Shown here: positions 1 through 64,000 of the stretch, piece after piece | How positions within the stretch are numbered: position 1 is the stretch's first letter | Layout of the letters: each line of letters opens with the position of its first letter | Origin: Asaia bogorensis | GTDB lineage: Bacteria; Pseudomonadota; Alphaproteobacteria; CACIAM-22H2 | Assembly (NCBI GenBank): GCA_945901855.1 | Contig: CAMDLT010000003.1 | Span: forward strand, 1 to 64,000 | DNA length: 64,000 nt | Direction of reading: 5' to 3' | The notes under the pieces: model-generated | Seen by the model: the letters and a program-made list of their open reading frames with translations, nothing else | What the model was told of the DNA's origin: nothing | Databases searched by the model: none | Program-made: the position numbers and the translations under genes

Positions 1-83
1 CATAGCTCGCCGGCTTTCCCGCCGGCCGCGTGCAGCTTCAGGATCTCGATTATCTTCTCTTCCGTGAACCGGCTCTTCTTCAT
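1..83 (-). CDS. IS3-family transposase OrfA, N-terminal fragment (cut by window edge)
   Basis: Reading leftward from the ATG at 83, the first 27 residues begin MKKSRFTEEKIIEILKLHAA and continue GGKAGEL. This is the classic start of IS3-family OrfA (HTH_Tnp_1): MKK-S-[RK]-F-[ST]-EEQI, then a helix-turn-helix that recognises the element ends. In this family OrfA is fused to the OrfB integrase domain by a programmed frameshift, which cannot be seen here. An SD-like GAGAGGAG lies just upstream of the start. The gene is truncated only because the window ends. Confidence 0.8.
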   Translation of the reverse strand, partial: MKKSRFTEEKIIEILKLHAAGGKAGEL

Positions 84-121
84 CGTCCGCTCCTCTCTTT
101 GGGCGGACTCTACACTTCTCA
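1..121 (-). mobile_element. End of an IS3-family insertion sequence (partial)
   Basis: The window edge holds the left end of an insertion sequence read leftward. It contains the start of an IS3-type OrfA and about 38 bases of non-coding lead. On the minus strand the lead begins TGAGAAGTGTAGAGTCCGCC, a T-G-starting end as expected for IS3-family termini. The outer boundary near 121 is inferred, because the other end and any target duplication lie outside the window. The element sits just outside an integrase gene, which suggests mobile DNA to the left. Confidence 0.6.
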
Positions 122-275
122 GTGGGCGGGTTTCACGGGCTCAGGCCAGTATGAGGCGAAGTGCCAAGTGCCTCGAGAAAAGTCGGAGTCAAAGCAATCA
201 GTTACGCCAGCGCATCAGGCGGCACTTGCACGGCTTAAATCTTTAGGGATAGTTTGAAAAAATTGGGAGACGCAG

Positions 276-1496
276 ATGACTGTTTTTCTTGATAAGAAAT
301 CGAACGTCTGGGTCTACGATTTCATTGAGAGCGGTCGGCGCTATAAGCGGCAGTGCCGAGCGCCTGACGGCACAAATTGCACATCAAGACGGGCAGCCGT
401 CGCATGCGAGGCGGCAACTCGAGCTGCCGCGCGCATTGAGACTGAAAAAGAAAAGCAGACACGAAAAGTTTACACATTTGCGCAAGCCGTCGCAGCGCGC
501 TCAGAAGAGGCGATTCATCTCCGCAATTGGCCCGACATCAAGAATGCACTGAAAGAGCTCTTGAAATTTTTCGGCTCTACCACCCCTATCTCCCAAGTTG
601 CAGACCGTTGGATGGAATACCGAGCGTGGTCGCGCCGTCAGGTGGTGCGAAAGTGGCGGGGTGGTCCGCAACCGGCGAACGATAGGAAAGCAAGCGATCA
701 TTGGAAAGACCTTGGGCGCACACGGTCTGCTGGCCGCGTGAACAGATACCTGGACCAACTTTCGGCGGTTCTTCGGTTAGCAAATCGGATGCGTGACCGG
801 GATGGCAAGCCCCTTCTTCCCCACATGCCCCAAATCGAGCGCCTGCCTGAGCCCAAACGCATTCCCAACCCTGTGCCACTTGCGGTCCTTGCACAGATTG
901 AGTCCGATCCCGCATCGCCAGATCATTTATGGCAAGCAGCCGCACTCGCGCGTCTTTTTGGTTTGCGTCTTGCCGAGGTTTGTAAGGCCCGCGTTGATTG
1001 GATCGAGTGGGAACAACAGGCGCTCCGACTGCCCGCTGAAGTCACCAAAGCAAACCGTGACGAGCTTCAAATCGCCAATCACGAAGCGATGCAGCTGCTC
1101 GCATGGCTCGCACTGTTCGCGAGGGAGCGAAACTCGGCAAAGGATTTTCTTGTCGTTTACACGCCCAATGGAGATCGCAAAGCGCGCTCTATACAGTCGT
1201 TGCAAGGGGCATGGACAAATGCGCTGCGGCGTCTTGGGCTTGAGGGCCGTTATCGCTTCCACGATATTCGAGCTACCTACGTCACCCAAGTGGCGATGGT
1301 CGCCAGCAGCGCCGTGACGCAGGGGTTGGCCCGCCACAAATCCGCGGCCACGACAGCTCTTTACACGCGGGTCGCAGATGGGGCAAAACGCGCTGCGGTG
1401 TTAGCAATGCGCTCCACCTCCGGCCTTGCAGCGGAAGAGTTCATCCAGCAAAGTCCCACTCTAGAGTCCCACTCTCGCAAGAGATCGATTTCGTAA
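276..1496 (+). CDS. Tyrosine recombinase/integrase of a mobile element
   Basis: This 406-residue site-specific recombinase should cut and rejoin DNA through a tyrosine for integration or excision of an element. Seen in the sequence: an N-terminal arm-binding-like region, a core-binding segment around 90-200, and a C-terminal catalytic domain with the R of GLRLAEV, the H-x-x-R box HDIRATY, then RHKSAATTALYTRV carrying the second H and the tyrosine nucleophile. An SD-like GGGAGA precedes the ATG. A weak promoter (TTGCAC at 226, TAGTTT at 250) is possible. The gene is clearly less GC-rich than the rest of the window, as expected for transferred DNA. It reads toward tRNA-Thr and stops 31 bases before its 5' end. 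Confidence 0.9.
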   Translation: MTVFLDKKSNVWVYDFIESGRRYKRQCRAPDGTNCTSRRAAVACEAATRAAARIETEKEKQTRKVYTFAQAVAARSEEAIHLRNWPDIKNALKELLKFFGSTTPISQVADRWMEYRAWSRRQVVRKWRGGPQPANDRKASDHWKDLGRTRSAGRVNRYLDQLSAVLRLANRMRDRDGKPLLPHMPQIERLPEPKRIPNPVPLAVLAQIESDPASPDHLWQAAALARLFGLRLAEVCKARVDWIEWEQQALRLPAEVTKANRDELQIANHEAMQLLAWLALFARERNSAKDFLVVYTPNGDRKARSIQSLQGAWTNALRRLGLEGRYRFHDIRATYVTQVAMVASSAVTQGLARHKSAATTALYTRVADGAKRAAVLAMRSTSGLAAEEFIQQSPTLESHSRKRSIS

Positions 1497-1527
1497 CGCC
1501 CGCTAAATAGCTGATTTTAAATGGATT

Positions 1528-1602
1528 GCCGGTTTAGCTCAGCGGTAGAGCAGCGGTTTTGTAAACCGAAGGTCGGGGGTTCAATCCCCTCAACCGGCAC
1601 CA
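1528..1602 (+). tRNA. tRNA-Thr (anticodon UGU)
   Basis: A full cloverleaf can be folded. The acceptor stem is GCCGGTT with AACCGGC, followed by A and an encoded CCA. The D stem is GCTC/GAGC, the anticodon loop is TTTGTAA (anticodon TGT, reading ACA threonine codons), and the T arm has loop TTCAATC. The first pair of the anticodon stem (G27-A43) is mismatched; the other four pairs are good. The tRNA lies directly downstream of the integrase, so it is the likely attachment site. A clear promoter is not obvious in the 31-base gap. Confidence 0.95.
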
Positions 1603-1620
1603 ATATCGCGAAGGCCTTCG

Positions 1621-2055
1621 ATGACCGTTCTTACGCTCGCCGCCGCATCGATCCTCGCAGATACCGCTCTTGCCGAAGGCCGACGCCTGGAACTCGCCCC
1701 GCTGACGCTGGTTGTACTCGACGCGGGCGGGCACGTGATCGTCGCCAAGCGCGAGGACCATTCGGGCATCCTACGTTTCGAAATTGCCTACGGCAAAGCA
1801 TGGGGCGCCCTCGGCATGGGCTTTGGCACACGCGAACTTGCCGAGCGCGCGACAAAATCGCCAACCTTCATCGCGGCGATTTCGGCAGCAAGTGCAGGGC
1901 GCATCGTGCCTTCGCCCGGCGGCGTCTTGATCCGCAAACACGGCGTCACGCTGGGCGCCGTTGGCATTTCGGGCGATACCGGCCCGCAGGACGAAACCGC
2001 GGCGTTGGCCGGCATTGCCGCTGCCGGGTTCGACGCCGCCGTCGGCATGCCCTGA
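1621..2055 (+). CDS. GlcG/HbpS-family heme-binding-like protein
   Basis: This is a 144-residue single-domain protein of the GlcG/HbpS (DUF336) fold. The family includes extracellular or cytosolic heme-binding sensors and proteins encoded with glycolate or diol metabolism genes. Seen: the family-typical central stretch VLDAGGHVIVAKREDHSG, the Pro- and Gly-rich loop around GRIVPSPGGVLIR, and the C-terminal GVSG-like GAVGISGDTGPQDE. No signal peptide is apparent, so it is probably cytoplasmic. It starts 18 bases after the tRNA and is convergent with cheW (15-base gap). No neighbour reveals its substrate, so the heme assignment is by family only. Confidence 0.8.
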   Translation: MTVLTLAAASILADTALAEGRRLELAPLTLVVLDAGGHVIVAKREDHSGILRFEIAYGKAWGALGMGFGTRELAERATKSPTFIAAISAASAGRIVPSPGGVLIRKHGVTLGAVGISGDTGPQDETAALAGIAAAGFDAAVGMP

Positions 2056-2070
2056 GATTGGGCTGCGCGG

Positions 2071-2574
2071 CTAGGCGGCTTCCGTCAGGCCGCGCTTGAA
2101 CGTCATCATGCGGCTTACTTCGAGCACGACCATCAGCTTGCCTTTGAGCCGGTAAATGCCGCCCGAAACGTCGCGCCAGCGCGGATCGAGCGTGTTCGGG
2201 TTGCGCTCGTAGCTGTCGGCCGAAAGCGACAAGACCTCGCCCACATTGTCGACCATCAGCGCGTAAAGCTCGCCCTTGTGGTCGACGACCACGTTCATGC
2301 CGGGGCTCGCCTTGTCGCGCGCGGGCAGGCCCAAGCGGCGACGCACATCGCACGCCGTCACGATACGTCCGCGCAGGTTCAAAGCGCCTGCAACCTCGGG
2401 CGGTGCCAGCGGCACGCGCGTAATGCGCTGCGGGCCGAGCACGTCTTGCACGGTCAGCACGGGAATGCCGAACAGCTGGTCGGCAACCGTCATGGTGACA
2501 AAGTCGTTGGCGACGCCGGCGCCTGCCGCTTTCATGGCGTTGGCTTTTTCGGCCGGAACGAGGGCATTGCTCAT
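2071..2574 (-). CDS. cheW: CheW-like chemotaxis coupling protein
   Basis: This 167-residue protein is essentially one CheW domain, preceded by about 22 extra residues. CheW bridges chemoreceptors and the CheA kinase at the inner membrane. Seen: the fold-typical FVTMTVADQLFGIPVLTVQDV start, the P-x-x-[VA]-x-G-x-LNLRGRIV signature (here APPEVAGALNLRGRIV), then VVDHKGELYALMVDNVGEVL and a final GIYRLKGKLMVVLEV strand. It lies 24 bases downstream of cheA and is surely co-transcribed with it. No receptor, cheB or cheR gene lies nearby, so the rest of this pathway is elsewhere. Confidence 0.9.
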   Translation of the reverse strand: MSNALVPAEKANAMKAAGAGVANDFVTMTVADQLFGIPVLTVQDVLGPQRITRVPLAPPEVAGALNLRGRIVTACDVRRRLGLPARDKASPGMNVVVDHKGELYALMVDNVGEVLSLSADSYERNPNTLDPRWRDVSGGIYRLKGKLMVVLEVSRMMTFKRGLTEAA

Positions 2575-2598
2575 GTCGATCTCTCCTGATTCCGGCGG

Positions 2599-5217
2599 TT
2601 ACTGGGCAGCGACGCGGTTGTTGGCGGCGCCCAGTTCGTTGAGCGAGGCCAGCAACCCTTCGCGGTCGAGCTTGGGGATGAAGTCGGTGAAGCCCACGCG
2701 GCGCGCGCGCTCGATGTCTTGCGGGTGCGTGTGCGAGGACATGGCAAGGATCGGCGTTTCGCGGAAACGCTCGGTCTTGCGCAGCGCCTCGGCGAATTCG
2801 AAACCGCTCATGCCCGGCATTTCGATGTCCGAGACGATGACGTCGAACTCGCGGCCGGCTTCGCACATCGCCATGGCTGCCGTCGCGGTCTCGGCGGTCG
2901 TCACCTCGAAACCCGCGACCGACAGAATCGGCTGCAGCAGGTTGCGGAAGAACGGGCTGTCGTCGACCAGCAGCAGACGGCGCAAACCGCCCGCAACGCC
3001 AAAGGGCGTGTCGCCCTTGCCGAACCAATCGCCGAACGCCAGCCCCAGATAGTGCGCGGTATCGATCACGTCCGTCGCCTTGCCTGCAATGATCGCCGAA
3101 CCGACCATGCCGGGGCGCACATTGTTCATTTCCACCGCCAGACGTTCCTCGACGATATCGACGATTTCGTCGACCAGCAGGCCCATGTTGCGGTTGCGGT
3201 CGGCGAACACCAGGATCGACTGGCGCCCTTCGGTACGCACCGCATAGGACGGATCGATCGTCACCAACGGCATCAGCTTGCCGCGATACTGCAGCACGGG
3301 TTTGCCGTCGGAGAATTCGATCGTCGTCGCGTCGGCTTCTTCGAGACGCGCGATAAGCGACAACGGCACGGCCTTTGGCGCCTGACCGCCTGCGCGGAAG
3401 ACCAGAAGCGCGATACGCTCGGACTCGCCCGCACTCTTATGCTCGGCTTCGGTGGCGGCGCCCTGCTCGCCCATGGTCGCAGCTTCGCCGGAAGCTGCGG
3501 CAATGCCGTTGGGATCGAGGATCATGATCACTGAGCCGTCGCCCAGAATCGTGTTGCCCGAGAACATCGAAATGTCGCGCAAGATCGGCGCCACCGGCTT
3601 CACGACGATTTCCTCGGTGTCGAACACGCGATCGACCATGATGCCGAACGTATAGGTGCCGACCTGCGTCACAACGATGAAACTCTGGTCGGGATCGACG
3701 CCGCGATCCTCGCCCAAGCGCAGCATGTCGTGCAGGCTGACGAGCGGCAGCAAGCGGTTGCGCAGGCGCAGGAACGGCGAATCGTTGACGCGCTCGATCG
3801 TCGTTTCCGAGCCCGCTTGGGCGCGCACAAGTTCGAGCACGCTGATTTGCGGAATCGCAAAACGCTCGCCCGAGCACTCGACCACAAGGGCCGAGACGAT
3901 GGCGAGCGTGAGCGGAATCTTGATGACGAACGCCGTGCCCTTGCCGCGCTGGAAGCGCAGCTCGACCGTGCCGCCGATTTTTTCGATGTTGGTGCGCACC
4001 ACGTCCATGCCCACGCCGCGCCCCGAAACCGAGGTCACCACGGCGGCCGTGGAGAAGCCCGCTTTGAAGATGAACTGGGCGACCTGCTGGTCGCTGAGGG
4101 AGGCGGCTTCCGCCTCGCTCACGACGCCGTTCTGGATGCCCTTTTGCTTGATCTTCTCGATATTGAGGCCGCGACCGTCGTCCGAAATTTCGATGATGAT
4201 GTGGCCGCCTTCGTGGAAGGCGTTGAGATTGACGCGGCCGATTTCCGGCTTGCCCGCAGCGCGCCGATCTTCGGGACGCTCGAGCCCGTGGTCGGCGCAA
4301 TTGCGCACAAGATGCGTCAGCGGATCCTTGATCAGTTCGAGCACCTGGCGGTCGAGCTCGGTGTCCTGCCCGTGCATGATCAGATCGATTTTTTTGCCAA
4401 GCTCGTGGCTGAGATCGCGGATCAGGCGCGGCAATTTCGACCACGCATTGCCGATCGGCTGCATGCGCGTCTTCATCACGCCTTCTTGCAGTTCGGACGT
4501 GACATGGTTGAGGCGCTGCAGCGGCACCGAAAACTCGCTGTCCTTTTGCGAGCGCAGGATTTGCAGCAACTGGTTGCGCGTCAGCACCAGCTCGGAGACC
4601 ATCGTCATCAGATTTTCGAGCACGTCGACATTGACGCGGATCGAGGAAGCGGCGACGGCAGACTCGCCCACTTCGCCGCGCGGTTCGGCCGCCTTGGGGG
4701 CAGACGGCTTGGCGGCCGGAACGGGCACGAAGCCATGTTCGTCGGGCTCGGGTTCGGCCGCAGCGACGGGCGCGGCTACCTGGGCTGCCGGGGCAGCGGC
4801 CTCATCGGCGGCCTTGGGCGGCGCTGCCGTCGGGTCGGTTTTGCCCGACGCGTAATCGTTGAGGCGCTGGATGAGATCTGTGTCTTCGCCTTCGGGTTCC
4901 GCTTCGGTCTGCTCGAGCACCGCGAGCAGGCTTTTGATGCGATCGAGCGCTTCGAAGATCAGCGTCACGGCCTGCGCGTTGGGCTTGAGGATGCCGTCGC
5001 GGATCTTGTCGAGCAGATTTTCGCCCGCATGCGCCACTTTTTCCAGGCGCGGCAAGCCCAAGAAACCGCAGGTACCCTTGATCGTGTGCATGATGCGGAA
5101 GATGCTGCCGACGAGCCCCGGATCGTTGGGGTTTTGCTCGAGGCGGACAATCTCGGTGTCGAGTACGCCAAGATTCTCGTTCGTCTCGGTCAAAAAGTCG
5201 CGCAGCAGATCGTCCAT
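2599..5217 (-). CDS. cheA: Hybrid chemotaxis histidine kinase CheA with C-terminal receiver
   Basis: This 872-residue sensor kinase controls motility or a related behaviour by phosphotransfer. Domains in order: an N-terminal Hpt domain with phospho-accepting His44 in MHTIKGTCGF; a Pro/Ala-rich linker (about 130-190); the dimerisation helix pair; the HATPase with N-box HLVRNCADHG and ISDDGRGL; one CheW-like domain; a second CheW-like segment (about 590-735); and a CheY-like receiver from about 745 with LLLVDDS and phospho-acceptor Asp797 in VSDIEMPG. The fused receiver makes it a CheA-CheY hybrid rather than the plain E. coli type. It is followed by cheW in one operon; 154 bases of leader separate it from the convergent-side gene start. 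Confidence 0.93.
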   Translation of the reverse strand: MDDLLRDFLTETNENLGVLDTEIVRLEQNPNDPGLVGSIFRIMHTIKGTCGFLGLPRLEKVAHAGENLLDKIRDGILKPNAQAVTLIFEALDRIKSLLAVLEQTEAEPEGEDTDLIQRLNDYASGKTDPTAAPPKAADEAAAPAAQVAAPVAAAEPEPDEHGFVPVPAAKPSAPKAAEPRGEVGESAVAASSIRVNVDVLENLMTMVSELVLTRNQLLQILRSQKDSEFSVPLQRLNHVTSELQEGVMKTRMQPIGNAWSKLPRLIRDLSHELGKKIDLIMHGQDTELDRQVLELIKDPLTHLVRNCADHGLERPEDRRAAGKPEIGRVNLNAFHEGGHIIIEISDDGRGLNIEKIKQKGIQNGVVSEAEAASLSDQQVAQFIFKAGFSTAAVVTSVSGRGVGMDVVRTNIEKIGGTVELRFQRGKGTAFVIKIPLTLAIVSALVVECSGERFAIPQISVLELVRAQAGSETTIERVNDSPFLRLRNRLLPLVSLHDMLRLGEDRGVDPDQSFIVVTQVGTYTFGIMVDRVFDTEEIVVKPVAPILRDISMFSGNTILGDGSVIMILDPNGIAAASGEAATMGEQGAATEAEHKSAGESERIALLVFRAGGQAPKAVPLSLIARLEEADATTIEFSDGKPVLQYRGKLMPLVTIDPSYAVRTEGRQSILVFADRNRNMGLLVDEIVDIVEERLAVEMNNVRPGMVGSAIIAGKATDVIDTAHYLGLAFGDWFGKGDTPFGVAGGLRRLLLVDDSPFFRNLLQPILSVAGFEVTTAETATAAMAMCEAGREFDVIVSDIEMPGMSGFEFAEALRKTERFRETPILAMSSHTHPQDIERARRVGFTDFIPKLDREGLLASLNELGAANNRVAAQ

Positions 5218-5371
5218 CGGCGTTCTCCATTCTGTTTGCGCCGAGGATCAATCGGCACATCGCACCGTAATTCCACACCACGTCTACACGCAATGTCCTT
5301 ACCGAAGTGTTTACGGCCCGGCTATCGCGTTTACGGTTTCCTCTAAGCCTCTGAAATAAAAGACTGAAAAA

Positions 5372-6646
5372 TCAACGCGGCGCAACGATTTCGCGCACGA
5401 AGCGAATGTGCTGGCGCAAATTATATAAAATGTCGGCGTAGGACGTCGGCACCTTCAGCGCCTCGGCCTCCTGCTGCAATTTTTCAAGTTCGGCCACCAA
5501 GACTGCGCGCGCCGCCCGGTCTTCGATATCCCGAAGATTGCGCTCGATCCGGCGCAGTTCTTTGTATTTGTTAAATATCCTTCCGCGCACCTGCCAGCGA
5601 TACGCGGGCGGCGCCAAGCGCGCCAGCGGGATCAGCAGCGTCAAAAGCGGGATCAGCAAAACGACCATGCGCTCGGCCAAAACGGCGGCCCAAAAGGGCA
5701 AAATGCGCGTCAGGAAACTGGGGCCGCGCTCCAACAGCCGCACGGAGTCCTCGTGCAGGTCGAAATCGTTGTAGCGCGTGGTCGGGAAGGTTCCGGCGGG
5801 CGAAAAAAGCTGGCGCTGCTTGTGGACCTGCTGGGCGGCGCGCACCAATAGCCCGACCAGTGCCGGATGCAGATCTTCGCGCACCACAAGCTGGGTCGCC
5901 GGGGCCAGCAGGATCGTTTCCTCGCGCGGCAGATCGCGCGCAAGATCGAGCCCGCCCGCCGGCAGCACGACCGACGAAAGAAAGGGAAACTGCAGCCGAT
6001 ACGCTTCGTGGCGCCGATAGCCGAACAGCCGAAACCGGCCGTCGGCCAGCATGTCGGCAAGGCCCGGCGGCGGGTTGGCCGAAACCGAAAAGGCCGCGTC
6101 GATCTGGCCGTCGCGCAGGGCGGCAAACGCCGCATCGGTGCCAAGGATGGAGGGCGCGATATCGCGCGCCGCGTCGAGCCCGTTGGCGCGCAGCATCTGG
6201 CGCACCAGGACCTGCGTACCCGACCCTTCCGGCCCCACGCCCACGCGAAGTCCGCGGATATCGTGGAGCTTTGCCACCGCCAGGTCCGCGCGCAGCACGA
6301 GCCACACGGGCTCGAAGAAAACGCTCGCTACCGTCGCGAGGCCGGGGAAGCCCTCTTCCGATCCGACGCCCCCCTGGATGAACGCGGCATCGACGCTGGG
6401 GGCGTCGCCGCCCATGCGACGCATGCTGTCGAGCGCTCCCCTGGTTTCGCGCACGTCGAGCGTGACGCCCTCGCGCGCCAGCAAAACGCGGTAGCGTTCG
6501 GCGAATTCGGTCTTCGCGCTGCCGGGTTCGCCGGACGCGAACACGAAGCTCGCGGGCGGTGCGGGATCGACGAAATGCCACGCGAACGCGAAACCCGCGA
6601 GCACCATCGCGACGATCGGGAAATAGACTTTGATGAAATCGCGCAC
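5372..6646 (-). CDS. TAXI-family (TRAP-associated) periplasmic solute-binding protein, membrane anchored
   Basis: This 424-residue protein has an N-terminal transmembrane or signal segment (about 8-28), a TAXI/NMT1-like periplasmic binding domain, and a second hydrophobic segment near 330-350 followed by a charged coiled tail (RRIERNLRDIEDRAAR). The binding domain shows FVFASGEPGSAKTEFAERY and LHDIRGLRVGVGPEGSGTQV, typical of TAXI proteins that capture small organic acids or amino acids. No TRAP permease gene (DctQ/M fusion) is next to it, so it may be an orphan receptor or feed a distant permease. It starts 12 bases after the P450 gene, which suggests one transcript. Confidence 0.8.
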   Translation of the reverse strand: MRDFIKVYFPIVAMVLAGFAFAWHFVDPAPPASFVFASGEPGSAKTEFAERYRVLLAREGVTLDVRETRGALDSMRRMGGDAPSVDAAFIQGGVGSEEGFPGLATVASVFFEPVWLVLRADLAVAKLHDIRGLRVGVGPEGSGTQVLVRQMLRANGLDAARDIAPSILGTDAAFAALRDGQIDAAFSVSANPPPGLADMLADGRFRLFGYRRHEAYRLQFPFLSSVVLPAGGLDLARDLPREETILLAPATQLVVREDLHPALVGLLVRAAQQVHKQRQLFSPAGTFPTTRYNDFDLHEDSVRLLERGPSFLTRILPFWAAVLAERMVVLLIPLLTLLIPLARLAPPAYRWQVRGRIFNKYKELRRIERNLRDIEDRAARAVLVAELEKLQQEAEALKVPTSYADILYNLRQHIRFVREIVAPR

Positions 6647-6658
6647 CGTCGAGAGCCC

Positions 6659-7876
6659 TCAGCCGATTTCGATTTCCAGCCGGTGCAGCCCGCGCACCAC
6701 CAGATTATCGGACCATTCCAGTTTTTGGGCCGCCAGCGCAAGTCTTGGCAAGCGCTTCAGCAACCGGCGAAAGGCGATGCGTCCTTCCAGACGTGCCAGC
6801 GGCGCGCCGACGCAGAAATGGATGCCGTAGCCAAAAGCCATGTGCGCGCCCGCATCGCGCGCTACGTCGAAGCGATCGGCATCGGCGAATACGGCGTCGT
6901 CGCGCGCCGCACCCGCAAGCATCAAAAATACGCGATCGCCCGTGGCGAGCACCGCGCCGTTCCAGTCGATCGGCTGGGATGCGACGCGCACCTGGGCGAG
7001 GCTCGGCCCGTCCCAGCGCAGCATTTCTTCGACCGCACCCTCGACAAAGGCGTCGTCGTCGACGCGCCGGCGCAGCGTTTGTTCCTGCTCGGGATGCGAG
7101 AGCAGCGCCCACAGCCCGTTGCCCAGCAAATGCGTCGTCGTCTCGTGGCCTGCAAACAGCAGCAGGACGCAGCTCGCCGTCAGCTCGTCCGCATCCATGC
7201 TTGCATTGGCATCGGCCGACGCGATCAGCCACGATGCGGCATCTACCCCCGGCTGCTTGCGCCGCGCTTTGACAAGATCGCCAAAATAGAGCTGCATTTG
7301 TTTGGCGGCGGCTTCGGCGCGCGTGTATTTGTCGGGGCTCGCGCGTGCGGTCAAAACGAACGCCCCCAGATCGTCCGACCATTGCTTGAGCAAATCGACA
7401 TCTTCTTCGGGCACGCCCAAAAGATCGGCGATCACGAAGGCGGGCAGCGGATACGCAAATTCGCGGATAAAATCGACGCGGTTCTGCCCTTCCAGCCCGT
7501 CGATCAAGCGATCGACGCGGCGGGCGATCATCGGCGCGAGACCTTCGATCGCGCGCGGCCCGAAGGCTTTGTTCATCAGCCCGCGCAGGCGCGTATGGAC
7601 CGGCGGATCGACGAACACTGCCCAGCGTTTCATCATCGCCTCGAGCGTCGCCACGCCCTCGCGCGCCTGGCCTTGCAGATGCCCGAAAAACGGCGACATG
7701 CGGTCGGCCGACAGGCGCGGGTCCTTCAGCAGCGCCTTGCAATCGGCATGACGCGCGGCAACCCAACCGCCGAGAGCTGCCGAGCGGAACAGCGGCGCAT
7801 GCAAACGCGCTTGCGCCAGCGCCGGATACGGATCCGCGATGAAAGCAGCCGAACGCGGTTCGAAATCGAATGACAT
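6659..7876 (-). CDS. Cytochrome P450 (bacterial soluble class)
   Basis: This 405-residue heme monooxygenase has all the hallmark motifs. The I-helix oxygen-binding AGHETTTH is present, a K-helix E-x-x-R follows (EEMLR region), and the heme loop FGYGIHFCVGAPLAR has the proximal ligand Cys355. There is no membrane anchor, as usual for bacterial P450s that take electrons from a ferredoxin system, which is not encoded nearby. The start is set at MSFDFEPRSAAF because typical P450s begin there. In-frame ATG at 7933 is an alternative, and neither has a good SD. The substrate cannot be inferred. Confidence 0.93.
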   Translation of the reverse strand: MSFDFEPRSAAFIADPYPALAQARLHAPLFRSAALGGWVAARHADCKALLKDPRLSADRMSPFFGHLQGQAREGVATLEAMMKRWAVFVDPPVHTRLRGLMNKAFGPRAIEGLAPMIARRVDRLIDGLEGQNRVDFIREFAYPLPAFVIADLLGVPEEDVDLLKQWSDDLGAFVLTARASPDKYTRAEAAAKQMQLYFGDLVKARRKQPGVDAASWLIASADANASMDADELTASCVLLLFAGHETTTHLLGNGLWALLSHPEQEQTLRRRVDDDAFVEGAVEEMLRWDGPSLAQVRVASQPIDWNGAVLATGDRVFLMLAGAARDDAVFADADRFDVARDAGAHMAFGYGIHFCVGAPLARLEGRIAFRRLLKRLPRLALAAQKLEWSDNLVVRGLHRLEIEIG

Positions 7877-8104
7877 GATAAAATCGTAGCAAAGAACCGC
7901 ACCGTGCGCATCACCGCCGCTTTCGCTTGACATATTTCGGTGCGACGCGCATACATCCGCTCGCGCTGCCTTGGGCAGCCAATGGCCGACGGCCTGCGTG
8001 AGCGCGAATTTCGACGTCAAATTGGGATCGCGACCCGCCCTCGGTTTTAAATACACCTCGCCCGGACACGCACGGGCGTTCGCAAAACCCGTAGCCCCGC
8101 CTTC

Positions 8105-8131
8105 GCGCAACCGGTCCAACCGGTCTTGCGC
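8105..8131 (+). promoter_or_regulatory. Strong hairpin in the leader of the DEAD-box helicase gene
   Basis: GCGCAACCGGT (8105-8115) can pair with ACCGGT-CT-TGCGC (8119-8131). This gives an 11-bp stem with a triloop and a two-base bulge. A T-rich run follows at 8144-8151, and the helicase start is at 8167. It could be a leader hairpin, an attenuator or a weak terminator; the T-run is about a dozen bases from the stem, which argues against a canonical terminator. A four-codon mini-ORF (8156-8170) overlaps the helicase start. The rest of the 290-base gap from 7877 shows nothing else clear. Confidence 0.5.
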
Positions 8132-8166
8132 GCGAGTTGTTGCTGTTTTTTCAAAATGAGAACCAC

Positions 8167-9372
8167 GTGACCCAACCGACCGAAACCAACCAAAACGCTC
8201 CCCAAACCGAAGCCGTGCAGAGCGCCTTCGACCAGTTGAAACTCCATTCCGCGCTGCTCGCCGCCGTCAAGGCCGAAGGCTACACGACGCCGACGCCGAT
8301 CCAGCAGCAAGCGATCCCCGAAGTGCTCGCGGGCCGCGACCTGCTCGGCATCGCCCAGACCGGCACCGGCAAGACCGCCGCTTTTGCGCTGCCGATCCTG
8401 CACCGCCTGGTTGCCAACCAAGTGCGCTTGGGCCGCAGCCTTACGCGCGTGCTGGTGCTCTCGCCGACGCGCGAACTGGCAAGCCAGATCGCCGACAGCT
8501 TCAAGACCTACGGACGCACGCTGCCCGTGCGCGGCGCGGTCGTTTACGGCGGCGTGTCGTTCGGACCCCAGGCGCGCCAGCTGCAAAGCGGCGTGGATAT
8601 CGTCGTTGCGACCCCCGGCCGTCTGCTCGACCATATCCAGCAGGGCACGTTGAAGCTCGACAAGACCGAAATCTTCGTGCTCGACGAAGCCGACCAGATG
8701 CTCGATCTCGGCTTCATGCGCGACATCCGCAAGATCGTGGCGCTGCTGCCGCAGAACCGCCAGAACTTGTTTTTCTCGGCGACGATGCCCAAGGAAATCG
8801 GCAATCTCGCGGGCGAATTGCTGCGCAATCCCGCGCGCGTCCAAGTCACGCCGGTCGCCAAAACAGCGGACCGCGTGGAACAGCGCGTCGTGCTCTGCGA
8901 CGGGGCGCGCAAGCGCGCGATCCTCTCCGAAATCCTGACCAAGATCGCCACCACGCGCACGCTCGTGTTCGCCCGCACCAAGCGCGGCGCTGACAAAGTC
9001 GCCGAGTATCTGGAAAAAGGCGGCATCCCGGCCAACGCGATCCACGGCAACAAAAGCCAGGGCCAGCGCGAGCGCGCCTTGGCCGCGTTCCGCAACGGCC
9101 AATGCCGCGTTCTGGTCGCGACCGACATTGCCGCGCGCGGCATCGACGTCGATGCGGTCGGCCACGTCATCAACTACGACCTTCCCAACGTCGCAGAAAG
9201 CTACGTGCATCGCATCGGCCGTACGGCACGCGCCGGGGCCGAAGGCATGGCGATTTCGTTGTGCGATCCGAGCGAGCGTGCGTTCCTGCGCGACATCGAA
9301 CGCCTGATCCGCCAGACGATCCCGCGCCTCGAAATGCCGGGCGAAAACCAGCCGCAGCGGCGCGCCGCCTAA
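8167..9372 (+). CDS. DEAD-box ATP-dependent RNA helicase (RhlE-like)
   Basis: This 401-residue helicase unwinds short RNA duplexes in ribosome assembly, RNA decay or cold adaptation. Motifs in order: Q-motif around TPTPIQQQAIP, motif I AQTGTGKT (63-70), Ia PTRELASQI, Ib TPGRLLD, motif II VLDEADQML, motif III FSATMP, and the second RecA domain with ATDIAARGIDVD and HRIGRTARAG. The C-terminal tail is very short, so there is no long basic extension. The GTG start at 8167 is chosen over TTG at 8137 because the Q-motif region begins there and the family has no extra hydrophobic leader. A leader hairpin lies just upstream. Confidence 0.93.
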   Translation: MTQPTETNQNAPQTEAVQSAFDQLKLHSALLAAVKAEGYTTPTPIQQQAIPEVLAGRDLLGIAQTGTGKTAAFALPILHRLVANQVRLGRSLTRVLVLSPTRELASQIADSFKTYGRTLPVRGAVVYGGVSFGPQARQLQSGVDIVVATPGRLLDHIQQGTLKLDKTEIFVLDEADQMLDLGFMRDIRKIVALLPQNRQNLFFSATMPKEIGNLAGELLRNPARVQVTPVAKTADRVEQRVVLCDGARKRAILSEILTKIATTRTLVFARTKRGADKVAEYLEKGGIPANAIHGNKSQGQRERALAAFRNGQCRVLVATDIAARGIDVDAVGHVINYDLPNVAESYVHRIGRTARAGAEGMAISLCDPSERAFLRDIERLIRQTIPRLEMPGENQPQRRAA

Positions 9373-9408
9373 ACGCGGAACTTCGTATTTGGGTACAGGT
9401 TTTGCTAA

Positions 9409-9435
9409 GCTCCTCCGGTCTTTGACTGGAGGAGC
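9409..9435 (+). promoter_or_regulatory. Hairpin masking the ribosome binding site of the AtzG-like gene
   Basis: GCTCCTCC (9409-9416) and GGAGGAGC (9428-9435) form a perfect 8-bp stem with an 11-base loop. The right arm contains the complete Shine-Dalgarno GGAGGAG, four bases before the ATG at 9439. Folding would hide the ribosome binding site. There is no T-run after it, so it is not a terminator. It suggests translational control of the downstream amidase pair, for example by temperature or a bound factor; this is inference from the sequence. Confidence 0.6.
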
Positions 9436-9438
9436 CGC

Positions 9439-9627
9439 ATGGCCAAGCTCGACGAACATACCGCTGCCCATATGGCGGCGTTGCTGAACATCCAAGTGAC
9501 GGCCGAACAGGCCAAACGCATCGCCGCCCAGTTGGCGCCCGCGATCGAAACTGTTGCCGCACAAGCCCTGCCGTTCGATACCGAACCTTCGAACCTTGCC
9601 CGCAATCTTGCGCGCGGTGCAAAATGA
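9439..9627 (+). CDS. AtzG-like small amidase partner (DUF4089 type)
   Basis: This 62-residue protein resembles AtzG/GatC-type small subunits (DUF4089), which bind and stabilise an amidase-signature partner. Seen: a helical N-terminal motif around AAHMAALLNIQVTAEQAKRI and a C-terminal segment ending PFDTEPSNLARNLARGAK, where a D-x-EP motif is typical of these small subunits. Its stop overlaps the start of the amidase gene (ATGA, 9624-9627), so the two are translationally coupled. The ribosome binding site sits in a perfect hairpin. The family call is from pattern memory for a very short protein, hence moderate confidence. Confidence 0.7.
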   Translation: MAKLDEHTAAHMAALLNIQVTAEQAKRIAAQLAPAIETVAAQALPFDTEPSNLARNLARGAK

Positions 9628-11039
9628 GCAAGCTTCCAAGCGACCCGACCCTCGCGACGCTCGTCGATATCGCCGACGCGATCGCCAAACGCGAAATTTC
9701 GAGCCTCGAAATCACGACGGCCCTGATCGCGCGCGCCGCCGCATGGCAGCCCAAGCTCAACGCTTTCATCGCCCTCGATGCGGAGAGCGCTTTGGCCGCC
9801 GCCAAGGCCGCCGACGGCAAAGCGGCCACCGGCAAACTGCACGGCGTGCCGCTCGCGCACAAAGACATGTATTACCGCAAGGGCCGCGTTTCGACATGCG
9901 GCTCGCAAATTCGCCGCCACTGGAAGGCCGAAACCACCGCAACGGCCTTGGCCCGCCTCGATGCTGCAGGTGCCGTCGATCTTGGCACGCTCAACATGGC
10001 GGAGTTTGCGTTCGGCCCCACCGGCCACAACTACCATTTCGGCCATGCGCGCAATCCCTGGAACACCGACTACATTACGGGCGGCTCGTCCTCGGGCTCG
10101 GGGGCGGCCGTCGCGGCGCGCCTCACATTTGCGGCATTGGGTTCGGACACCGGCGGGTCGATCCGCATGCCGGCTTTGTGCAACGGCTTGGTCGGCATCA
10201 AACCGACCTGGGGCCGCGTGAGCCGCCACGGTGCCATGACGTTGTCTTGGACCATGGACACGGTCGGCCCGCTGGCGCGGACCGTGCGCGACTGCGCGCG
10301 CGTGTTCGCCGCCATCGCAGGCCCCGACGAAAACGACCATACGGCCGCCAACGTGGCGGTGGCCGACTACGAAGCCGCCTGCATGCGGCCGGTGCGCGGG
10401 CTTCGGCTCGGCATTCCGGAAGGCTATTTCGACGCCGACCTCGATTCCGACGTCGGCGATGCGTGGGACAATGCCGCCGAGATCTTCGAAAAACTCGGCG
10501 TCGAGATCAAACGCGTCAAACTCCCCGACCTTGAAGCCGTCAACGCGGCCGGCGCTTTGACGACCGCGTGCGAGGCCGCCGCCGCCCATCGGCCGTGGAT
10601 GGAAAGCCGCCTCGACGAATATTCGCCGCAAGTGCGCGCGCGCCTGATGTCCGGTCTGGCCGTGCCGGGGATTGCCTATATCGACGCCCAGCGCATCCGC
10701 GCCGCGATGCTCGCTCGCTTCAGTGAAGAAATCTTCGGCGAGGTCGATGCGCTGTTGGCGCCCACGCTCAACACGCCGATCCCGACGATCGCGGACGGCG
10801 ACGTCGCCGACGGTCCGTTGATGCCCGCGTTCTTGGGGCGCATGACGCGCCTCTCGCGGCCCTTCAACGCGATGGGTCTGCCCGCCTTGTCGGTGCCGAT
10901 GCGCTTCGATCGCAACGGGCTGCCCTTGGGTCTGCAGATCGCCGGGCGCGCCTTCGATGAAGCGACCCTGTTCGCGCTGGGTGCCGCGTTCGAGCGCGTC
11001 GTGCCGTTCCATGCGCAGGCGCCGGTGCTGAAGGGCTGA
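9624..11039 (+). CDS. Amidase of the amidase-signature family (AtzE/GatA-like)
   Basis: This 471-residue hydrolase splits amide bonds using a Ser-cisSer-Lys triad. Seen: catalytic Lys80 in PLAHKD, the signature GGSSSGSGAA (153-162) with the bridging serine, and the nucleophile Ser179 in DTGGSIRMPA. It is coupled to an AtzG-like small subunit upstream. In the AtzG-AtzE pair of cyanuric-acid degradation the enzyme removes an amide from a biuret-derived intermediate, and other members act on varied amides. The nearby hutD, 5-oxoprolinase and amidohydrolase genes suggest a role in using cyclic or ureido nitrogen. The true substrate is unknown. Confidence 0.88.
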   Translation: MSKLPSDPTLATLVDIADAIAKREISSLEITTALIARAAAWQPKLNAFIALDAESALAAAKAADGKAATGKLHGVPLAHKDMYYRKGRVSTCGSQIRRHWKAETTATALARLDAAGAVDLGTLNMAEFAFGPTGHNYHFGHARNPWNTDYITGGSSSGSGAAVAARLTFAALGSDTGGSIRMPALCNGLVGIKPTWGRVSRHGAMTLSWTMDTVGPLARTVRDCARVFAAIAGPDENDHTAANVAVADYEAACMRPVRGLRLGIPEGYFDADLDSDVGDAWDNAAEIFEKLGVEIKRVKLPDLEAVNAAGALTTACEAAAAHRPWMESRLDEYSPQVRARLMSGLAVPGIAYIDAQRIRAAMLARFSEEIFGEVDALLAPTLNTPIPTIADGDVADGPLMPAFLGRMTRLSRPFNAMGLPALSVPMRFDRNGLPLGLQIAGRAFDEATLFALGAAFERVVPFHAQAPVLKG

Positions 11040-11615
11040 TTACCTGGGAAAGATCGACGCGCACATCAATCGCCCGCTTGTCGCAACGATATCGAAGGCA
11101 TTTGCGGCATCGAGGCGCAGCGCGTCGCCGGGTTCGATCGAATAGGCGCCAGCGCCTGCCGTGAGGGACGCACGTTCCGACGGCGCATAGAGGATATGGA
11201 TACCGGCGCGCAGCGTTTGCAGCGCGCCGATGCGCGGCACGCCAAGATCGATCTCGGCGTGCGTGCGCCGGGCGATGAGGTTCAGAACCTCGACCGGGCC
11301 GTCGGCAAGATCGGCTTCGATCGGGCCTTCGCCAGGATAGCGTACCGGGCTGTCGGGAAATGCGAGCGTGCGCTCGAACCCGCCGGGTCCGCGCAAATGC
11401 AACCCCCGTCCGCGCAGGACAAGCTGGCAGCGATCGAATCCGGCGAGATCCGAAAACGGGCCCGGTACCGGGATCGACGTACGGCCCAAACGCCAAATCG
11501 TGCCGGCCCAATCGCCGAGCGCACTGCCCGGCCGGTAGGCGGCGGCGATGTCGGTCGTGACACCGCGGCCGTTCTTCCAGGGGAACGAAACGAACGACGC
11601 TGCGGCGATCGGCAT
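11040..11615 (-). CDS. hutD: HutD-family protein
   Basis: This 191-residue cupin-like HutD protein is typically encoded with histidine-utilisation genes, where it is thought to limit or tune the pathway. Seen: the family start FPWKNGRGVTTDIAAA and the beta-rich body with DLAGFDRCQLVLRGRGLHL. The ATG at 11615 is chosen because it puts the WKNG motif about 12 residues in, as in the family; GTG at 11624 is possible. It is convergent with the amidase (its stop begins the base after the amidase stop) and divergent from pxpB. No other hut genes are visible, which is odd. It may serve the 5-oxoproline genes instead. Confidence 0.8.
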   Translation of the reverse strand: MPIAAASFVSFPWKNGRGVTTDIAAAYRPGSALGDWAGTIWRLGRTSIPVPGPFSDLAGFDRCQLVLRGRGLHLRGPGGFERTLAFPDSPVRYPGEGPIEADLADGPVEVLNLIARRTHAEIDLGVPRIGALQTLRAGIHILYAPSERASLTAGAGAYSIEPGDALRLDAANAFDIVATSGRLMCASIFPR

Positions 11616-11804
11616 GGCGCGCACGCTTGTCACGGCGCGACGCGCGGCAGCGTTCGGGCCAAAGCGAGAAGCATCTTTTGCATCCAGCGTTCCTTTTTTT
11701 GGGAGAGTGCCAGCGAGCCTATACGCCCGCCCCCGGATTGACGACACCAAGCTGCCCGATCGGATTGGACGGCACAGCGGAGCTGTGGTTTGTTCGGAGC
11801 CGCG

Positions 11805-12536
11805 ATGACGATCCTTGCTTCCGCTTTGCGCATCCGGCCCTACGGCGACGCGGCCCTGACGGTCGAGTTCGGCGACAGCGTCGATCCGGACCTGAATGCC
11901 GCCGTGCTCGGGCTCGACCGGGCGGTAGCGGGCGCGAAGCTTGCGGGCGTGACCGACACGATCCCCACCTACCGCGCGCTGTTCGTGCAGTACGATCCGG
12001 TCGCGATCGGCTACGGCGAACTTTCGGCCGCACTCCGAAAACTGGCGGCGGACGCCAAACCGCAAGCGGCTTCGGGCCGCGTTTGGCACATCCCGGTCGT
12101 TTACGGCGGCGAGATGGGCTTCGATCTCGACGATGTGGCGGCCGCACACGGAATCGCCGCAGACGAGGTCGCAAAACGCCATGCCGGCGCCGACTACCGC
12201 ATCTACATGATCGGCTTCACGCCGGGTTTTGCGTATCTGGGCGGGCTCGACCAGAGCATCGCCACACCGCGGCGCGCAGCCCCGCGCGCAGTGACGCCGC
12301 CAGGGGCGATCATGATCGGCGGCGTGCAGGCGTGCGTGCAGTGCCAAGCCGCCCCCAGCGGCTGGCATGTGCTGGGCCGCACGCCGATGCGAAACTTCCA
12401 CCCGGCGCGCACGCCGATGTTTTTGATGGAACCGGGCGACGGCGTGCGCTTCTTCGACATCGCCAAGAGCGAGTGGGCCGCCCTGGAGCGCGCGGCCGAG
12501 CGGGGCGAGCCCGTCGCCCGCTTGGTTGCCGCATGA
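11805..12536 (+). CDS. pxpB: 5-oxoprolinase subunit B
   Basis: This 243-residue protein is the PxpB (KipI-type) part of the prokaryotic ATP-dependent 5-oxoprolinase, which opens 5-oxoproline to glutamate. Seen: the N-terminal segment RIRPYGDAALTVEFG, the family-typical IYMIGFTPGFAYLGG, and the conserved PRRAAPRAVTPPGAIMIGG. The start at 11805 has an SD-like CGGAG six bases upstream and follows a divergent region shared with hutD. It overlaps pxpC by four bases. The pxpBCA order here is a normal arrangement, so a functional 5-oxoproline recycling enzyme is very likely. Confidence 0.92.
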   Translation: MTILASALRIRPYGDAALTVEFGDSVDPDLNAAVLGLDRAVAGAKLAGVTDTIPTYRALFVQYDPVAIGYGELSAALRKLAADAKPQAASGRVWHIPVVYGGEMGFDLDDVAAAHGIAADEVAKRHAGADYRIYMIGFTPGFAYLGGLDQSIATPRRAAPRAVTPPGAIMIGGVQACVQCQAAPSGWHVLGRTPMRNFHPARTPMFLMEPGDGVRFFDIAKSEWAALERAAERGEPVARLVAA

Positions 12537-13552
12537 GCGTTCTTGCGATCGACGAGGCGGGCCCTGCGACCTCGGTGCAAGATGGCGGGCGCTTGGGTTA
12601 TCTGCGCTTCGGGCTCTCCTCGGCGGGGGCGATGGACCGCACGGCGCTGGAGACCGCCAACGCCTTGGTCGGCAACGCCCCGCTCGCGCCCGCGATCGAG
12701 ATCGGTCCATTTCCCGCGCGATTTTCGGCAGCCGACGGCGATATTCGCCTGGCCCTAACAGGGGCCGCACGCACCGCCGACATTGGCGGGCGCACCGTGG
12801 CGATGGGCGAGAGCTTCGTCCTCAAATCGGGCGAAACGCTGCGCTTGCAGGCGGCGCGCGGCGGCACGTTCAGCATGCTGGCGATCGCGGGCGGCATCGA
12901 CGGCACGCCGATGTTCGGCAGCTTTTCGGTGCATGCGCGGGCCGACCTTGGCAGCCCGCTGCCGCGCCCTTTGAAAGCCGGCGACCGTCTGGCGGTGGCA
13001 AGGGCGGTTGCGGGCGCACGCGACTTTCGGTTGCCGATCACCGTACCCGGCGCGTCCGCGATCCGCGTCGTTCTGGGGCCGCAGGACGATTATTTTGGCG
13101 ACGCTGCGCTGGAAGAATTTTTTGCCGCCGACTGGCAAATTTCGCCCGCGTCCGACCGCATGGGCTACCGCCTGCTCGGTCCCAAGATCGTCGCCGCGCG
13201 CGGCCACAACATCGTCTCGGACGGCATTGCGCTTGGCCAGATCCAGGTGCCGGGCGACGGCCAGCCGCTGGTACTGATGGCCGACCGGGGAACGACCGGC
13301 GGTTACCCCAAAATCGCCGCGATCATTTCGGCCGATCTGGGGCGGTTTGCGCAAACGCCGGCGGGCACGATCGTGCGCTTCGAAGCCGTTTCCATCGAAG
13401 CGGCCCAGGATATCGCGCGCAGCTGGCGCCGCCAGCTTGCCGCCCTGCCCGCGTCGCGCCAGACTATGGTGCAAGGACATCCCACCAGCGAAACGCTGCT
13501 GGGGGCCAATCTTGCGGGCGAGGCGGTCGATGCGCTCGCCCCGCATCTGTGA
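12533..13552 (+). CDS. pxpC: 5-oxoprolinase subunit C
   Basis: This 339-residue protein is the PxpC (KipA-like, biotin-dependent carboxylase-related) subunit. Seen: the opening VQDGGRLGYLRFGLSSAGAMDR, the LALTGAARTADIGG strand region, VLGPQDDYFGDAALEEFF and the C-terminal GQPLVLMADRGTTGGYPKIA. It begins inside the pxpB stop codon (ATGA overlap) and is followed 12 bases later by pxpA. The three proteins act as a complex that couples ATP hydrolysis to ring opening of 5-oxoproline. KipI/KipA naming is historical; the enzymatic role is supported by the presence of all three genes. Confidence 0.92.
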   Translation: MSVLAIDEAGPATSVQDGGRLGYLRFGLSSAGAMDRTALETANALVGNAPLAPAIEIGPFPARFSAADGDIRLALTGAARTADIGGRTVAMGESFVLKSGETLRLQAARGGTFSMLAIAGGIDGTPMFGSFSVHARADLGSPLPRPLKAGDRLAVARAVAGARDFRLPITVPGASAIRVVLGPQDDYFGDAALEEFFAADWQISPASDRMGYRLLGPKIVAARGHNIVSDGIALGQIQVPGDGQPLVLMADRGTTGGYPKIAAIISADLGRFAQTPAGTIVRFEAVSIEAAQDIARSWRRQLAALPASRQTMVQGHPTSETLLGANLAGEAVDALAPHL

Positions 13553-13564
13553 CGGAGACACACC

Positions 13565-14323
13565 ATGCAGGTCGACCTCAACAGCGATTTGGGCGAAAGC
13601 TTCGGCCCGTGGAACATGGGCGACGACGGCGCGATGCTCGACATCGTGACCAGCGCCAACGTTGCATGCGGCTTCCACGCGGGCGATCCCGACCATATGC
13701 GCGCGACGGTCGAGCGCGCCAAAGCGCGCAATGTTGCGATCGGCGCGCACCCCGGATTTGCCGACCTGCAAGGGTTCGGGCGTCGCCCGGTGCAGGGATT
13801 GAGTGCGCGCGAAGTCGAAAATCTGGTCGCGTACCAGATCGGCGCGTTGCAGGCGGTCGCGACGTTCGCAGGCCACCGCGTGACCCACGTCAAGGCGCAC
13901 GGCGCGCTGTCGAACATGGCGTGCGTCGACGATGCCCTCGCCAGCGCCTTGGCCGCCGCGATCAAAGCGGTCAGCGCGGATTTGGTGTTCGTCGTCATCC
14001 CGCTGACAGCGCTGGAACGGGCGGGCGAAAAAGCGAACCTGAAACTCGCGCGCGAAATCTATGCCGACCGCGCCTACGAAGACGACGGCACGCTGGTTTC
14101 GCGCAAAAAGCCGGGTGCCGTGCTGCACGACCCCGAGACGGTCGCAAACCGCGTGCTCGCGATGGTCGAAGCACGCGCGATCGTCAGCGTAACGGGCAAG
14201 AAAATTTCCCTTGGCATCGACACGGTCTGTATCCACGGCGATTCGCCGGGCGCCGTCGCGATGGCCAAAGCCGTACGCCGTCGCTTGGACGAAGCAGGCG
14301 TTGCGATCAAACCCTTTGCCTAA
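13565..14323 (+). CDS. pxpA: 5-oxoprolinase subunit A (LamB/YcsF family)
   Basis: This 252-residue protein belongs to the LamB/YcsF family, now known as PxpA. Seen: the diagnostic start [20 protein letters not shown], the metal-site-like [25 protein letters not shown] and [12 protein letters not shown], and the end [15 protein letters not shown]. It closes the pxpBCA operon and is followed by a 267-base AT-rich convergent gap. Together with PxpB and PxpC it should recycle 5-oxoproline, a damage product of glutamine and glutathione. Confidence 0.93.
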
Positions 14324-14342
14324 ATGCAGCGTGCTGAAAATC

Positions 14343-14378
14343 AGGTAACGGGGCCGCGACAACAGGCGACCGTTACCT
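14343..14378. repeat. Inverted repeat in the AT-rich gap between pxpA and the amidohydrolase
   Basis: AGGTAACGG (14343-14351) and CCGTTACCT (14370-14378) are perfect 9-bp inverted repeats with 18 bases between. The gap 14324-14590 is convergent and far more AT-rich than its surroundings. It also holds ACCTT-TC-AAGGT (14551-14562) near the amidohydrolase stop. The first repeat could be a hairpin or a protein-binding site; no T-run follows, so a terminator is not certain. I see no gene in this stretch. Confidence 0.55.
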
Positions 14379-14590
14379 ATTTATCGACTTGATATTGCTT
14401 GCATGTAACCACGCCGACGATTTTTGGCGACGCACCAACGGCGCCCGCAGCCCAAAATCTTTCTTCACTTGTCAAACAGCGCACGCCCGCAAAAGGCGAT
14501 AGCGAAAGTGAAGCATTTTTGTTGGTTTAAAACAAGAACAATGTAATTATACCTTTCAAGGTTACAATGGAATATTTACACCCGCCTTGC

Positions 14591-16039
14591 CTAATTCTTC
14601 CCCGGCGCTTTGGTTGCGCGCCAGAAATGGGTGGGCATTTCCAGCAGATGATGCAGGCCCAAACGGTCGAGCATCGTTTGGGTTTCGCGCTCAGCCGCGT
14701 CGAGTACGGCATCCTCGTCCACGAGCATCGCTTTGCCGTTTTCCAGCGCCACCACGCCGTCCACGATCACCGTATCGACGTCGTTGCCGTTGGCAAAACA
14801 CACGACGCGATAGAGCGGCATGTTGGCTGGATACATATGCGCGCGGCGCAGATTGACAAGCGTCAGATCCGCCTTCTTGCCGATTTCCAGCGAGCCGATC
14901 TGGTCCTGCATGCCGAGCCCCTTGGCGCCGTTGATCGTGCACATCTCCAGCACCCGGCCCGGCGGCAGCCAGCTTGCATCGCGAAAATGGCGGCGATGAT
15001 AGTGCATGCATTGCTGCATGTGGCGGAACATGTCGGCCGAACGGTCGGGTGCTGTGCCATCCGACCCCAAGCACACGGTCGCCCCCGCATCGATCAGTTC
15101 GGGCGCCGGGCACCGCCCGTAAACCGAAGCGATGGCGCTGGGGTTGTGCGCGATGGCCGATTTGGTTTGCGCGCAGATCGCGACTTCTTCGTCGGTCAGA
15201 TCGGTCGAGTGCGAGAGCAGCGCGTCCGGCCCCAGCAACCCGTGGCTGTGCGCGAAGGCAACGCTGCCTTTGGTGTGGCCGTCTTGGGTGAACACCACGC
15301 CGCGCGCACGGCTGAGCGCGCGCATTTCGAGGGCTTGGTCGATGGCGGCCGAAATCTCGGCAGGCGGCAGCTTGTCGAGATGTTCGGGCCGCAAGGTTGG
15401 CGTGATGATGGCAATGCCGATGCGCCCGTTGCCGGCCCCATGCCAGTCGTCGATCAGCGTCTTGCAGGTCGCCAACTGGTCTTCGAACGAGACCTGGTAT
15501 TCGCGCTTGGTGTTGCCGGTCCATTTGGCATAGACGCGCGGATGCGGCGGGCGCGTCGAGCCGACCGCGACGATCGAGCGCGTGCCGACGCCCAGCACGC
15601 CCTTGCAGTGGGCAGCGCCGAACGACGGATCGTCGGTGCGCATGATCGTATCGCCACCGCCCAGCAGCGAAACGCCCGTGGTCACGCCAAAGCGCAGCCG
15701 TTCGAGCGCCGCCAACTGCGCCTCAGCGTGCCAGAACGCGTCGCTGGAGCCGACCGTATAGGCTTTCTCGCACGCGTCGTACCAAAGATCGGAATCGCCG
15801 CCGCCCATGGTTTTGATGAGGCCGTGGCCCGCATGCGCGTGCGCGTCGATGAGGCCAGGGATCACAGCCTTGCCTTTGGCATCGAGCGTGCGTTTGGCGG
15901 TGTGGCGCGCTTTGACAGCGTCGCTTGGGCCCACATCGACGATGCGGTCGCCCTGGATCGCGACGGCGCCGTCGTCGAAAACGGTGCGCTTGGAATCGAG
16001 CGTGGCGACGACGCCGCCCGCGACAATCAGATCGATCAT
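14591..16039 (-). CDS. Amidohydrolase-superfamily enzyme (SsnA/TrzN/AtzB-like)
   Basis: This 482-residue metal-dependent hydrolase probably deaminates or dechlorinates a ring compound or cleaves a cyclic amide. Metal ligands are visible: His67 and His69 in DAHAHAGHG, His255 in TQDGHTK, His277 in LLSHST and Asp327 in GSDGTAPDR. The N- and C-terminal beta domains are typical of the subgroup. It is translationally coupled (ATGA overlap) to the ABC transporter ATPase gene upstream, so the imported solute is the likely substrate. Substrate identity (guanine, triazine, hydantoin-like or other) cannot be read from the sequence. Confidence 0.85.
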   Translation of the reverse strand: MIDLIVAGGVVATLDSKRTVFDDGAVAIQGDRIVDVGPSDAVKARHTAKRTLDAKGKAVIPGLIDAHAHAGHGLIKTMGGGDSDLWYDACEKAYTVGSSDAFWHAEAQLAALERLRFGVTTGVSLLGGGDTIMRTDDPSFGAAHCKGVLGVGTRSIVAVGSTRPPHPRVYAKWTGNTKREYQVSFEDQLATCKTLIDDWHGAGNGRIGIAIITPTLRPEHLDKLPPAEISAAIDQALEMRALSRARGVVFTQDGHTKGSVAFAHSHGLLGPDALLSHSTDLTDEEVAICAQTKSAIAHNPSAIASVYGRCPAPELIDAGATVCLGSDGTAPDRSADMFRHMQQCMHYHRRHFRDASWLPPGRVLEMCTINGAKGLGMQDQIGSLEIGKKADLTLVNLRRAHMYPANMPLYRVVCFANGNDVDTVIVDGVVALENGKAMLVDEDAVLDAAERETQTMLDRLGLHHLLEMPTHFWRATKAPGKN

Positions 16040-17742
16040 GGCAATGCTCCCAGACGGTGGCCGATACGCTCCACGCTGGGGACCAGCGAGAGCAGATTTT
16101 TGGTGTAGGCGTGCTGCGGATCGGCGAACAGGGTTTCGCAATCGGCGAGTTCGACGATTTTGCCCGCTTGCATGACCGCAACGCGGTCGCACATTTGGCG
16201 CACGACCGCCAGATCGTGCGAAATGAACAGCAATGTCAGGCCCGTCGCGTCGCGCAGATCCTTGAGCAGATTCAAAATCTGCGCCTGCACCGAAACGTCG
16301 AGCGAGGAGGTCGGCTCGTCGCACACGACAAGCTGCGGCTCGCTTGCAAGCGCGCGCGCGATCGACAGGCGCTGGCGCTGGCCGCCCGAAAACGCAAACG
16401 GATAGCGCTCGGCCGCACTGGGATCGAGCCCCACCGCGCGCAGCAGCATGGCCGAGCGCGCTGCGGCATCGGCATTGTCGGCTGCAACGCCGTGGAAGCG
16501 CATCGGTTCGGCCAAGGTGGCGCCGATCTGCATGCGCGAATTGAGCGAGGCGTACGGGTCCTGAAAAATCATCTGCAAGGCGCGTTTGAGGCCGCGCGGC
16601 GGTTTGGCGCCCAAAGCCTGGCCCGCAAAGCGGATCGTGCCGCCGGTCGGGCGCACGAGGCCGACGATCGCGTTGGCGACCGTCGTTTTGCCGCAGCCCG
16701 ATTCGCCGACGATGCCGAAGATTTCGCCGCGCGCGACCTCGAACGATACGCCGTCCACCGCGCGAAACCCGCTTTTGCCGCCGAGCCCGAACAGTTTGCC
16801 CGCGCCGTATTCGACGACCAAATTTTCGACGACGAGGGCGGCTTGCGGCAAGGGTCCCGCCGCCGTTTTGTAGCGGTCGCGCAATTCGCGGCGCGCATTG
16901 CCCGCATCCGGCGTTTCGTCGCCGACGGTCTCGAACCGGCGCAAGCGTTTGTCGATGCGCGGCACCGCCGCGATCAAGCCGCGCACATAGGCGTGGCTTG
17001 GCGTCGCCAGCACTTTTGCAGCGGGGCCGCTTTCCACGCATTTGCCGTGGCGCATGACGGTCACGCGCTCGGCCACTTCCGCGACCACGCCCATATTGTG
17101 GGTGACCAGCAGAACGCCAAGCCCGTGTTCGCGCACGAGCCCGCGCACCAGATCGAGAATCTGGGCCTGCACCGACACGTCGAGCGCCGTCGTGGGTTCG
17201 TCCGCGACCAGCAATTTGGGGCCGCACGACAAGGCGGCCGCGATCACCACGCGCTGGCGCTGGCCGCCCGACAATTGATGGGGATAGGCCTTCAAGCGCC
17301 GCTCGGGCTCGGGAATGCCGACCGCGCGCAGCAGTTCGAGCGTGCGCTGGCGCCGGGCGTCGCGATCGAGCCCAAGATGGAAGCGCAACGTTTCGCCGAT
17401 CTGGTCTTCGATCGTGAAGAGCGGGTTGAGGCTCGTCATTGGATCTTGAAAAATTGCGCCCACATCGCGTCCCTGCACGATGCCGCTGGCGAGGCCGGTG
17501 CTAAAATCCACGTTGCGTCCAGCGATCGCGACGCTGCCCGCGCGCACGCGGCCGGGGGCTTCGAGCAAGCCCATCAGCGCGTTGCCGACCGTGGTTTTGC
17601 CGGCCCCCGACTCGCCCACCAGCGCATGGATTTCGCCGGGTGCGATGTCGAGATCGAGGCTGTCGACCGCCGCAACCACGCGCCCGTCTTCGAGCGGATA
17701 GTCGACGCACAGCCCCCGGATGGAAAGCGCCAGCGCGCTCAC
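16036..17742 (-). CDS. Dipeptide/nickel-type ABC transporter, fused dual ATPase
   Basis: This 568-residue cytoplasmic protein joins two ATPase domains that E. coli encodes separately as DppD and DppF. Domain one (about 1-260) has Walker A GESGAGKTT, signature LSGGQRQR and Walker B LLVADEPT; domain two (about 290-568) has GESGCGKTT, FSGGQRQR and VVCDEPTSS. A C-terminal oligopeptide/dipeptide extension is present in each half. The GTG start at 17742 overlaps the permease stop by four bases. The amidohydrolase ATG overlaps its stop. The whole importer therefore lies in one operon with the enzyme that acts on its cargo. Confidence 0.9.
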   Translation of the reverse strand: MSALALSIRGLCVDYPLEDGRVVAAVDSLDLDIAPGEIHALVGESGAGKTTVGNALMGLLEAPGRVRAGSVAIAGRNVDFSTGLASGIVQGRDVGAIFQDPMTSLNPLFTIEDQIGETLRFHLGLDRDARRQRTLELLRAVGIPEPERRLKAYPHQLSGGQRQRVVIAAALSCGPKLLVADEPTTALDVSVQAQILDLVRGLVREHGLGVLLVTHNMGVVAEVAERVTVMRHGKCVESGPAAKVLATPSHAYVRGLIAAVPRIDKRLRRFETVGDETPDAGNARRELRDRYKTAAGPLPQAALVVENLVVEYGAGKLFGLGGKSGFRAVDGVSFEVARGEIFGIVGESGCGKTTVANAIVGLVRPTGGTIRFAGQALGAKPPRGLKRALQMIFQDPYASLNSRMQIGATLAEPMRFHGVAADNADAAARSAMLLRAVGLDPSAAERYPFAFSGGQRQRLSIARALASEPQLVVCDEPTSSLDVSVQAQILNLLKDLRDATGLTLLFISHDLAVVRQMCDRVAVMQAGKIVELADCETLFADPQHAYTKNLLSLVPSVERIGHRLGALP

Positions 17743-18617
17743 GACAGCGACCGCAGCTTGGGGTTGAAGCGGTCGCGCAGCCAATCGCCGACGATATTGA
17801 CCGCCAGCACGCCGATCACCAGCGTGAGTGCCGGGAAAAACGCGATCCACCAGATGCCCGAAAAGACGAACTCGTTGCCGATCCGGATGAGCGTGCCGAG
17901 CGACGGGTATGTCGGCGGCATGCCGACGCCAAGAAACGACAGGGTCGCTTCGGTCAGGATGGCGCCCGCCAAATTGATCGTCGCGATTACCAGCACGGAG
18001 CTCATCACATTGGGCAGCACATGGCGCAGCAGGATGCGCCATGCCGGCAGGCCGATGACTTTGGCGGCCTTGACGTATTCGCGGCGCGATTCGACCATCG
18101 TGGCGGCGCGCACGGTGCGCGCATATTGCACCCATTCGTGGATCGCGATGGCGCCGATCAGGATAAACGGCGCCCACGCGGCCGATGCGGCGTTCGGGAT
18201 GAGCGCACGCGCGAGGCCGCTGACCAGCAGCGCCAGCAGGATAGTCGGCAGGCTCAAAATCACGTCGCCCACGCGCATGATGGCGGCATCGATCCAGCCG
18301 CCGAAATAGCCCGAGATCAGCCCGAGCGCCACGCCGAAGACGGCTGCCAGCAGCACGGCCCCGCCGCCGATCAGGATCGAGACGCGCGCGCCGTACATGA
18401 TCGCGGACAGAAGATCGCGGCCCTGGTTGTCGGTGCCGAGGAAATAGCGCGGATCGCCGTCGGCCACGAACGACGGCGGCAGTTCCGAATCGATCAGATT
18501 GTAGGAGCCGATATCGGTCGGATCGGCGGGCGCTATCCAGGGTGCGACCAGCGCCACCGCGATCAAAGCGAGCGCGACCAGGGCCGCAAGCGCCACGCTG
18601 GCGGGGATGCGCTTCAC
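17739..18617 (-). CDS. ABC transporter permease (DppC-like)
   Basis: This 292-residue inner-membrane permease has several membrane-spanning segments and the EAA-type loop EYVKAAKVIGLPAWRILLRHVLPN that contacts the ATPase. Its N-terminus (KRIPASVALAALVALALI) and the GTDNQGRDLLSAIMYGAR motif are typical of DppC/OppC subunits, and the final WLRDRFNPKLRS ends like the family. The GTG start overlaps the upstream permease stop by four bases. With the DppB-like protein it forms the membrane channel for a peptide-like or other nitrogen-containing solute. Confidence 0.9.
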   Translation of the reverse strand: MKRIPASVALAALVALALIAVALVAPWIAPADPTDIGSYNLIDSELPPSFVADGDPRYFLGTDNQGRDLLSAIMYGARVSILIGGGAVLLAAVFGVALGLISGYFGGWIDAAIMRVGDVILSLPTILLALLVSGLARALIPNAASAAWAPFILIGAIAIHEWVQYARTVRAATMVESRREYVKAAKVIGLPAWRILLRHVLPNVMSSVLVIATINLAGAILTEATLSFLGVGMPPTYPSLGTLIRIGNEFVFSGIWWIAFFPALTLVIGVLAVNIVGDWLRDRFNPKLRSLS

Positions 18618-19585
18618 CGCGCACCGCCGCGCAGGCGCGGATCGACGATGGCGTAGAGAATGTCGACCGACATGTTGATCGCGACGAACAGAAAGCCCAC
18701 GAACAGCAAATAGGCCGACATCACCGGGATATCGACGAAGCTGACCGACTGGATGAACAAAAGCCCCATGCCGGGCCATTGGAACACCGTCTCGGTCACG
18801 ATCGCGAACGCGACAAGCGCGCCCACTTGCAAACCCGCGACCGTAATCACGGGCATCAGCGCGTTGCGCAAGGCCAGCGTGAAATGGATGTGGCGGGGCG
18901 GCAGGCCGCGCGCGCGCGCGAAGCGGATATAGTCGGTCGACAGCACATCGGCCATTTCGGCGCGCACCAAACGCATGATCAGCGTGATCGAAAACAGCGC
19001 CAGCGTGACGGCGGGCAGGACCAGGGATTTGAGGCCACTTTGCGTCAGCAGCCCCGTCGTCCACCACCCCAGCGCCACGATATCGCCGCGCCCGAAGGAC
19101 GGGAGCCAGCGCAAGCCGACCGAAAAAACCATGATGAGTCCGATGCCGGTGACGAAGGTGGGCATCGAAATGCCGAGCAGCGACACGCCCTGGACCAGGC
19201 GCGAATACCACGCTTTGGGATGCAGCGCGCTCAGCACGCCAAGCGGAATGCCGAGTCCCAACGCGATCGCCATCGCGATCGCCACCAGTTCGAGCGTAGC
19301 GGGCAAACGTTCGGCCAGCAACGATGCGACCGGGCGCTGGTTGCGGTAGCTGATGCCAAAATCGAGGACCGCAACGCGGCCGACGAACTTGGCGTACTGC
19401 ACGATCACCGGCGCGTCGAGGCCGAGCGCTTGGCGCAGTTCCGCGCGCTCGGCAGGGGTTGCGTCCTCGCGCGACATGATCAGCACGGGGTCGCCCACGA
19501 AACGGAACATGCCGAAGGCGATGGCGGTCACTGCCGCCATCACCATCAGTGCCTGCAAAAGCCGGCCGAGGAGAAGTGCTGCCAC
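18614..19585 (-). CDS. ABC transporter permease (DppB-like)
   Basis: This 323-residue permease has a first transmembrane segment (about 5-30), a periplasmic loop with REDATPAERAELRQALGLDAPVIVQY typical of DppB, and the family's EAA loop ADVLSTDYIRFARARGLPPR. It starts with GTG two bases after the stop of the solute-binding-protein gene. It pairs with the DppC-like permease downstream to form the channel of the importer. Confidence 0.9.
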   Translation of the reverse strand: MAALLLGRLLQALMVMAAVTAIAFGMFRFVGDPVLIMSREDATPAERAELRQALGLDAPVIVQYAKFVGRVAVLDFGISYRNQRPVASLLAERLPATLELVAIAMAIALGLGIPLGVLSALHPKAWYSRLVQGVSLLGISMPTFVTGIGLIMVFSVGLRWLPSFGRGDIVALGWWTTGLLTQSGLKSLVLPAVTLALFSITLIMRLVRAEMADVLSTDYIRFARARGLPPRHIHFTLALRNALMPVITVAGLQVGALVAFAIVTETVFQWPGMGLLFIQSVSFVDIPVMSAYLLFVGFLFVAINMSVDILYAIVDPRLRGGAR

Positions 19586-19587
19586 CC

Positions 19588-21159
19588 CTACTTCAGCGTC
19601 GCGAACCACAGGCGGACATACTCGTCCGCGAACACCGGCACCTCGAGGGCGCTGCGCATCGCCCAGGCCACCGGCTGCTGGTGGATCGGGATGAACAAGG
19701 CTTCGTCGCGCGCGATCTTCAGCGATTCGGTCAGCATCGCGCGGCGCTTGGGCTCGTCGAGTTCGGTGCCGGCCGCGTCGGCCAACGCGTCGAGACGCGG
19801 GACGACCATGCCGTTGGGGTTGTTGCCGCCGAACGTGCCGCGCCGCGAAGCGAGGATCGCCGAGAGCACGCTGTAGCTGTCCATCGGCGGCAGCGTTGCC
19901 CAGCCCAGCATGTACATGTCGGTCTCGGCGCGATCGACGCGCGGGAAGTAGGTCGCCCGGCCTTCGATCTTGAGATCGACCTGCACGCCGATTCGCGTCC
20001 ACATCGCCGCGATGGCGACGCAGGTCTGTTCGTCGGCAATGTAGCGGTCGTTGGGGCAGGCAAGCCCCACTTTGAAGCCGTTCGGGTAGCCTGCCGCCGT
20101 GAGCAGCGCCTTCGCGCGATCCACGTCAAAAGCGAGCGGCTTGTCGAGATCGGCCGAATAGCCCGGAACGGGCGGCGCCACAAGCAGGCCGACCGTGCGC
20201 GATTTGCCGCGCATAATGCGGCGCTGGATCGTGTCGAGATCGACCGCGTGCCACAGCGCCTGGCGCACGCGCACGTCGAGCAGCGGGTTTTTCTTGCCCG
20301 GATCCGCGATCAGCTCGGGGCGCCAATTCATGCCAAGGAAGATCAGACGCAGCGAAGGTTCTTCGACGACCTTGAAGCCGGCCGCCTGGCCGATGCGCGC
20401 CAGATCCTGCAAGGGTGCGGGCGCGATCATGTCGAGCTCGCCCGACAGCAGCGCCGCGACGCGCGTGGCGTCGGAGCGGATCGGGCGGAACTCGATGCGC
20501 TTCAGATTGTGCTGCGGCTTGTCCCACCAGGCTTCGTTGACGACCATGACCGTGCGCGCATCGGGCTGGTAGGTCTCGAGCTTGAAGGGGCCGGTGCCGT
20601 TCGCGTTGGTCGAGGCGTAGGTGGTGGTGCCGGTCGTGATGTTGCCGGGCTTCAGCGCGTCGTGACGCGCCATCCACGTCCGGCTCATGATGAAAATGCC
20701 GGAGAGGTCGTTGAGCAGCAGCGGATACGGGCCGCGCAGCACAAAATCGACCGTGAAATCGTCGACCTTTTCGGCCGCGATCACGTTGGCAAGGTTGCCG
20801 CGCGCGCGCGCGGTGGGATCGAGCAGACGCGCGATCGAAGCCACCACGTCGTCGGCGGTAAAGGAGGAGCCATCGTGGAATTTGACGTCGCGGCGCAAGA
20901 CGAAGCGCCAGCGGTCGGGGGCCACCACGCGCCACGACGTCGCCAACGCCGGTTCGATCTGCATGTTGCGGTCGCGCCGCACCAGCGGATCGAAGATGTG
21001 ATGCTGCATATTGGAGGTGAAGCTCTCGGTATGCGCGTAGGGGTCCATCGTGGCGATGTCGCCCTGCGAGGACCAACGCAGCGTCTGCGCGCTTGTCGGC
21101 GCCGCAGCGGCTAGGAACGCCGCCATGCCCAAAGCGAGCAGCGGTTTGAAATTCGTCAT
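19588..21159 (-). CDS. ABC transporter solute-binding protein, family 5
   Basis: This 523-residue periplasmic receptor has an N-terminal signal peptide (MTNFKPLLALGMAAFLAAAAPTSAQ, cleaved after about residue 25; no lipobox cysteine). The family-5 signature YVFVLRRDVKFHDGS-like stretch is seen as WRFVLRRDVKFHDGSSF. It is the first gene of the five-gene operon importer plus amidohydrolase and should set its specificity. Family 5 binds peptides, nickel and other compounds, so the ligand is unknown. A divergent cytosine-deaminase-like gene shares its promoter region. Confidence 0.9.
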   Translation of the reverse strand: MTNFKPLLALGMAAFLAAAAPTSAQTLRWSSQGDIATMDPYAHTESFTSNMQHHIFDPLVRRDRNMQIEPALATSWRVVAPDRWRFVLRRDVKFHDGSSFTADDVVASIARLLDPTARARGNLANVIAAEKVDDFTVDFVLRGPYPLLLNDLSGIFIMSRTWMARHDALKPGNITTGTTTYASTNANGTGPFKLETYQPDARTVMVVNEAWWDKPQHNLKRIEFRPIRSDATRVAALLSGELDMIAPAPLQDLARIGQAAGFKVVEEPSLRLIFLGMNWRPELIADPGKKNPLLDVRVRQALWHAVDLDTIQRRIMRGKSRTVGLLVAPPVPGYSADLDKPLAFDVDRAKALLTAAGYPNGFKVGLACPNDRYIADEQTCVAIAAMWTRIGVQVDLKIEGRATYFPRVDRAETDMYMLGWATLPPMDSYSVLSAILASRRGTFGGNNPNGMVVPRLDALADAAGTELDEPKRRAMLTESLKIARDEALFIPIHQQPVAWAMRSALEVPVFADEYVRLWFATLK

Positions 21160-21186
21160 GTCGGACCCCCGTCTTTTTCGTTTCGT

Positions 21187-21199
21187 TTGTGTTTCACAA
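21187..21199. promoter_or_regulatory. Operator-like palindrome between divergent transporter and hydrolase genes
   Basis: TTGTG-TTT-CACAA (13 bases) lies in the 102-base region between the solute-binding-protein start (21159) and the hydrolase start (21262). Several GTTTC or GAAAC repeats flank it. It is well placed to be bound by a regulator that controls both transcripts. No regulator gene is next to it, and the binding protein is unknown. Confidence 0.4.
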
Positions 21200-21261
21200 G
21201 TTTCAATGTTTGTTTGGTCGAGTCAAGTAGCGATCTGCCCGCAACGTCGGAGACGAAGCAA

Positions 21262-22422
21262 ATGCCGGACCTTTTTGTCGCCAATATCCGCCCCAACGGC
21301 CAAGCCCCGTGCGACGTGCTCGTGCAAAACGGCCGCTTTGCCGCGTTCGGCAATCCCGTGGCGCCGCCGGGCACCGCCACGATCGACGGCGGCGGACGAT
21401 TGATGCTGCCGGGCCTGGTCGAGGCGCACACGCATCTCGACAAAACCTTGTGGGGCATGGATTGGCATCCGCATTCGTCGGGCCCGCGCCTGATCGACAA
21501 GATCGAGGGCGAGCGCGCCTTGCGCAAAACGCTGGATATCGATCCAGCGCGCCAATCCGAACGCCAGGCGCTGCAAGCTTCGAAGATGGGCACGACGCAT
21601 ATCCGCAGCCATGTCGATGTCGATACCGAGGTGGGGCTCGGCGGCATTCGCGGCGTCGCCGCCACGCGCGCCAAACTCGCCCAAAAAATCGACATCCAGA
21701 TCGTGGCCTTTCCGCAATCGGGTCTGCTGATTCGCCCCGGCACGGCCGCGTTGATGGATGCGGCCTTGGCCGAAGGCGCCGATGCGGTCGGCGGGCTCGA
21801 TCCCAGCGCCATCGACCGCGATCCCAAGGGGCATCTGGATGTCGTCTTCGGGCTCGCGCAAAAACACGCCAAGCCCGTCGACATCCATCTGCACGAGCCC
21901 GCCGAACTTGGCGCCTTTTCGCTCGAACTGATCGTCGAGCGCACGCGCGCCCTTGGCATGCAGGGCAAGGTGATGCTGGGCCACGCGTTTTGCCTCGGCA
22001 TGGCGGACCAGACCTATGCGCGCACGCTCCTCGACCTACTCGCGCGCGAGGATATCGCGGTGATGACGACGGGTGCCGCCAGCCGCCCGGTGCCGGGCTT
22101 GCGCGAATGCGCGGCGGCGGGCGTGGTGCTGTGCGGCGGCTCGGACGGCATTCGCGACGCCTGGAGCCCCTACGGCAATGCCGACATGCTCGAACGCGCA
22201 ATGCTGATCGGGCTGCGCAACAATTGCCGACGCGACGACGAGCTGGAAATGGCGCTCGCCGCCTGCACGACCAACGCGGCGCGCGCCTTGGGCCTTGGCG
22301 ATTACGGCCTCGCCCCCGGCTGTCCGGCCGACTTCGTGCTGGTCGACGGCCAAGCGGTCGCCCATGCCGTGGTCGCGCGCCCGGCCGCCCGCGCCACCTT
22401 CAAAGCCGGACAGGCGGTTTAG
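21262..22422 (+). CDS. Cytosine-deaminase-like amidohydrolase
   Basis: This 386-residue cytoplasmic enzyme belongs to the cytosine deaminase/CodA branch of amidohydrolases. Metal residues are visible: His56 and His58 in EAHTHLDKT, His of VDIHLHEP, GHAFCLG and the Asp in GGSDGIRD. Family members deaminate cytosine, isoguanine or related rings. The ATG at 21262 is chosen because the N-terminal beta domain starts there (MPDLFVANIRPNG); an upstream in-frame start at 21187 would add an unconserved leader. It is divergent from the ABC importer, and the two probably belong to one scavenging regulon. The substrate remains open. Confidence 0.85.
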   Translation: MPDLFVANIRPNGQAPCDVLVQNGRFAAFGNPVAPPGTATIDGGGRLMLPGLVEAHTHLDKTLWGMDWHPHSSGPRLIDKIEGERALRKTLDIDPARQSERQALQASKMGTTHIRSHVDVDTEVGLGGIRGVAATRAKLAQKIDIQIVAFPQSGLLIRPGTAALMDAALAEGADAVGGLDPSAIDRDPKGHLDVVFGLAQKHAKPVDIHLHEPAELGAFSLELIVERTRALGMQGKVMLGHAFCLGMADQTYARTLLDLLAREDIAVMTTGAASRPVPGLRECAAAGVVLCGGSDGIRDAWSPYGNADMLERAMLIGLRNNCRRDDELEMALAACTTNAARALGLGDYGLAPGCPADFVLVDGQAVAHAVVARPAARATFKAGQAV

Positions 22423-22448
22423 GCGCTAGGGGTATTCCGATACGCCGC

Positions 22449-22525
22449 TCTGTCACATATTGGAACGCGACAGACCTCGGCTTGGGCGGCGATTGCGCTA
22501 GACTGACTGTCTGAACGGTTTAGAC
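22449..22525. promoter_or_regulatory. Repeat-rich promoter/operator region of the RND efflux operon
   Basis: The 120-base gap before the efflux operon holds TCTGTC (22449-22454) opposite GACAGA (22469-22474). It also holds AGAC-tgact-GTCT (22500-22512) and TTTAGAC (22519-22525). Such AGAC/GTCT half-sites resemble the palindromes bound by TetR-type efflux repressors. No regulator gene lies beside the operon, so the repressor would act from elsewhere. The assignment is by pattern only. Confidence 0.4.
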
Positions 22526-22542
22526 GGGAAAGTTGGCAGCGC

Positions 22543-23748
22543 ATGCGGCGTTGGGTTTGGCTATCGACGATCGGGATTGCGGCCCTTGCGGGCGGCGGCT
22601 GGTGGTATGCGAGCGGCGGCGCATTGCCGTGGGCCACGCCCGCGCCGGTCGAAGCCGCAACGCCGCAGCGGCGCGGGCCGCCAGCGCCGGTCGTGCGGGC
22701 GGCAACCGCGCGCGCGGGCGATTTGGCGATCACGCTCGACGGGCTTGGCACGGTGCAGGCCTACAATTCCGTGGTCGTGGCAAGCCGCGTCGACGGGCAG
22801 GTGGTGCGGATCGCGTTTCGCGAGGGGCAGGACGTCAAAGAGGGCGACCTGCTGGCCCAGATCGATCCGCGCACCTACCAAGCCCAGCTCGACCAGGCCA
22901 TCGCCAAACGCGCGCAAGACCAAGCCCAGCTCGACAATGCCAAGCGCGATCTGGAACGCTACAGCACGCTGATGCAGCAGAATTTCGCCAGCCGCCAGCA
23001 ATTCGACACGACGCGCGCCCAAGTGGCGCAGTTCGAAGCGCTACTCAAATCCGACGATGCGGCGATCGCGGCGGCGCGCATTTTGCTGTCCTACACGAAC
23101 GTCACTGCGCCGATTTCGGGCAGGCTGGGGCTGCGGCTGGTCGATGCGGGCAACATCGTGCGCGCCAACGATCCGGCGGGCATCGTCACGATCACGCAGC
23201 TGCGCCCGATCAGCATCGTCTTCACGCTGCCCCAGCAGCGCCTTGCCGAAATCGACAAGCGCCTGCGCGCGGGCGAACCGCTGGAGGTGCGCGCCTTGCG
23301 CGCCGACGGCACGGCGCTGGATACCGGGCGCGTCGAGTTCGTCGACAACCAGATCGATCCCGCAACCGGCACGGTCAAGCTCAAGGCCGTGTTCCCGAAC
23401 GAAGCGCTGGACCTGTGGCCGGGCGGCTTTGCCAATGTGCGTCTGGCGCTGGGGGCGATCCGAAACGCGATCCTGATCCCGGCGGCGGCGGTGCAATACG
23501 GTCCCGATGGCCCCTTCGCGTTTGTCGTGGGGCCAGGCATGACGGCCGAAATGCGCGCGATCCGCGTGCAGCAGATCGAAGGCGAGACGGCCGCGATCGC
23601 AAGCGGGCTTGCGGCGGGCGACCGTGTGGTGCTGGGCGGCCAGGACCGGCTGCGCAACGGTGCCGCCATTTCGCTGGTCGGCGACGGCGAGGCCGGCCCG
23701 CGGCGCGGACCGCCGCCGCCAGCAGCCGCACCGCGCCCGCCATCGTAG
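22543..23748 (+). CDS. RND efflux periplasmic adaptor (MdtA-like)
   Basis: This 401-residue membrane fusion protein links the inner-membrane pump to the outer-membrane channel. It has an N-terminal membrane anchor (about 5-22), a biotinyl/lipoyl half near VVVASRVDGQVVRIAFREGQDVKEGDLLAQID, an alpha-helical hairpin (about 110-170), and the second lipoyl and beta-barrel part with NVTAPISGRLGLRLVDAGN. A Pro-rich C-terminus ends the protein. It heads an operon with two RND pumps and one outer-membrane lipoprotein, arranged as in mdtABC-type systems. The exported compounds are unknown. Confidence 0.92.
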   Translation: MRRWVWLSTIGIAALAGGGWWYASGGALPWATPAPVEAATPQRRGPPAPVVRAATARAGDLAITLDGLGTVQAYNSVVVASRVDGQVVRIAFREGQDVKEGDLLAQIDPRTYQAQLDQAIAKRAQDQAQLDNAKRDLERYSTLMQQNFASRQQFDTTRAQVAQFEALLKSDDAAIAAARILLSYTNVTAPISGRLGLRLVDAGNIVRANDPAGIVTITQLRPISIVFTLPQQRLAEIDKRLRAGEPLEVRALRADGTALDTGRVEFVDNQIDPATGTVKLKAVFPNEALDLWPGGFANVRLALGAIRNAILIPAAAVQYGPDGPFAFVVGPGMTAEMRAIRVQQIEGETAAIASGLAAGDRVVLGGQDRLRNGAAISLVGDGEAGPRRGPPPPAAAPRPPS

Positions 23749-23758
23749 AGCGCGGGAA

Positions 23759-26700
23759 ATGAAAATCAGCGCGCCCTTCATTGCCCGGCCGGTTGCCACC
23801 ACGTTGCTGACCGTGGCGGTCGTGCTGGCCGGCATTTTGGGCTACCGGGCGCTGCCGGTGTCGGCGCTGCCGGAGGTCGATTTCCCGACCATCCAAGTCA
23901 CGACGCGCCTGCCCGGCGCCGATCCCGAGACGATCGCCGCCCTCGTCACCGCCCCGCTCGAACGCCAGCTTGGCCAGATCGCGGGACTGACGACGATGAC
24001 CTCGACCTCCAGCTACGGGACCAGCGCCATTGCCTTGCAGTTTCTGCTGGGCCGCAATATCGACGACGCCGCGCAAGACGTGCAGGCCGCGATCAACGTG
24101 GCGGGCGGGTTCTTGCCGCGCAACCTGCCCTACCCGCCGGTTTATGCCAAGGTGAACCCGGCCGATCCGCCGATCCTGAGCTTGGCGCTGACATCCGACA
24201 CGCTGCCCGTCGTGCGCATCAGCGACGCGGCCGACAGCGTGCTTGCGCAGAAACTCAGCCAAATTTCCGGCGTCGGGCGCGTGAGCGTGCAGGGCGACCA
24301 GAAACCCGCCGTGCGCATCCAGATCGATCCGCGCCGTTTGAACGCCTATGGCCTGGGGCTCGAGGACGTGCGTGCGGTGCTGGGCCGGGCCAACACCAAA
24401 CAATCCAAGGGCAGTTTCGACGGGCCGTCGCAGGCCTTCACCATCACCGCCAACGACCAGATCACCGACCCCGCCCAGTATCGCGACGTAATCGTGAGCT
24501 TTCGCAACGGCGCGCCCGTGCGCTTGCGCGACGTTGCCGATATCGTCGAGGGGCTGGAAAACAGCAAGGTGCTGGCAACGCTCGACGGCAGGCCTGCCGT
24601 ATTGCTCGAAATCCAGCGCCAGCCCGGCGCCAACGTGGTGGCCACGGCCGACCGCATCAAACGCGCGATCCCCGACCTCGAACGCGCGATCCCGCCGGGC
24701 ATCAAGATCGCAATCGTCGCCGACCGCACGGCCACGATCCGCGCCAGCGTGGCCGACGTGCAGTTCACGCTGGCGCTGGCGACGGGCTTGGTCGTGCTCG
24801 TGATCTTTTTGTTTTTGCGCAGCTGGCGGGCGACCGCCATACCGGCCGTCGCCCTGCCGGTCTCGCTCGCGGCGACGTTCGGGGCGATGGCGCTGTGCGG
24901 TTTCAGCCTCGACAATCTTTCGTTGATGGCGCTGACGCTGGCGACCGGATTCGTCGTCGACGACGCGATCGTGATGATCGAAAACGTGGTGCGCCACATC
25001 GAAGAAGGCGAAAGCCCGCTCGCGGCCGCCTACAAGGGCGCCTCGCAAATCGGCTTCACCATCGTGGGGCTGACCGTGTCGCTGGTCGCAGTGTTCATCC
25101 CGATGCTGTTCATGACCGGCATCGTCGGGCGGCTGTTCCGCGAATTTGCCGTCACGCTGTCGATCGCGGTGATCGTCTCGGCCGTGGTGTCGCTGACCTT
25201 GACGCCGATGATGTGCGCGCGCCTGCTCAAACCCAAAAGCGACGCGCGCGAAGGCCGCCTCGCGCTGTGGCTCGAACGCGGCTTCCAGGCCACGCTCGAT
25301 GCCTACATGGTTTCGCTCGATTGGGCGCTGGCCCGCGGACGCTTGGTGCTGCTGGTCGCGTTCGCCTCGCTCGTGGCGACGGTCGCGCTCTATGTTTGGA
25401 TGCCCAAAGGGTTCTTGCCGCAGCAGGACACGGGCGTCATCGTCGCCACGCTGGATGCCGAACAGGATGCAAGCTTTGCGCGCATGGCGGCCTTGCAGAT
25501 CGAGGCGGCCGAACTGGTGTTGGGCGATGCGGACGTTGCGACCGTCACGGGGTTTGCAGGTGCGGGCACGTCGGCTGGCACCGGCAACACCGTGCGCCTG
25601 ACGGTCGTGCTGAAGCCGCGGGCCGAGCGCGACGCATCGGCCGCGCAGATCGCCGAGCGGCTGCGCACGCGGCTTGGCGCGCTGCCCGCCAGCGTGCATC
25701 TGCACCCCGTGCAGGACATCCAGATCGGCGCGCGCGCCAGCCGCACGCTCTACCAGTACACGCTCTCCGGTCCCGACGGGGCCGAGCTTGCGCAATGGGC
25801 GCCGCTGCTGGTCGACCGGCTGCGCCTGTCGCCGGTGCTGCGCGACATCGCCAGCGACCAGCAAACCGAGGCACGCCAGTTGCGCCTGTCCATCGACCGC
25901 GACGCCGCTTCGCGTTTGGGCGTGAGCCTGCAGGCGCTCGACGACACGCTCTACAGCGCGTTCGGCCAGCGCCAGGTTTCGACCATCTACGCGCAGACCA
26001 ACCAGTATCGCGTGGTGATGGAACTGGTGCCCGAACTGCAAAGCGATCCCGCGACCATCGGCACGCTGCGCGTTCCCGGCGCCAACGGCGCCCAAGTGCC
26101 GATCGCCGCCCTCGCGCGCGTCGAGCGCGCGGCCGCACCGCTGGCGATCAACCGGCAGGCCCAGTTCCCGGCCGTGACGGTCAGTTTCGATCTGGCGGCG
26201 GGCGCCAGTCTCGACCAGGCGCTCGACGAAATCGTCGGCGTGGAGCGCGCCCTTGGGTTGCCCGCGTCGATCACCGGCGCGTTTGCAGGCGATGCCGCCG
26301 AATTCGAGCGCGCCCTGGCAGGCCAGCCCTGGCTTATTCTGGCGGCGATCGTCGTCATCTATATCTGCCTTGGCGTGCTCTACGAGAGCCTGATCCATCC
26401 CGCGACCATCTTGTCGACGCTGCCGTCGGCGGGCATCGGCGCGCTATTGGCGCTGCTGCTGGCGGGCCTCGATCTTTCGCTGATCGGGCTGATCGGCATC
26501 GTGCTGCTGATGGGCATCGTCAAGAAAAACGCCATCATGATGATCGACTTCGCGCTCGACGCGCAGCGCACCGACGGCAAGCTGCCGCATGCCGCGATCC
26601 GGGAAGCGTGTCGGCTGCGCTACCGGCCGATCATGATGACGACGATGGCCGCCTTGCTGGGCGCGTTGCCGCTGGCGATCGAAAGCGGCACGGGCTCGGA

Positions 26701-26848
26701 GCTGCGCAATCCGTTGGGCATCGCCATCGTCGGCGGCTTGCTGCTCTCGCAGCTCCTCACGCTCTACACCACGCCCGTCATCTATCTGTGGTTCGAGCGG
26801 CTGAAGGCGGCCAAGCAACCTGCGGCCATCGCCGCCAGCGCGTCCTAG
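23759..26848 (+). CDS. RND-family inner-membrane efflux pump (MdtB-like)
   Basis: This 1029-residue proton-driven transporter has a first transmembrane segment at FIARPVATTLLTVAVVLAGIL, two large periplasmic loops and a second group of six membrane segments. The proton-relay aspartates are present in the fourth segment as LATGFVVDDAIVMIENV. Conserved KVNPADPPIL and the SYGTSAIALQF stretch match the HAE1/MdtB class. It begins 10 bases after the adaptor gene and is followed by a second, different pump after two bases. In E. coli MdtB and MdtC form mixed trimers, and the same is likely here. Confidence 0.93.
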   Translation: MKISAPFIARPVATTLLTVAVVLAGILGYRALPVSALPEVDFPTIQVTTRLPGADPETIAALVTAPLERQLGQIAGLTTMTSTSSYGTSAIALQFLLGRNIDDAAQDVQAAINVAGGFLPRNLPYPPVYAKVNPADPPILSLALTSDTLPVVRISDAADSVLAQKLSQISGVGRVSVQGDQKPAVRIQIDPRRLNAYGLGLEDVRAVLGRANTKQSKGSFDGPSQAFTITANDQITDPAQYRDVIVSFRNGAPVRLRDVADIVEGLENSKVLATLDGRPAVLLEIQRQPGANVVATADRIKRAIPDLERAIPPGIKIAIVADRTATIRASVADVQFTLALATGLVVLVIFLFLRSWRATAIPAVALPVSLAATFGAMALCGFSLDNLSLMALTLATGFVVDDAIVMIENVVRHIEEGESPLAAAYKGASQIGFTIVGLTVSLVAVFIPMLFMTGIVGRLFREFAVTLSIAVIVSAVVSLTLTPMMCARLLKPKSDAREGRLALWLERGFQATLDAYMVSLDWALARGRLVLLVAFASLVATVALYVWMPKGFLPQQDTGVIVATLDAEQDASFARMAALQIEAAELVLGDADVATVTGFAGAGTSAGTGNTVRLTVVLKPRAERDASAAQIAERLRTRLGALPASVHLHPVQDIQIGARASRTLYQYTLSGPDGAELAQWAPLLVDRLRLSPVLRDIASDQQTEARQLRLSIDRDAASRLGVSLQALDDTLYSAFGQRQVSTIYAQTNQYRVVMELVPELQSDPATIGTLRVPGANGAQVPIAALARVERAAAPLAINRQAQFPAVTVSFDLAAGASLDQALDEIVGVERALGLPASITGAFAGDAAEFERALAGQPWLILAAIVVIYICLGVLYESLIHPATILSTLPSAGIGALLALLLAGLDLSLIGLIGIVLLMGIVKKNAIMMIDFALDAQRTDGKLPHAAIREACRLRYRPIMMTTMAALLGALPLAIESGTGSELRNPLGIAIVGGLLLSQLLTLYTTPVIYLWFERLKAAKQPAAIAASAS

Positions 26849-26850
26849 CC

Positions 26851-29800
26851 GTGGGCTTTTCGACCCCCTTCATCCGGCGGCCGATCGGCACGGGGCTCTT
26901 GTCGCTGGGGCTGTTTCTGGCGGGCATGGTCGCGTATTTCGATCTGCCGGTGGCGCCTTTGCCCAATACCGACCTGCCGGTCGTCTTCGTGCGCGCCAAC
27001 CAGCCCGGCACCGATCCCGAAACGATGGCCGCGAGCGTGACCGCTACGCTTGAGCGCCATCTTGGAACCATTTCGGGCGTCAACGAAATGACCAGCACAA
27101 GTTCGCTCGGCTCGTCGATCGTGGTGCTGCAATTCGATCCTTCGCGTCGGCCGTCCGATGCCGCCAAGGACGTGCAGGCCGCCATCAATGCGGCGATCCC
27201 GGATCTGCCGGCCGGCCTGCCGCAGCCGCCAAGCTACCGCAAAGCCAACCCCAATCAGCGCCCGGTACTGATCTTGGCGCTGACATCGCGCAGCCTTGGC
27301 ACGCAAGCCGTGTTCGATGCAGCCGACACGATTTTGGCGCAGCGCTTGGCGCAGATCGAAGGTGTTGCGCAAGCCAACGTGATGGGGGCCGAAAAACCTG
27401 CCATCCGCGTGCAGGCCGACACGCAGCGCCTGGCCGCGATGGGCTTGTCGCTGGAAGACGTGCGCCTGGCGATCGTCGGCGCCAATGTGGACCAGCCGAC
27501 CGGGCGCATCGACACGCAAGACACCCATATGACGATCGCAGTCGACGGCGGGCTGCGCAGCGCCGACGACTATCGCTCGATCCTGCTGCGCGCCGCCAAC
27601 GGCCGCACGGCGCGCCTGGGGGACATTGCCAACGTGTTTGCGGGCGTCGAGAACGAACGCCAGGCGGCATGGTACGGCGATCAGCGCGCGGTGCTGGTCC
27701 AGATTCTGCGCCAGCCCGATGCCAACGTGATCGAAACAGTGGACCGCGTGCGCGCCATTCTGCCGGAATTGTCGCGCTGGATGCCGCCGGGCATCGACGT
27801 CGCGCCGATCTTCGACCAGACCGCGACGATCCGCGCGTCGGTACGCGACGTGCAGTTCACGCTGGTCGTGTCGGTGGCGCTGGTGGTGGCGGTGGTGGGG
27901 CTGTTCTTGCGCCGCATGGCCGCGACGCTGGCCGCGTGCGTCGCCGTGCCCTTGTCGTTGGCCGCGACGTTTGCGGGCATGTGGTGGCTCGGCTTCAGCC
28001 TCAACAATCTTTCGCTGATGGCGCTGACGATCTCGGTCGGCTTCGTCGTGGACGATGCGATCGTGGTGATCGAAAACGTCGCGCGCCATCGCGAGCGCGG
28101 CCTGTCGGCGTTCGATGCCGCCATCGCAGGCACGCGCGAGATCGGATTCACGGTGGTGTCGATGACGCTGGCGCTGGTCGCGGTCTTCATCCCGCTTTTG
28201 TTCATGAGCGGACTGCAAGGGCGCTTCGTTCGCGAATTCGCGCTTGCCTTGTCGCTGGCGGTGCTGGTGTCGGGCGTCGTGTCGCTGACGCTGACGCCCG
28301 CGATCTGCGCGCGCTTCGCCGCGCGCGAGCGCGCGCCCACGCGCTTCGACAGGCTGTTCGAGCGCGGCTTTGGCGCCCTGACGGCGGCCTATGTGCAAGC
28401 GCTTGGCGTCGTGCTGCGCTGGCGGCGCACGGCCGTGCTGGCAACGCTGCTGGCCATCGCGGCAACCGTGCAGCTTTATATCGTCGCCCCCAAAGGCGGC
28501 TTCGTGCCGCAGCAGGATACGGGCCTGATGCGCGCTTTCGCGCGCGCTTCGCCCGACACGTCGTTTCGCGCGATGACCCAGCGCATGGATGCGGCCGTGC
28601 GCGTCGTGCGCGCCGATCCGGCGGTCGCAAGCGTGGGCGGCATCACGGGCGGCGGTTTTTTCAGCGCGGCCAACACGGGCCAGATGTTCATCGCCCTCAA
28701 ACCGCGCGCCGAACGCGGCGTGTCGGTCGACCAGGTGATCGCGCGGCTGCGCCCGCAGCTCGCGCGCCTTGAAGGCGTGCAGGTCTTTTTGTCGGCCGAA
28801 CAGGACATCCAGTTCGGCGGGCGCGGCGGACGCGCGCAGTTCCAGGTGGCCCTGCTCGGTCCGTCGGCAAGCGAGCTTGGCACGTGGGTTCCAGTCCTGG
28901 TGCGCGCGCTGCAGCAGGAGCCGGAATTCCAGGACGTGTCGAGCGACCTCGAACGCGCAGGGCTGGAAGCGCGCATATCCATCGACCGCGACGCGGCCGC
29001 GCGCATGGGCGTGCAGCCGGCCGAAATCGCGACGGCGCTCAACAACGCCTATTCCCAGCGCCTGGTCTCGACCATGTATCGCGAGCGCAACCAGTACCGC
29101 GTGGTGCTCGAAGCGCTGCCAGAACAACAGCGCGGCCCCCGCGACCTCGACCAGATTTTTCTCAAAGGCGCCAACGGAACCCAGATTCCGCTCTCCGCCG
29201 TCGCGCGCGTGGAAATCGGCCAGACGCCGATCAGCATCGCGCATGATGGCCAGTTCCCTTCGTCCACGATCAGCTTCAACCTGCCCGAAGGCGCGGCCCT
29301 CAACGACGCGATTTTGCGCGTGCGCGACATTGCGGCGGGCCTTGGCATGCCGGGCGGCATGCGCGTGGAGGCCGCGGGCTTCGCGCGCATCAGCCGCCAG
29401 CAAAACTCCGGCGTGCCGCTGCTGATCGTGGCGTCGCTGATCGCGATCTATCTGGTGCTCGGCATTCTTTACGAAAGCTGGACGCAGTCGGTGACGATCT
29501 TGTCGACGATACCCTCGGCGGGCATGGGCGCGCTGCTGGCCAACATGGCGACGGGCACCAATCTCAGCCTTGTCAGCGTGATCGGCATCATCCTGCTGAT
29601 GGGCATCGTGATGAAAAACGCGATCATGATCGTAGATTTTGCGCTCGCGGCCGAACGGCAGGAGGGGCTGGATCCCGAGCGCGCGATTCTGGCGGCATGC
29701 GCGGCGCGTCTGCGGCCCATTTTGATGACCACCCTTACGGCCATGCTGGGCGCGGTGCCGCTTGCGATCGGCGGCGGTGCGGGTGCGGAATTGCGCGAGC

Positions 29801-29928
29801 CGCTCGGCATCGCCATCATCGGCGGGCTTGCGACAAGCCAGCTTCTGACTCTGTTCACCACGCCCGCAATCTATCTGGCCCTGCGCGGTCGCCAAAAACT
29901 TCAGCCCCTTGCGAGTCCCGCCGAATGA
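26851..29928 (+). CDS. RND-family inner-membrane efflux pump, second type (MdtC-like)
   Basis: This 1025-residue pump is a paralogue of the preceding gene, related along its whole length but clearly diverged, so the pair could act together. It starts with GTG at 26851, two bases after the previous stop (GFSTPFIRRPIGTGLLSLGL). The proton-relay pair is seen in SVGFVVDDAIVVIENVARH. The C-terminal membrane block ends in ATSQLLTLFTTPAIYLAL. It overlaps the outer-membrane channel gene by four bases, so the four proteins form one translational unit. Confidence 0.93.
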   Translation: MGFSTPFIRRPIGTGLLSLGLFLAGMVAYFDLPVAPLPNTDLPVVFVRANQPGTDPETMAASVTATLERHLGTISGVNEMTSTSSLGSSIVVLQFDPSRRPSDAAKDVQAAINAAIPDLPAGLPQPPSYRKANPNQRPVLILALTSRSLGTQAVFDAADTILAQRLAQIEGVAQANVMGAEKPAIRVQADTQRLAAMGLSLEDVRLAIVGANVDQPTGRIDTQDTHMTIAVDGGLRSADDYRSILLRAANGRTARLGDIANVFAGVENERQAAWYGDQRAVLVQILRQPDANVIETVDRVRAILPELSRWMPPGIDVAPIFDQTATIRASVRDVQFTLVVSVALVVAVVGLFLRRMAATLAACVAVPLSLAATFAGMWWLGFSLNNLSLMALTISVGFVVDDAIVVIENVARHRERGLSAFDAAIAGTREIGFTVVSMTLALVAVFIPLLFMSGLQGRFVREFALALSLAVLVSGVVSLTLTPAICARFAARERAPTRFDRLFERGFGALTAAYVQALGVVLRWRRTAVLATLLAIAATVQLYIVAPKGGFVPQQDTGLMRAFARASPDTSFRAMTQRMDAAVRVVRADPAVASVGGITGGGFFSAANTGQMFIALKPRAERGVSVDQVIARLRPQLARLEGVQVFLSAEQDIQFGGRGGRAQFQVALLGPSASELGTWVPVLVRALQQEPEFQDVSSDLERAGLEARISIDRDAAARMGVQPAEIATALNNAYSQRLVSTMYRERNQYRVVLEALPEQQRGPRDLDQIFLKGANGTQIPLSAVARVEIGQTPISIAHDGQFPSSTISFNLPEGAALNDAILRVRDIAAGLGMPGGMRVEAAGFARISRQQNSGVPLLIVASLIAIYLVLGILYESWTQSVTILSTIPSAGMGALLANMATGTNLSLVSVIGIILLMGIVMKNAIMIVDFALAAERQEGLDPERAILAACAARLRPILMTTLTAMLGAVPLAIGGGAGAELREPLGIAIIGGLATSQLLTLFTTPAIYLALRGRQKLQPLASPAE

Positions 29929-31382
29929 ATCGCTTTTTTGCTTTGGGTGCCCTCGCGTTGCTGCTGGGCGGGTGCGACCTTGCGAAGATCGATTATCTGC
30001 GCCCGATCGTCGAATTGCCGGCATTTTTCCGCGCGGCACCGGCAACCCCCGCCCCGCCGCCCGCCACGGCCGATCCCGCCATCGAAATCGTATGGCCCGA
30101 AGCAGACTGGTGGGAGCAGTTCGGCTCGGCCGATCTCGACCGGTTGATCGCGACCGCGCAGGAAGGCAATTTCGATCTAGCAGCCGCCGAAGCGCGCATC
30201 CGCCAGGCGATCGCCCAGGCGCAGGTGTCCGGCGCGCCGTTGCTGCCGAGCACGAGCCTTTCAAGCAATGCGACGCGCCAGCAATCGGCGCCGACCGGTT
30301 CGACGACAAGGGCCGGCACCGTGCCCCGGCCGATCTGGTCGTCGCGCTACGATCTGCAATTGCAGGCGAGCTACGAGCTCGATTTTTGGGGCAAAAACCG
30401 CGCGGCCGCCGACGCTGCCGAAGCCGCGCTCGCGGCCAGCCGGTTCGACCGCGCGACCGTGGCGCTCACCACGGTCGCCAACGTCGCGACCGGCTATTTC
30501 CAGCTGCTCGGTTTCGGCGAACGGCTCGACTATGCGCGCCAGTCGCTTGCCGACGCCGAAGGCATCCTTGCCGCGATTCGCGCGCGCGAGGCGGTGGGGA
30601 CCGCAAGCCTTATCGACATCGCGCCCCAGATCAGCATTGTCGAAGGCCAGCGCGCCGCGATCGCCGCGCTCGAGCGCCAGTTCGGCCAACAGTACGAGGC
30701 TTTGGGCGTGTTGCTGGGTGCGGCACCGCGCTTTGAAATCGCACAAATACCGCTTGGCCAATTGCGCGCACCGCGCATCGGCGCAGGCTTGCCGTCGGAA
30801 TTGCTGCGCCGCCGACCCGACATTGCCGCCGCCGAGGCACGGTTGGTTGCCGCGAACGCGGACGTTAGCAACGCGCTGGCGTCGCGCTTCCCGAGCCTTA
30901 GCCTGACCGGTGCGGCGGGCTACCAATCGTCCGACCTTGCCCGCATGTTCGATCCGACGTCCCAGATTTTTTCGCTGGCGGCCGGGTTGACCGCGCCCTT
31001 GTTTCAGGGCGGTCGACTTGAGGGCGCGCAGCGTTTGCAGCAGGCGCGCTTCGAGGAACTGGCGGCGACCTACCAGAAGTCTGTCGTGCAGGCTTTTGCC
31101 GACGTCGAGACCGCGCTCTCCGGCATTCGGCGCACGCGCGAACAGCTCGACGCCCAAAGTGCTGCGACCGACGCCTCGCGCGTCGGGTTCGAAGCGGCCC
31201 AAGCGCAGTACCGCGTCGGCTCGATCGACTCGGTCACGCTGCGCGATACCCAGCGCAGCTATTTCACCGCGCTCGACGCGCTGGCTCAAGCACGCCAAGG
31301 CTACTACCAGGCGATGGTCGCTTTGTTCCAAGCGCTGGGCGGCGGTTGGGCACAGCCTGCAAACGCAGAGACAGCGCAATAG
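29925..31382 (+). CDS. NodT-family outer-membrane efflux lipoprotein
   Basis: This 485-residue TolC-type channel protein carries a lipoprotein signal with LLLGGC (lipid-modified Cys17), so it is anchored in the outer membrane. Two outer-membrane-efflux repeats follow (about 55-255 and 270-470), with the typical SASLPLLPSTSLSS-like opening and RPDIAAAEARLVAANADV. It completes the adaptor, two pumps and channel set of this operon, allowing direct export across both membranes. It starts in the stop codon of the second pump gene (ATGA). Confidence 0.92.
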   Translation: MNRFFALGALALLLGGCDLAKIDYLRPIVELPAFFRAAPATPAPPPATADPAIEIVWPEADWWEQFGSADLDRLIATAQEGNFDLAAAEARIRQAIAQAQVSGAPLLPSTSLSSNATRQQSAPTGSTTRAGTVPRPIWSSRYDLQLQASYELDFWGKNRAAADAAEAALAASRFDRATVALTTVANVATGYFQLLGFGERLDYARQSLADAEGILAAIRAREAVGTASLIDIAPQISIVEGQRAAIAALERQFGQQYEALGVLLGAAPRFEIAQIPLGQLRAPRIGAGLPSELLRRRPDIAAAEARLVAANADVSNALASRFPSLSLTGAAGYQSSDLARMFDPTSQIFSLAAGLTAPLFQGGRLEGAQRLQQARFEELAATYQKSVVQAFADVETALSGIRRTREQLDAQSAATDASRVGFEAAQAQYRVGSIDSVTLRDTQRSYFTALDALAQARQGYYQAMVALFQALGGGWAQPANAETAQ

Positions 31383-31406
31383 CGCGCGCAAAATTTGGCC
31401 GGCCCC

Positions 31407-31444
31407 TTGACGGCAGGCTATCGATTCGATATTTCTAGAAATAT
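31407..31444 (+). promoter_or_regulatory. Promoter and ArsR operator of the arsenic operon
   Basis: A -35-like TTGACG sits at 31407-31412. An ATA-rich -10 region follows at about 31428-31435, at 15-17 bases spacing. A perfect 16-bp palindrome ATATTTCTAGAAATAT (31429-31444) covers the -10 and the first two bases of the arsR start codon ATG at 31443. A dyad of this AT-rich kind, at a promoter, is where ArsR proteins bind to block transcription until As(III) releases them. If transcription starts about 7 bases after the -10, the mRNA would be nearly leaderless. Confidence 0.6.
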
Positions 31445-31799
31445 GGAAATGACAGACGCCATCGCCGCCTTGGGCGCGCTTGCGCACGAAACGCGACTGC
31501 AGATTTTTCGCGCTCTCGTGCAAGCGGGACCTGCGGGCATGGGGGCGGGCGACTTGGCCCGCAAGCTCGACGTGCCGCCGCCGACCTTGTCGTTCCATCT
31601 GCGCGATCTGACGCAAGCGGGCCTCACGGCGCCTGCGCGCGACGGTCGGGCCGTGCGCTACGCCGCCGATTTCGAGGCGATGAACGCGCTGGTCGGGTAC
31701 CTGACCGACAATTGCTGTGCCGGAAATCCGGCGGCGTGCGCGCCGCCCGTGCCCGCGAAATTCAAATCCAACGCCAAACGTATCGGAGCGCGTCCATGA
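31443..31799 (+). CDS. arsR: ArsR-family arsenic-responsive repressor
   Basis: This 118-residue winged-helix repressor has the ArsR core LAHETRLQIFRALVQAGPAGM, recognition helix SFHLRDLTQAGLT and wing RAVRYAADFEAM. Its C-terminus has Cys91-Cys92 and Cys99 (TDNCCAGNPAAC), the same C-terminal cysteine arrangement that binds As(III) in the Acidithiobacillus-type ArsR, rather than the helix-alpha3 site of the E. coli plasmid type. Arsenite binding should release the operator that overlaps its start. ATG 31449 is a close alternative start. It overlaps the arsI-like gene by four bases. Confidence 0.9.
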   Translation: MEMTDAIAALGALAHETRLQIFRALVQAGPAGMGAGDLARKLDVPPPTLSFHLRDLTQAGLTAPARDGRAVRYAADFEAMNALVGYLTDNCCAGNPAACAPPVPAKFKSNAKRIGARP

Positions 31800-32266
31800 A
31801 ACGCATGCACATCCATGTCAGCGTCGACGATCTGGCGATCGCGACCAAATTCTACGGCGACCTGTTCGGCGCGCCGCCCAGCGTGGCGAAGGCCGACTAC
31901 GCAAAATGGATGCTCGACGAGCCGCGCGTCAATTTTGCGATCTCGGCGCGCGGGGCCGCCCCGGGTCTCGACCATTTGGGCATCCAGGTCGACGATACGG
32001 CCGATCTCGACGCGCTCTCGATGCGCCTGGAGGCGGCGGGCCACGCGACCTACGACAAAGGCGCTGCGACCTGCTGCTACGCGGAATCCGAAAAAGCGTG
32101 GACCGTGGATCCCTCCGGCATCCGCTGGGAAGCGTTCCGCACGCATGGGGACGCCACGACCTACAGCGCGCCGCGCAAGCCCGACGCCATCCCGGCACCC
32201 GTACCCGCTGCCGCCGCCTCGTGCTGCGGACCGAAGATCGCAACCACCAAAACCGCTTGCTGCTAG
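31796..32266 (+). CDS. arsI: ArsI/CadI-family C-As lyase-like dioxygenase
   Basis: This 156-residue vicinal-oxygen-chelate protein matches ArsI, the Fe(II)-dependent enzyme that breaks the carbon-arsenic bond of trivalent organoarsenicals such as MAs(III). Seen: likely metal residues His5 or His7, His60 and Glu112, and the substrate-binding Cys93-Cys94 in TCCYAESEKAW, which is the ArsI hallmark. Extra C-terminal cysteine pairs (SCCGPK and a terminal CC) may bind thiols or metals. It is in an operon with arsR and two arsenate reductases. CadI-type cadmium inducible proteins are a related alternative. Confidence 0.85.
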   Translation: MKRMHIHVSVDDLAIATKFYGDLFGAPPSVAKADYAKWMLDEPRVNFAISARGAAPGLDHLGIQVDDTADLDALSMRLEAAGHATYDKGAATCCYAESEKAWTVDPSGIRWEAFRTHGDATTYSAPRKPDAIPAPVPAAAASCCGPKIATTKTACC

Positions 32267-32275
32267 GAGGCATCC

Positions 32276-32782
32276 ATGGCCGAGAACCGCAAAAACGTCC
32301 TGTTCCTGTGCACCCACAATTCGGCGCGCAGCGTGATGGCCGAAGCGCTGCTGAACCGCTTCGGCGGCGACCGTTTCCAGGCTTTCAGCGCCGGCAGCCA
32401 ACCCAGCGGCAAGATCAATCCGTTTGTCGCAAGCCTGCTCGCCAAGTCGGGCTTCGACATGTCGGGCTTCCGCTCGAAGGCGTGGGACGAGTTCGCCGTG
32501 CCGGGCGCGCCGCAGATGAATTTTGTGTTCACCGTGTGCGACCAGGCGGCGGGCGAAGTCTGCCCGATTTGGCCGGGCCAGCCGATGACAGCGCATTGGG
32601 GCTTCCCCGATCCGTCGAGCGCGTCGGGCAGCGATGCCGAAAAGGCCGCCTTCACGGCGGACGTCTATCGCATGATCGAGCGCCGCATCCGCATCTTCTC
32701 GGCCCTGCCGCTGGCGACTTTGTCGAAGCTCGAAGTCCAGCGCGAGATCGACGCGCTCGGCAAAAACCACGCGCCTGCCTGA
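32276..32782 (+). CDS. arsC: Arsenate reductase, low-molecular-weight phosphatase type
   Basis: This 168-residue protein has the phosphatase loop CX5R (Cys12-THNSA-Arg18) at its N-terminus and reduces arsenate to arsenite, usually through thioredoxin. Other visible features are SAGSQPSGKINPF and the CDQAAGEVCPIWPG segment with two cysteines that may form the relay. It lies nine bases after arsI and 13 before the aquaporin gene. A second, unrelated arsenate reductase is found two genes later in the same operon. The overall fold is related to protein tyrosine phosphatases; the arsenic role is set by context. Confidence 0.9.
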   Translation: MAENRKNVLFLCTHNSARSVMAEALLNRFGGDRFQAFSAGSQPSGKINPFVASLLAKSGFDMSGFRSKAWDEFAVPGAPQMNFVFTVCDQAAGEVCPIWPGQPMTAHWGFPDPSSASGSDAEKAAFTADVYRMIERRIRIFSALPLATLSKLEVQREIDALGKNHAPA

Positions 32783-32795
32783 AAGTCGCCGCACC

Positions 32796-33470
32796 ATGCC
32801 GTTCTCGCCCGTCAAAAAATACGTCGCCGAATTTTTGGGGACCGCCCTGTTGCTCGCGATCGTGATCGGGTCGGGCATCATGGGGGCGCGATTGTCGGGC
32901 GGGAACGACGCGATAGCACTGCTTGGCAACACGCTCTCGACGGGGGCGGGATTGGTCGTGCTGATCACGGTCTTCGGGCCGGTATCGGGCGCGCATTTCA
33001 ATCCCGCCGTCACGCTCGTGTTCGCGCTGCGCGGCGAAATTTCGCGGCTCGACGCGCTCGTCTATTTGGCAGTGCAGACTGCGGGCGCCGTGGCGGGCGT
33101 GTGGCTGGCGCACGCGATGTTCGCCGAACCCGTGCTGCAAGTGTCGGGCAAATTGCGCGAAGGCACAGCGCAAGGTTTGGCCGAAGCGGTGGCGACGTTC
33201 GGGCTGGTCGCGACGATCCTGGGCGGCCTGCGCTTCCGTGCCGATGCGATCCCGGTGCTGGTCGGACTCTACATCACGTCGGCCTATTGGTTCACGGCCT
33301 CGACCTCGTTTGCCAATCCTGCGGTCACGTTCGCGCGCTCGTTGAGCGATACGTTCGCGGGCATCGCGCCGCCGAGCGTGCCCCTGTTTATCGCAGCCCA
33401 GTTGCTTGGCGCCGTTGCGGCGGCCGGATTTTTCGGCTGGCTGCTGGCGCCCGCCAAGTCTAAGGTCTAG
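32796..33470 (+). CDS. aqpS: Aquaglyceroporin of the arsenic operon (AqpS-like)
   Basis: This 224-residue MIP-family channel has six membrane segments and both half-helix NPA motifs (HFNPAVT at 68-74 and FANPAVT at 172-178). In ars operons AqpS-type channels let arsenite flow out down its gradient and replace the ArsB pump. No arsB or Acr3 gene is visible here, which fits that model. It lies between two different arsenate reductases. Water or glycerol transport cannot be excluded from the sequence. Confidence 0.9.
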   Translation: MPFSPVKKYVAEFLGTALLLAIVIGSGIMGARLSGGNDAIALLGNTLSTGAGLVVLITVFGPVSGAHFNPAVTLVFALRGEISRLDALVYLAVQTAGAVAGVWLAHAMFAEPVLQVSGKLREGTAQGLAEAVATFGLVATILGGLRFRADAIPVLVGLYITSAYWFTASTSFANPAVTFARSLSDTFAGIAPPSVPLFIAAQLLGAVAAAGFFGWLLAPAKSKV

Positions 33471-33475
33471 ACAGG

Positions 33476-33889
33476 ATGAAAGAGCCGTTCGCGATCGTTT
33501 TTTACCACAACCCCGCCTGCGGCACGTCGCGCAATGCGCTGGCGATGGTCGAGGCGGCAGGCTACGCGCCCACCGTCGTCGAATATCTGAAAACCGGCTG
33601 GACGCGCGAAACGCTGCTCGACCTGCTCGACAGATTGAAGTGCGGTCCGCGCGACATCCTGCGCGACAAAGGCACGCCCGCTGGCGAACTGGGCCTGCTC
33701 GATCCCGCCGTCGACAATGCGCGGATTCTCGACGCGATGGTCGCGCATCCCATTCTGGTCAACCGGCCGATCGTCGTTACGCCGCTGGGCGCCAGGCTCG
33801 CGCGCCCGTCCGAAATCGTGTGCGAAATTCTGGCGCGCAAGCCTGGCAGCTTCACCAAAGAAGACGGCCAGACGGTAGAACCGCGTTGA
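33476..33889 (+). CDS. arsC: Arsenate reductase, glutaredoxin-coupled ArsC type
   Basis: This 137-residue thioredoxin-fold protein matches ArsC of the plasmid/R773 type. The active cysteine is Cys15 in YHNPACGTSRNA, and the arginine-rich part around KCGPRDILR and VNRPIVVTPLG carries the residues that stabilise arsenate. It uses glutathione and glutaredoxin, so it differs from the phosphatase-type enzyme two genes earlier. It starts six bases after aqpS and overlaps the MFS gene by four bases. Confidence 0.9.
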   Translation: MKEPFAIVFYHNPACGTSRNALAMVEAAGYAPTVVEYLKTGWTRETLLDLLDRLKCGPRDILRDKGTPAGELGLLDPAVDNARILDAMVAHPILVNRPIVVTPLGARLARPSEIVCEILARKPGSFTKEDGQTVEPR

Positions 33890-35085
33890 GCCAGGAACGG
33901 CAGCTTGGCCCCGTCGTCGCGGCGCTCGGCGTCACGCAGATTCTGGGCTACGGCTCGCTCTATTACGCCTATCCCATTCTGGTTCCGGCGGTCGCGGCAA
34001 CGTTCGACGTGGCGCCGTCGGCGCTGTTTGCCGTGTTCTCCGTCGGCATGCTGGCGGGCGGCATGTTCGCGCCGCGCCTCGGCCGGGCGATGGATCGGTT
34101 GGGCGCGCCGCGCGTCATGGCGGCGGGCAGCCTTGTTGCGGCCGCAGCGCTTACGGCACTGGCGCTGGCACCGAACTTCGCCGTCTTTGCGGCCTTGGTC
34201 GTGCTGTGCGAGGTCGTGGCGGTTGCAGTCTGCTACGATGCGGCTTTCGCCACGCTGGCGCTGATGGGCGGAGCGAGCGCGCGGTTTTCGATCACGCGCC
34301 TGACGCTGATCGCGGGCTTCGCATCGACGCTGTTCTGGCCGCTGACGGGCTGGCTGGTCGAAACGATCGACTGGCGTTGGACCCTTGGGCTGTTCGCGGC
34401 GCTGCATCTTGCGATCGCGCTGCCCTTGCATCTGTGGATCGGGCGGTACGCCAAACGGATGGCAGCAAACGCCACATCGGCCGCCCGCGCACCGGTCGCC
34501 CCCGCACTAGCGCAACTGCCCCCAGCGCAGGCGCGCTTCGCGTTCTGGGCGGTCGCGACCAGTTTTGCGCTGAGCGGCGTGCTGATCGCCGCGATGGGCG
34601 TGCACATGGTGCCCGTGCTGCGCGCGCTGGATCTGGGCGAAGCGGCATTCCTGGTCTCGATGGTGATGGGCCCGGCGCAAGTCGCGATCCGGCTGGTCGA
34701 TGCGCTGTTCTGGCGCCATCTGCATCCGCTGCAAGTCGCGCTTGTTTCGGGCGCGGCCTTGCCGCTGGCACTGGGCGCCTTGATGCTGCCGGTTCCAGCT
34801 TTTGTCGCGGGCGCGCTGTTCGCGGCGGCGACCGGCATCGGCCAGGGCCTGTCCAGCATCGTGCGCGGCACGGTGCCGCTGGCGCTGTTCGGCGGCGAAG
34901 GCTATGCGGCGCGCCTTGGCAAACTGGCCGCCATTCGCACGGTACTGAGTGCCGGCGCACCCTTCGTCTTCGCCATCGGCCTCGAGACCGCGGGGCTCGA
35001 TGCCACCTTGTGGATCGCGTTCGCGATCGGCGTGCTGGCGCTCGTTCCGTTGCTGGTTTTGCGCGCGCGTCTAGCGCGCGACTAG
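33886..35085 (+). CDS. MFS exporter of the arsenic operon (ArsK-like by context)
   Basis: This 399-residue permease has about 12 membrane segments. It starts with TTG at 33886, overlapping the stop of arsC. Early segments run VVAALGVTQILGYGSLYYAYPIL, with an MFS motif-A-like loop GRAMDRLGAPR. Its position at the end of the ars operon suggests it exports an arsenical such as As(III), methyl- or thiol-bound arsenic. No specific residues identify the substrate, so the arsenic role is inferred. Its last 15 bases overlap the convergent gene. Confidence 0.8.
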   Translation: MSQERQLGPVVAALGVTQILGYGSLYYAYPILVPAVAATFDVAPSALFAVFSVGMLAGGMFAPRLGRAMDRLGAPRVMAAGSLVAAAALTALALAPNFAVFAALVVLCEVVAVAVCYDAAFATLALMGGASARFSITRLTLIAGFASTLFWPLTGWLVETIDWRWTLGLFAALHLAIALPLHLWIGRYAKRMAANATSAARAPVAPALAQLPPAQARFAFWAVATSFALSGVLIAAMGVHMVPVLRALDLGEAAFLVSMVMGPAQVAIRLVDALFWRHLHPLQVALVSGAALPLALGALMLPVPAFVAGALFAAATGIGQGLSSIVRGTVPLALFGGEGYAARLGKLAAIRTVLSAGAPFVFAIGLETAGLDATLWIAFAIGVLALVPLLVLRARLARD

Positions 35086-35625
35086 TTCGGGGGCGAGCAT
35101 GTCGTCTTCGACCTGGATATCGAGCGCTTCGTTGAACCGGCTGAAAAAGGCGCACAGCGCCGTGCGCAACGTCAACTCCACGACCTGCTCTTCGCTGAAA
35201 TGGCCGCGCAGGCTTTGGAACAAAGCGCCCGATACGCGCCCCGGTTCGCGCGTGACCTGCAGCGCGTAGTCGCGCACCAGCCGGTCAACCTCGTCGAGAC
35301 CCGGCACGTCGGGCTCCAAAATGCGCGCGGCCGTTTCGGCGCAAATGCCCTGCTCGACCAGGCGCGGCTCGTGGTGCGACACGCAATAGTGGCACGCGGC
35401 CGCTTTCGAGGCGGTCAGCAGCACAATTTCAAGATGGCGCTTGGAAATGATCGCGTCGGCGGCCGAGCGCAGCAGCAGCCCGAAAATATGTTCGAGCGCC
35501 GGCGGGCGATGCGCGAAGACGCGCAGCATGTTGCCAAACGGCCCGTAGTCGCGCTGGATGCGCTCGTACACCAAGCGCGCCTCGCCGGAAAGATCGGTTG
35601 CTTCGATGTCGCTGACGCGCGCCAT
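35071..35625 (-). CDS. Carboxymuconolactone decarboxylase/AhpD-like protein
   Basis: This 184-residue all-helical protein has the AhpD-like CXXC motif CHYCVSHHEPRL followed by the conserved histidine region. Proteins of this family act as alkylhydroperoxidase-like reductases or gamma-carboxymuconolactone decarboxylases. It is convergent with the arsenic operon and overlaps its last gene by 15 bases. The following gene on the same strand is the threonine aldolase, so it is probably the last gene of that transcript. Substrate unknown. Confidence 0.8.
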   Translation of the reverse strand: MARVSDIEATDLSGEARLVYERIQRDYGPFGNMLRVFAHRPPALEHIFGLLLRSAADAIISKRHLEIVLLTASKAAACHYCVSHHEPRLVEQGICAETAARILEPDVPGLDEVDRLVRDYALQVTREPGRVSGALFQSLRGHFSEEQVVELTLRTALCAFFSRFNEALDIQVEDDMLAPELVAR

Positions 35626-35634
35626 GGCAGTCTC

Positions 35635-36675
35635 CTAGTTGGATTGCAGGGCGGCACGCGCCGTCGCGACAAGCTTGTCCGCATCGTCCGCGCGCGACGA
35701 CCACGACACCACGAAGCGCAGCAACGTGGTGCCGGGACCGTTCCAGCGATAGACGATGAAACCCGCTTTTTCGAGGGCCGCGACCGCCGTTTCGGGAAGA
35801 TCGACGAAGATTTCGTTGGCTTCCACCGGATGCGCAAGCCTGGTACCCGGCAAGGCCGCAAGCCCTGCCGCCAGGCGCGCTGCCAGCGCGTTGGAATGGC
35901 GCGCCAACGAAAGCCACAGATCGCCGTCGAGGTAGGCTTCGAGCTGAGCTGCCAGATAGCGCATCTTCGAAAACAGATGGCCCGCGCGTTTGCGCCGAAA
36001 GGCGAGCGTCTCGGCCAAGACCGGATCGAACACCACGATCGCCTCGGCCGCCATGCAGCCGTTTTTGGTGGCGCCGAACGACAGGATGTCCACGCCCGCC
36101 CGCCACGTGGCGTCGGCGGGCGAGGCGTTCTGGCGCACCAGCGCGTTGGCAAAGCGCGCGCCATCCAGATGGAGTTTGAGCTTGTGGCGATGCGCGACGT
36201 CGGCAAGCGCCGAAATCTCGGCGACGCTGTAGACGGTCCCGGCTTCGGTCGCGTTTGTCAGCGACACGGCCGACGGCAGCACATGGTGCACGCCGTGCGT
36301 TCCAGCGCCCGCAAGCGCTTCGTCCAACGCTTGCGCCGCGATCTTGCCGTGCGCGCCCTCGACGCCGACCAGCTTGGCGCCGCCCGTGTAGAATTCGGGC
36401 GCGCCGCATTCGTCGTCGTCGATATGCGCCTGCGGGTGGCAATAGATGGAGCCCCAAGGCGGGCACATGGCCGCCAGCGACAGCGCGTTGGCGGCGGTGC
36501 CCGTCGCGACCGGGAATACGGTGCAGGGCCGTTCGAACAAAGCGGCAAACTGCCCCTCGACCCGCTTGGCGATGGCATCGTTGCCATAGGCCATCGCGTG
36601 GCCCGCGTTGGCAGATTCGAGTGCCGCAAAAATCTTGGGATGGACGGGGGCCGTGTTGTCGGAGGCAAAATTCAT
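35635..36675 (-). CDS. ltaE: Low-specificity threonine aldolase
   Basis: This 346-residue PLP enzyme cleaves threonine and allothreonine to glycine and acetaldehyde. Seen: the N-terminal MNFASDNTAPVHP (substrate pocket), CHPQAHIDDDECGAPEF, the aspartate motif LHLDGARFANALV, and the lysine motif DILSFGATKNGC, in which the Lys binds PLP. Fold type I with a length typical of the family. It overlaps the small membrane gene upstream by four bases. The phenylserine aldolase subgroup is a possible alternative. Confidence 0.88.
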   Translation of the reverse strand: MNFASDNTAPVHPKIFAALESANAGHAMAYGNDAIAKRVEGQFAALFERPCTVFPVATGTAANALSLAAMCPPWGSIYCHPQAHIDDDECGAPEFYTGGAKLVGVEGAHGKIAAQALDEALAGAGTHGVHHVLPSAVSLTNATEAGTVYSVAEISALADVAHRHKLKLHLDGARFANALVRQNASPADATWRAGVDILSFGATKNGCMAAEAIVVFDPVLAETLAFRRKRAGHLFSKMRYLAAQLEAYLDGDLWLSLARHSNALAARLAAGLAALPGTRLAHPVEANEIFVDLPETAVAALEKAGFIVYRWNGPGTTLLRFVVSWSSRADDADKLVATARAALQSN

Positions 36676-37001
36676 TGCGCGGAGGCTCCTGTTTCGATGC
36701 GGCCGCGAATCTGGCCGCTCGCCGGATCGACGATCACGATAGCGCCGATCCCGCCCGGCCGCTCGATCTGGACCGCCAAAAATCCGCCGACCGGCACGAT
36801 CGCAACGATGCGCGCGCCCGCCGGCTGGCCCAACGACACATCGTTCCAACGCAGCCCCGCCAACGGCGGCGCCGCCGATTGCGCCGGCATTTCGGACGCG
36901 TTTTTGGCGCCCACGCGCGCGACCACCAGATAGATCAAAACGCAAAAGGCCGCGACGCACAGCGCCCCCAGCGACCAGACAACGGCTTTCAACGCGCGCA
37001 T
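36672..37001 (-). CDS. Small single-span membrane protein (possibly DUF6476-like)
   Basis: This 109-residue protein has one membrane-spanning segment near the N-terminus (VVWSLGALCVAAFCVLIYLV, about residues 7-26) and a beta-rich soluble part (GARIVAIVPVGGFLAVQIE and GAIVIVDPASGQI). It overlaps the ltaE start by four bases and is divergent from rluD. Similar small proteins, sometimes called DUF6476, are conserved next to threonine aldolase or rluD in alphaproteobacteria, but I base that on memory. Function unknown. Confidence 0.7.
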   Translation of the reverse strand: MRALKAVVWSLGALCVAAFCVLIYLVVARVGAKNASEMPAQSAAPPLAGLRWNDVSLGQPAGARIVAIVPVGGFLAVQIERPGGIGAIVIVDPASGQIRGRIETGASAQ

Positions 37002-37040
37002 CGGTGGATTTAGAACCTCGTGTCGGGTACCAAGCAAGGG

Positions 37041-38039
37041 ATGGAAGACACCCCGGAAATCTTTGCGACGACGGTTCCCGACGATTTGGCCGGCGAGCGG
37101 CTCGACCGAGCGCTTGCAGCGCTGCATCGGTCGGGCTTTTCGCGCAGCCGCCTCAAGGCGCTGATCGAAGAAGGCCATGTGCGCATCGAAGGAACGACGA
37201 TAACGGAGCCCTCGCGCAAGGTCAAAGCGGGCGAAAATCTTGTCCTGGCCCTGCCCGACGCCACCCCTGCCCGCCAGGCGGCGCAGGACATCGCGCTCGA
37301 CGTGGTCTTCGAAGACGCGCATCTGATCGTGATCGACAAACCGCCGGGGCTTGTCGTGCATCCCGCACCCGGCAACCGCGACGGCACGCTGGTCAACGCA
37401 CTGCTGGCGCATTGCGCGGGCTCGTTGTCGGGCATTGGCGGCGTCGAACGGCCGGGCATCGTGCATCGGCTCGACAAGGACACAAGCGGTCTTATCGTCG
37501 CAGCCAAAACCGACCAGGCGCATCGCCACCTCGCGGCCCAATTCGCCGCCCATTCGGTCGAGCGGCGATATGCCGCAATCGTGCGCGGCATCCCGCGTCC
37601 CGCCGAAGGCGATATCGAAGGCGCCATCGGGCGCGATCCCGCCAATCGCCAGCGCATGGCGCTGGTGCGCAGCGGCGGCAAACAGGCGCTCACCCACTAC
37701 CAAACGCGCGAGCGTTTTTCCGATCGCGCGGCCCTGGTCGAATGCAAACTGGCGACCGGCCGCACGCACCAGATTCGCGTGCATTTAACGTCGATCGGCT
37801 GTCCATTGGCAGGCGACGGTATCTACGGACGCAAGGCCAAAGCCAGCGCCTCCGCGATCGATGCCGAACTGGCGACCTTCGGGCGCCAGGCCCTCGATGC
37901 GTTTATCCTTGGATTTGTTCATCCCGACGACGGGCGCGCGCTGCGCTTCGAACGCAATTACGCGCCCGACCTTGTGGAATTGGCGGCCCGCTTGCGAAAG
38001 GCTGCGGCCACGCTAGGCATGCAAGGCCGCCCGGCGTAG
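37041..38039 (+). CDS. rluD: RluA/RluD-family 23S rRNA pseudouridine synthase
   Basis: This 332-residue enzyme isomerises uridines, probably in the helix-69 region of 23S rRNA. Domains: an S4-like RNA-binding segment near the N-terminus (GERLDRALAALHRSGFSRSRLKALI), then the synthase domain with catalytic Asp in RPGIVHRLDKDTSGL and motif HLTSIGCPLAGDGIYG. ATG 37041 is chosen over GTG 37020. It lies just ahead of rpoH, a common alphaproteobacterial arrangement. Confidence 0.88.
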   Translation: MEDTPEIFATTVPDDLAGERLDRALAALHRSGFSRSRLKALIEEGHVRIEGTTITEPSRKVKAGENLVLALPDATPARQAAQDIALDVVFEDAHLIVIDKPPGLVVHPAPGNRDGTLVNALLAHCAGSLSGIGGVERPGIVHRLDKDTSGLIVAAKTDQAHRHLAAQFAAHSVERRYAAIVRGIPRPAEGDIEGAIGRDPANRQRMALVRSGGKQALTHYQTRERFSDRAALVECKLATGRTHQIRVHLTSIGCPLAGDGIYGRKAKASASAIDAELATFGRQALDAFILGFVHPDDGRALRFERNYAPDLVELAARLRKAAATLGMQGRPA

Positions 38040-38047
38040 AATGAAGA

Positions 38048-38977
38048 TTGGGGATCGTTGAATTCGCGTCGGGGGTAGAACGCTTGCCTGGGCCCATTCC
38101 AGCGCTCGGTGCGGACGGAAACTTGCAGCGCTATCTGCAAGAGATACGCAAGTTTCCGATGCTCGAGCAAGACGAAGAATACATGCTGGCGAAAGCCTGG
38201 CGTGAACGCGAAGACGCGGCCGCAGCCCACCGCCTGGTGACCTCGCATCTGCGGCTGGTGGCCAAGATCGCGATGGGCTATCGCGGCTACGGCCTGCCCG
38301 TGGCCGAGCTGATCTCGGAGGGCAATGTCGGCATGATGCAGGCCGTCAAGCGCTTCGAGCCCGAGCGCGGCTTTCGTCTTGCAACCTACGCGATGTGGTG
38401 GATTCGCGCGTCGATCCAGGAGTACATCCTGCATTCCTGGTCGCTCGTCAAAATCGGCACGACGGCCGCGCAGAAAAAACTGTTTTTCAATCTGCGCAAA
38501 ATCAAAAGCCAGCTGCGCCATCTCGACGAAGGCGATCTGCACCCCGAGATGGTCGCCAAGATCGCGACCGAGCTCAACGTGCCAGAGCAGGACGTGGTGC
38601 AGATGAACCGGCGCCTGGCGGCGCCCGACCATTCGCTCAACGCGCCGGTGCGCGGCGATGCGGAAGGCGAATGGCAAGACTGGCTGGTCGATGATACCGA
38701 GAGCCAGGAAAGCAAACTCGGCCAGAACCAGGAAGCCAAACGGCGCCAAAAATTGCTCGAAAAAGCGCTGGGCCAGCTGAATCCGCGCGAACGCGAAATC
38801 CTGGTCGCGCGGCGGCTGAACGAAGAGCCCGCAACGCTCGAGGATCTGTCGCAAAAATTCGGCGTCAGCCGCGAACGCGTGCGGCAGATCGAAGTGCGCG
38901 CGTTCGAAAAACTGCAGCGCGCGGTCAAGGCAAGCGTGGCCGACGAAGCCGTCGGCCGCCCGCCCAGCCTGACCTGA
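38048..38977 (+). CDS. rpoH: RNA polymerase heat-shock sigma factor RpoH
   Basis: This 309-residue sigma factor belongs to the RpoH/sigma-32 class. Regions: 2.1-2.4 around SHLRLVAKIAMGYRGYGLPVAELISEGNVG and RFRLATYAMWWIRASIQEYI; the RpoH box QKKLFFNLR; and region 4.2 at FGVSRERVRQIEVRAFEKLQ. It directs transcription of chaperone and protease genes after heat or envelope stress. TTG at 38048 is used as the start because the protein aligns well from there; it lies eight bases after rluD, so rluD promoter activity or an internal promoter must drive it. Confidence 0.92.
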   Translation: MGIVEFASGVERLPGPIPALGADGNLQRYLQEIRKFPMLEQDEEYMLAKAWREREDAAAAHRLVTSHLRLVAKIAMGYRGYGLPVAELISEGNVGMMQAVKRFEPERGFRLATYAMWWIRASIQEYILHSWSLVKIGTTAAQKKLFFNLRKIKSQLRHLDEGDLHPEMVAKIATELNVPEQDVVQMNRRLAAPDHSLNAPVRGDAEGEWQDWLVDDTESQESKLGQNQEAKRRQKLLEKALGQLNPREREILVARRLNEEPATLEDLSQKFGVSRERVRQIEVRAFEKLQRAVKASVADEAVGRPPSLT

Positions 38978-38997
38978 ACCGATTCAACGCGGCAATT

Positions 38998-39498
38998 TCA
39001 GTGCGGCAGTTTGTCGGGGTCGCCGCGCACGGATTCGCCCCACTCGGTTTCGAGCTGCGCCTTGCGCCGCTCCAGCATGCGGATACGCGCCTGCTCGCGG
39101 TTTTCGTACAGCACGTTGACCACCATCGGGAACAGCCAAGACAGCGCGTAGGCGAACGCCGCCGCCACATAGACGGAGATCCACGCGTACGGATTGGCAA
39201 GAATTTCGCGCCCGCCCGTACGCCCCGCATTCGCCAGCCCGTCGAGCACGAAAGGCAGCATAGCGCCGGCGCTGAGCGTGCCGACGGCGACGGTGTCGAA
39301 TTTCCGGCGCGACGGATCGCTCAAATACGCAGCGATGGCCGGCAGAAACCCGGCGATCACGAACACGCAAAGCCACGGCACGCTGAAGCCCAGCCACGCG
39401 ACGATCGAAAGCACGCCCACGCCGCCGGTCGCCAGCACCATCGGGCTGCGCTCGCCGAGTTTCTTGGGCTTGGGGCGGGGTTTGGGCGGGCGCGCCAT
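38998..39498 (-). CDS. Small integral membrane protein, partner of the pseudokinase gene
   Basis: This 166-residue protein has a lysine- and proline-rich N-terminus (MARPPKPRPKPKKLG), about three or four hydrophobic segments (VLATGGVGVLSIVAWLGF, WLCVFVIAGFLPAIAAYL, VAVGTLSAGAMLPFVL, and ISVYVAAAFAYALSWLFPMV) and a charged C-terminal coil (ENREQARIRMLERRKAQLE). It follows the pseudokinase gene, whose stop codon shares one base with this start (TGATG). I do not recognise the family. The tight coupling suggests the two proteins act together in the membrane. Confidence 0.7.
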   Translation of the reverse strand: MARPPKPRPKPKKLGERSPMVLATGGVGVLSIVAWLGFSVPWLCVFVIAGFLPAIAAYLSDPSRRKFDTVAVGTLSAGAMLPFVLDGLANAGRTGGREILANPYAWISVYVAAAFAYALSWLFPMVVNVLYENREQARIRMLERRKAQLETEWGESVRGDPDKLPH

Positions 39499-41543
39499 CA
39501 AAACACCCGCAGCAGCAGCGAGCCGATGCCCACCACGCCCGACAGGCTTGCGGCCGTGAGCGCTGCCGCTTCCTTGCCCGCATGGATCGCAAGCGTCGTG
39601 CGGATCTTGCCGCCGTTGCGCAGTTCGCCGATTTCGAGTTCGGCGCTCGCATAGCTTTCCTTGGCGTTCTGGAACGCATGCATGTCCTGGTCGCGCATCT
39701 TTTCGTTGTCGACCAATTCCAGCAGCTTGCCGAGATTGCCTTCTTCGGACACTTTGTTGAGCTGTTCGAGCTGCAACGTCCGCAGCGGAAGGTTGTGCAG
39801 CGTATCGACGAACTGGCGCACCAGCCCCGCGCACCACGCCGTCAGACGCGGGACCGACGGGGGCCCGAATTTTTCCTGCAGATCGGCCATCAGTTCGACG
39901 ATCGCAAGTCCGCCATGCGCATCGACCTGCTCGGGATTCATCAGCGCCTTGATCTGCGCGGTGTTGGCGCCCGCATGCGAAGACAGGAAAGCGGCCAGAT
40001 GCCGATCGACGGGCTTGCGGTCGGGCCCGGCCGAGGCTTCGAGCGCTTCGAGGACGTGGGCGGGCTCCGAGACCCACATGCCCGACGCGACATCCGAAAA
40101 ACACGGCTGGTTGGGATTGAGCTCGTAAAGGCACCGCTCGATGCCATTGCCCGGCGACGGATCGGCGATCCAGCGACCGATGCGGTCCAGAATGCCGTTG
40201 GCGGGCAATTTTTTTCCGCCCGCCAGTTTATGGAAATGCGTCCACGTCCCCAGCACGCGCGAACGGATCAGATCGGCAAAGATCGGGCCGTTGCCGGGTT
40301 TGCGCATGGCGGCCGCGAGCGCCGGGCCCAGCCCGTCGGCGGTCACGCTGTGGCCGCGAAAGCGCACCGGCGCCATGGGGTCGAGCACGATGCAGGCGCG
40401 CGCCACGATGGTCGCGTCGTTGAAGGTGGCGTTGGGATCGCCGGTCGGCTCGTTGACCACCGACATCACGCGGTCGTGCAGCTTCTGGTCGCCAAGCGAG
40501 GAGCGCAGCCACATCGGGATGGCGCCGTTGCGCAGTTCCTTGGCGGCCTGTTCGAAATTTTTGCCTATCGCGTGGGCGAGGGTGCGCGTGTTTTTGTGCT
40601 CGCGCTTGGCGAATTTGTAGCCCTGGGACGCGCGCGACATCTGCGGGGCGGTCGAGGGGATCTGCTGGCGCTTGCCCTCGATCCAGCCGCGCAGATGCTC
40701 GATCGTCCAGCGATCGGGCTCCCAGTCGTTGGTCAGTCCGCGCATCACTTCCATCAAGGTCGCGGGGAGTTTGTTGAGGTCGGCCAAGGCGTCGAACGAA
40801 TTGGTGTCGATGCGCCGGTAGATCGCCTCGTCCGGATCGAGGCCGGCCCCCGGAAGCGAGCCTTGCGCAAATGCGAGCAGGGTCATGCCGAAGGCGAACA
40901 TGTCGTCGGCGCGCGTGCCGTTGCCGCGCGCTTCGGGATCGGCCATCGCGCCTGCCAGCGGCTCGAACGCGGCCGGCTGGTCGTACCCTGCGGGCACTTG
41001 CAGGCATGGCCCCATCACGACGCGCGTGCGCGCCTCGTCGAGCCAAAACAGATTCTGGGGACGCAACGCGCGGTGCGTTACGCTGCGCAAAAACATCTCG
41101 CCAAGGCCGACTGCCAGCGGATTGAGAATATGGCTGACGATCTTCGCCGCAGGCCAGTTGTCGCGCGGCGCTTTGCCCGACCATAGCGGCCCGCCTTCGG
41201 GAAAATCGTAGATCAGCGCCGGGCGCTTGCCTTTGGTACCGGGCCAATTGACCAGATCGAAATCGTAAAGCCGCAGCAAGCCCGGCCGGTCGACCGTCTT
41301 GAGCGCCTTGGCCATTTCCAGGCGCGGCAGCAAATCGTTGCTGCAAATGAGGGCGACGCGCGGCACGCCGTCGTCGCGCGTGTCGATCGCAGAAAACGCG
41401 CGCACCGATGCGGTCGACATGTCGGGGACCGGCATGTTCGGATAAATGTGGAACCGATTGCCAAGCTCCACGCTCGGCCCATGTACGGCCGTCGGCGGCG
41501 CTTCCTTGGCAGGCAGATCGACGATATTTGCCGGTTCGGCCAT
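39498..41543 (-). CDS. Membrane-anchored protein kinase-like protein, predicted pseudokinase
   Basis: This 681-residue protein has a kinase-like N-terminal region (about 30-290), a long helical middle and a hydrophobic C-terminal segment (about 650-681) that could anchor it. Kinase landmarks are degraded: the catalytic loop reads HRALRPQN (157-164) with Ala in place of the catalytic Asp; the DFG position reads VVMGP (175-179); a VAIK-type lysine is not seen. The DDMFAFGMTLL stretch (213-223) looks like kinase subdomain IX. It should bind or scaffold rather than phosphorylate. ATG 41543 is preferred; 41582 would add 13 residues. It shares one base with a small membrane gene and lies beside purA. 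Confidence 0.75.
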   Translation of the reverse strand: MAEPANIVDLPAKEAPPTAVHGPSVELGNRFHIYPNMPVPDMSTASVRAFSAIDTRDDGVPRVALICSNDLLPRLEMAKALKTVDRPGLLRLYDFDLVNWPGTKGKRPALIYDFPEGGPLWSGKAPRDNWPAAKIVSHILNPLAVGLGEMFLRSVTHRALRPQNLFWLDEARTRVVMGPCLQVPAGYDQPAAFEPLAGAMADPEARGNGTRADDMFAFGMTLLAFAQGSLPGAGLDPDEAIYRRIDTNSFDALADLNKLPATLMEVMRGLTNDWEPDRWTIEHLRGWIEGKRQQIPSTAPQMSRASQGYKFAKREHKNTRTLAHAIGKNFEQAAKELRNGAIPMWLRSSLGDQKLHDRVMSVVNEPTGDPNATFNDATIVARACIVLDPMAPVRFRGHSVTADGLGPALAAAMRKPGNGPIFADLIRSRVLGTWTHFHKLAGGKKLPANGILDRIGRWIADPSPGNGIERCLYELNPNQPCFSDVASGMWVSEPAHVLEALEASAGPDRKPVDRHLAAFLSSHAGANTAQIKALMNPEQVDAHGGLAIVELMADLQEKFGPPSVPRLTAWCAGLVRQFVDTLHNLPLRTLQLEQLNKVSEEGNLGKLLELVDNEKMRDQDMHAFQNAKESYASAELEIGELRNGGKIRTTLAIHAGKEAAALTAASLSGVVGIGSLLLRVF

Positions 41544-41557
41544 TGCAGTGTTGCCCC

Positions 41558-41580
41558 GTTCGCGTGGCTTTGTTGCGAAC
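41558..41580. repeat. Inverted repeat ahead of the pseudokinase gene
   Basis: GTTCGC (41558-41563) and GCGAAC (41575-41580) are 6-bp inverted repeats with 11 bases between, 15 bases upstream of the pseudokinase ATG on the minus strand. It could be a leader hairpin or an operator. It lies inside the alternative upstream start region, so if the gene begins at 41582 it would be coding. Confidence 0.35.
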
Positions 41581-41649
41581 AAGCCGTTTGGAGTCGAACG
41601 CCTATTTTGCCTCGAAATGATTCACAAATCGTTAACTAGGACGAAAAGC

Positions 41650-42942
41650 TTATCCCGCAAACGGATCTTCGGTCAAAATAGTGTCGTTGCGCTCGGGACT
41701 GGTCGACAGCATTGCCACGCGGCACCCGATCAGTTCTTCGATGCGCACGATGTATTTGACCGCCGCCGCCGGCAGTTCGGCCCAGCTGCGCGCGCCGCGC
41801 GTCGATTCCTTCCAGCCGCGCATGGTCTCGTAGATGGGCGTCGCGCGCGCCTGCAAATGCTGGGCGGCAGGCAAGCGATCGTAGCGCCGCCCGTCGATGT
41901 CGTAAGCGATGCATACTTTGAGCTCGTCCATGCCGTCGAGCACGTCGAGCTTGGTGAGCGCAATGCCGCGAATGCCGCCCACGCGCACGCTTTGGCGCAC
42001 GAGCACCGCATCGAACCAGCCGCAACGGCGCGGGCGGCCCGTGACCGTGCCAAATTCGTGGCCGCGCTCGCCCAGGCCCTGCCCGACCGCATCGGTCAGC
42101 TCGGTCGGGAACGGGCCCGAGCCAACGCGCGTGGTGTAGGCCTTGGTGATGCCGAGCACGAAGCCCGCCGCATGCGGCCCCACGCCAGCACCGGTTGCGG
42201 CCTGCGCTGCCACCGTGTTCGACGAGGTCACAAACGGGTACGTGCCGTGATCGACGTCGAGCAAAGCGCCTTGCGCGCCTTCGAACAGAATGCGCCGGCC
42301 TTTGCGCACGGCTTCGTCCAGGAACGGCCACACCGGATCGGCGTAGGGCAGCAATTGCGGAGCGATATCGGCCAGCGCCTGCTCCAGCGCCTTGCGATCG
42401 ACCGGTGGAAAACCCAGGCCCTTGTGCAGCGCATCGTGATGGCGCAGCAGCTCGTCGAGCTTGGCCTTGAGCGTGGCGGGGTCCGAAAGATCGCACAGCC
42501 GGATCGCGCGGCGCGCGACCTTGTCTTCGTAGGCGGGCCCGATGCCGCGCCCGGTCGTGCCGATCTTGGCAAGGCCGCGCGCTTCCTCGCGCAGCCGGTC
42601 GATTTCGGCGTGCAGCGGCAAAATCAGCGTTGCGTTCTCGGCGATGCGCAGATTGTCGGGGCCGACATCCACGCCCTTGGCGCGAATCGCGGCAATTTCC
42701 TTCATCAAATGCCACGGATCGACGACCACGCCGTTGCCGATGATGCCAAGCTTGCCCGGCCGCACGACGCCCGACGGCAACAAAGAAAGCTTGTATGTGA
42801 CGCCATCCACAACCAGCGTATGGCCAGCATTGTGTCCGCCCTGGAAGCGCACGACGATTTCGGCGCGCTCGCTGAGCCAGTCGACGATCTTGCCTTTGCC
42901 TTCGTCGCCCCATTGCGAGCCGACGACTGTCACGTTGGTCAT
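41650..42942 (-). CDS. purA: Adenylosuccinate synthetase
   Basis: This 430-residue enzyme joins IMP and aspartate with GTP to make adenylosuccinate, the first step to AMP. Seen: the N-terminal [16 protein letters not shown] loop that binds IMP and [28 protein letters not shown], and the C-terminal [16 protein letters not shown] base-recognition motif. Length is normal for the family. It overlaps hisZ by four bases and should be translated with it. Confidence 0.95.
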
Positions 42943-44108
42943 GGCGTTTTTTCCCCAAGGGCGACGCGTTTGCCGTCGCGAACGATATGGCTGCACCCCA
43001 GACGCCGCGCTTCCAGCTCGGTGTCGCGGGGCGCCGAAAAACCTTCGAGCACGCGGTGCCCATCGGCGCGCAGATCGCGCAGCAGATCGGGCGACGTGCC
43101 GAAGGGCGCGTAGGTGCTCGGCGCGCTCAGCGGAAAGGGGATCGCGCGCAAGACCGTGTCGGTAAACAGGGTCATGCCGGTGGCTGTTTCCCCCGCGCCT
43201 TCCATCAGATCTTCGCCCGCAAGATAGCGCCCGCCGCGGCCCAGTTCGCCGCGCACGCCGCGCGCGAAGAACGTGAAGGACAGGCCCTTCTGGTATTCGA
43301 AGCCGCGCCGTTCGACCGTGTCGATTGTCAGGTCCAGTCCGGGCTGGGCGATCGACACGAGACGCACCGCTTCGCGCAGACGCTGCACTTCCTTGCGCGC
43401 GGTCGGCGGCAACTCCAGTTTTTCGAGTTTGGCCAGCGCCGCACCGGCAGGACCGCTGGCGGCGCACAGATCGGCCAGCATCGCGCCGACCTTGCCGCCC
43501 TGCGCTGCAACTTCGGCCGCATCCTTGCGGTCGAGGGCGGCGCGCAGGGTTGCCGCAACGTCCGGCGGCACTTGGCTCCAGCCGATGATCGCAGGCACCA
43601 GATAGGGGATCGTCAGATCGATCGACACGCGCGCAGCCCCGACGGCTGCAAGGGCCGCCGCCGACATCGCGATCATTTCGGCATCGGCCGCGGGCTCGTC
43701 CGCGCCGATAAGCTCGGCGCCCACTTGGCCGAACTGGCGCTCGGGCCGCAGCCCGTCGCCCTTCACGCGCAATACCTGCCCCGCATAGGACAGGCGCAGC
43801 GGACGCGGCTCGCCCCCAAGGCGCGTGACGGCGATGCGCGCGACCTGCGGCGTCATGTCGGCGCGCAAGGCCATCATGCGCTGGCTGTCGGGATCCATCA
43901 GCCGGAAACAATGGCGCGACATGCCGGCCTGGCTTCCCGCCAGCAGCGATTCTTCGAACTCGACCATCGGCGGTTTGACGCGCGCATAGCCGTAGCACGC
44001 GAATACCTGGGTGACGCGCCACACCACTTCGGCCTCTTGGTCGGCCTCGGGGGGAAGCGCGTCGCGCAGGCCCGCCGGCAGCAAGGCGCGGGTGACGAGT
44101 TCGTTCAT
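42939..44108 (-). CDS. hisZ: ATP phosphoribosyltransferase regulatory subunit
   Basis: This 389-residue HisRS-like protein is the regulatory partner of short-form HisG at the first step of histidine synthesis. Seen: class-II synthetase-like motifs [33 protein letters not shown] and [19 protein letters not shown], without the anticodon-binding domain. It lies directly upstream of purA (four-base overlap). The gap to serA on the other side carries the terminator of the ser operon. The catalytic hisG gene is not in the window. Confidence 0.9.
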
Positions 44109-44239
44109 CGAATCCTCAAGAGCAGCACGATCGGCGCACGCTTGTAGCCCATTTTGGCGCCCCGATCCAAAACACAAAACCGCACGGCAGGGCCGCCAAA
44201 ATCGGCGTGTTTGCGAATCGTTCCGCTAAAAATGGGCCG

Positions 44240-44276
44240 AAAAAGAAACCGCCCGCCTCTTGCGAAGCGGGCGGTT
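44240..44276 (-). terminator. Rho-independent terminator after serA
   Basis: On the minus strand, AACCGCCCGC and GCGGGCGGTT form a 10-bp stem (44247-44256 with 44267-44276) around a ten-base loop, followed by TTTCTTTTT (44240-44248). This is a textbook intrinsic terminator for the serC-serA transcript, 14 bases after the serA stop. Transcription from the hisZ-purA unit therefore needs its own promoter in the gap up to 44239. Confidence 0.9.
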
Positions 44277-44290
44277 GCATGCGTGCAGCG

Positions 44291-45868
44291 TTAGAACCGC
44301 AGCGCCCTTGCGCGCAGCACTTGCGGCAATGCGCGGATCTTGCCCAAGATCGCTTCGCCGATCGGCTGGTCGACCGCGATCAGGCAGATCGCTTCGCCGC
44401 CGCGCGTCTGGCGCCCCAGATTGAGCGAGGCGATATTGATGCCCGCATCGCCGAACAGACGCCCGATCGAGCCGATGAAACCCGGCTTGTCCTGGTTGCG
44501 CACGTACAGCATGTGCGGCATGAACTCGGCCTCCAGCGGCACTTCCGCGATATCGACGATGCGCGGCTTGGCGTTGCCGAACAGCGAGCCTGCGATCTTG
44601 CGCGTTTGGCCCTGGCTTGAGACCGTCACGCGGATCAGCGTGGGATAGTCCGATGCGCGGTCGTGGCGCGCTTCGGTCACCGCAATGCCGCGCTCGCGCG
44701 CCACCGCCGGGGCCGAAACCGAGTTCACGCTTTCAAGCTGCGCGCCCAAAAATCCCGCGAGCACGCACGCCGTCAGAGGCTTGGTGTTCAGCGCCGACAC
44801 GGCACCTTCGTATTCGATCGAAATCGAGGTGACGTTTTCGTCCTGCAACTGGCCCAAATACGAACCGAGATTCGTCGCAAGCTGCATGTAGGGTTTGAGC
44901 TTGGGCGCGTCTTCGGCCGAGACCGACGGCATGTTGACGGCGTTGGTGACGGCGCCGGTGAGCAGAAAGTCCGACATCTGCTCGGCAACTTGCAGCGCCA
45001 CGTTTTCCTGCGCTTCGCCGGTCGAAGCGCCCAGATGCGGCGTGCAGATCACGTCCTCGCGTCCGAACAGCGGATTTTCCTTCGCAGGCTCGGTCAAGAA
45101 CACGTCGAGCGCCGCACCCGCAACCTGCCCGCTGTCGAGCGCCGCCTTGAGATCCTCTTCGACGATCAACCCGCCGCGCGCGCAATTGACGATGCGCACG
45201 CCCTTTTTGGTCTTGGCGAGCGCCTTGGCGTCGATCAAGTTTTTGGTCTGCTCGGTCATCGGCGTGTGCAGCGTGATGAAATCGGCGCGCGCCAGCAGCG
45301 TGTCGAGATCGACCTTTTCCACGCCCATCGCCTGCGCGCGCTCGGGCGCTAGGAACGGATCGAACGCGACGACCTTCATCTTCAGCCCGATCGCGCGGTC
45401 GGCGACGATCGAACCGATATTGCCCGCACCGATGAGCCCGAGCGTTTTGCCCGAAATCTCCACGCCCATGAAGCGGTTCTTCTCCCACTTGCCGGCCTGG
45501 GTGGAGCGGTCGGCGCTGGGCAACTGGCGGGCCAACGCCATCATCAGCGCGATCGCGTGTTCGGCCGTGGTGATCGAATTTCCAAAGGGCGTGTTCATCA
45601 CCACCACGCCACGCGCGGTGGCGGCCGGCACGTCGACATTGTCGACGCCGATCCCTGCGCGCCCGATGACCTTGAGGTGCGGGGCGGCGGCGAGAATTTC
45701 CTTCGTCACTTTGGTGGCCGAGCGGATCGCAAGCCCGTCGTAGTTGCCGATGATCGATGCGAGTTCGTCGGGCTTGAGGCCGACTTTCATGTCGGTTTCA
45801 ATACCGCGCGCCTTGAAAATATCGACGGCACGCGGGCTGAGGGCATCGGAGATTAGAACTTTGGCCAT
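44291..45868 (-). CDS. serA: D-3-phosphoglycerate dehydrogenase
   Basis: This 525-residue enzyme oxidises 3-phosphoglycerate, the first step of serine synthesis. The N-terminal NAD-binding domain has GLIGAGNIGSIVADRA and the catalytic region HTPMTEQTKNLI, ALDVFLTEPAKENPL and CTPHLGASTGEAQENVA. An allosteric intervening domain and a C-terminal ACT domain (VRNQDKPGFIGSIGRLFGDAGINIASLNLGR) follow, so it is the long, feedback-regulated form. It lies 56 bases after serC and ends at a strong terminator. Confidence 0.95.
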   Translation of the reverse strand: MAKVLISDALSPRAVDIFKARGIETDMKVGLKPDELASIIGNYDGLAIRSATKVTKEILAAAPHLKVIGRAGIGVDNVDVPAATARGVVVMNTPFGNSITTAEHAIALMMALARQLPSADRSTQAGKWEKNRFMGVEISGKTLGLIGAGNIGSIVADRAIGLKMKVVAFDPFLAPERAQAMGVEKVDLDTLLARADFITLHTPMTEQTKNLIDAKALAKTKKGVRIVNCARGGLIVEEDLKAALDSGQVAGAALDVFLTEPAKENPLFGREDVICTPHLGASTGEAQENVALQVAEQMSDFLLTGAVTNAVNMPSVSAEDAPKLKPYMQLATNLGSYLGQLQDENVTSISIEYEGAVSALNTKPLTACVLAGFLGAQLESVNSVSAPAVARERGIAVTEARHDRASDYPTLIRVTVSSQGQTRKIAGSLFGNAKPRIVDIAEVPLEAEFMPHMLYVRNQDKPGFIGSIGRLFGDAGINIASLNLGRQTRGGEAICLIAVDQPIGEAILGKIRALPQVLRARALRF

Positions 45869-45881
45869 GGCGGATTCCTTG

Positions 45882-45895
45882 CGCGTTCGAACGCG
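45882..45895. repeat. Palindrome between serC and serA
   Basis: CGCGTTCGAACGCG is a perfect 14-bp palindrome in the 56-base gap between serC and serA, about 14 bases upstream of the serA start on the minus strand. It may be a hairpin in the transcript or a protein-binding site. It overlaps the serA ribosome-binding region only loosely, so the function is open. Confidence 0.4.
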
Positions 45896-45924
45896 AAACG
45901 ATGAGAGACGACGAAAAAGGGGGT

Positions 45925-47097
45925 TCAGGCGGCCTTCGCGAGCCCAGCTTTGGCTTCGGCAAAGGCCCATTCGAGCCAGCCGAACAAAGCCTCGAGATCG
46001 GCGGTTTCGACCGTGGCACCCGCCCAGATGCGCAAGCCCGACGGGGCGTCGCGATAGGCGTCGATGTCGAAGGCGACCTTCTCGGCCTCAAGCAGCGCCA
46101 CCATCTTTTTCGAGAAGGCAGCTTTGCCGTCCGCATCGAGCTTGGCGACATCGGCATCGTCGACCACAAGGCAGACCGACGTGCACGAGCGTATCGCCTT
46201 GTCCGCCGCAAGGAAGCCCACCCACGGCGTGCGCGCGGCCCACGCTTCGATGGCCGCAAGGTTGGTTTCCGAGCGCTTCACGAGCGCGTCGAGCCCGCCG
46301 ATTTTTTCGGCCCATACCAACCCGTCGAGCGCGTCTTCGACCGCGAGCATCGAGGGCGTGTTGATCGTCTCGCCCTTGAACACGCCTTCGATCAGCTTGC
46401 CGCCTTGGGTGAGACGGAAGATCTTTGGCATCGGCCAGGGCGGCGTGTAGCTCGTCAAGCGTTCGACCGCGCGCGGGCTCAGTACAAGCATGCCGTGCTG
46501 GCCTTCGCCGCCGAGCACTTTTTGCCACGACCACGTCGTGACATCGAGTTTGTCCCACGGCAGACGCATCGCGAAGGCGGCCGAGGTCGCATCGCAAATC
46601 GTGAGGCCCTTGCGGTCGGACGCGATCCAGTCGCCGTTCGGCACGCGCACGCCCGAGGTCGTGCCGTTCCAGGTGAACACCACGTCATTGTCGAAATTCA
46701 CGCGGGCAAGATCGGGCAGCGTGCCGTAGGCCGCTTCCATCGTGCGCGTATCCTTGAGCTTGAGCTGTTTGACCGCATCGGTCACCCAGCCAGAGCCGAA
46801 CGATTCCCATGTCAGGAGATCGGCCCCGCGCGCGCCCAGCAGCGACCACATCGCCATTTCGAAAGCGCCCGTGTCCGACGCGGGCACAATGCCGATGCGA
46901 TAGTCGGCCGGGATCTGGAGCACTTTTCGGGTGCGTTCGATCACCTCGGCGAGCTTCGCTTTGCCCAATTTCGAGCGATGCGAGCGGCCAAGAGCGGCGT
47001 CTTTGAGGGCTTCGAGGGTCCAGCCGGGGCGCTTGGCGCACGGGCCGGATGAAAAATTCGCGCAATTGGGGCGCGTCGTCGGTTTGCTCTTTGTCAT
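45925..47097 (-). CDS. serC: Phosphoserine aminotransferase
   Basis: This 390-residue PLP enzyme makes phosphoserine from 3-phosphohydroxypyruvate. Seen: the N-terminal [28 protein letters not shown], and [16 protein letters not shown] with the PLP lysine. It is the longer proteobacterial class used with SerA, and the pair forms one operon. Its 5' leader carries a conserved-looking RNA structure that hides the start region. Confidence 0.93.
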
Positions 47098-47150
47098 TGT
47101 AAGCTCTTCCTTTCAGAAGAGCCGGGACCTGTTGGGAGGTCCTGGCCCGG
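47098..47150 (-). ncRNA. serC leader RNA
   Basis: In the serC leader the minus-strand RNA can form two hairpins. The distal one pairs GGACCT with AGGTCC (47137-47142 with 47125-47130) and flanking CC/GG. The proximal one pairs GCTCTTC with GAAGAGC (47116-47122 with 47103-47109), a perfect 7-bp stem with a six-base loop. The latter contains the purine-rich AAGGAAGAG that would be the Shine-Dalgarno for the ATG at 47097. This matches the known alphaproteobacterial serC leader, whose last stem overlaps the ribosome binding site. Confidence 0.8.
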
Positions 47151-47238
47151 GGCGGAACCTAAGGATTCGCATCTGCCCGCGCAACCTTTAAATTGGACGC
47201 CGCAAAAGCGTCACGATTCGGAGGCATTGTTCGGACCC

Positions 47239-48012
47239 ATGGAAAAAAGCGGCATGCTTGCGGGCAAAAAGATTCTGATTTTAGGCGTCGCAAACGGCGA
47301 TTCGATCGCGGCCGGGTGTGCGCGCGCCTTCCGCGCGGCCGGCGCCGAGATCGCGTTGACGTATCTCAGCGAGAAGGCGCGACAGCATGTCGCAGCCGTC
47401 GGCGAGCCGCTCGACGCGGTGCTGCTCGGGCCCTGCGACGTGCGCGTGCCGGGCTCGCTCGAAGCCGCGTTCGATGCGATCGCCGCGCGCTGGGGACGGC
47501 TCGACGTCGCCTTGCATTCGATCGCCTTCGCGCCGCGCGAGGATCTGCACGCGCGCGTCGTCGATTGCAGCGAAACGGGCTTTTTGCAGGCGATGGCGGT
47601 GTCGTGCCACAGCTTCATCCGCATGGCAAAACTGGCCGAGCCGCTGATGGCAAATGGCGGCACGCTGCTGACGGTAAGTTTCTACGGGGCGGAAAAGGCG
47701 GTTGAGAACTACAACCTGATGGGGCCGGTCAAAGCGGCACTCGAGGCCAGCATGCGCGCGGTCGCGGCCGAATTGGGCGGCAAAGATATCCGCGCGCACG
47801 CGCTTTCGCCCGGTCCGCTTTTGACGCGCGCGGCGTCGGGCATTGATCGTTTCGACGAGCTGGTCGAACGCGCCAAGGCGCAAAGTCCCGGCAAGCGGCT
47901 CGTCACCGCCGACGAAATCGGCGCGCTCGCCGCGTTCTTGGCAAGCGACCCTGCCGCCGCGATGACGGGCGGCGTGCACTATGTCGATGCGGGCTACAAT
48001 ATCGTCGGCTAG
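47239..48012 (+). CDS. fabI: Enoyl-ACP reductase-like short-chain dehydrogenase (FabI type)
   Basis: This 257-residue protein resembles FabI, which reduces enoyl-ACP in the last step of fatty acid elongation. The NAD-binding start is GKKILILGVANGDSIAAGCARAF. The catalytic stretch FYGAEKAVENYNLMGPVKAALEASM has Tyr-x6-Lys spacing. The GVAN-x-x-SIA motif is present, but the surrounding residues (GDSIAAGCAR in place of the usual RSIAWGIA) differ from common FabI, so it may be a divergent paralogue. It is divergent from serC and six to ten bases ahead of the L,D-transpeptidase gene. Confidence 0.82.
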   Translation: MEKSGMLAGKKILILGVANGDSIAAGCARAFRAAGAEIALTYLSEKARQHVAAVGEPLDAVLLGPCDVRVPGSLEAAFDAIAARWGRLDVALHSIAFAPREDLHARVVDCSETGFLQAMAVSCHSFIRMAKLAEPLMANGGTLLTVSFYGAEKAVENYNLMGPVKAALEASMRAVAAELGGKDIRAHALSPGPLLTRAASGIDRFDELVERAKAQSPGKRLVTADEIGALAAFLASDPAAAMTGGVHYVDAGYNIVG

Positions 48013-48022
48013 ACTTGGCGCC

Positions 48023-48535
48023 ATGATCGTCACGGGCGCGGGTTCGAAGGGCATTTTTTCGGCGGGCGAATTAGCGTTCGACTGCGCGCTGGGCCGCTCT
48101 GGCATCGTTGCGGCCCCGCAAAAACGCGAGGGCGACGGCGCTACGCCAGCCGGGCGTTTTGCGTTGCGCGGCGGTTTCTATCGCGCCGACCGCCTGGCCC
48201 TGCCGGAAAAACTGCGCGACTGGTTTCGCCCCATCGAAGCCGACATGGCGTGGGAGGACGATCCCGCATCGGCGCACTACAACCGTATGATTCGCACGGC
48301 GCGCAGCGACCATCCCGAACGCTTGGCGCGCATGGACGGCGTGTACGACATCGTCGTACCGCTCGGTTACAACGACGCCCCGCCGGTCGCGGGCTTGGGC
48401 AGCGCCATCTTCTTGCATGTCGCGCGCGCAGACTATGCGCCGACCGCCGGCTGCGTGGCGCTCGCACGCGACGATCTGCTCGCCGTTTTGCGGCTGGCCG
48501 ACGAAGGAGCCGTGCTCGAGATCAGGCGCGCTTGA
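48023..48535 (+). CDS. L,D-transpeptidase-like (YkuD-related) protein
   Basis: This 170-residue protein has the YkuD-type active-site layout H-x(n)-T-x-G-C, seen as FLHVARADYAPTAGCVAL with the catalytic cysteine and histidine. L,D-transpeptidases cross-link peptidoglycan or anchor lipoproteins. It lacks a clear signal peptide, which is unusual, so it may be a cytosolic relative. It starts ten bases after fabI and is convergent with the GNAT gene. Confidence 0.8.
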   Translation: MIVTGAGSKGIFSAGELAFDCALGRSGIVAAPQKREGDGATPAGRFALRGGFYRADRLALPEKLRDWFRPIEADMAWEDDPASAHYNRMIRTARSDHPERLARMDGVYDIVVPLGYNDAPPVAGLGSAIFLHVARADYAPTAGCVALARDDLLAVLRLADEGAVLEIRRA

Positions 48536-48562
48536 CGCCAAAGGGTCTGGCGCCGACGCGGC

Positions 48563-49063
48563 TTACTTTGCTGCCAAGGCCGCAAGAGCCGCATCGTCGA
48601 TGCGCACATTCAGCCATTGCGCGCTTTCGCTGGCCCCCATGGCGAGATAGAAATCGCGCGACGGCTGGTTCCAATCGAGAACTTGCCAATGGAATTTGCG
48701 ATACCCGCGCGCCACCGCGCGCTTGGCGCCCGCCACGATCAGCGCCTTGCCAAGACCAAGCCCGCGCGCGGCCGCGTCGACAAACAGATCTTCGAGATAG
48801 AGACCGGGCGCCCCCATGAAGGTCGAGAAACTGCGGTAAAAGAGCGCGAAGCCGACGGGCCTGAAACCGCCGTCAGCGTCGGGCAGTTCGACGAGGATCG
48901 CTTCGGCGACCGCCTCGGGCCCGAACATCCAGCGACGCAGCAAATCTTCGCTCGCATCGACCTCGTGGTCGAGCTTCTCGTAGCTCGCAAGCTGTTTGAT
49001 GAAATGCAGCAAGGTGCCGACATCGCCGATTTCGGCATCGCGCAGACGATGATCGCGGCTCAT
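48563..49063 (-). CDS. GNAT-family N-acetyltransferase
   Basis: This 166-residue acetyltransferase has the acetyl-CoA motif LYLEDLFVDAAARGLGLGKALI (R/Q-x-x-G-x-G/A form RGLGLG), followed by AVARGYRKFHWQVLDWNQPSRDFYLAMGA. The whole chain resembles diamine acetyltransferase-like SSAT proteins, so a polyamine or an amino-acid derivative is possible. It overlaps the MaoC gene upstream by four bases and ends a long minus-strand run of small genes. Confidence 0.85.
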   Translation of the reverse strand: MSRDHRLRDAEIGDVGTLLHFIKQLASYEKLDHEVDASEDLLRRWMFGPEAVAEAILVELPDADGGFRPVGFALFYRSFSTFMGAPGLYLEDLFVDAAARGLGLGKALIVAGAKRAVARGYRKFHWQVLDWNQPSRDFYLAMGASESAQWLNVRIDDAALAALAAK

Positions 49064-49512
49064 GGCGCTTGGCGTTTCAACAGAATGATAAAGGTAACGG
49101 TCATCGTCGCCTCGTCGGCCTGGTTGAGCGCGGTCAGCGCCAGTTTCAAAATGCCGCGATCGGGTTTGGAGCGCGACGGCGTTACTTCGACCACTTCGGC
49201 GCGGCAACGCAGCGTGTCGCCGGGGCGCACGGGCTTGAGCCAGCGCAATTCGTCCATGCCCGGCCCGCCCATCGACGCGTCGCGCACAAAACCGGTCTGG
49301 TAGATCAGCCGAAACGCGACCGCGAGCGTATGGAAGCCCGACGCGATGAGCCCGCCAAAATGCGAGGCGTCGGCCGCCGGCCGGTCGATATGGAAGGGCT
49401 GCGGATCGTAGAGAAACGCAAAATCGACGATGCTCGATTCGGTGAACGTATAGCCGCCGCTTTCGAAGCGGTCGCCGATCGCAAGGTCGTCGAGATAGCT
49501 GTTGGTTTTCAT
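49060..49512 (-). CDS. MaoC-family hotdog dehydratase
   Basis: This 150-residue single-hotdog protein belongs to the MaoC dehydratase group (R-specific enoyl-CoA hydratase-like). Seen: DRFESGGYTFTESSIVDFAFLYDPQPFHID with catalytic Asp and His in DPQPFHID, GLIASGFHTLAVAFRL and DELRWLKPVRPGDTL. Substrate is probably an acyl-CoA. It lies ten bases after the Ada-like gene and couples to the GNAT gene. Confidence 0.88.
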   Translation of the reverse strand: MKTNSYLDDLAIGDRFESGGYTFTESSIVDFAFLYDPQPFHIDRPAADASHFGGLIASGFHTLAVAFRLIYQTGFVRDASMGGPGMDELRWLKPVRPGDTLRCRAEVVEVTPSRSKPDRGILKLALTALNQADEATMTVTFIILLKRQAP

Positions 49513-49522
49513 GCGCCCGATT

Positions 49523-50374
49523 TTAGCCGGGGCGCGCGTCGGCCGCCAGATCCGCGTGGGCCGCTTCCCAGCCGATCATCGCAAGCTTGCGCGGGCGCCC
49601 CCAATGGTAGTGGCTGATCGCCCCCGACTTGCGGATCACGCGATGGCACGGCACGAGCCACGAAATTGGATTGGCGCCGACGGCGGTTCCGACCGCCCGG
49701 CTCGCGCGTTTGGCGCCGATGACGGATGCGATGTCGTCGTAGGACACAAGCTGCCCCGACGGGATCGCGAGCAGCGCTTCCCACACTTTGATCTGCCACG
49801 ACGAGCCATAGAGCACGAGGCGAAGCGGTCCGTGCCCTTTGCCGTCGAACAGATGCGCTGCCAGCTTGGCGACGGCAGCATCGTCCGCCCGGTAGCGCGC
49901 GGCCGGCCAGCGCCCCTTCATGTCGGCCAGCGCTTCGGCACGCGCAGCCGCGTCGGCTGCGGCAAACGCCAGCCCGCACAATCCCCGCGCGCTGGCCATA
50001 ACGAGCGCGTCGCCGAACGGCGACTTTGCCCAGCCATAGACAATCTCAAGGCCTGCCCCGCGCGATTTGTATTCGCCCGGCGTCAGCGCTTCGTGCGCGA
50101 CGAACAGATCGTGCAAACGCCCCGGCCCCGACAAGCCCGCAGCGTACGCGGCATCCAGCACGCTGCCCGCTTGGGCAAGGCATTCTTTGGCGCGGCCGAG
50201 GCTGAGATACTGCAAAAACTTTTTTGGACTGACCCCGACCCACCGCGTGAACAGGCGCTGGAAATGGAACGCCGAAAGTCCGATTTCGGCCGCCACGCGG
50301 TCCAGATCGGGCTGCTCGTCGACATGGGCCAAAAGATAGGCCAAGGCTTTTTCGATGCGGGAATAGTCGCTCAT
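49523..50374 (-). CDS. AraC-type regulator fused to O6-methylguanine-DNA methyltransferase (Ada-like)
   Basis: This 283-residue protein lacks the N-terminal zinc methyl-acceptor of full Ada. It has an AraC-type HTH (about 10-100, with VAAEIGLSAFHFQRLFTRWVGVSPKKFLQ) and a C-terminal methyltransferase with the PCHRV active-site cysteine (NPISWLVPCHRVIRKSG). It should repair O6-methylguanine by suicide transfer and may regulate a few genes. A 93-base gap separates it from the LysE gene upstream. Confidence 0.9.
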   Translation of the reverse strand: MSDYSRIEKALAYLLAHVDEQPDLDRVAAEIGLSAFHFQRLFTRWVGVSPKKFLQYLSLGRAKECLAQAGSVLDAAYAAGLSGPGRLHDLFVAHEALTPGEYKSRGAGLEIVYGWAKSPFGDALVMASARGLCGLAFAAADAAARAEALADMKGRWPAARYRADDAAVAKLAAHLFDGKGHGPLRLVLYGSSWQIKVWEALLAIPSGQLVSYDDIASVIGAKRASRAVGTAVGANPISWLVPCHRVIRKSGAISHYHWGRPRKLAMIGWEAAHADLAADARPG

Positions 50375-50467
50375 GTCCGCGAAGATAGGAGCTTGCGGCG
50401 CGCCCTTCCACCCGGAACTTGCGCCCGCTTTTCCGGCGCCGACGACGCACGCAGGGGAGCCCCAAAA

Positions 50468-51067
50468 CTATCCGCCGAGCATCGGCACGAGGGAGGCCAC
50501 CAGCAGGGCTGCACAGCTCCAGTTGAAAAGACGGATCGTTTTGGGGTCCGACAAAAAGCGGCGCAAGCCCACGCCGAACAAGGCCCAGATCGAAACCGTG
50601 GGCAGATTGACAAGGCCAAAGACGGCGGCGATCGCGAACACGCTTTCGACGAACGCATCGGGCCGCGTATAGGCGGCAAGCGCCGACAGCGCCATCGCCC
50701 AAGCCTTCGGGTTGACCCATTGGAATGCGGCAGCGGCCAGGAAGCGCATCGGCCGTGCTTTGGCGTTGCCGTCGCCGATTTCGCCCGAATTGGCGATCTT
50801 CCAAGCCAAAACCAGCATATAGACGAAGCCTGCGATCTTGATCGCGCCATGCAGCCAGGGCAGCGCTTCGAACAGCGTGCCAAGCCCGAGCCCCACCGCC
50901 GCGATCATCGCGGCAAAGCCGATTCCGATGCCCAGCATATGCGGGATCGTGCGCTTGAACCCGAAATTCACGCCCGACGACAGCAACATCAGATTGTTGG
51001 GTCCCGGCGTGACGGAGGTCACGAACGAAAACACGACGAGCGCTGCGAGCGTTTCAAACGTAAGCAT
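50468..51067 (-). CDS. LysE/RhtB-family amino-acid exporter
   Basis: This 199-residue membrane protein has about six hydrophobic segments and the family start FVTSVTPGPNNLMLLSSGVNFGFKR. LysE/RhtB exporters pump amino acids such as lysine, homoserine or threonine out of the cell. It overlaps the GNAT gene upstream by 14 bases, so the pair is surely co-expressed. The substrate cannot be told. Confidence 0.9.
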   Translation of the reverse strand: MLTFETLAALVVFSFVTSVTPGPNNLMLLSSGVNFGFKRTIPHMLGIGIGFAAMIAAVGLGLGTLFEALPWLHGAIKIAGFVYMLVLAWKIANSGEIGDGNAKARPMRFLAAAAFQWVNPKAWAMALSALAAYTRPDAFVESVFAIAAVFGLVNLPTVSIWALFGVGLRRFLSDPKTIRLFNWSCAALLVASLVPMLGG

Positions 51068-51497
51068 GGATCGCGCGCATTTCCATGTGGCGGTACGGCT
51101 CGGCGACCGGCGCAAAGCCGAATTTGGCATAGAGCGCCTGCGCATCGCTGGTCACCAGGCTCCAGCGCCGAAAGCCCTGCAACGCGGGATGGGCCAAGAT
51201 CGTTGCGACCAGAAATTTCGCCAAGCCCTTGCCGCGATGCCCCTTGTCCACATAGACGTCGCCAAGATACCCGAACGTCGCGCCGTCGGTGATACAGCGC
51301 GCGAAGCCGACTTGCGTGCCGTCCGGCGCATAGATGCCAAAACACCAAGCGCCCGCGACCGAGCGCTCGAAAATGTCGCGCGGCATGCCTTGCGCCCAAT
51401 AGGATTCGACCGCGATCCAGCGATGGACGCGGTCGAGATCGAGACGCGATTTGTCGTTGGAAACGCAATACCCGTCGTCGCGCGCCCACTGCGTCAT
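51054..51497 (-). CDS. GNAT-family N-acetyltransferase
   Basis: This 147-residue acetyltransferase has the acetyl-CoA loop VYVDKGHRGKGLAKFLVATIL (RGKGLA) and a C-terminal DAQALYAKFGFAPVAEPYRHMEMR. The opening DKSRLDLDRVHRWIAVESYW resembles a PaiA-like or generic GNAT group. It overlaps the next GNAT gene upstream by four bases. Function unknown, but it is part of the PhzF, PaiB and LysE cluster. Confidence 0.85.
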   Translation of the reverse strand: MTQWARDDGYCVSNDKSRLDLDRVHRWIAVESYWAQGMPRDIFERSVAGAWCFGIYAPDGTQVGFARCITDGATFGYLGDVYVDKGHRGKGLAKFLVATILAHPALQGFRRWSLVTSDAQALYAKFGFAPVAEPYRHMEMRAIHAYV

Positions 51498-51967
51498 AGC
51501 TCGGCCTCGAAAAACAGCACGCCCGGCAACGGATTGTCGTTGTAGGGCGGAATCGCGCGAAAGCCGAGCTGCCCGTAAAGCGCGATTGCAGCCGTGAGCT
51601 TGGGCAAAGTGTCCAGGCGCATGCGCCGATAGCCGCGTTCGCGCGCCGCCTGCATGATGCCAGCGCCAAGCTTGCGACCGAGCCCAAGACCGCGCGCGTC
51701 GTCGCGCACATAGAGCCGCTTCATTTCGCCCGTATCGCGGTCGATCGGGCGCAACGCGACAGCGCCAAGCGCGCGCCCCGCGCGTTCGGCCAACAAGATG
51801 CACCCGGTCGGCTCGGCATATTCGCCCGGCAGATTGGCAAGTTCCGCATCGAAATCCTGGAAGCACAGCGAAACGCCGAGACCGATCTGGTAGGCGCGGA
51901 ACAAGCTAGCGACCGTCGCGATGTCGCTAGCGCCGTTTGCCGGGCGAATCGTCGCCGTGTCAGACAT
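51494..51967 (-). CDS. GNAT-family N-acetyltransferase
   Basis: This 157-residue acetyltransferase has the acetyl-CoA motif MKRLYVRDDARGLGLGRKLGAGIMQ (RGLGLG) and a C-terminal LDTLPKLTAAIALYGQLGFRAIPPY. Its ELANLPGEYAEPTGCILLAE middle is typical of a subgroup found with amino-acid or antibiotic resistance genes. It overlaps a second GNAT gene by four bases and the PhzF gene by eight bases. Confidence 0.85.
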   Translation of the reverse strand: MSDTATIRPANGASDIATVASLFRAYQIGLGVSLCFQDFDAELANLPGEYAEPTGCILLAERAGRALGAVALRPIDRDTGEMKRLYVRDDARGLGLGRKLGAGIMQAARERGYRRMRLDTLPKLTAAIALYGQLGFRAIPPYNDNPLPGVLFFEAEL

Positions 51968-52745
51968 GGATGAAACCCTCCAGATAAAGCTGGGCCTGTC
52001 CCGCCATGATCGTGCGCGGCCCCGCATCCTCGCAATGCAGCGTGCCGCCGCGCTTGCTGATCTGGCGTGCCAGCAATTTGCGCTTGCCCAGCCGCTTGGC
52101 CCAATAGGGCACGAGCGTGCAATGCGCCGAACCGGTCACGGGGTCCTCGTCGATGCCGGCATAAGGCGTGAAATAGCGCGACACAAAATCGCACGACCCG
52201 TCGCCAGGCGCCGTTACCATCGCGCGCCCTTGCCGGGTTGCCAGCAGCTTTTCGAAGTCGGGCTTGAGCGCGCGCACCTCGTCGGCGGTCTCGTAGAGCG
52301 CCATATAGCGGTCGACGGACAGCGACACCGACACGGGCCTGCCGCCCAAAGCGGCGGCGACCGCATCGGGATCGCTTGCCGCTTCGAGGCCGCGCGCGGG
52401 AAAATCGAGCGAATAGAGATCGCCCGCGCGCATGGCCACAAGCGCGCCCGACTTCGTGTGGAAACGCACGGCCGAACGCGCGGGCTCTCGAATCGCCATG
52501 ATCACAAAAGCGCTGGCGAGCGTCGCGTGGCCGCACAGCGCCACTTCGATCTTGGGCGTGAACCAACGCAGACCGAACCCGTCGTCTTGCGGCACAAAAA
52601 ACGCCGTCTCCGAAAGGTTGTTTTCGGCTGCGATCGCCTGCATCGTTTCGTCCGGCAGCCATTCGGCAAGCGGCACCACCGCCGCAGGATTGCCCGCAAA
52701 TGGCCGCTCGGCAAACGCATCGACTTGATAGAGTGGCAGGCGCAT
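51960..52745 (-). CDS. PhzF-family isomerase, first of a tandem pair
   Basis: This 261-residue epimerase/isomerase-like protein matches the PhzF fold used in phenazine synthesis and in many unrelated pathways. Catalytic Glu46 (ENNLSETAFF) and the CGHATLASAF stretch are present, and the C-terminal half repeats the pattern ending GIDEDPVTGSAHCTL. It is adjacent to a second PhzF gene, clearly a duplication, with similar length. It is probably involved in isomerising a small metabolite; phenazine genes are absent. Confidence 0.88.
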   Translation of the reverse strand: MRLPLYQVDAFAERPFAGNPAAVVPLAEWLPDETMQAIAAENNLSETAFFVPQDDGFGLRWFTPKIEVALCGHATLASAFVIMAIREPARSAVRFHTKSGALVAMRAGDLYSLDFPARGLEAASDPDAVAAALGGRPVSVSLSVDRYMALYETADEVRALKPDFEKLLATRQGRAMVTAPGDGSCDFVSRYFTPYAGIDEDPVTGSAHCTLVPYWAKRLGKRKLLARQISKRGGTLHCEDAGPRTIMAGQAQLYLEGFIHV

Positions 52746-52761
52746 CGGATCGGTTCCCGTT

Positions 52762-53547
52762 TCAGATATGGATGAAACCTTCGAGATAGAGCTTGCCCTC
52801 GCCCGCCATGCGCGTGCGCGCGCCCGCGTCTTCGCAATAGAGCGTGCCGCCGCGCGCGCTGATCTGACGCGCCACAAGCTTTGACTTGCCCAAGCGCTTG
52901 GCCCAGTAGGGCACCAGCGTGCAATGCGCCGAGCCGGTGACGGGATCCTCGTCGATGCCAACGCCAGGCCCGAAAAAGCGCGAGACAAAATCGGCTCCCG
53001 CTTCGCCCGGCGCGGTCACGATCGAACAGCCAAGCTCGGTTGCCGCCAATCGGCGCAGATCGGGCTTGAGGGCTGCGATCTCCCCAGCGCTTTCGTAGAG
53101 CGCCATGTTGAAATTGGCCGAGCGCCACACGCCCGCAGGCGTGCCGCCCAAGGCCGCCGCGATCGCGGCAGCATCGGGTGCTGCTTCCAGCGTGCGCGCG
53201 GGAAGATCGAGTTCGAAAAGATCGCCTTTTCGCACGACCGAAAGCGGTCCCGATCGGCTGCCAAAGCGCACGTCGCGGCGCTGCGGCTCCAGTATGGTCA
53301 TCAGCACGAAGGCGCTGGCGAGCGTCGCGTGCCCGCAGAGCGGGATTTCGACCGTCGGCGTGAACCAGCGCAGATCGAAACCGTCGGCGGTGGGTACAAA
53401 ATACGCGGTCTCGGCCAGATTGTTTTCGGCCGCGATCGCCTGCATCGTTTCGTCCGCCAACCACACGTCGAGCGGCACGACGGCGGCCGGGTTGCCTGCG
53501 AACACGCGATCGGCGAACGCGTCGACCTGATAGATGGGAAGGCGCAT
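52762..53547 (-). CDS. PhzF-family isomerase, second of a tandem pair
   Basis: This 261-residue protein is strongly similar to the adjacent PhzF, starting MRLPIYQVDAFADRVFAGNP against MRLPLYQVDAFAERPFAGNP. The catalytic Glu (ENNLAETAYF), CGHATLASAFVLM and GIDEDPVTGSAHCTL are conserved. The two genes are 16 bases apart on one strand, so they arose by tandem duplication and have diverged most in the middle. Either they pair as a heterodimer or act on different substrates. It is three bases from PaiB. Confidence 0.88.
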   Translation of the reverse strand: MRLPIYQVDAFADRVFAGNPAAVVPLDVWLADETMQAIAAENNLAETAYFVPTADGFDLRWFTPTVEIPLCGHATLASAFVLMTILEPQRRDVRFGSRSGPLSVVRKGDLFELDLPARTLEAAPDAAAIAAALGGTPAGVWRSANFNMALYESAGEIAALKPDLRRLAATELGCSIVTAPGEAGADFVSRFFGPGVGIDEDPVTGSAHCTLVPYWAKRLGKSKLVARQISARGGTLYCEDAGARTRMAGEGKLYLEGFIHI

Positions 53548-53550
53548 CGC

Positions 53551-54180
53551 TCAGGTTTCCTTTTTGCCGTGGCGTTGCATTTCGTCGGCAAGCGCCGCGT
53601 CGTGCGCGTGGCCCGTCGCCATCAAGGCGTCGATCACGCGCGTGCGGTCGGCCGCACTGCGGTTCTGCGAGAGCTTGAACTTGCCTTCGATGCGCGCGAT
53701 GGCGATTTCGAAGCCGACGATCCCGCCCAGCATCGTGTCGATATAGGCTGGGTCTTGGGCGTCGATATGCCAGCCTTGCGTTTCGTACTGGTCCGCCAAA
53801 CTCTGCACGAGCTTGTGCAACTCGGTTTTTGCCGTGACAAGTTTCGGCACGCCGTAAACATGTGCCGCCGTGTAGTTCCATGTCGGTACTGATTTGTTGG
53901 TCGGCACGTACCAGCCGGGCGACACGTAGCCGTGCGGACCTTCGAACATCGCCAGCACCTGCGTGCCGGTTTTGGCCGCCTGCGCCAGATGGTCGGCCTG
54001 CGGATTCGGGCCCGCGAGATGGCCGACCAGAAGATTGCGCGCGCGGTCGATCTGCAGCGGCAGATGCGAGGCGAGCAGCCCGTCGCTGCCATGCGTGACC
54101 AATTGGCCGAAGCCGTTGCGCTCGATCAGCGACAGGGTCGCTTCGTCGTGCGGGCTTGCAAAAACAGCGGGGACATACAC
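53551..54180 (-). CDS. PaiB-like FMN-binding transcriptional regulator
   Basis: This 209-residue split-barrel protein matches the PaiB family: MYVPAVFASPHDEATLSLIERNGFGQLVTHG at the N-terminus, VLAMFEGPHGYVSPGWY and PTWNYTAAHVYG, typical of FMN-binding proteins. In Bacillus PaiB works with PaiA, a GNAT; here GNAT genes are close. It may therefore regulate or support acetylation of polyamines, but that link is an inference from context. It lies three bases after the lctP-like gene region on the same strand. Confidence 0.85.
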   Translation of the reverse strand: MYVPAVFASPHDEATLSLIERNGFGQLVTHGSDGLLASHLPLQIDRARNLLVGHLAGPNPQADHLAQAAKTGTQVLAMFEGPHGYVSPGWYVPTNKSVPTWNYTAAHVYGVPKLVTAKTELHKLVQSLADQYETQGWHIDAQDPAYIDTMLGGIVGFEIAIARIEGKFKLSQNRSAADRTRVIDALMATGHAHDAALADEMQRHGKKET

Positions 54181-54186
54181 GGCGGA

Positions 54187-55581
54187 TCAGATCCTTTCGG
54201 CGAGGAACGCAAAAGTCGAAGCGATGCAAAGCGCCAACAGCAACGGCACGAGCGAACGATAGGCAGCCCCAAGCCCGCCCGCGAGCCCAACCAACGCGAC
54301 GGCAAGGGCCACGCGCGCGGGCGACAGCGCCGTGAACGCCGACGCGATCGCCGTTTGCAGACCGGTTCCGCCGAGCGCGTCGTTATCCCACATGGGCAGC
54401 GTCAGCGGCAGCGCCATAGCGTTCGCCGCGAGGGCCGAACCCGTCATAGCGCCGCCGAATGCGGCCAGCATCGGGGCGATGGCAAGCGCAGCAGTGCCGA
54501 AGGTTTGTTCGACCGTGCCGACAAGTGCGCCCGCAAACCCCGGCCGCGCCAGCATTTCGCCGAACAGCACAAAAGCGAAGCCCGCCAGCAGCGCCGTGCG
54601 CGCAGTCCATGCGGCGTGAAGCGTCGCTTGCAGCGGATTCTGCCGGGCCGCAAGACACGCGGCGAACGCCACCAACCCGAGCCAGAACGATGCGTGATGC
54701 AGCGGCGCGAAGGGCGCAAGATCGGCCGCCGTCGCAAGGCGCCACGTCTGCAACGCGTCGCCGACGGCCGGGACCAGTCGCACGGCCGCAAGCAACGGCA
54801 CCAGCACGAGATACGGCCAGAAGCGGCGCCACAAGGCCGCATCGAGCCTGGCCCCGTCCAGAAAACCGCGCGCGGCCAGCACGGCGCCGATCGCGGCCAA
54901 TCCGGCAATGTCGGGCGTCAGAATTTCGCTGGCCACGCGCGCGGCAAGCCATGTGGCGCCGAGCCACAGCGCGTCTTCGGCATATTGCGATGCGGGCAAA
55001 CGCACGTCGCGCAGCAGCCACCAGAAAACGAGCAAAAATGCGGGCAGCAGCAGCGCCGTCGAATTGGCCGCAGCGATCCCCAGCGCAAGCGGATCAAGGC
55101 CCGCGATCGCCGCTGCCGCCATCGTGCCGATGGCCAAAGCGCCCCACGGCACGAAGCATTGCGCGAGCATGCCAAGGGCGACCGCCTGCAGCCCGCCGCG
55201 CCCCGCCGCAAGAATGAACGGCAGAGCCAGCATCGTGCCGATGCCAAAACCGACCGCGCTCTCGAAAAACGGTCCGAGCAAAAAACAGGCGCTGTAAAGC
55301 TTGCGATGCTGGGCGCGCGCGTCGGCCATGCCGGCCGCATCGACCGTCGCCGTGGGCGGGGCCGCATTGCGCAGCACCATGCCCGCAACGATAACAAGCG
55401 CCATCGGGCCCGCGATCCAAAGCGTGCGCAAGATCGCCTCGATCGCCGCTGCGCTCTGTCCGATCGCGAGCGCTGCCGCAAACGCGGCGCATGCGCCCGC
55501 CATGGCGGCGCGATGGGGCAAACGCGGCCACCACCACGCCGCCACGGCAAAGACCGCGATCGGCAAAGCCGCCGTCAGCAT
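54187..55581 (-). CDS. L-lactate permease family transporter (LctP-like)
   Basis: This 464-residue membrane protein has about 12-14 hydrophobic segments. The conserved LLGPFFESAVGFGIGTMLALPFIL and AMTGSALAANAMALP blocks are typical of LctP/glycolate permeases. It likely brings in lactate, glycolate or a related hydroxy acid with protons. The ATG at 55581 is chosen as it starts the first membrane segment. It is preceded by the DUF1127 gene seven bases upstream and followed by PaiB. Confidence 0.85.
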   Translation of the reverse strand: MLTAALPIAVFAVAAWWWPRLPHRAAMAGACAAFAAALAIGQSAAAIEAILRTLWIAGPMALVIVAGMVLRNAAPPTATVDAAGMADARAQHRKLYSACFLLGPFFESAVGFGIGTMLALPFILAAGRGGLQAVALGMLAQCFVPWGALAIGTMAAAAIAGLDPLALGIAAANSTALLLPAFLLVFWWLLRDVRLPASQYAEDALWLGATWLAARVASEILTPDIAGLAAIGAVLAARGFLDGARLDAALWRRFWPYLVLVPLLAAVRLVPAVGDALQTWRLATAADLAPFAPLHHASFWLGLVAFAACLAARQNPLQATLHAAWTARTALLAGFAFVLFGEMLARPGFAGALVGTVEQTFGTAALAIAPMLAAFGGAMTGSALAANAMALPLTLPMWDNDALGGTGLQTAIASAFTALSPARVALAVALVGLAGGLGAAYRSLVPLLLALCIASTFAFLAERI

Positions 55582-55588
55582 CGGCGCG

Positions 55589-55849
55589 TCACTTCGTCCA
55601 GAACGGCTTTTCGGCTTCGCGCCACACATCGGCGCGCGTCAAGCCCATGTCGGCGCGCAGATGGTCGCCCATCTCGGCCAATTGTTTGCGCTGTTGCGCA
55701 CGTTCCTGCCATGTGAAGAGCGTGTGGACGACAACCAGCAAAGCGCGATCGACATTGCGCACGACCGCAACCAACACGTCGCGCGTTTGAACGATGGCTT
55801 GTTCGATCGGACCGGCCCCGGCGGGACCGATTTGCTGCATTGTACCCAT
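55589..55849 (-). CDS. DUF1127-type small protein
   Basis: This 86-residue protein has the C-terminal pattern typical of DUF1127 proteins: WQERAQQRKQLAEMGDHLRADMGLTRADVWREAEKPFW. A strong SD (GAGGAGG) lies before the ATG at 55849. DUF1127 proteins are widespread in alphaproteobacteria; small ones can act in RNA binding and phosphate or nutrient responses. It heads the minus-strand operon and is divergent from a MocR-type regulator that probably controls it. Confidence 0.8.
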   Translation of the reverse strand: MGTMQQIGPAGAGPIEQAIVQTRDVLVAVVRNVDRALLVVVHTLFTWQERAQQRKQLAEMGDHLRADMGLTRADVWREAEKPFWTK

Positions 55850-55870
55850 ACAAACCTCCTCTTTCTCCGG

Positions 55871-55953
55871 ATTGACAGTAGAATGTCACCAATATTGTTC
55901 GCATCTGGAACCTGGCATTGACACAATATGGGGTCAATCAATACATTGTCACC
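55871..55953. promoter_or_regulatory. Divergent promoter with repeats bound, likely, by the MocR regulator
   Basis: The 104-base region between DUF1127 and the MocR gene holds ATTGACA at 55871 and again at 55917, and GTCACC at 55885 and 55948. TGACA-N6-TGTCA is seen at 55873-55888, and TTGAC-N10-GTCAA at 55918-55937. The second TTGACA (55918-55923) can be a -35 box, with TACATT (55942-55947) as the -10. Such direct and inverted repeats are typical of GntR/MocR binding sites. Transcript start would be about at the MocR ATG. Confidence 0.5.
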
Positions 55954-57345
55954 ATGACAACTTGGCTTCCCAGCATCGCCGAACGCACCGGCCCGCGCTA
56001 TCTGGCCGTCGCGGACCAATTGGCCGCCGATATTTCGGCCGGCCGTCTCAAAGCGGGCGAGCGCCTGCCAACGCACCGCGAACTCGCGTGGCGGTTGCAT
56101 GTGACGGTGGGCACCGTCACGCGCGCCTATGCCGAGGCCGAGCGACGCGGGCTGATTGCGGGCGAAGTCGGGCGCGGCACATTCATCCGCGAGCGCATCG
56201 GCGACCCGCTGACGGCGGCCATGCCGTCGAGCACGCCAACGACCGACGATTATGTGGACCTGTCGCGCAACCTGCCTGCCGTGACGGGGCCGGTGGCGTC
56301 GATGATCCAGCGCCATTTGGGCGATATGGCGCAAGCCGACCTTGTGCCGCTGCTGGGCTACGTTCCCAATTTCGGCGTGACCGCGCATCGCGAAGCCGGG
56401 GCCGAGTGGATCGCACGACGCGGACTGGCGGCGAACCCCGCGCGCGTGGCGGTCGTCACGGGCGGGCAGAACGGCATGATGCTGTCGATCGCCGCATTGG
56501 CGCGGCCGGGCGACGTGGTGCTGACCGAAGCCTTGACCTTCTACGGCATGAAATCGATCGCCAATCTTTTGGGCGTGCGGCTGGTTGGCGTCGATCTCGA
56601 CGAAGACGGGCTGATGCCCGAAGCGCTCGAAGCCGCGTGCCGCCAGCATGCGCCCAAGGCGATCTATACGGTTCCCACTTTCCAGAATCCGACGACAAGC
56701 CTGATGCCGCTGGTCCGGCGCAAAGCGGTCGCCGAGATTTGCCGCCGCTACAACGTGGCGATCGTCGAGGACGACATCTACGGCTTTCTCGACGAGGGCA
56801 ACACGCCGTTAGCCGCCTTGGCGCCCGAGCTCGGCGTGTTTTTGACCTCGCTGTCCAAGAGCGTGGCGCCGGGGTTGCGCGTCGGCTACGTGCACGCGCC
56901 GGAACCGATCTTGACGCGCATATCGGCCGCCATTCGCGCGTCGAGCTACATGACCACGCCGATCACGGCCGAACTGGCGACGCGCCTTATTCGCAGCGGC
57001 GATGTCGCCAAGGCAGCGAGCTGGCAAAAAGCGCATGCCGAGCGGCGCCAGAAAATGGCGAGCCGGTTGCTGGCGCGCCAGGAATTCGTCGGCCACCCCA
57101 GCGCCACGCAAGTTTGGCTCAAACTGCCCGAGCCGTGGCGGCGCGAGGAATTCACCGACGTCGCGCGCAAACGCGGTGTGGGCGTCGCCCCCGCCAACGC
57201 GTTTGCGATCGGCAGAGCGCCCGTGCCGCACGCGGTACGCCTTGCGCTCGTGGCACCGGCCGAAGACGCTGCCGTCGAACGCGCGATCGGCACGCTTGTG
57301 GACATTTTGGAAGAGCCGCCCATCGGCAGCCTGCGGATGGTCTAA
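55954..57345 (+). CDS. MocR-type regulator (GntR HTH fused to an aminotransferase fold)
   Basis: This 463-residue protein has an N-terminal GntR winged helix (YLAVADQLAADISAGRLKAGERLPTHRELAWRLHVTVGTVTRAYAEAERRGLI) and a C-terminal class-I aminotransferase domain. The PLP lysine region is present as SLSKSVAPGLRVGYV, with NFGVTAHREAGAEW and YTVPTFQNPTTSLMP. MocR regulators sense PLP or amino acids through this domain. ATG 55954 is chosen over TTG 55918. It is divergent from DUF1127 and overlaps the thiD stop by four bases in convergent orientation. Effector unknown. Confidence 0.9.
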   Translation: MTTWLPSIAERTGPRYLAVADQLAADISAGRLKAGERLPTHRELAWRLHVTVGTVTRAYAEAERRGLIAGEVGRGTFIRERIGDPLTAAMPSSTPTTDDYVDLSRNLPAVTGPVASMIQRHLGDMAQADLVPLLGYVPNFGVTAHREAGAEWIARRGLAANPARVAVVTGGQNGMMLSIAALARPGDVVLTEALTFYGMKSIANLLGVRLVGVDLDEDGLMPEALEAACRQHAPKAIYTVPTFQNPTTSLMPLVRRKAVAEICRRYNVAIVEDDIYGFLDEGNTPLAALAPELGVFLTSLSKSVAPGLRVGYVHAPEPILTRISAAIRASSYMTTPITAELATRLIRSGDVAKAASWQKAHAERRQKMASRLLARQEFVGHPSATQVWLKLPEPWRREEFTDVARKRGVGVAPANAFAIGRAPVPHAVRLALVAPAEDAAVERAIGTLVDILEEPPIGSLRMV

Positions 57346-58136
57346 AGCACCACGCCGTGCGCGTGGTTGAGCGGACCGTGGCCGCGCCCGAATCCCGGCG
57401 CCGTTTCGATGGCGCGGCGCACATAGTCGCGTGCGCGCACAACCGCCAATTCGAGCGCCAGCCCCTGTGCCAGCCCCGTCGCAATGGCAGAGGCCAGCGT
57501 GCAGCCCGTGCCGTGCGTCGAGCGCGTGGCGATGCGCGCGCTCTCGAAAACCCGCACGCCTTGGTCGGTTGCCAGAATATCGACCAGGCGGTTGCCGTCG
57601 AGATGCCCGCCTTTGAGCAGTACCGCACTGCAGCCGAGCGTGAGCATCGTTTCGGCCGCATGGCGCATCTCGTCGGCCGTATGGATCGTGCGGCCCGACA
57701 ACGCTTCGGCCTCGGGCAGATTGGGCGTCAGGATCGTGGCATGCACGATCAGCCGGCGCTTCAAGGTTTCGATCGCGTCGCGCTTCAGCAACGGGTGGCC
57801 GCCTTTGGCGTACATAACCGGATCGACTACCAGCGCGATGCCGCGCCCCGCATCGTCGAGCACGTCGCAGACGGCATTGATCGTGGCACTGTCGTGCAGC
57901 ATGCCGGTCTTGATCGCGTCGGCGCCGATGTCGTCCAGCACCACGCGCATCTGCTGGGCGATGAAAGCGGGCGGCACTGCATGCACGCCGTGCACGCCGG
58001 TCGTGTCTTGCGCCGTGAGCGCGGTGATCGCGCAAGCGGCGTAGCCGCCCAGCGCCGTGACGGTTTTGATGTCGGCCTGGACCCCGGCGCCGCCGCCGGA
58101 ATCGGAACCCGCTACGATCAGAATGCGGCCCTGCAT
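57342..58136 (-). CDS. thiD: Hydroxymethylpyrimidine/phosphomethylpyrimidine kinase
   Basis: This 264-residue ribokinase-like protein phosphorylates HMP and HMP-P in thiamin synthesis and also may act on pyridoxal. Seen: GSDSGGGAGVQADIKTVTALGGYA, the anion hole region and Cys in GTGCTLASAIAT, and PNLPEAEALSG. It lies directly after glmM (its start is one base before the glmM stop end), with a four-base convergent overlap with the MocR gene. Confidence 0.9.
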   Translation of the reverse strand: MQGRILIVAGSDSGGGAGVQADIKTVTALGGYAACAITALTAQDTTGVHGVHAVPPAFIAQQMRVVLDDIGADAIKTGMLHDSATINAVCDVLDDAGRGIALVVDPVMYAKGGHPLLKRDAIETLKRRLIVHATILTPNLPEAEALSGRTIHTADEMRHAAETMLTLGCSAVLLKGGHLDGNRLVDILATDQGVRVFESARIATRSTHGTGCTLASAIATGLAQGLALELAVVRARDYVRRAIETAPGFGRGHGPLNHAHGVVL

Positions 58137-58137
58137 G

Positions 58138-59589
58138 CTACTGCCCCGCCGCCGCGCTTGAGTCGCGCTTGCGGCGCATATAGTTGGGCAGACTGACATC
58201 GGACGCGGGCGTACCGGCCGGCGCCGCGCTGGCCTTGGTGCCGCCCGCAAGCGTGCCGCCAGCCGCCACCATCGCTTCGACGATGCGATCGACCGCCTGC
58301 GTTACCGCCGCGTCGCTGCCGGCTTCCGCCATCACGCGCACGACCGGTTCGGTGCCCGATTTCCGAATGAGCAGACGCCCGTCGGTTTGAATCGCGGCTT
58401 GCGATGCCGCGATCGCGGCTTTGATGCGGGCATCGTCGAGCGGCGGCGCGCCCTGGAAGCGCACGTTCTTCAAAAGCTGCGGATAAGGATCGAAGACATG
58501 CGCCACGTCGGACGCGGCTTTGCCCGACTGGACAAGCGCCGCCAGCACCTGGAGCCCGGCGATAAGCCCGTCGCCCGTGGTCGCATAGTCGGCCAAGATG
58601 ACGTGGCCCGATTGCTCGCCGCCCAGATTGGCATCGAGCGCGCGCATCATTTCGAGCACGTTGCGATCGCCGACGGCGCTGCGCGCGAGCTTGAGGTTCT
58701 GGCCCTCGAGCCAGCGCTCGAGCCCCAAATTCGACATGACCGTCGCCACCACATTGCGCCCGCGCAGCTGGCCGTCGCGCACCCAGTTGCGCGCGATCGC
58801 CGCCAGCACCTGGTCGCCATCGATGGCGCGGCCTTTTTCGTCGACGATCTGCAAGCGGTCCGCATCGCCGTCCAGAGCAAGACCGATATGGGCGCCGTGC
58901 GCCACGACGGCTTGTTGCAGCAGCTCGATATGCGTCGCCCCGCAGCCGCGATTGATATTGAGCCCGTCGGGGTCGACCGCGAGCGGCACGATTTCGGCCC
59001 CCAGCTCCCACAGCACCGTGGGCGCCACGCGATACGCGGCGCCGTTGGCGCAATCGACGACGATCTTGAGCCCGTCGAGCCGCAAGCCTTTGGGGAAGGT
59101 CGCCTTGGCAAATTCGATATAACGGCCGGGCCCGTCGTCGAGACGGCGCACGCGGCCGAGCAGATCGGGGGCGACCAGCCCGTCGGCGCTGTTGATCGAC
59201 GCCTCGATCTCGGCTTCCATTTCGTCGGAGATTTTGTAGCCGTCGGCGCCGAACAATTTGATGCCGTTGTCGCGGTGCGGATTGTGGGAGGCCGAAATCA
59301 TCACGCCCAAATCCGCGCGCAGCGAACGGGTAAGCATGGCAACGGCGGGCGTGGGCAACGGTTCCAGAATGACAACGTCCATGCCGATCGACACGAATCC
59401 GGCCGTCAAAGCGGGCTGGAACAGATAGCCCGACAGGCGCGTGTCCTTGCCGATCACCACGCGATGGCGGTGGTTGCCCTGGCGCAGCAAACGACCCGCC
59501 GCCATGGCGACCTTGGTTGCCATCTCTGCCGTCATGGGCCAGGAATTGGCCTGTCCACGAATTCCGTCGGTGCCGAAAAGTTTTGCCAT
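58138..59589 (-). CDS. glmM: Phosphoglucosamine mutase
   Basis: This 483-residue enzyme converts glucosamine-6-phosphate to glucosamine-1-phosphate on the way to peptidoglycan and LPS. Seen: [15 protein letters not shown], the phosphoserine loop [13 protein letters not shown] (Ser101), the metal loop DGDADR and the C-terminal phosphate-binding [14 protein letters not shown]. An extra Ala/Pro-rich tail of about 40 residues follows. It is one gene after folP and ahead of thiD. Confidence 0.95.
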
Positions 59590-59627
59590 CGTCCCCGCTT
59601 ATAGGCGCTGGCGCAGGGCGGGTAAAG

Positions 59628-60461
59628 TCACGTAGCCGCCCGCGCGTCGTCGATCGCCCGCCAAACCTTGAGCGCTTGGACGCTCGCCGCCACGTCATGC
59701 ACGCGCAAGATATCGGCACCGCCCGCAACGGCCGCCAAACCGGCCGCCAGCGAGCCCGGCAACCGCTCTTTGGGTCGCTCGCCTTGCGAAAGCGCCCCGA
59801 TAAACGCCTTGCGGCTCGCCCCGATCAGAACTGCAGCACCCAAGGCGCGCAGCAGCGGCACATGGGCCAAAATCTGCGCATTGTGCGCGACTGTCTTGCC
59901 AAAACCGAGGCCGGGATCGACGCACAGCCGATCGGGCGCGATGCCGGCCGCCCGGCACGCGGCCAGGCGCGCAGCCAGATAGGCGGCAATTTCGCGCGGC
60001 GCATTGGCATAGACCGGGTTGGCCTGCATGGTCTGGGGCTTGCCCTGCATGTGCATGAGCACGACGGCGGCCTTGCGCGCGGCGACCAGCGCCAAAGCAT
60101 CGGGGTCGCCCGCAAGGGCGGTCACGTCGTTGACGATCGCGGCCCCGGCATCGAGGGCGGCCGCCATGGTCGCGGCATTGCGCGTGTCGATCGACACGAC
60201 CGCGCCCGCCTTGACCAGCGCTTCGATCACCGGCACCACGCGGCGGCGTTCTTCGAGCGGCGCCACCATATCGGCACCCGGCCGCGTCGATTCGCCGCCG
60301 ATATCCAGGATATCGGCCCCTTCCGCGCGCAGCCGCAGCCCGTGCGCGATGGCGCCGGGCGCATCGAAAAAATCGCCGCCGTCGGAGAACGAGTCCGGCG
60401 TCGCGTTGACGATGCCCATGACCAACGGCCGATCGAGGACAAAGCGTTCGAATCTGCGCAT
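59628..60461 (-). CDS. folP: Dihydropteroate synthase
   Basis: This 277-residue TIM-barrel enzyme joins pABA to the pterin in folate synthesis and is the sulfonamide target. Seen: MGIVNATPDSFSDGGDF, DIGGESTRPGADMV, and the C-terminal LIGASRKAFIG with GLAAVAGGADILRVHDV. It lies 38 bases ahead of glmM. The usual neighbour ftsH is separated from it by more than 2 kb of other genes. Confidence 0.94.
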   Translation of the reverse strand: MRRFERFVLDRPLVMGIVNATPDSFSDGGDFFDAPGAIAHGLRLRAEGADILDIGGESTRPGADMVAPLEERRRVVPVIEALVKAGAVVSIDTRNAATMAAALDAGAAIVNDVTALAGDPDALALVAARKAAVVLMHMQGKPQTMQANPVYANAPREIAAYLAARLAACRAAGIAPDRLCVDPGLGFGKTVAHNAQILAHVPLLRALGAAVLIGASRKAFIGALSQGERPKERLPGSLAAGLAAVAGGADILRVHDVAASVQALKVWRAIDDARAAT

Positions 60462-60526
60462 GCAAATGGAATAGCCCGAATCGCCGCCGCGTTGTTCGGA
60501 AAATTCATTTCGATGCGGGAGCCAGG

Positions 60527-60793
60527 ATGCGCCCACACCTTGCCCTTGCCGCCGCCATGCTGCTGTCGTTGACGGGCTGCGTGACGTCGGGCGGCGGATC
60601 GAGTTTCGGCATTTACAGCGGCACGGGCTACGGCGCCGGACGGGCCCCGCTCTATTACGATCCGTACCCCTATCCGTTCGCGCGGGCGCCCTATGGCTTC
60701 TACCCCTATAGCCGGTTTGGCCCGTCGCCGTTCCATGGCTGGGGCGGCCATCGCGCGTGCTGGCGCGACCGGCGCGGACGCGTGATCTGCTAA
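60527..60793 (+). CDS. Small lipoprotein with Tyr/Pro/Gly-rich body
   Basis: This 88-residue protein has a lipoprotein signal with lipobox LTGC (Cys18). The rest is rich in Tyr, Pro, Gly and Phe (repeats of the YDPYPYPF and YGFYPYS kind) and ends RDRRGRVIC. I do not recognise a family. It is the only plus-strand gene between folP and ftsH and is convergent with the AlkC-like gene (four-base overlap). An SD-like GGGAG lies nine bases before the ATG. Confidence 0.65.
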   Translation: MRPHLALAAAMLLSLTGCVTSGGGSSFGIYSGTGYGAGRAPLYYDPYPYPFARAPYGFYPYSRFGPSPFHGWGGHRACWRDRRGRVIC

Positions 60794-61896
60794 AGCCGCA
60801 GCATAAAATCGGCGCGCGCCAATTCGCGGCCATTGACCAGCAGCGCGATCGCGTGCGCGCCCGCGTGGTAGCGCCGCGTCGTGATCGGGCGGATCGCGTG
60901 GCGCTTTTCGAGCGTGCAGCTCTCGCCGGGGGCCAGCGTGCGCACGGCCCACTTGAACACTTTGGCCGTGGCGCCGCCGTTCGCCTTGCGATGGTGCACC
61001 GCATAGTCGATCGACAGATGCACGGGCGAACGCGCCCGGTTGGTAAGCTGCGTTTTGAACGTCACGGCTTGGCCGAGCTTGATCGATTTTGGCGCGAGCA
61101 CGAAGGTCGTCAGCGACAGATCCGCGCCGCCCTTGAAACCGAGCAACGCAAGCGCCGCCGCATTGCCGTCTTTGACGAGCGTGCGCAATCCATGCCGCAC
61201 CGTGCCGCGCGCGGCTTGGTCTTTCCACCAGGCCGTTGCGGCCGCGATCGCGGCACCGGGATTGTCTTTGGCAATGTCGTTGAGATTGTTGGCAACCGAC
61301 CGGCGCACGATTTCGTTCGGGTCCGCGCATAGCCGGTTGACAATGGCGAGAACGGGTGCGGGATCGGCGATAAATTCGGGCAAGCGCATCGCCCAGGGCA
61401 GACGCGGCCGAATGCCCTCGCTGGCCAGCCGCCGCACGCGCCAATCGCCGTCGTCCGCCCAGCGTTCGACATGCGCCATCGCCAGATCGCGATGGCGCAG
61501 CACGAAGGGCCGAATATCGAACTCGGCGCTGAAAAATCGCGTGAGGATCGGCAGGGCCGCAAGCGATTCCTCGGGATGGTCGAGCCCGTGGCGGCCGACA
61601 AAATTGACGAGCGGCAAAAACCGAAACGAGCCCATCCCGCTCGCCTCGTCCGTCGGCATGTCTTGGCGCAAGCTCTTGAGCACCCATTCGAGCGCTGCCG
61701 GAAAGCTGCCCGGCAAGCTCGCGCGAATGCCGTCGGCGATGCGCGCCGAGCGCGCCTTGAGCTCAAGCGCCGGCAAATCGGCAACGACATCCTCGACGAA
61801 TTTTTCGGCAGGGAACGACGGCAAAACGGCCGCCAAGTTTCCCGCAAGAAACGCGACGGCCGTTCTGTCGAACATCGATTTCAAATCGTCGGACAC
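60790..61896 (-). CDS. AlkC-like DNA alkylation repair protein with C-terminal Ig-like domain
   Basis: This 368-residue protein resembles the HEAT-repeat DNA glycosylase family AlkC/AlkD, which removes N3- and N7-methylpurines. The N-terminal part (about 1-255) is a helical repeat array with the motif ERWADDGDWRVRRLASEGIRPRLPWAMRL. The C-terminal part (about 265-368) is beta-rich and looks like the Ig-like domain found in some AlkC proteins (SIKLGQAVTFKTQLTNRARSPVHLSIDYAVH). It sits next to a zeta-toxin-like module, in a stretch that breaks a conserved operon. Confidence 0.82.
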   Translation of the reverse strand: MSDDLKSMFDRTAVAFLAGNLAAVLPSFPAEKFVEDVVADLPALELKARSARIADGIRASLPGSFPAALEWVLKSLRQDMPTDEASGMGSFRFLPLVNFVGRHGLDHPEESLAALPILTRFFSAEFDIRPFVLRHRDLAMAHVERWADDGDWRVRRLASEGIRPRLPWAMRLPEFIADPAPVLAIVNRLCADPNEIVRRSVANNLNDIAKDNPGAAIAAATAWWKDQAARGTVRHGLRTLVKDGNAAALALLGFKGGADLSLTTFVLAPKSIKLGQAVTFKTQLTNRARSPVHLSIDYAVHHRKANGGATAKVFKWAVRTLAPGESCTLEKRHAIRPITTRRYHAGAHAIALLVNGRELARADFMLRL

Positions 61897-61945
61897 AAAC
61901 CGATCCGATCAAACCGCAAGCGCCGGGACAACAAACGTACGGGCT

Positions 61946-62554
61946 TCACGACGGACGTTCGAGCGAGGCAAATATCCGTTCGGCCCATTGCGGGATGTCG
62001 CCATAGATTTTTGCCAGCGTACCGTCGCTCGCGCGTAAGACCGGGCGCGCATCGACGCGATCGACCGAATTGTCGTAAAGGTAGAACCGATCCACAATCG
62101 GCGCGGCGACGGCTGCGATCGCCATCGACTTGGCATAACGTGAAACGATTTTCTCGATCGGCACCGTGTGACCGCCTTTGACGTAGCGTGCGGCGATGCG
62201 AGCCGCATTGATTTCGGGGCCCGATGTGCCGATAAAAAACAGCCGCACAAAATATCCGAGATTGCGCGCGCCCAGAATGAACTGGAGCTTTTCGTCCGTC
62301 GACAAAACAGTCTCAAATGCCAACGGCCGAAGTTGTGCGACAGCTTCGCGGCGGCGAAGTTCGGCAAGATCGGCCGCCTTCTTGATACTGTCCGGGTCAT
62401 TCCAACCCGAAAATTCGTGCTGGGCGATGTCGTCGGGATTGACGTAGAGCACGTCCCTTCCCCAGTCGCTGTCCCGCAACCTTGCGGTTACCGTGGTCTT
62501 TCCCGACCCATTGGGTCCCGCGATGCAGATCAGCGGCGGACGAAGCGTTTCCAC
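61946..62554 (-). CDS. Zeta-toxin-like P-loop kinase (COG4185 type)
   Basis: This 202-residue protein has a Walker A loop GPNGSGKTT (13-21), then VNPDDIAQHEF, ETVLSTDEKLQFI and YVKGGHTVPIEKI, the order found in zeta-toxin/AAA proteins of the COG4185 group. Zeta kinases phosphorylate UDP-activated sugars and poison cell-wall synthesis; this group is less studied. The GTG start at 62554 lies inside the preceding small gene (25-base overlap), so both are read together. No other antitoxin is seen. Confidence 0.8.
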   Translation of the reverse strand: METLRPPLICIAGPNGSGKTTVTARLRDSDWGRDVLYVNPDDIAQHEFSGWNDPDSIKKAADLAELRRREAVAQLRPLAFETVLSTDEKLQFILGARNLGYFVRLFFIGTSGPEINAARIAARYVKGGHTVPIEKIVSRYAKSMAIAAVAAPIVDRFYLYDNSVDRVDARPVLRASDGTLAKIYGDIPQWAERIFASLERPS

Positions 62555-62721
62555 TGCGGATCTTTCAACGCGCGATTTGTCGCTTCGCGAACCATGTCGA
62601 GTACGCGTGCCTCGGCAACATCGCAACCGATGCGCGCATCCTCGCCCGCAGCTGCGATGATCGCAGGCAAGGCGCGGTCGAAATCGTCGTCGATCCAGTC
62701 TGGTACAGGCGGTTTGGACAT
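62530..62721 (-). CDS. Small protein overlapping the zeta-like gene (candidate antitoxin)
   Basis: This 63-residue acidic-plus-basic protein (MSKPPVPDWIDDDFDRALPA start, with PQWKRFVRR at the end) precedes the zeta-like kinase and overlaps it by 25 bases. I do not recognise a family. The toxin-antitoxin arrangement makes it a candidate antitoxin, but it lacks the clear features of epsilon. It has an SD-like AAGGTGG 11 to 5 bases before the ATG and begins 14 bases after the ftsH stop, so it rides on the ftsH transcript. Confidence 0.65.
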   Translation of the reverse strand: MSKPPVPDWIDDDFDRALPAIIAAAGEDARIGCDVAEARVLDMVREATNRALKDPQWKRFVRR

Positions 62722-62735
62722 AATGCCACCTTGGA

Positions 62736-64000
<1,265 letters not shown>

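Follow-up and report, generated by a model that had tools for sequence, protein, structure and literature searches.

A tail-anchored pseudokinase paired with a small membrane protein in Alphaproteobacteria

The locus studied here raises the question of what role can be played by a kinase-like membrane protein that seems unable to transfer phosphate and whose gene runs directly into that of a small membrane protein. Both genes lie on the minus strand of the window, as we call the whole stretch of 64,000 nucleotides analysed. P0001 (39498..41543) encodes a tail-anchored protein of 681 amino acids (aa) and P0002 (38998..39498) a membrane protein of 166 aa. A single base is common to the TGA stop codon of the former and the ATG of the latter, an overlap already noticed in a preliminary description of this DNA. 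Translation of P0001 probably begins at the ATG at 41543, since the N-terminal sequence MAEPAN is kept in most orthologues of the same genus. The neighbouring genes are hisZ, purA, rpoH and rluD. The pair had been placed between rpoH and purA; both neighbours were found again and the arrangement was refined, as the two genes are the end of a same-strand run hisZ-purA-kinase-partner and rpoH is convergent. The preliminary description had read P0001 as a membrane pseudokinase that no longer phosphorylates and that acts as a signalling scaffold or ligand sensor. The first part of this reading is supported by our analyses of sequences and predicted structures, and the second describes a role that the protein may have.

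The sequence of P0001 alone gave weak matches both to Pfam Pkinase (E 0.065) and to kinases of the PDB (E about 1e-3). A profile built from 50 family sequences matched MK2 and other PDB kinases with an E-value of 5e-12 over residues 61-287, and Pfam Pkinase was detected at E <= 0.01 in 39 of the 50 members. The kinase assignment is thus weak for the single sequence and solid for its family. The AlphaFold2 model of P0001 (mean pLDDT 88.2, pTM 0.82) retrieved WNK, PknB and BRAF with Foldseek at probability 1.00. Taking model, Foldseek and profile together, the protein-kinase-fold domain covers residues 25-295 approximately (40659..41471, minus strand). No intact active site was gained from the profile search.

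A pseudokinase is defined by a kinase fold with loss of at least one of the three catalytic residues, namely the beta3 Lys, the HRD Asp and the DFG Asp. P0001 lacks all three, having I66, A159 and P179 in their place, and is therefore a pseudokinase and not an active Hanks-type Ser/Thr kinase. The catalytic columns were assigned in two independent alignments, one to an active bacterial kinase and one to MK2, and the residue counts given for the pseudokinase refer to 124 distinct family proteins. In both alignments the HRD Asp is matched by A159 and the DFG Asp by P179; an intact site in another register was sought and not found. In the degenerate catalytic loop HRALRPQN (residues 157-164; 41052..41075, minus strand), whose missing catalytic Asp had been pointed out before, the column of Ala159 is occupied by Ala in 82 proteins, Ser in 18, Gly in 12, Asn in 6 and a few other residues, and by Asp in none of the 124. 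The absence of a VAIK-type lysine, also reported previously, was borne out: the segment reads VALIC, I66 falls on the beta3 Lys in the MK2 alignment, and the lysine is present in one relative and absent in 123. It must be noted that relatives are annotated as 'serine/threonine protein kinase', which these motifs contradict.

The DFG equivalent is MGPCL (residues 177-181; 41001..41015, minus strand). The earlier statement that a DFG-like Asp is lacking (VVMGP) is correct for P0001, with Pro179, and does not extend to the family, since 100 of 124 relatives have Asp (55) or Glu (45) at this position; the remainder have Pro (20) or Gln (4). Nearly all the Pro179 cases belong to the genus and family of P0001, paralogues included, which makes the missing metal-binding acid a feature of that lineage. 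The Asn-bearing loop that had been described as kept is indeed invariant, Asn164 being present in 124/124 together with Glu194 (the APE Glu), Asp214 and Arg278. R74 is found in 123/124, His157 in 118/124, with the region up to Glu194 complete, and the conserved catalytic-loop Arg161 in 113/124. The invariance of E194, D214 and R278 is as expected if the fold, and not catalysis, is under selection. On the other hand, most family members retain Asp/Glu179, Asn164 and Arg161, a set easier to reconcile with a nucleotide or metal site than with a mere scaffold, and a divergent site of this kind may survive in members beyond the lineage of P0001.

These residues, together with R74, could also belong to an atypical enzyme, one whose kinase-like site would bind a nucleotide and carry out a different transfer reaction in most family members; in the lineage of P0001, with Pro179, this activity would have been lost or altered. 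Pseudokinases with SelO-type AMPylation or SidJ-type glutamylation activity have been described (PMC12599244) and count in favour of this explanation. We nevertheless consider it unlikely, given that the family as a whole has lost the HRD Asp and the beta3 Lys, and that the lineage of P0001 is also devoid of the acidic residue 179, yet remains under purifying selection.

A different kind of activity would be that of a kinase with displaced catalytic machinery, as in WNK. WNK1 and WNK3 were among the best Foldseek matches of P0001, and in 82 of the 124 proteins a Cys follows the position of the lost beta3 Lys. WNK kinases keep the HRD and DFG Asp, however, while the former is gone in all 124 family members. 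In addition, no conserved Lys that could replace the lost one was seen in beta2, and a WNK-type relocated lysine was accordingly discarded. An active kinase of this type is therefore very improbable.

Beyond the kinase fold, AlphaFold2 predicted a helical C-terminal domain (residues 300-611; 39711..40646, minus strand) and a single long helix, the stalk, at residues 614-680 (39504..39704, minus strand), which includes a transmembrane (TM) segment at 660-678. The hydrophobic C-terminus noted before can be sharpened to a tail anchor because the TM segment stops a few residues before the end of the protein, and a C-terminal TM segment ending in this way is present in 118 of 124 relatives. The most conserved stretch of P0001 is found not in the kinase fold but in the helical domain, at residues 465-530 (39954..40151, minus strand), with the pattern G-x-ERCLYELNP..PC.S ... 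DRH. Its mean entropy is the lowest of nine stretches (2.01 vs 2.11 for the kinase C-lobe), and E469, Y473, C481 and D513 are present in 124/124 and H515 in 119/124. The first helical module of the family (module 1) resembles the post-kinase module of helicase-fused proteins with DLHK-like traits from other bacteria (hhalign probability 90%, E 1.7e-6 to L174), with a weaker likeness to L172 and L171. As a separate observation, L172, L173 and L174 are helicase-fused kinase-like proteins that carry this module behind the kinase domain, its presence having been tested in L172 and L174, and in L172 it is covered by no Pfam model.

The low entropy of residues 465-530 and their several invariant residues of functional type could mean that the helical domain is the functional centre, as a ligand, metal or enzyme site, with the pseudokinase as a regulatory or folding platform. 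We hold this to be rather unlikely, although clearly less so than the enzymatic alternatives above, and it is compatible with the explanation preferred below, the two not being exclusive. The likeness of module 1 to a kinase-associated module elsewhere implies that the conservation in this domain could be structural, and searches of Pfam and NCBIfam gave no enzyme-family match for the helical C-terminal domain.

The partner P0002 has three hydrophobic segments and was modelled by AlphaFold2 as all-helical (pLDDT 84.6, pTM 0.57). In its long helix (residues 103-153; 39040..39192, minus strand), a TM segment continues into a helix that ends in LxxEWG, W153 being conserved in 120/121. No convincing match of P0002 was found in Pfam, NCBIfam or PDB structures. 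Orphan partner-like genes, with no pseudokinase beside them, were detected as three extra copies in each of two genomes of one genus, G036 and G157 (L176 6378-6899, L177 8059-8496 and L178 7279-7875, together with L181, L182 and L183). These copies suggest some independent role of the partner-type membrane protein in that lineage. One of them adjoins a gene for a large putative membrane sensor kinase, which is followed further on by a response-regulator gene.

The survey of gene neighbourhoods across Alphaproteobacteria showed the partner gene as the next one downstream of the pseudokinase gene, in the same orientation, for 121 of 124 family members, and the purA neighbourhood was kept in 61 of the 78 loci examined. 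Carriers of the pseudokinase (kinase search) and of the partner (partner profile) were the identical 67 of 192 alphaproteobacterial genomes, a count that leaves out one marginal partner match (G026, E 6e-4). The pairing is thus kept over a large part of the class, and neither of the two outcomes that the preliminary description had named as refuting it, an intact active site in another register or an unconserved pair, was observed. One locus (L023) had no recognised partner within 1.3 kb of the pseudokinase. Split pairs that keep both members occur in G217, with the two genes on two contigs; in G583, where the pseudokinase is followed by an integrase-like gene and the partner is on another contig; and in G584, where the partner is still beside rpoH and the pseudokinase beside purA on another contig. 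A gene resembling a tyrosine integrase stands immediately behind the pseudokinase on L078 (9995-11638), in a genome that has the partner on a different contig. L189 (6025-7558) and L093 (7905-9995) show a rearrangement break between a pseudokinase by purA and a partner by rpoH, both retained.

The two proteins also diverge together. Distance matrices of kinase and partner gave a Spearman correlation of 0.77, and a partial correlation of 0.61 after removing PurA. Four pseudokinase copies per genome are found in the genus of P0001 as co-evolving pairs. Three paralogues of the same genome (L035, L036 and L037, on contigs C58, C25 and C26) are each followed by a divergent partner, and the other members of the genus that were searched gave four matches each. 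Paralogues keep matching partners, with nearest neighbours agreeing in 8 of the 9 tested. The paralogue neighbourhoods examined gave no functional hint.

Given the loss of catalytic residues, it might be thought that P0001 is a kinase gene in decay, retained through its linkage to core genes; the place next to purA, which is conserved in most loci of the Rhodospirillales, could preserve such a gene passively. This explanation can practically be dismissed. The dN/dS ratio between close orthologues of P0001 ranged from 0.05 to 0.14, kinase domain included, which indicates that the gene is maintained (one further, more diverged comparison gave 0.31). Moreover, residues remain invariant despite about 25% identity, and the gene persists at other loci and in several copies.

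Full-length relatives of P0001 were found only in Alphaproteobacteria, including Azospirillum, Magnetospirillum, Magnetovibrio, Nisaea, Rhodospira, Roseospira, Caenispirillum and Oleispirillum. A wider sample of the phylum, outside the class, yielded generic kinase matches, a few of them reaching into module 1. Five contigs titled Stygiobacter, Candidatus Marinimicrobia or Candidatus Paceibacterota (L074, L079, L081, L109 and L112) carry the pseudokinase gene, mostly with hisZ-purA synteny, and their record titles look misassigned. Matches to PADLOC PD-T4-6, mad6 and MkoA fit shared kinase-domain similarity, as do those to NCBIfam LanL and MAD6; no defence neighbourhood was seen, and a defence-system kinase was rejected.

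In attention to the above, P0001 is probably a tail-anchored pseudokinase that does not phosphorylate and forms a membrane complex with its partner, as a ligand-sensing scaffold or switch. Both gene products would join in one inner-membrane complex. The larger subunit would expose a pseudokinase and a helical domain to the cytoplasm, on a long helical stalk ending in the C-terminal tail anchor, and the smaller would be an all-helical membrane protein with one helix extending out of the membrane and ending in LxxEWG. The pseudokinase would transfer no phosphate and most likely be a binding module for a protein, a nucleotide or another small ligand. Its bound or unbound state might be passed through the stalk and the tail anchor to the partner; alternatively, a client might be held at the membrane. 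Against this explanation count the orphan partner-like genes, the retention of Asp/Glu179, Asn164 and Arg161 in most members, and the fact that conservation peaks in the helical module, where the operative part of the protein may lie instead of in the kinase domain.

With less confidence, we suggest that the pair could be a class-wide alphaproteobacterial membrane device, in which the pseudokinase reads a cytoplasmic ligand and controls an obligate small membrane protein. Sensing might take place in the repurposed kinase pocket, in the invariant E-Y-C-D-H centre of the helical domain, or in both. Roughly one third of the sampled genomes carry the pair, and in some genera it has been duplicated into four co-evolving pairs. 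Few bacterial pseudokinases have been characterised so far. The family is widespread, strictly paired and present in genera with cultured, genetically workable strains (Azospirillum, Magnetospirillum and Rhodospira); therefore, the role of a Gram-negative inner-membrane pseudokinase becomes directly testable.

The bacterial pseudokinase families reviewed to date are ActPs1-3, GLW, CP1, DYD, DLHK, EssB/YukC, SidJ and SelO (PMC12599244). In agreement with the preliminary description, which knew of no system of this form, our search of open-access papers, the original classification paper not among them, found no description of the pseudokinase/partner pair. EssB/YukC is similar in that it is a pseudokinase of the membrane, has degraded motifs and acts in the manner of a scaffold, and YukC did not bind ATP in vitro (PMC9600267). 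EssB, however, has an extracellular part and lies in a Firmicutes secretion locus, whereas P0001 has a bare tail anchor, another partner and no adjoining secretion genes; no EssB/YukC family match was found among 50 members (Pfam, NCBIfam), nor type VIIb genes in the neighbourhood. The GLW family has GLW instead of HRD, with Leu/Trp at the beta3 Lys, while the P0001 family has H(R/G)(A/S/G). The ActPs families are mainly actinobacterial, with a shortened activation loop or DFG. MviN/ActPs3, with a short activation loop and HRD replaced throughout, differs from the P0001 family in the conserved His157 and the complete region to Glu194. Unlike P0001, neither GLW nor ActPs2/ActPs3 (MviN) has been described with a two-gene membrane partner.

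The closest kinase domain outside the class (72 bits) is that of L171, an 879-aa active kinase from another class of Pseudomonadota. It shares with P0001 the kinase, a weakly module-1-like helical stretch and a C-terminal TM segment, but has intact HRD and DFG motifs and no P0002 homologue. The L171 gene (2988-5627), whose product looks like an active Ser/Thr kinase and contains helical repeats ahead of that TM segment, is directly followed by the gene of a membrane protein that resembles the sulfatase-modifying-factor type (read by eye). DLHK is likewise proteobacterial and has in common with P0001 the catalytic loop H-R-x-[LI]-R-P, including the catalytic-loop Arg, and the post-kinase helical module of P0001 recurs in proteins that show DLHK-like traits (helicase fusion, HRDLRP, GFG). 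Nevertheless, DLHK keeps the HRD Asp, has no TM segment and is fused to helicase/DNA2, in contrast to the HRA/S/G motif, tail anchor and membrane partner of the P0001 family; both its HRD Asp and its lack of a TM segment exclude P0001 from this group. We rate P0001 as an apparently undescribed membrane pseudokinase whose pairing with a second protein is unusually strict.
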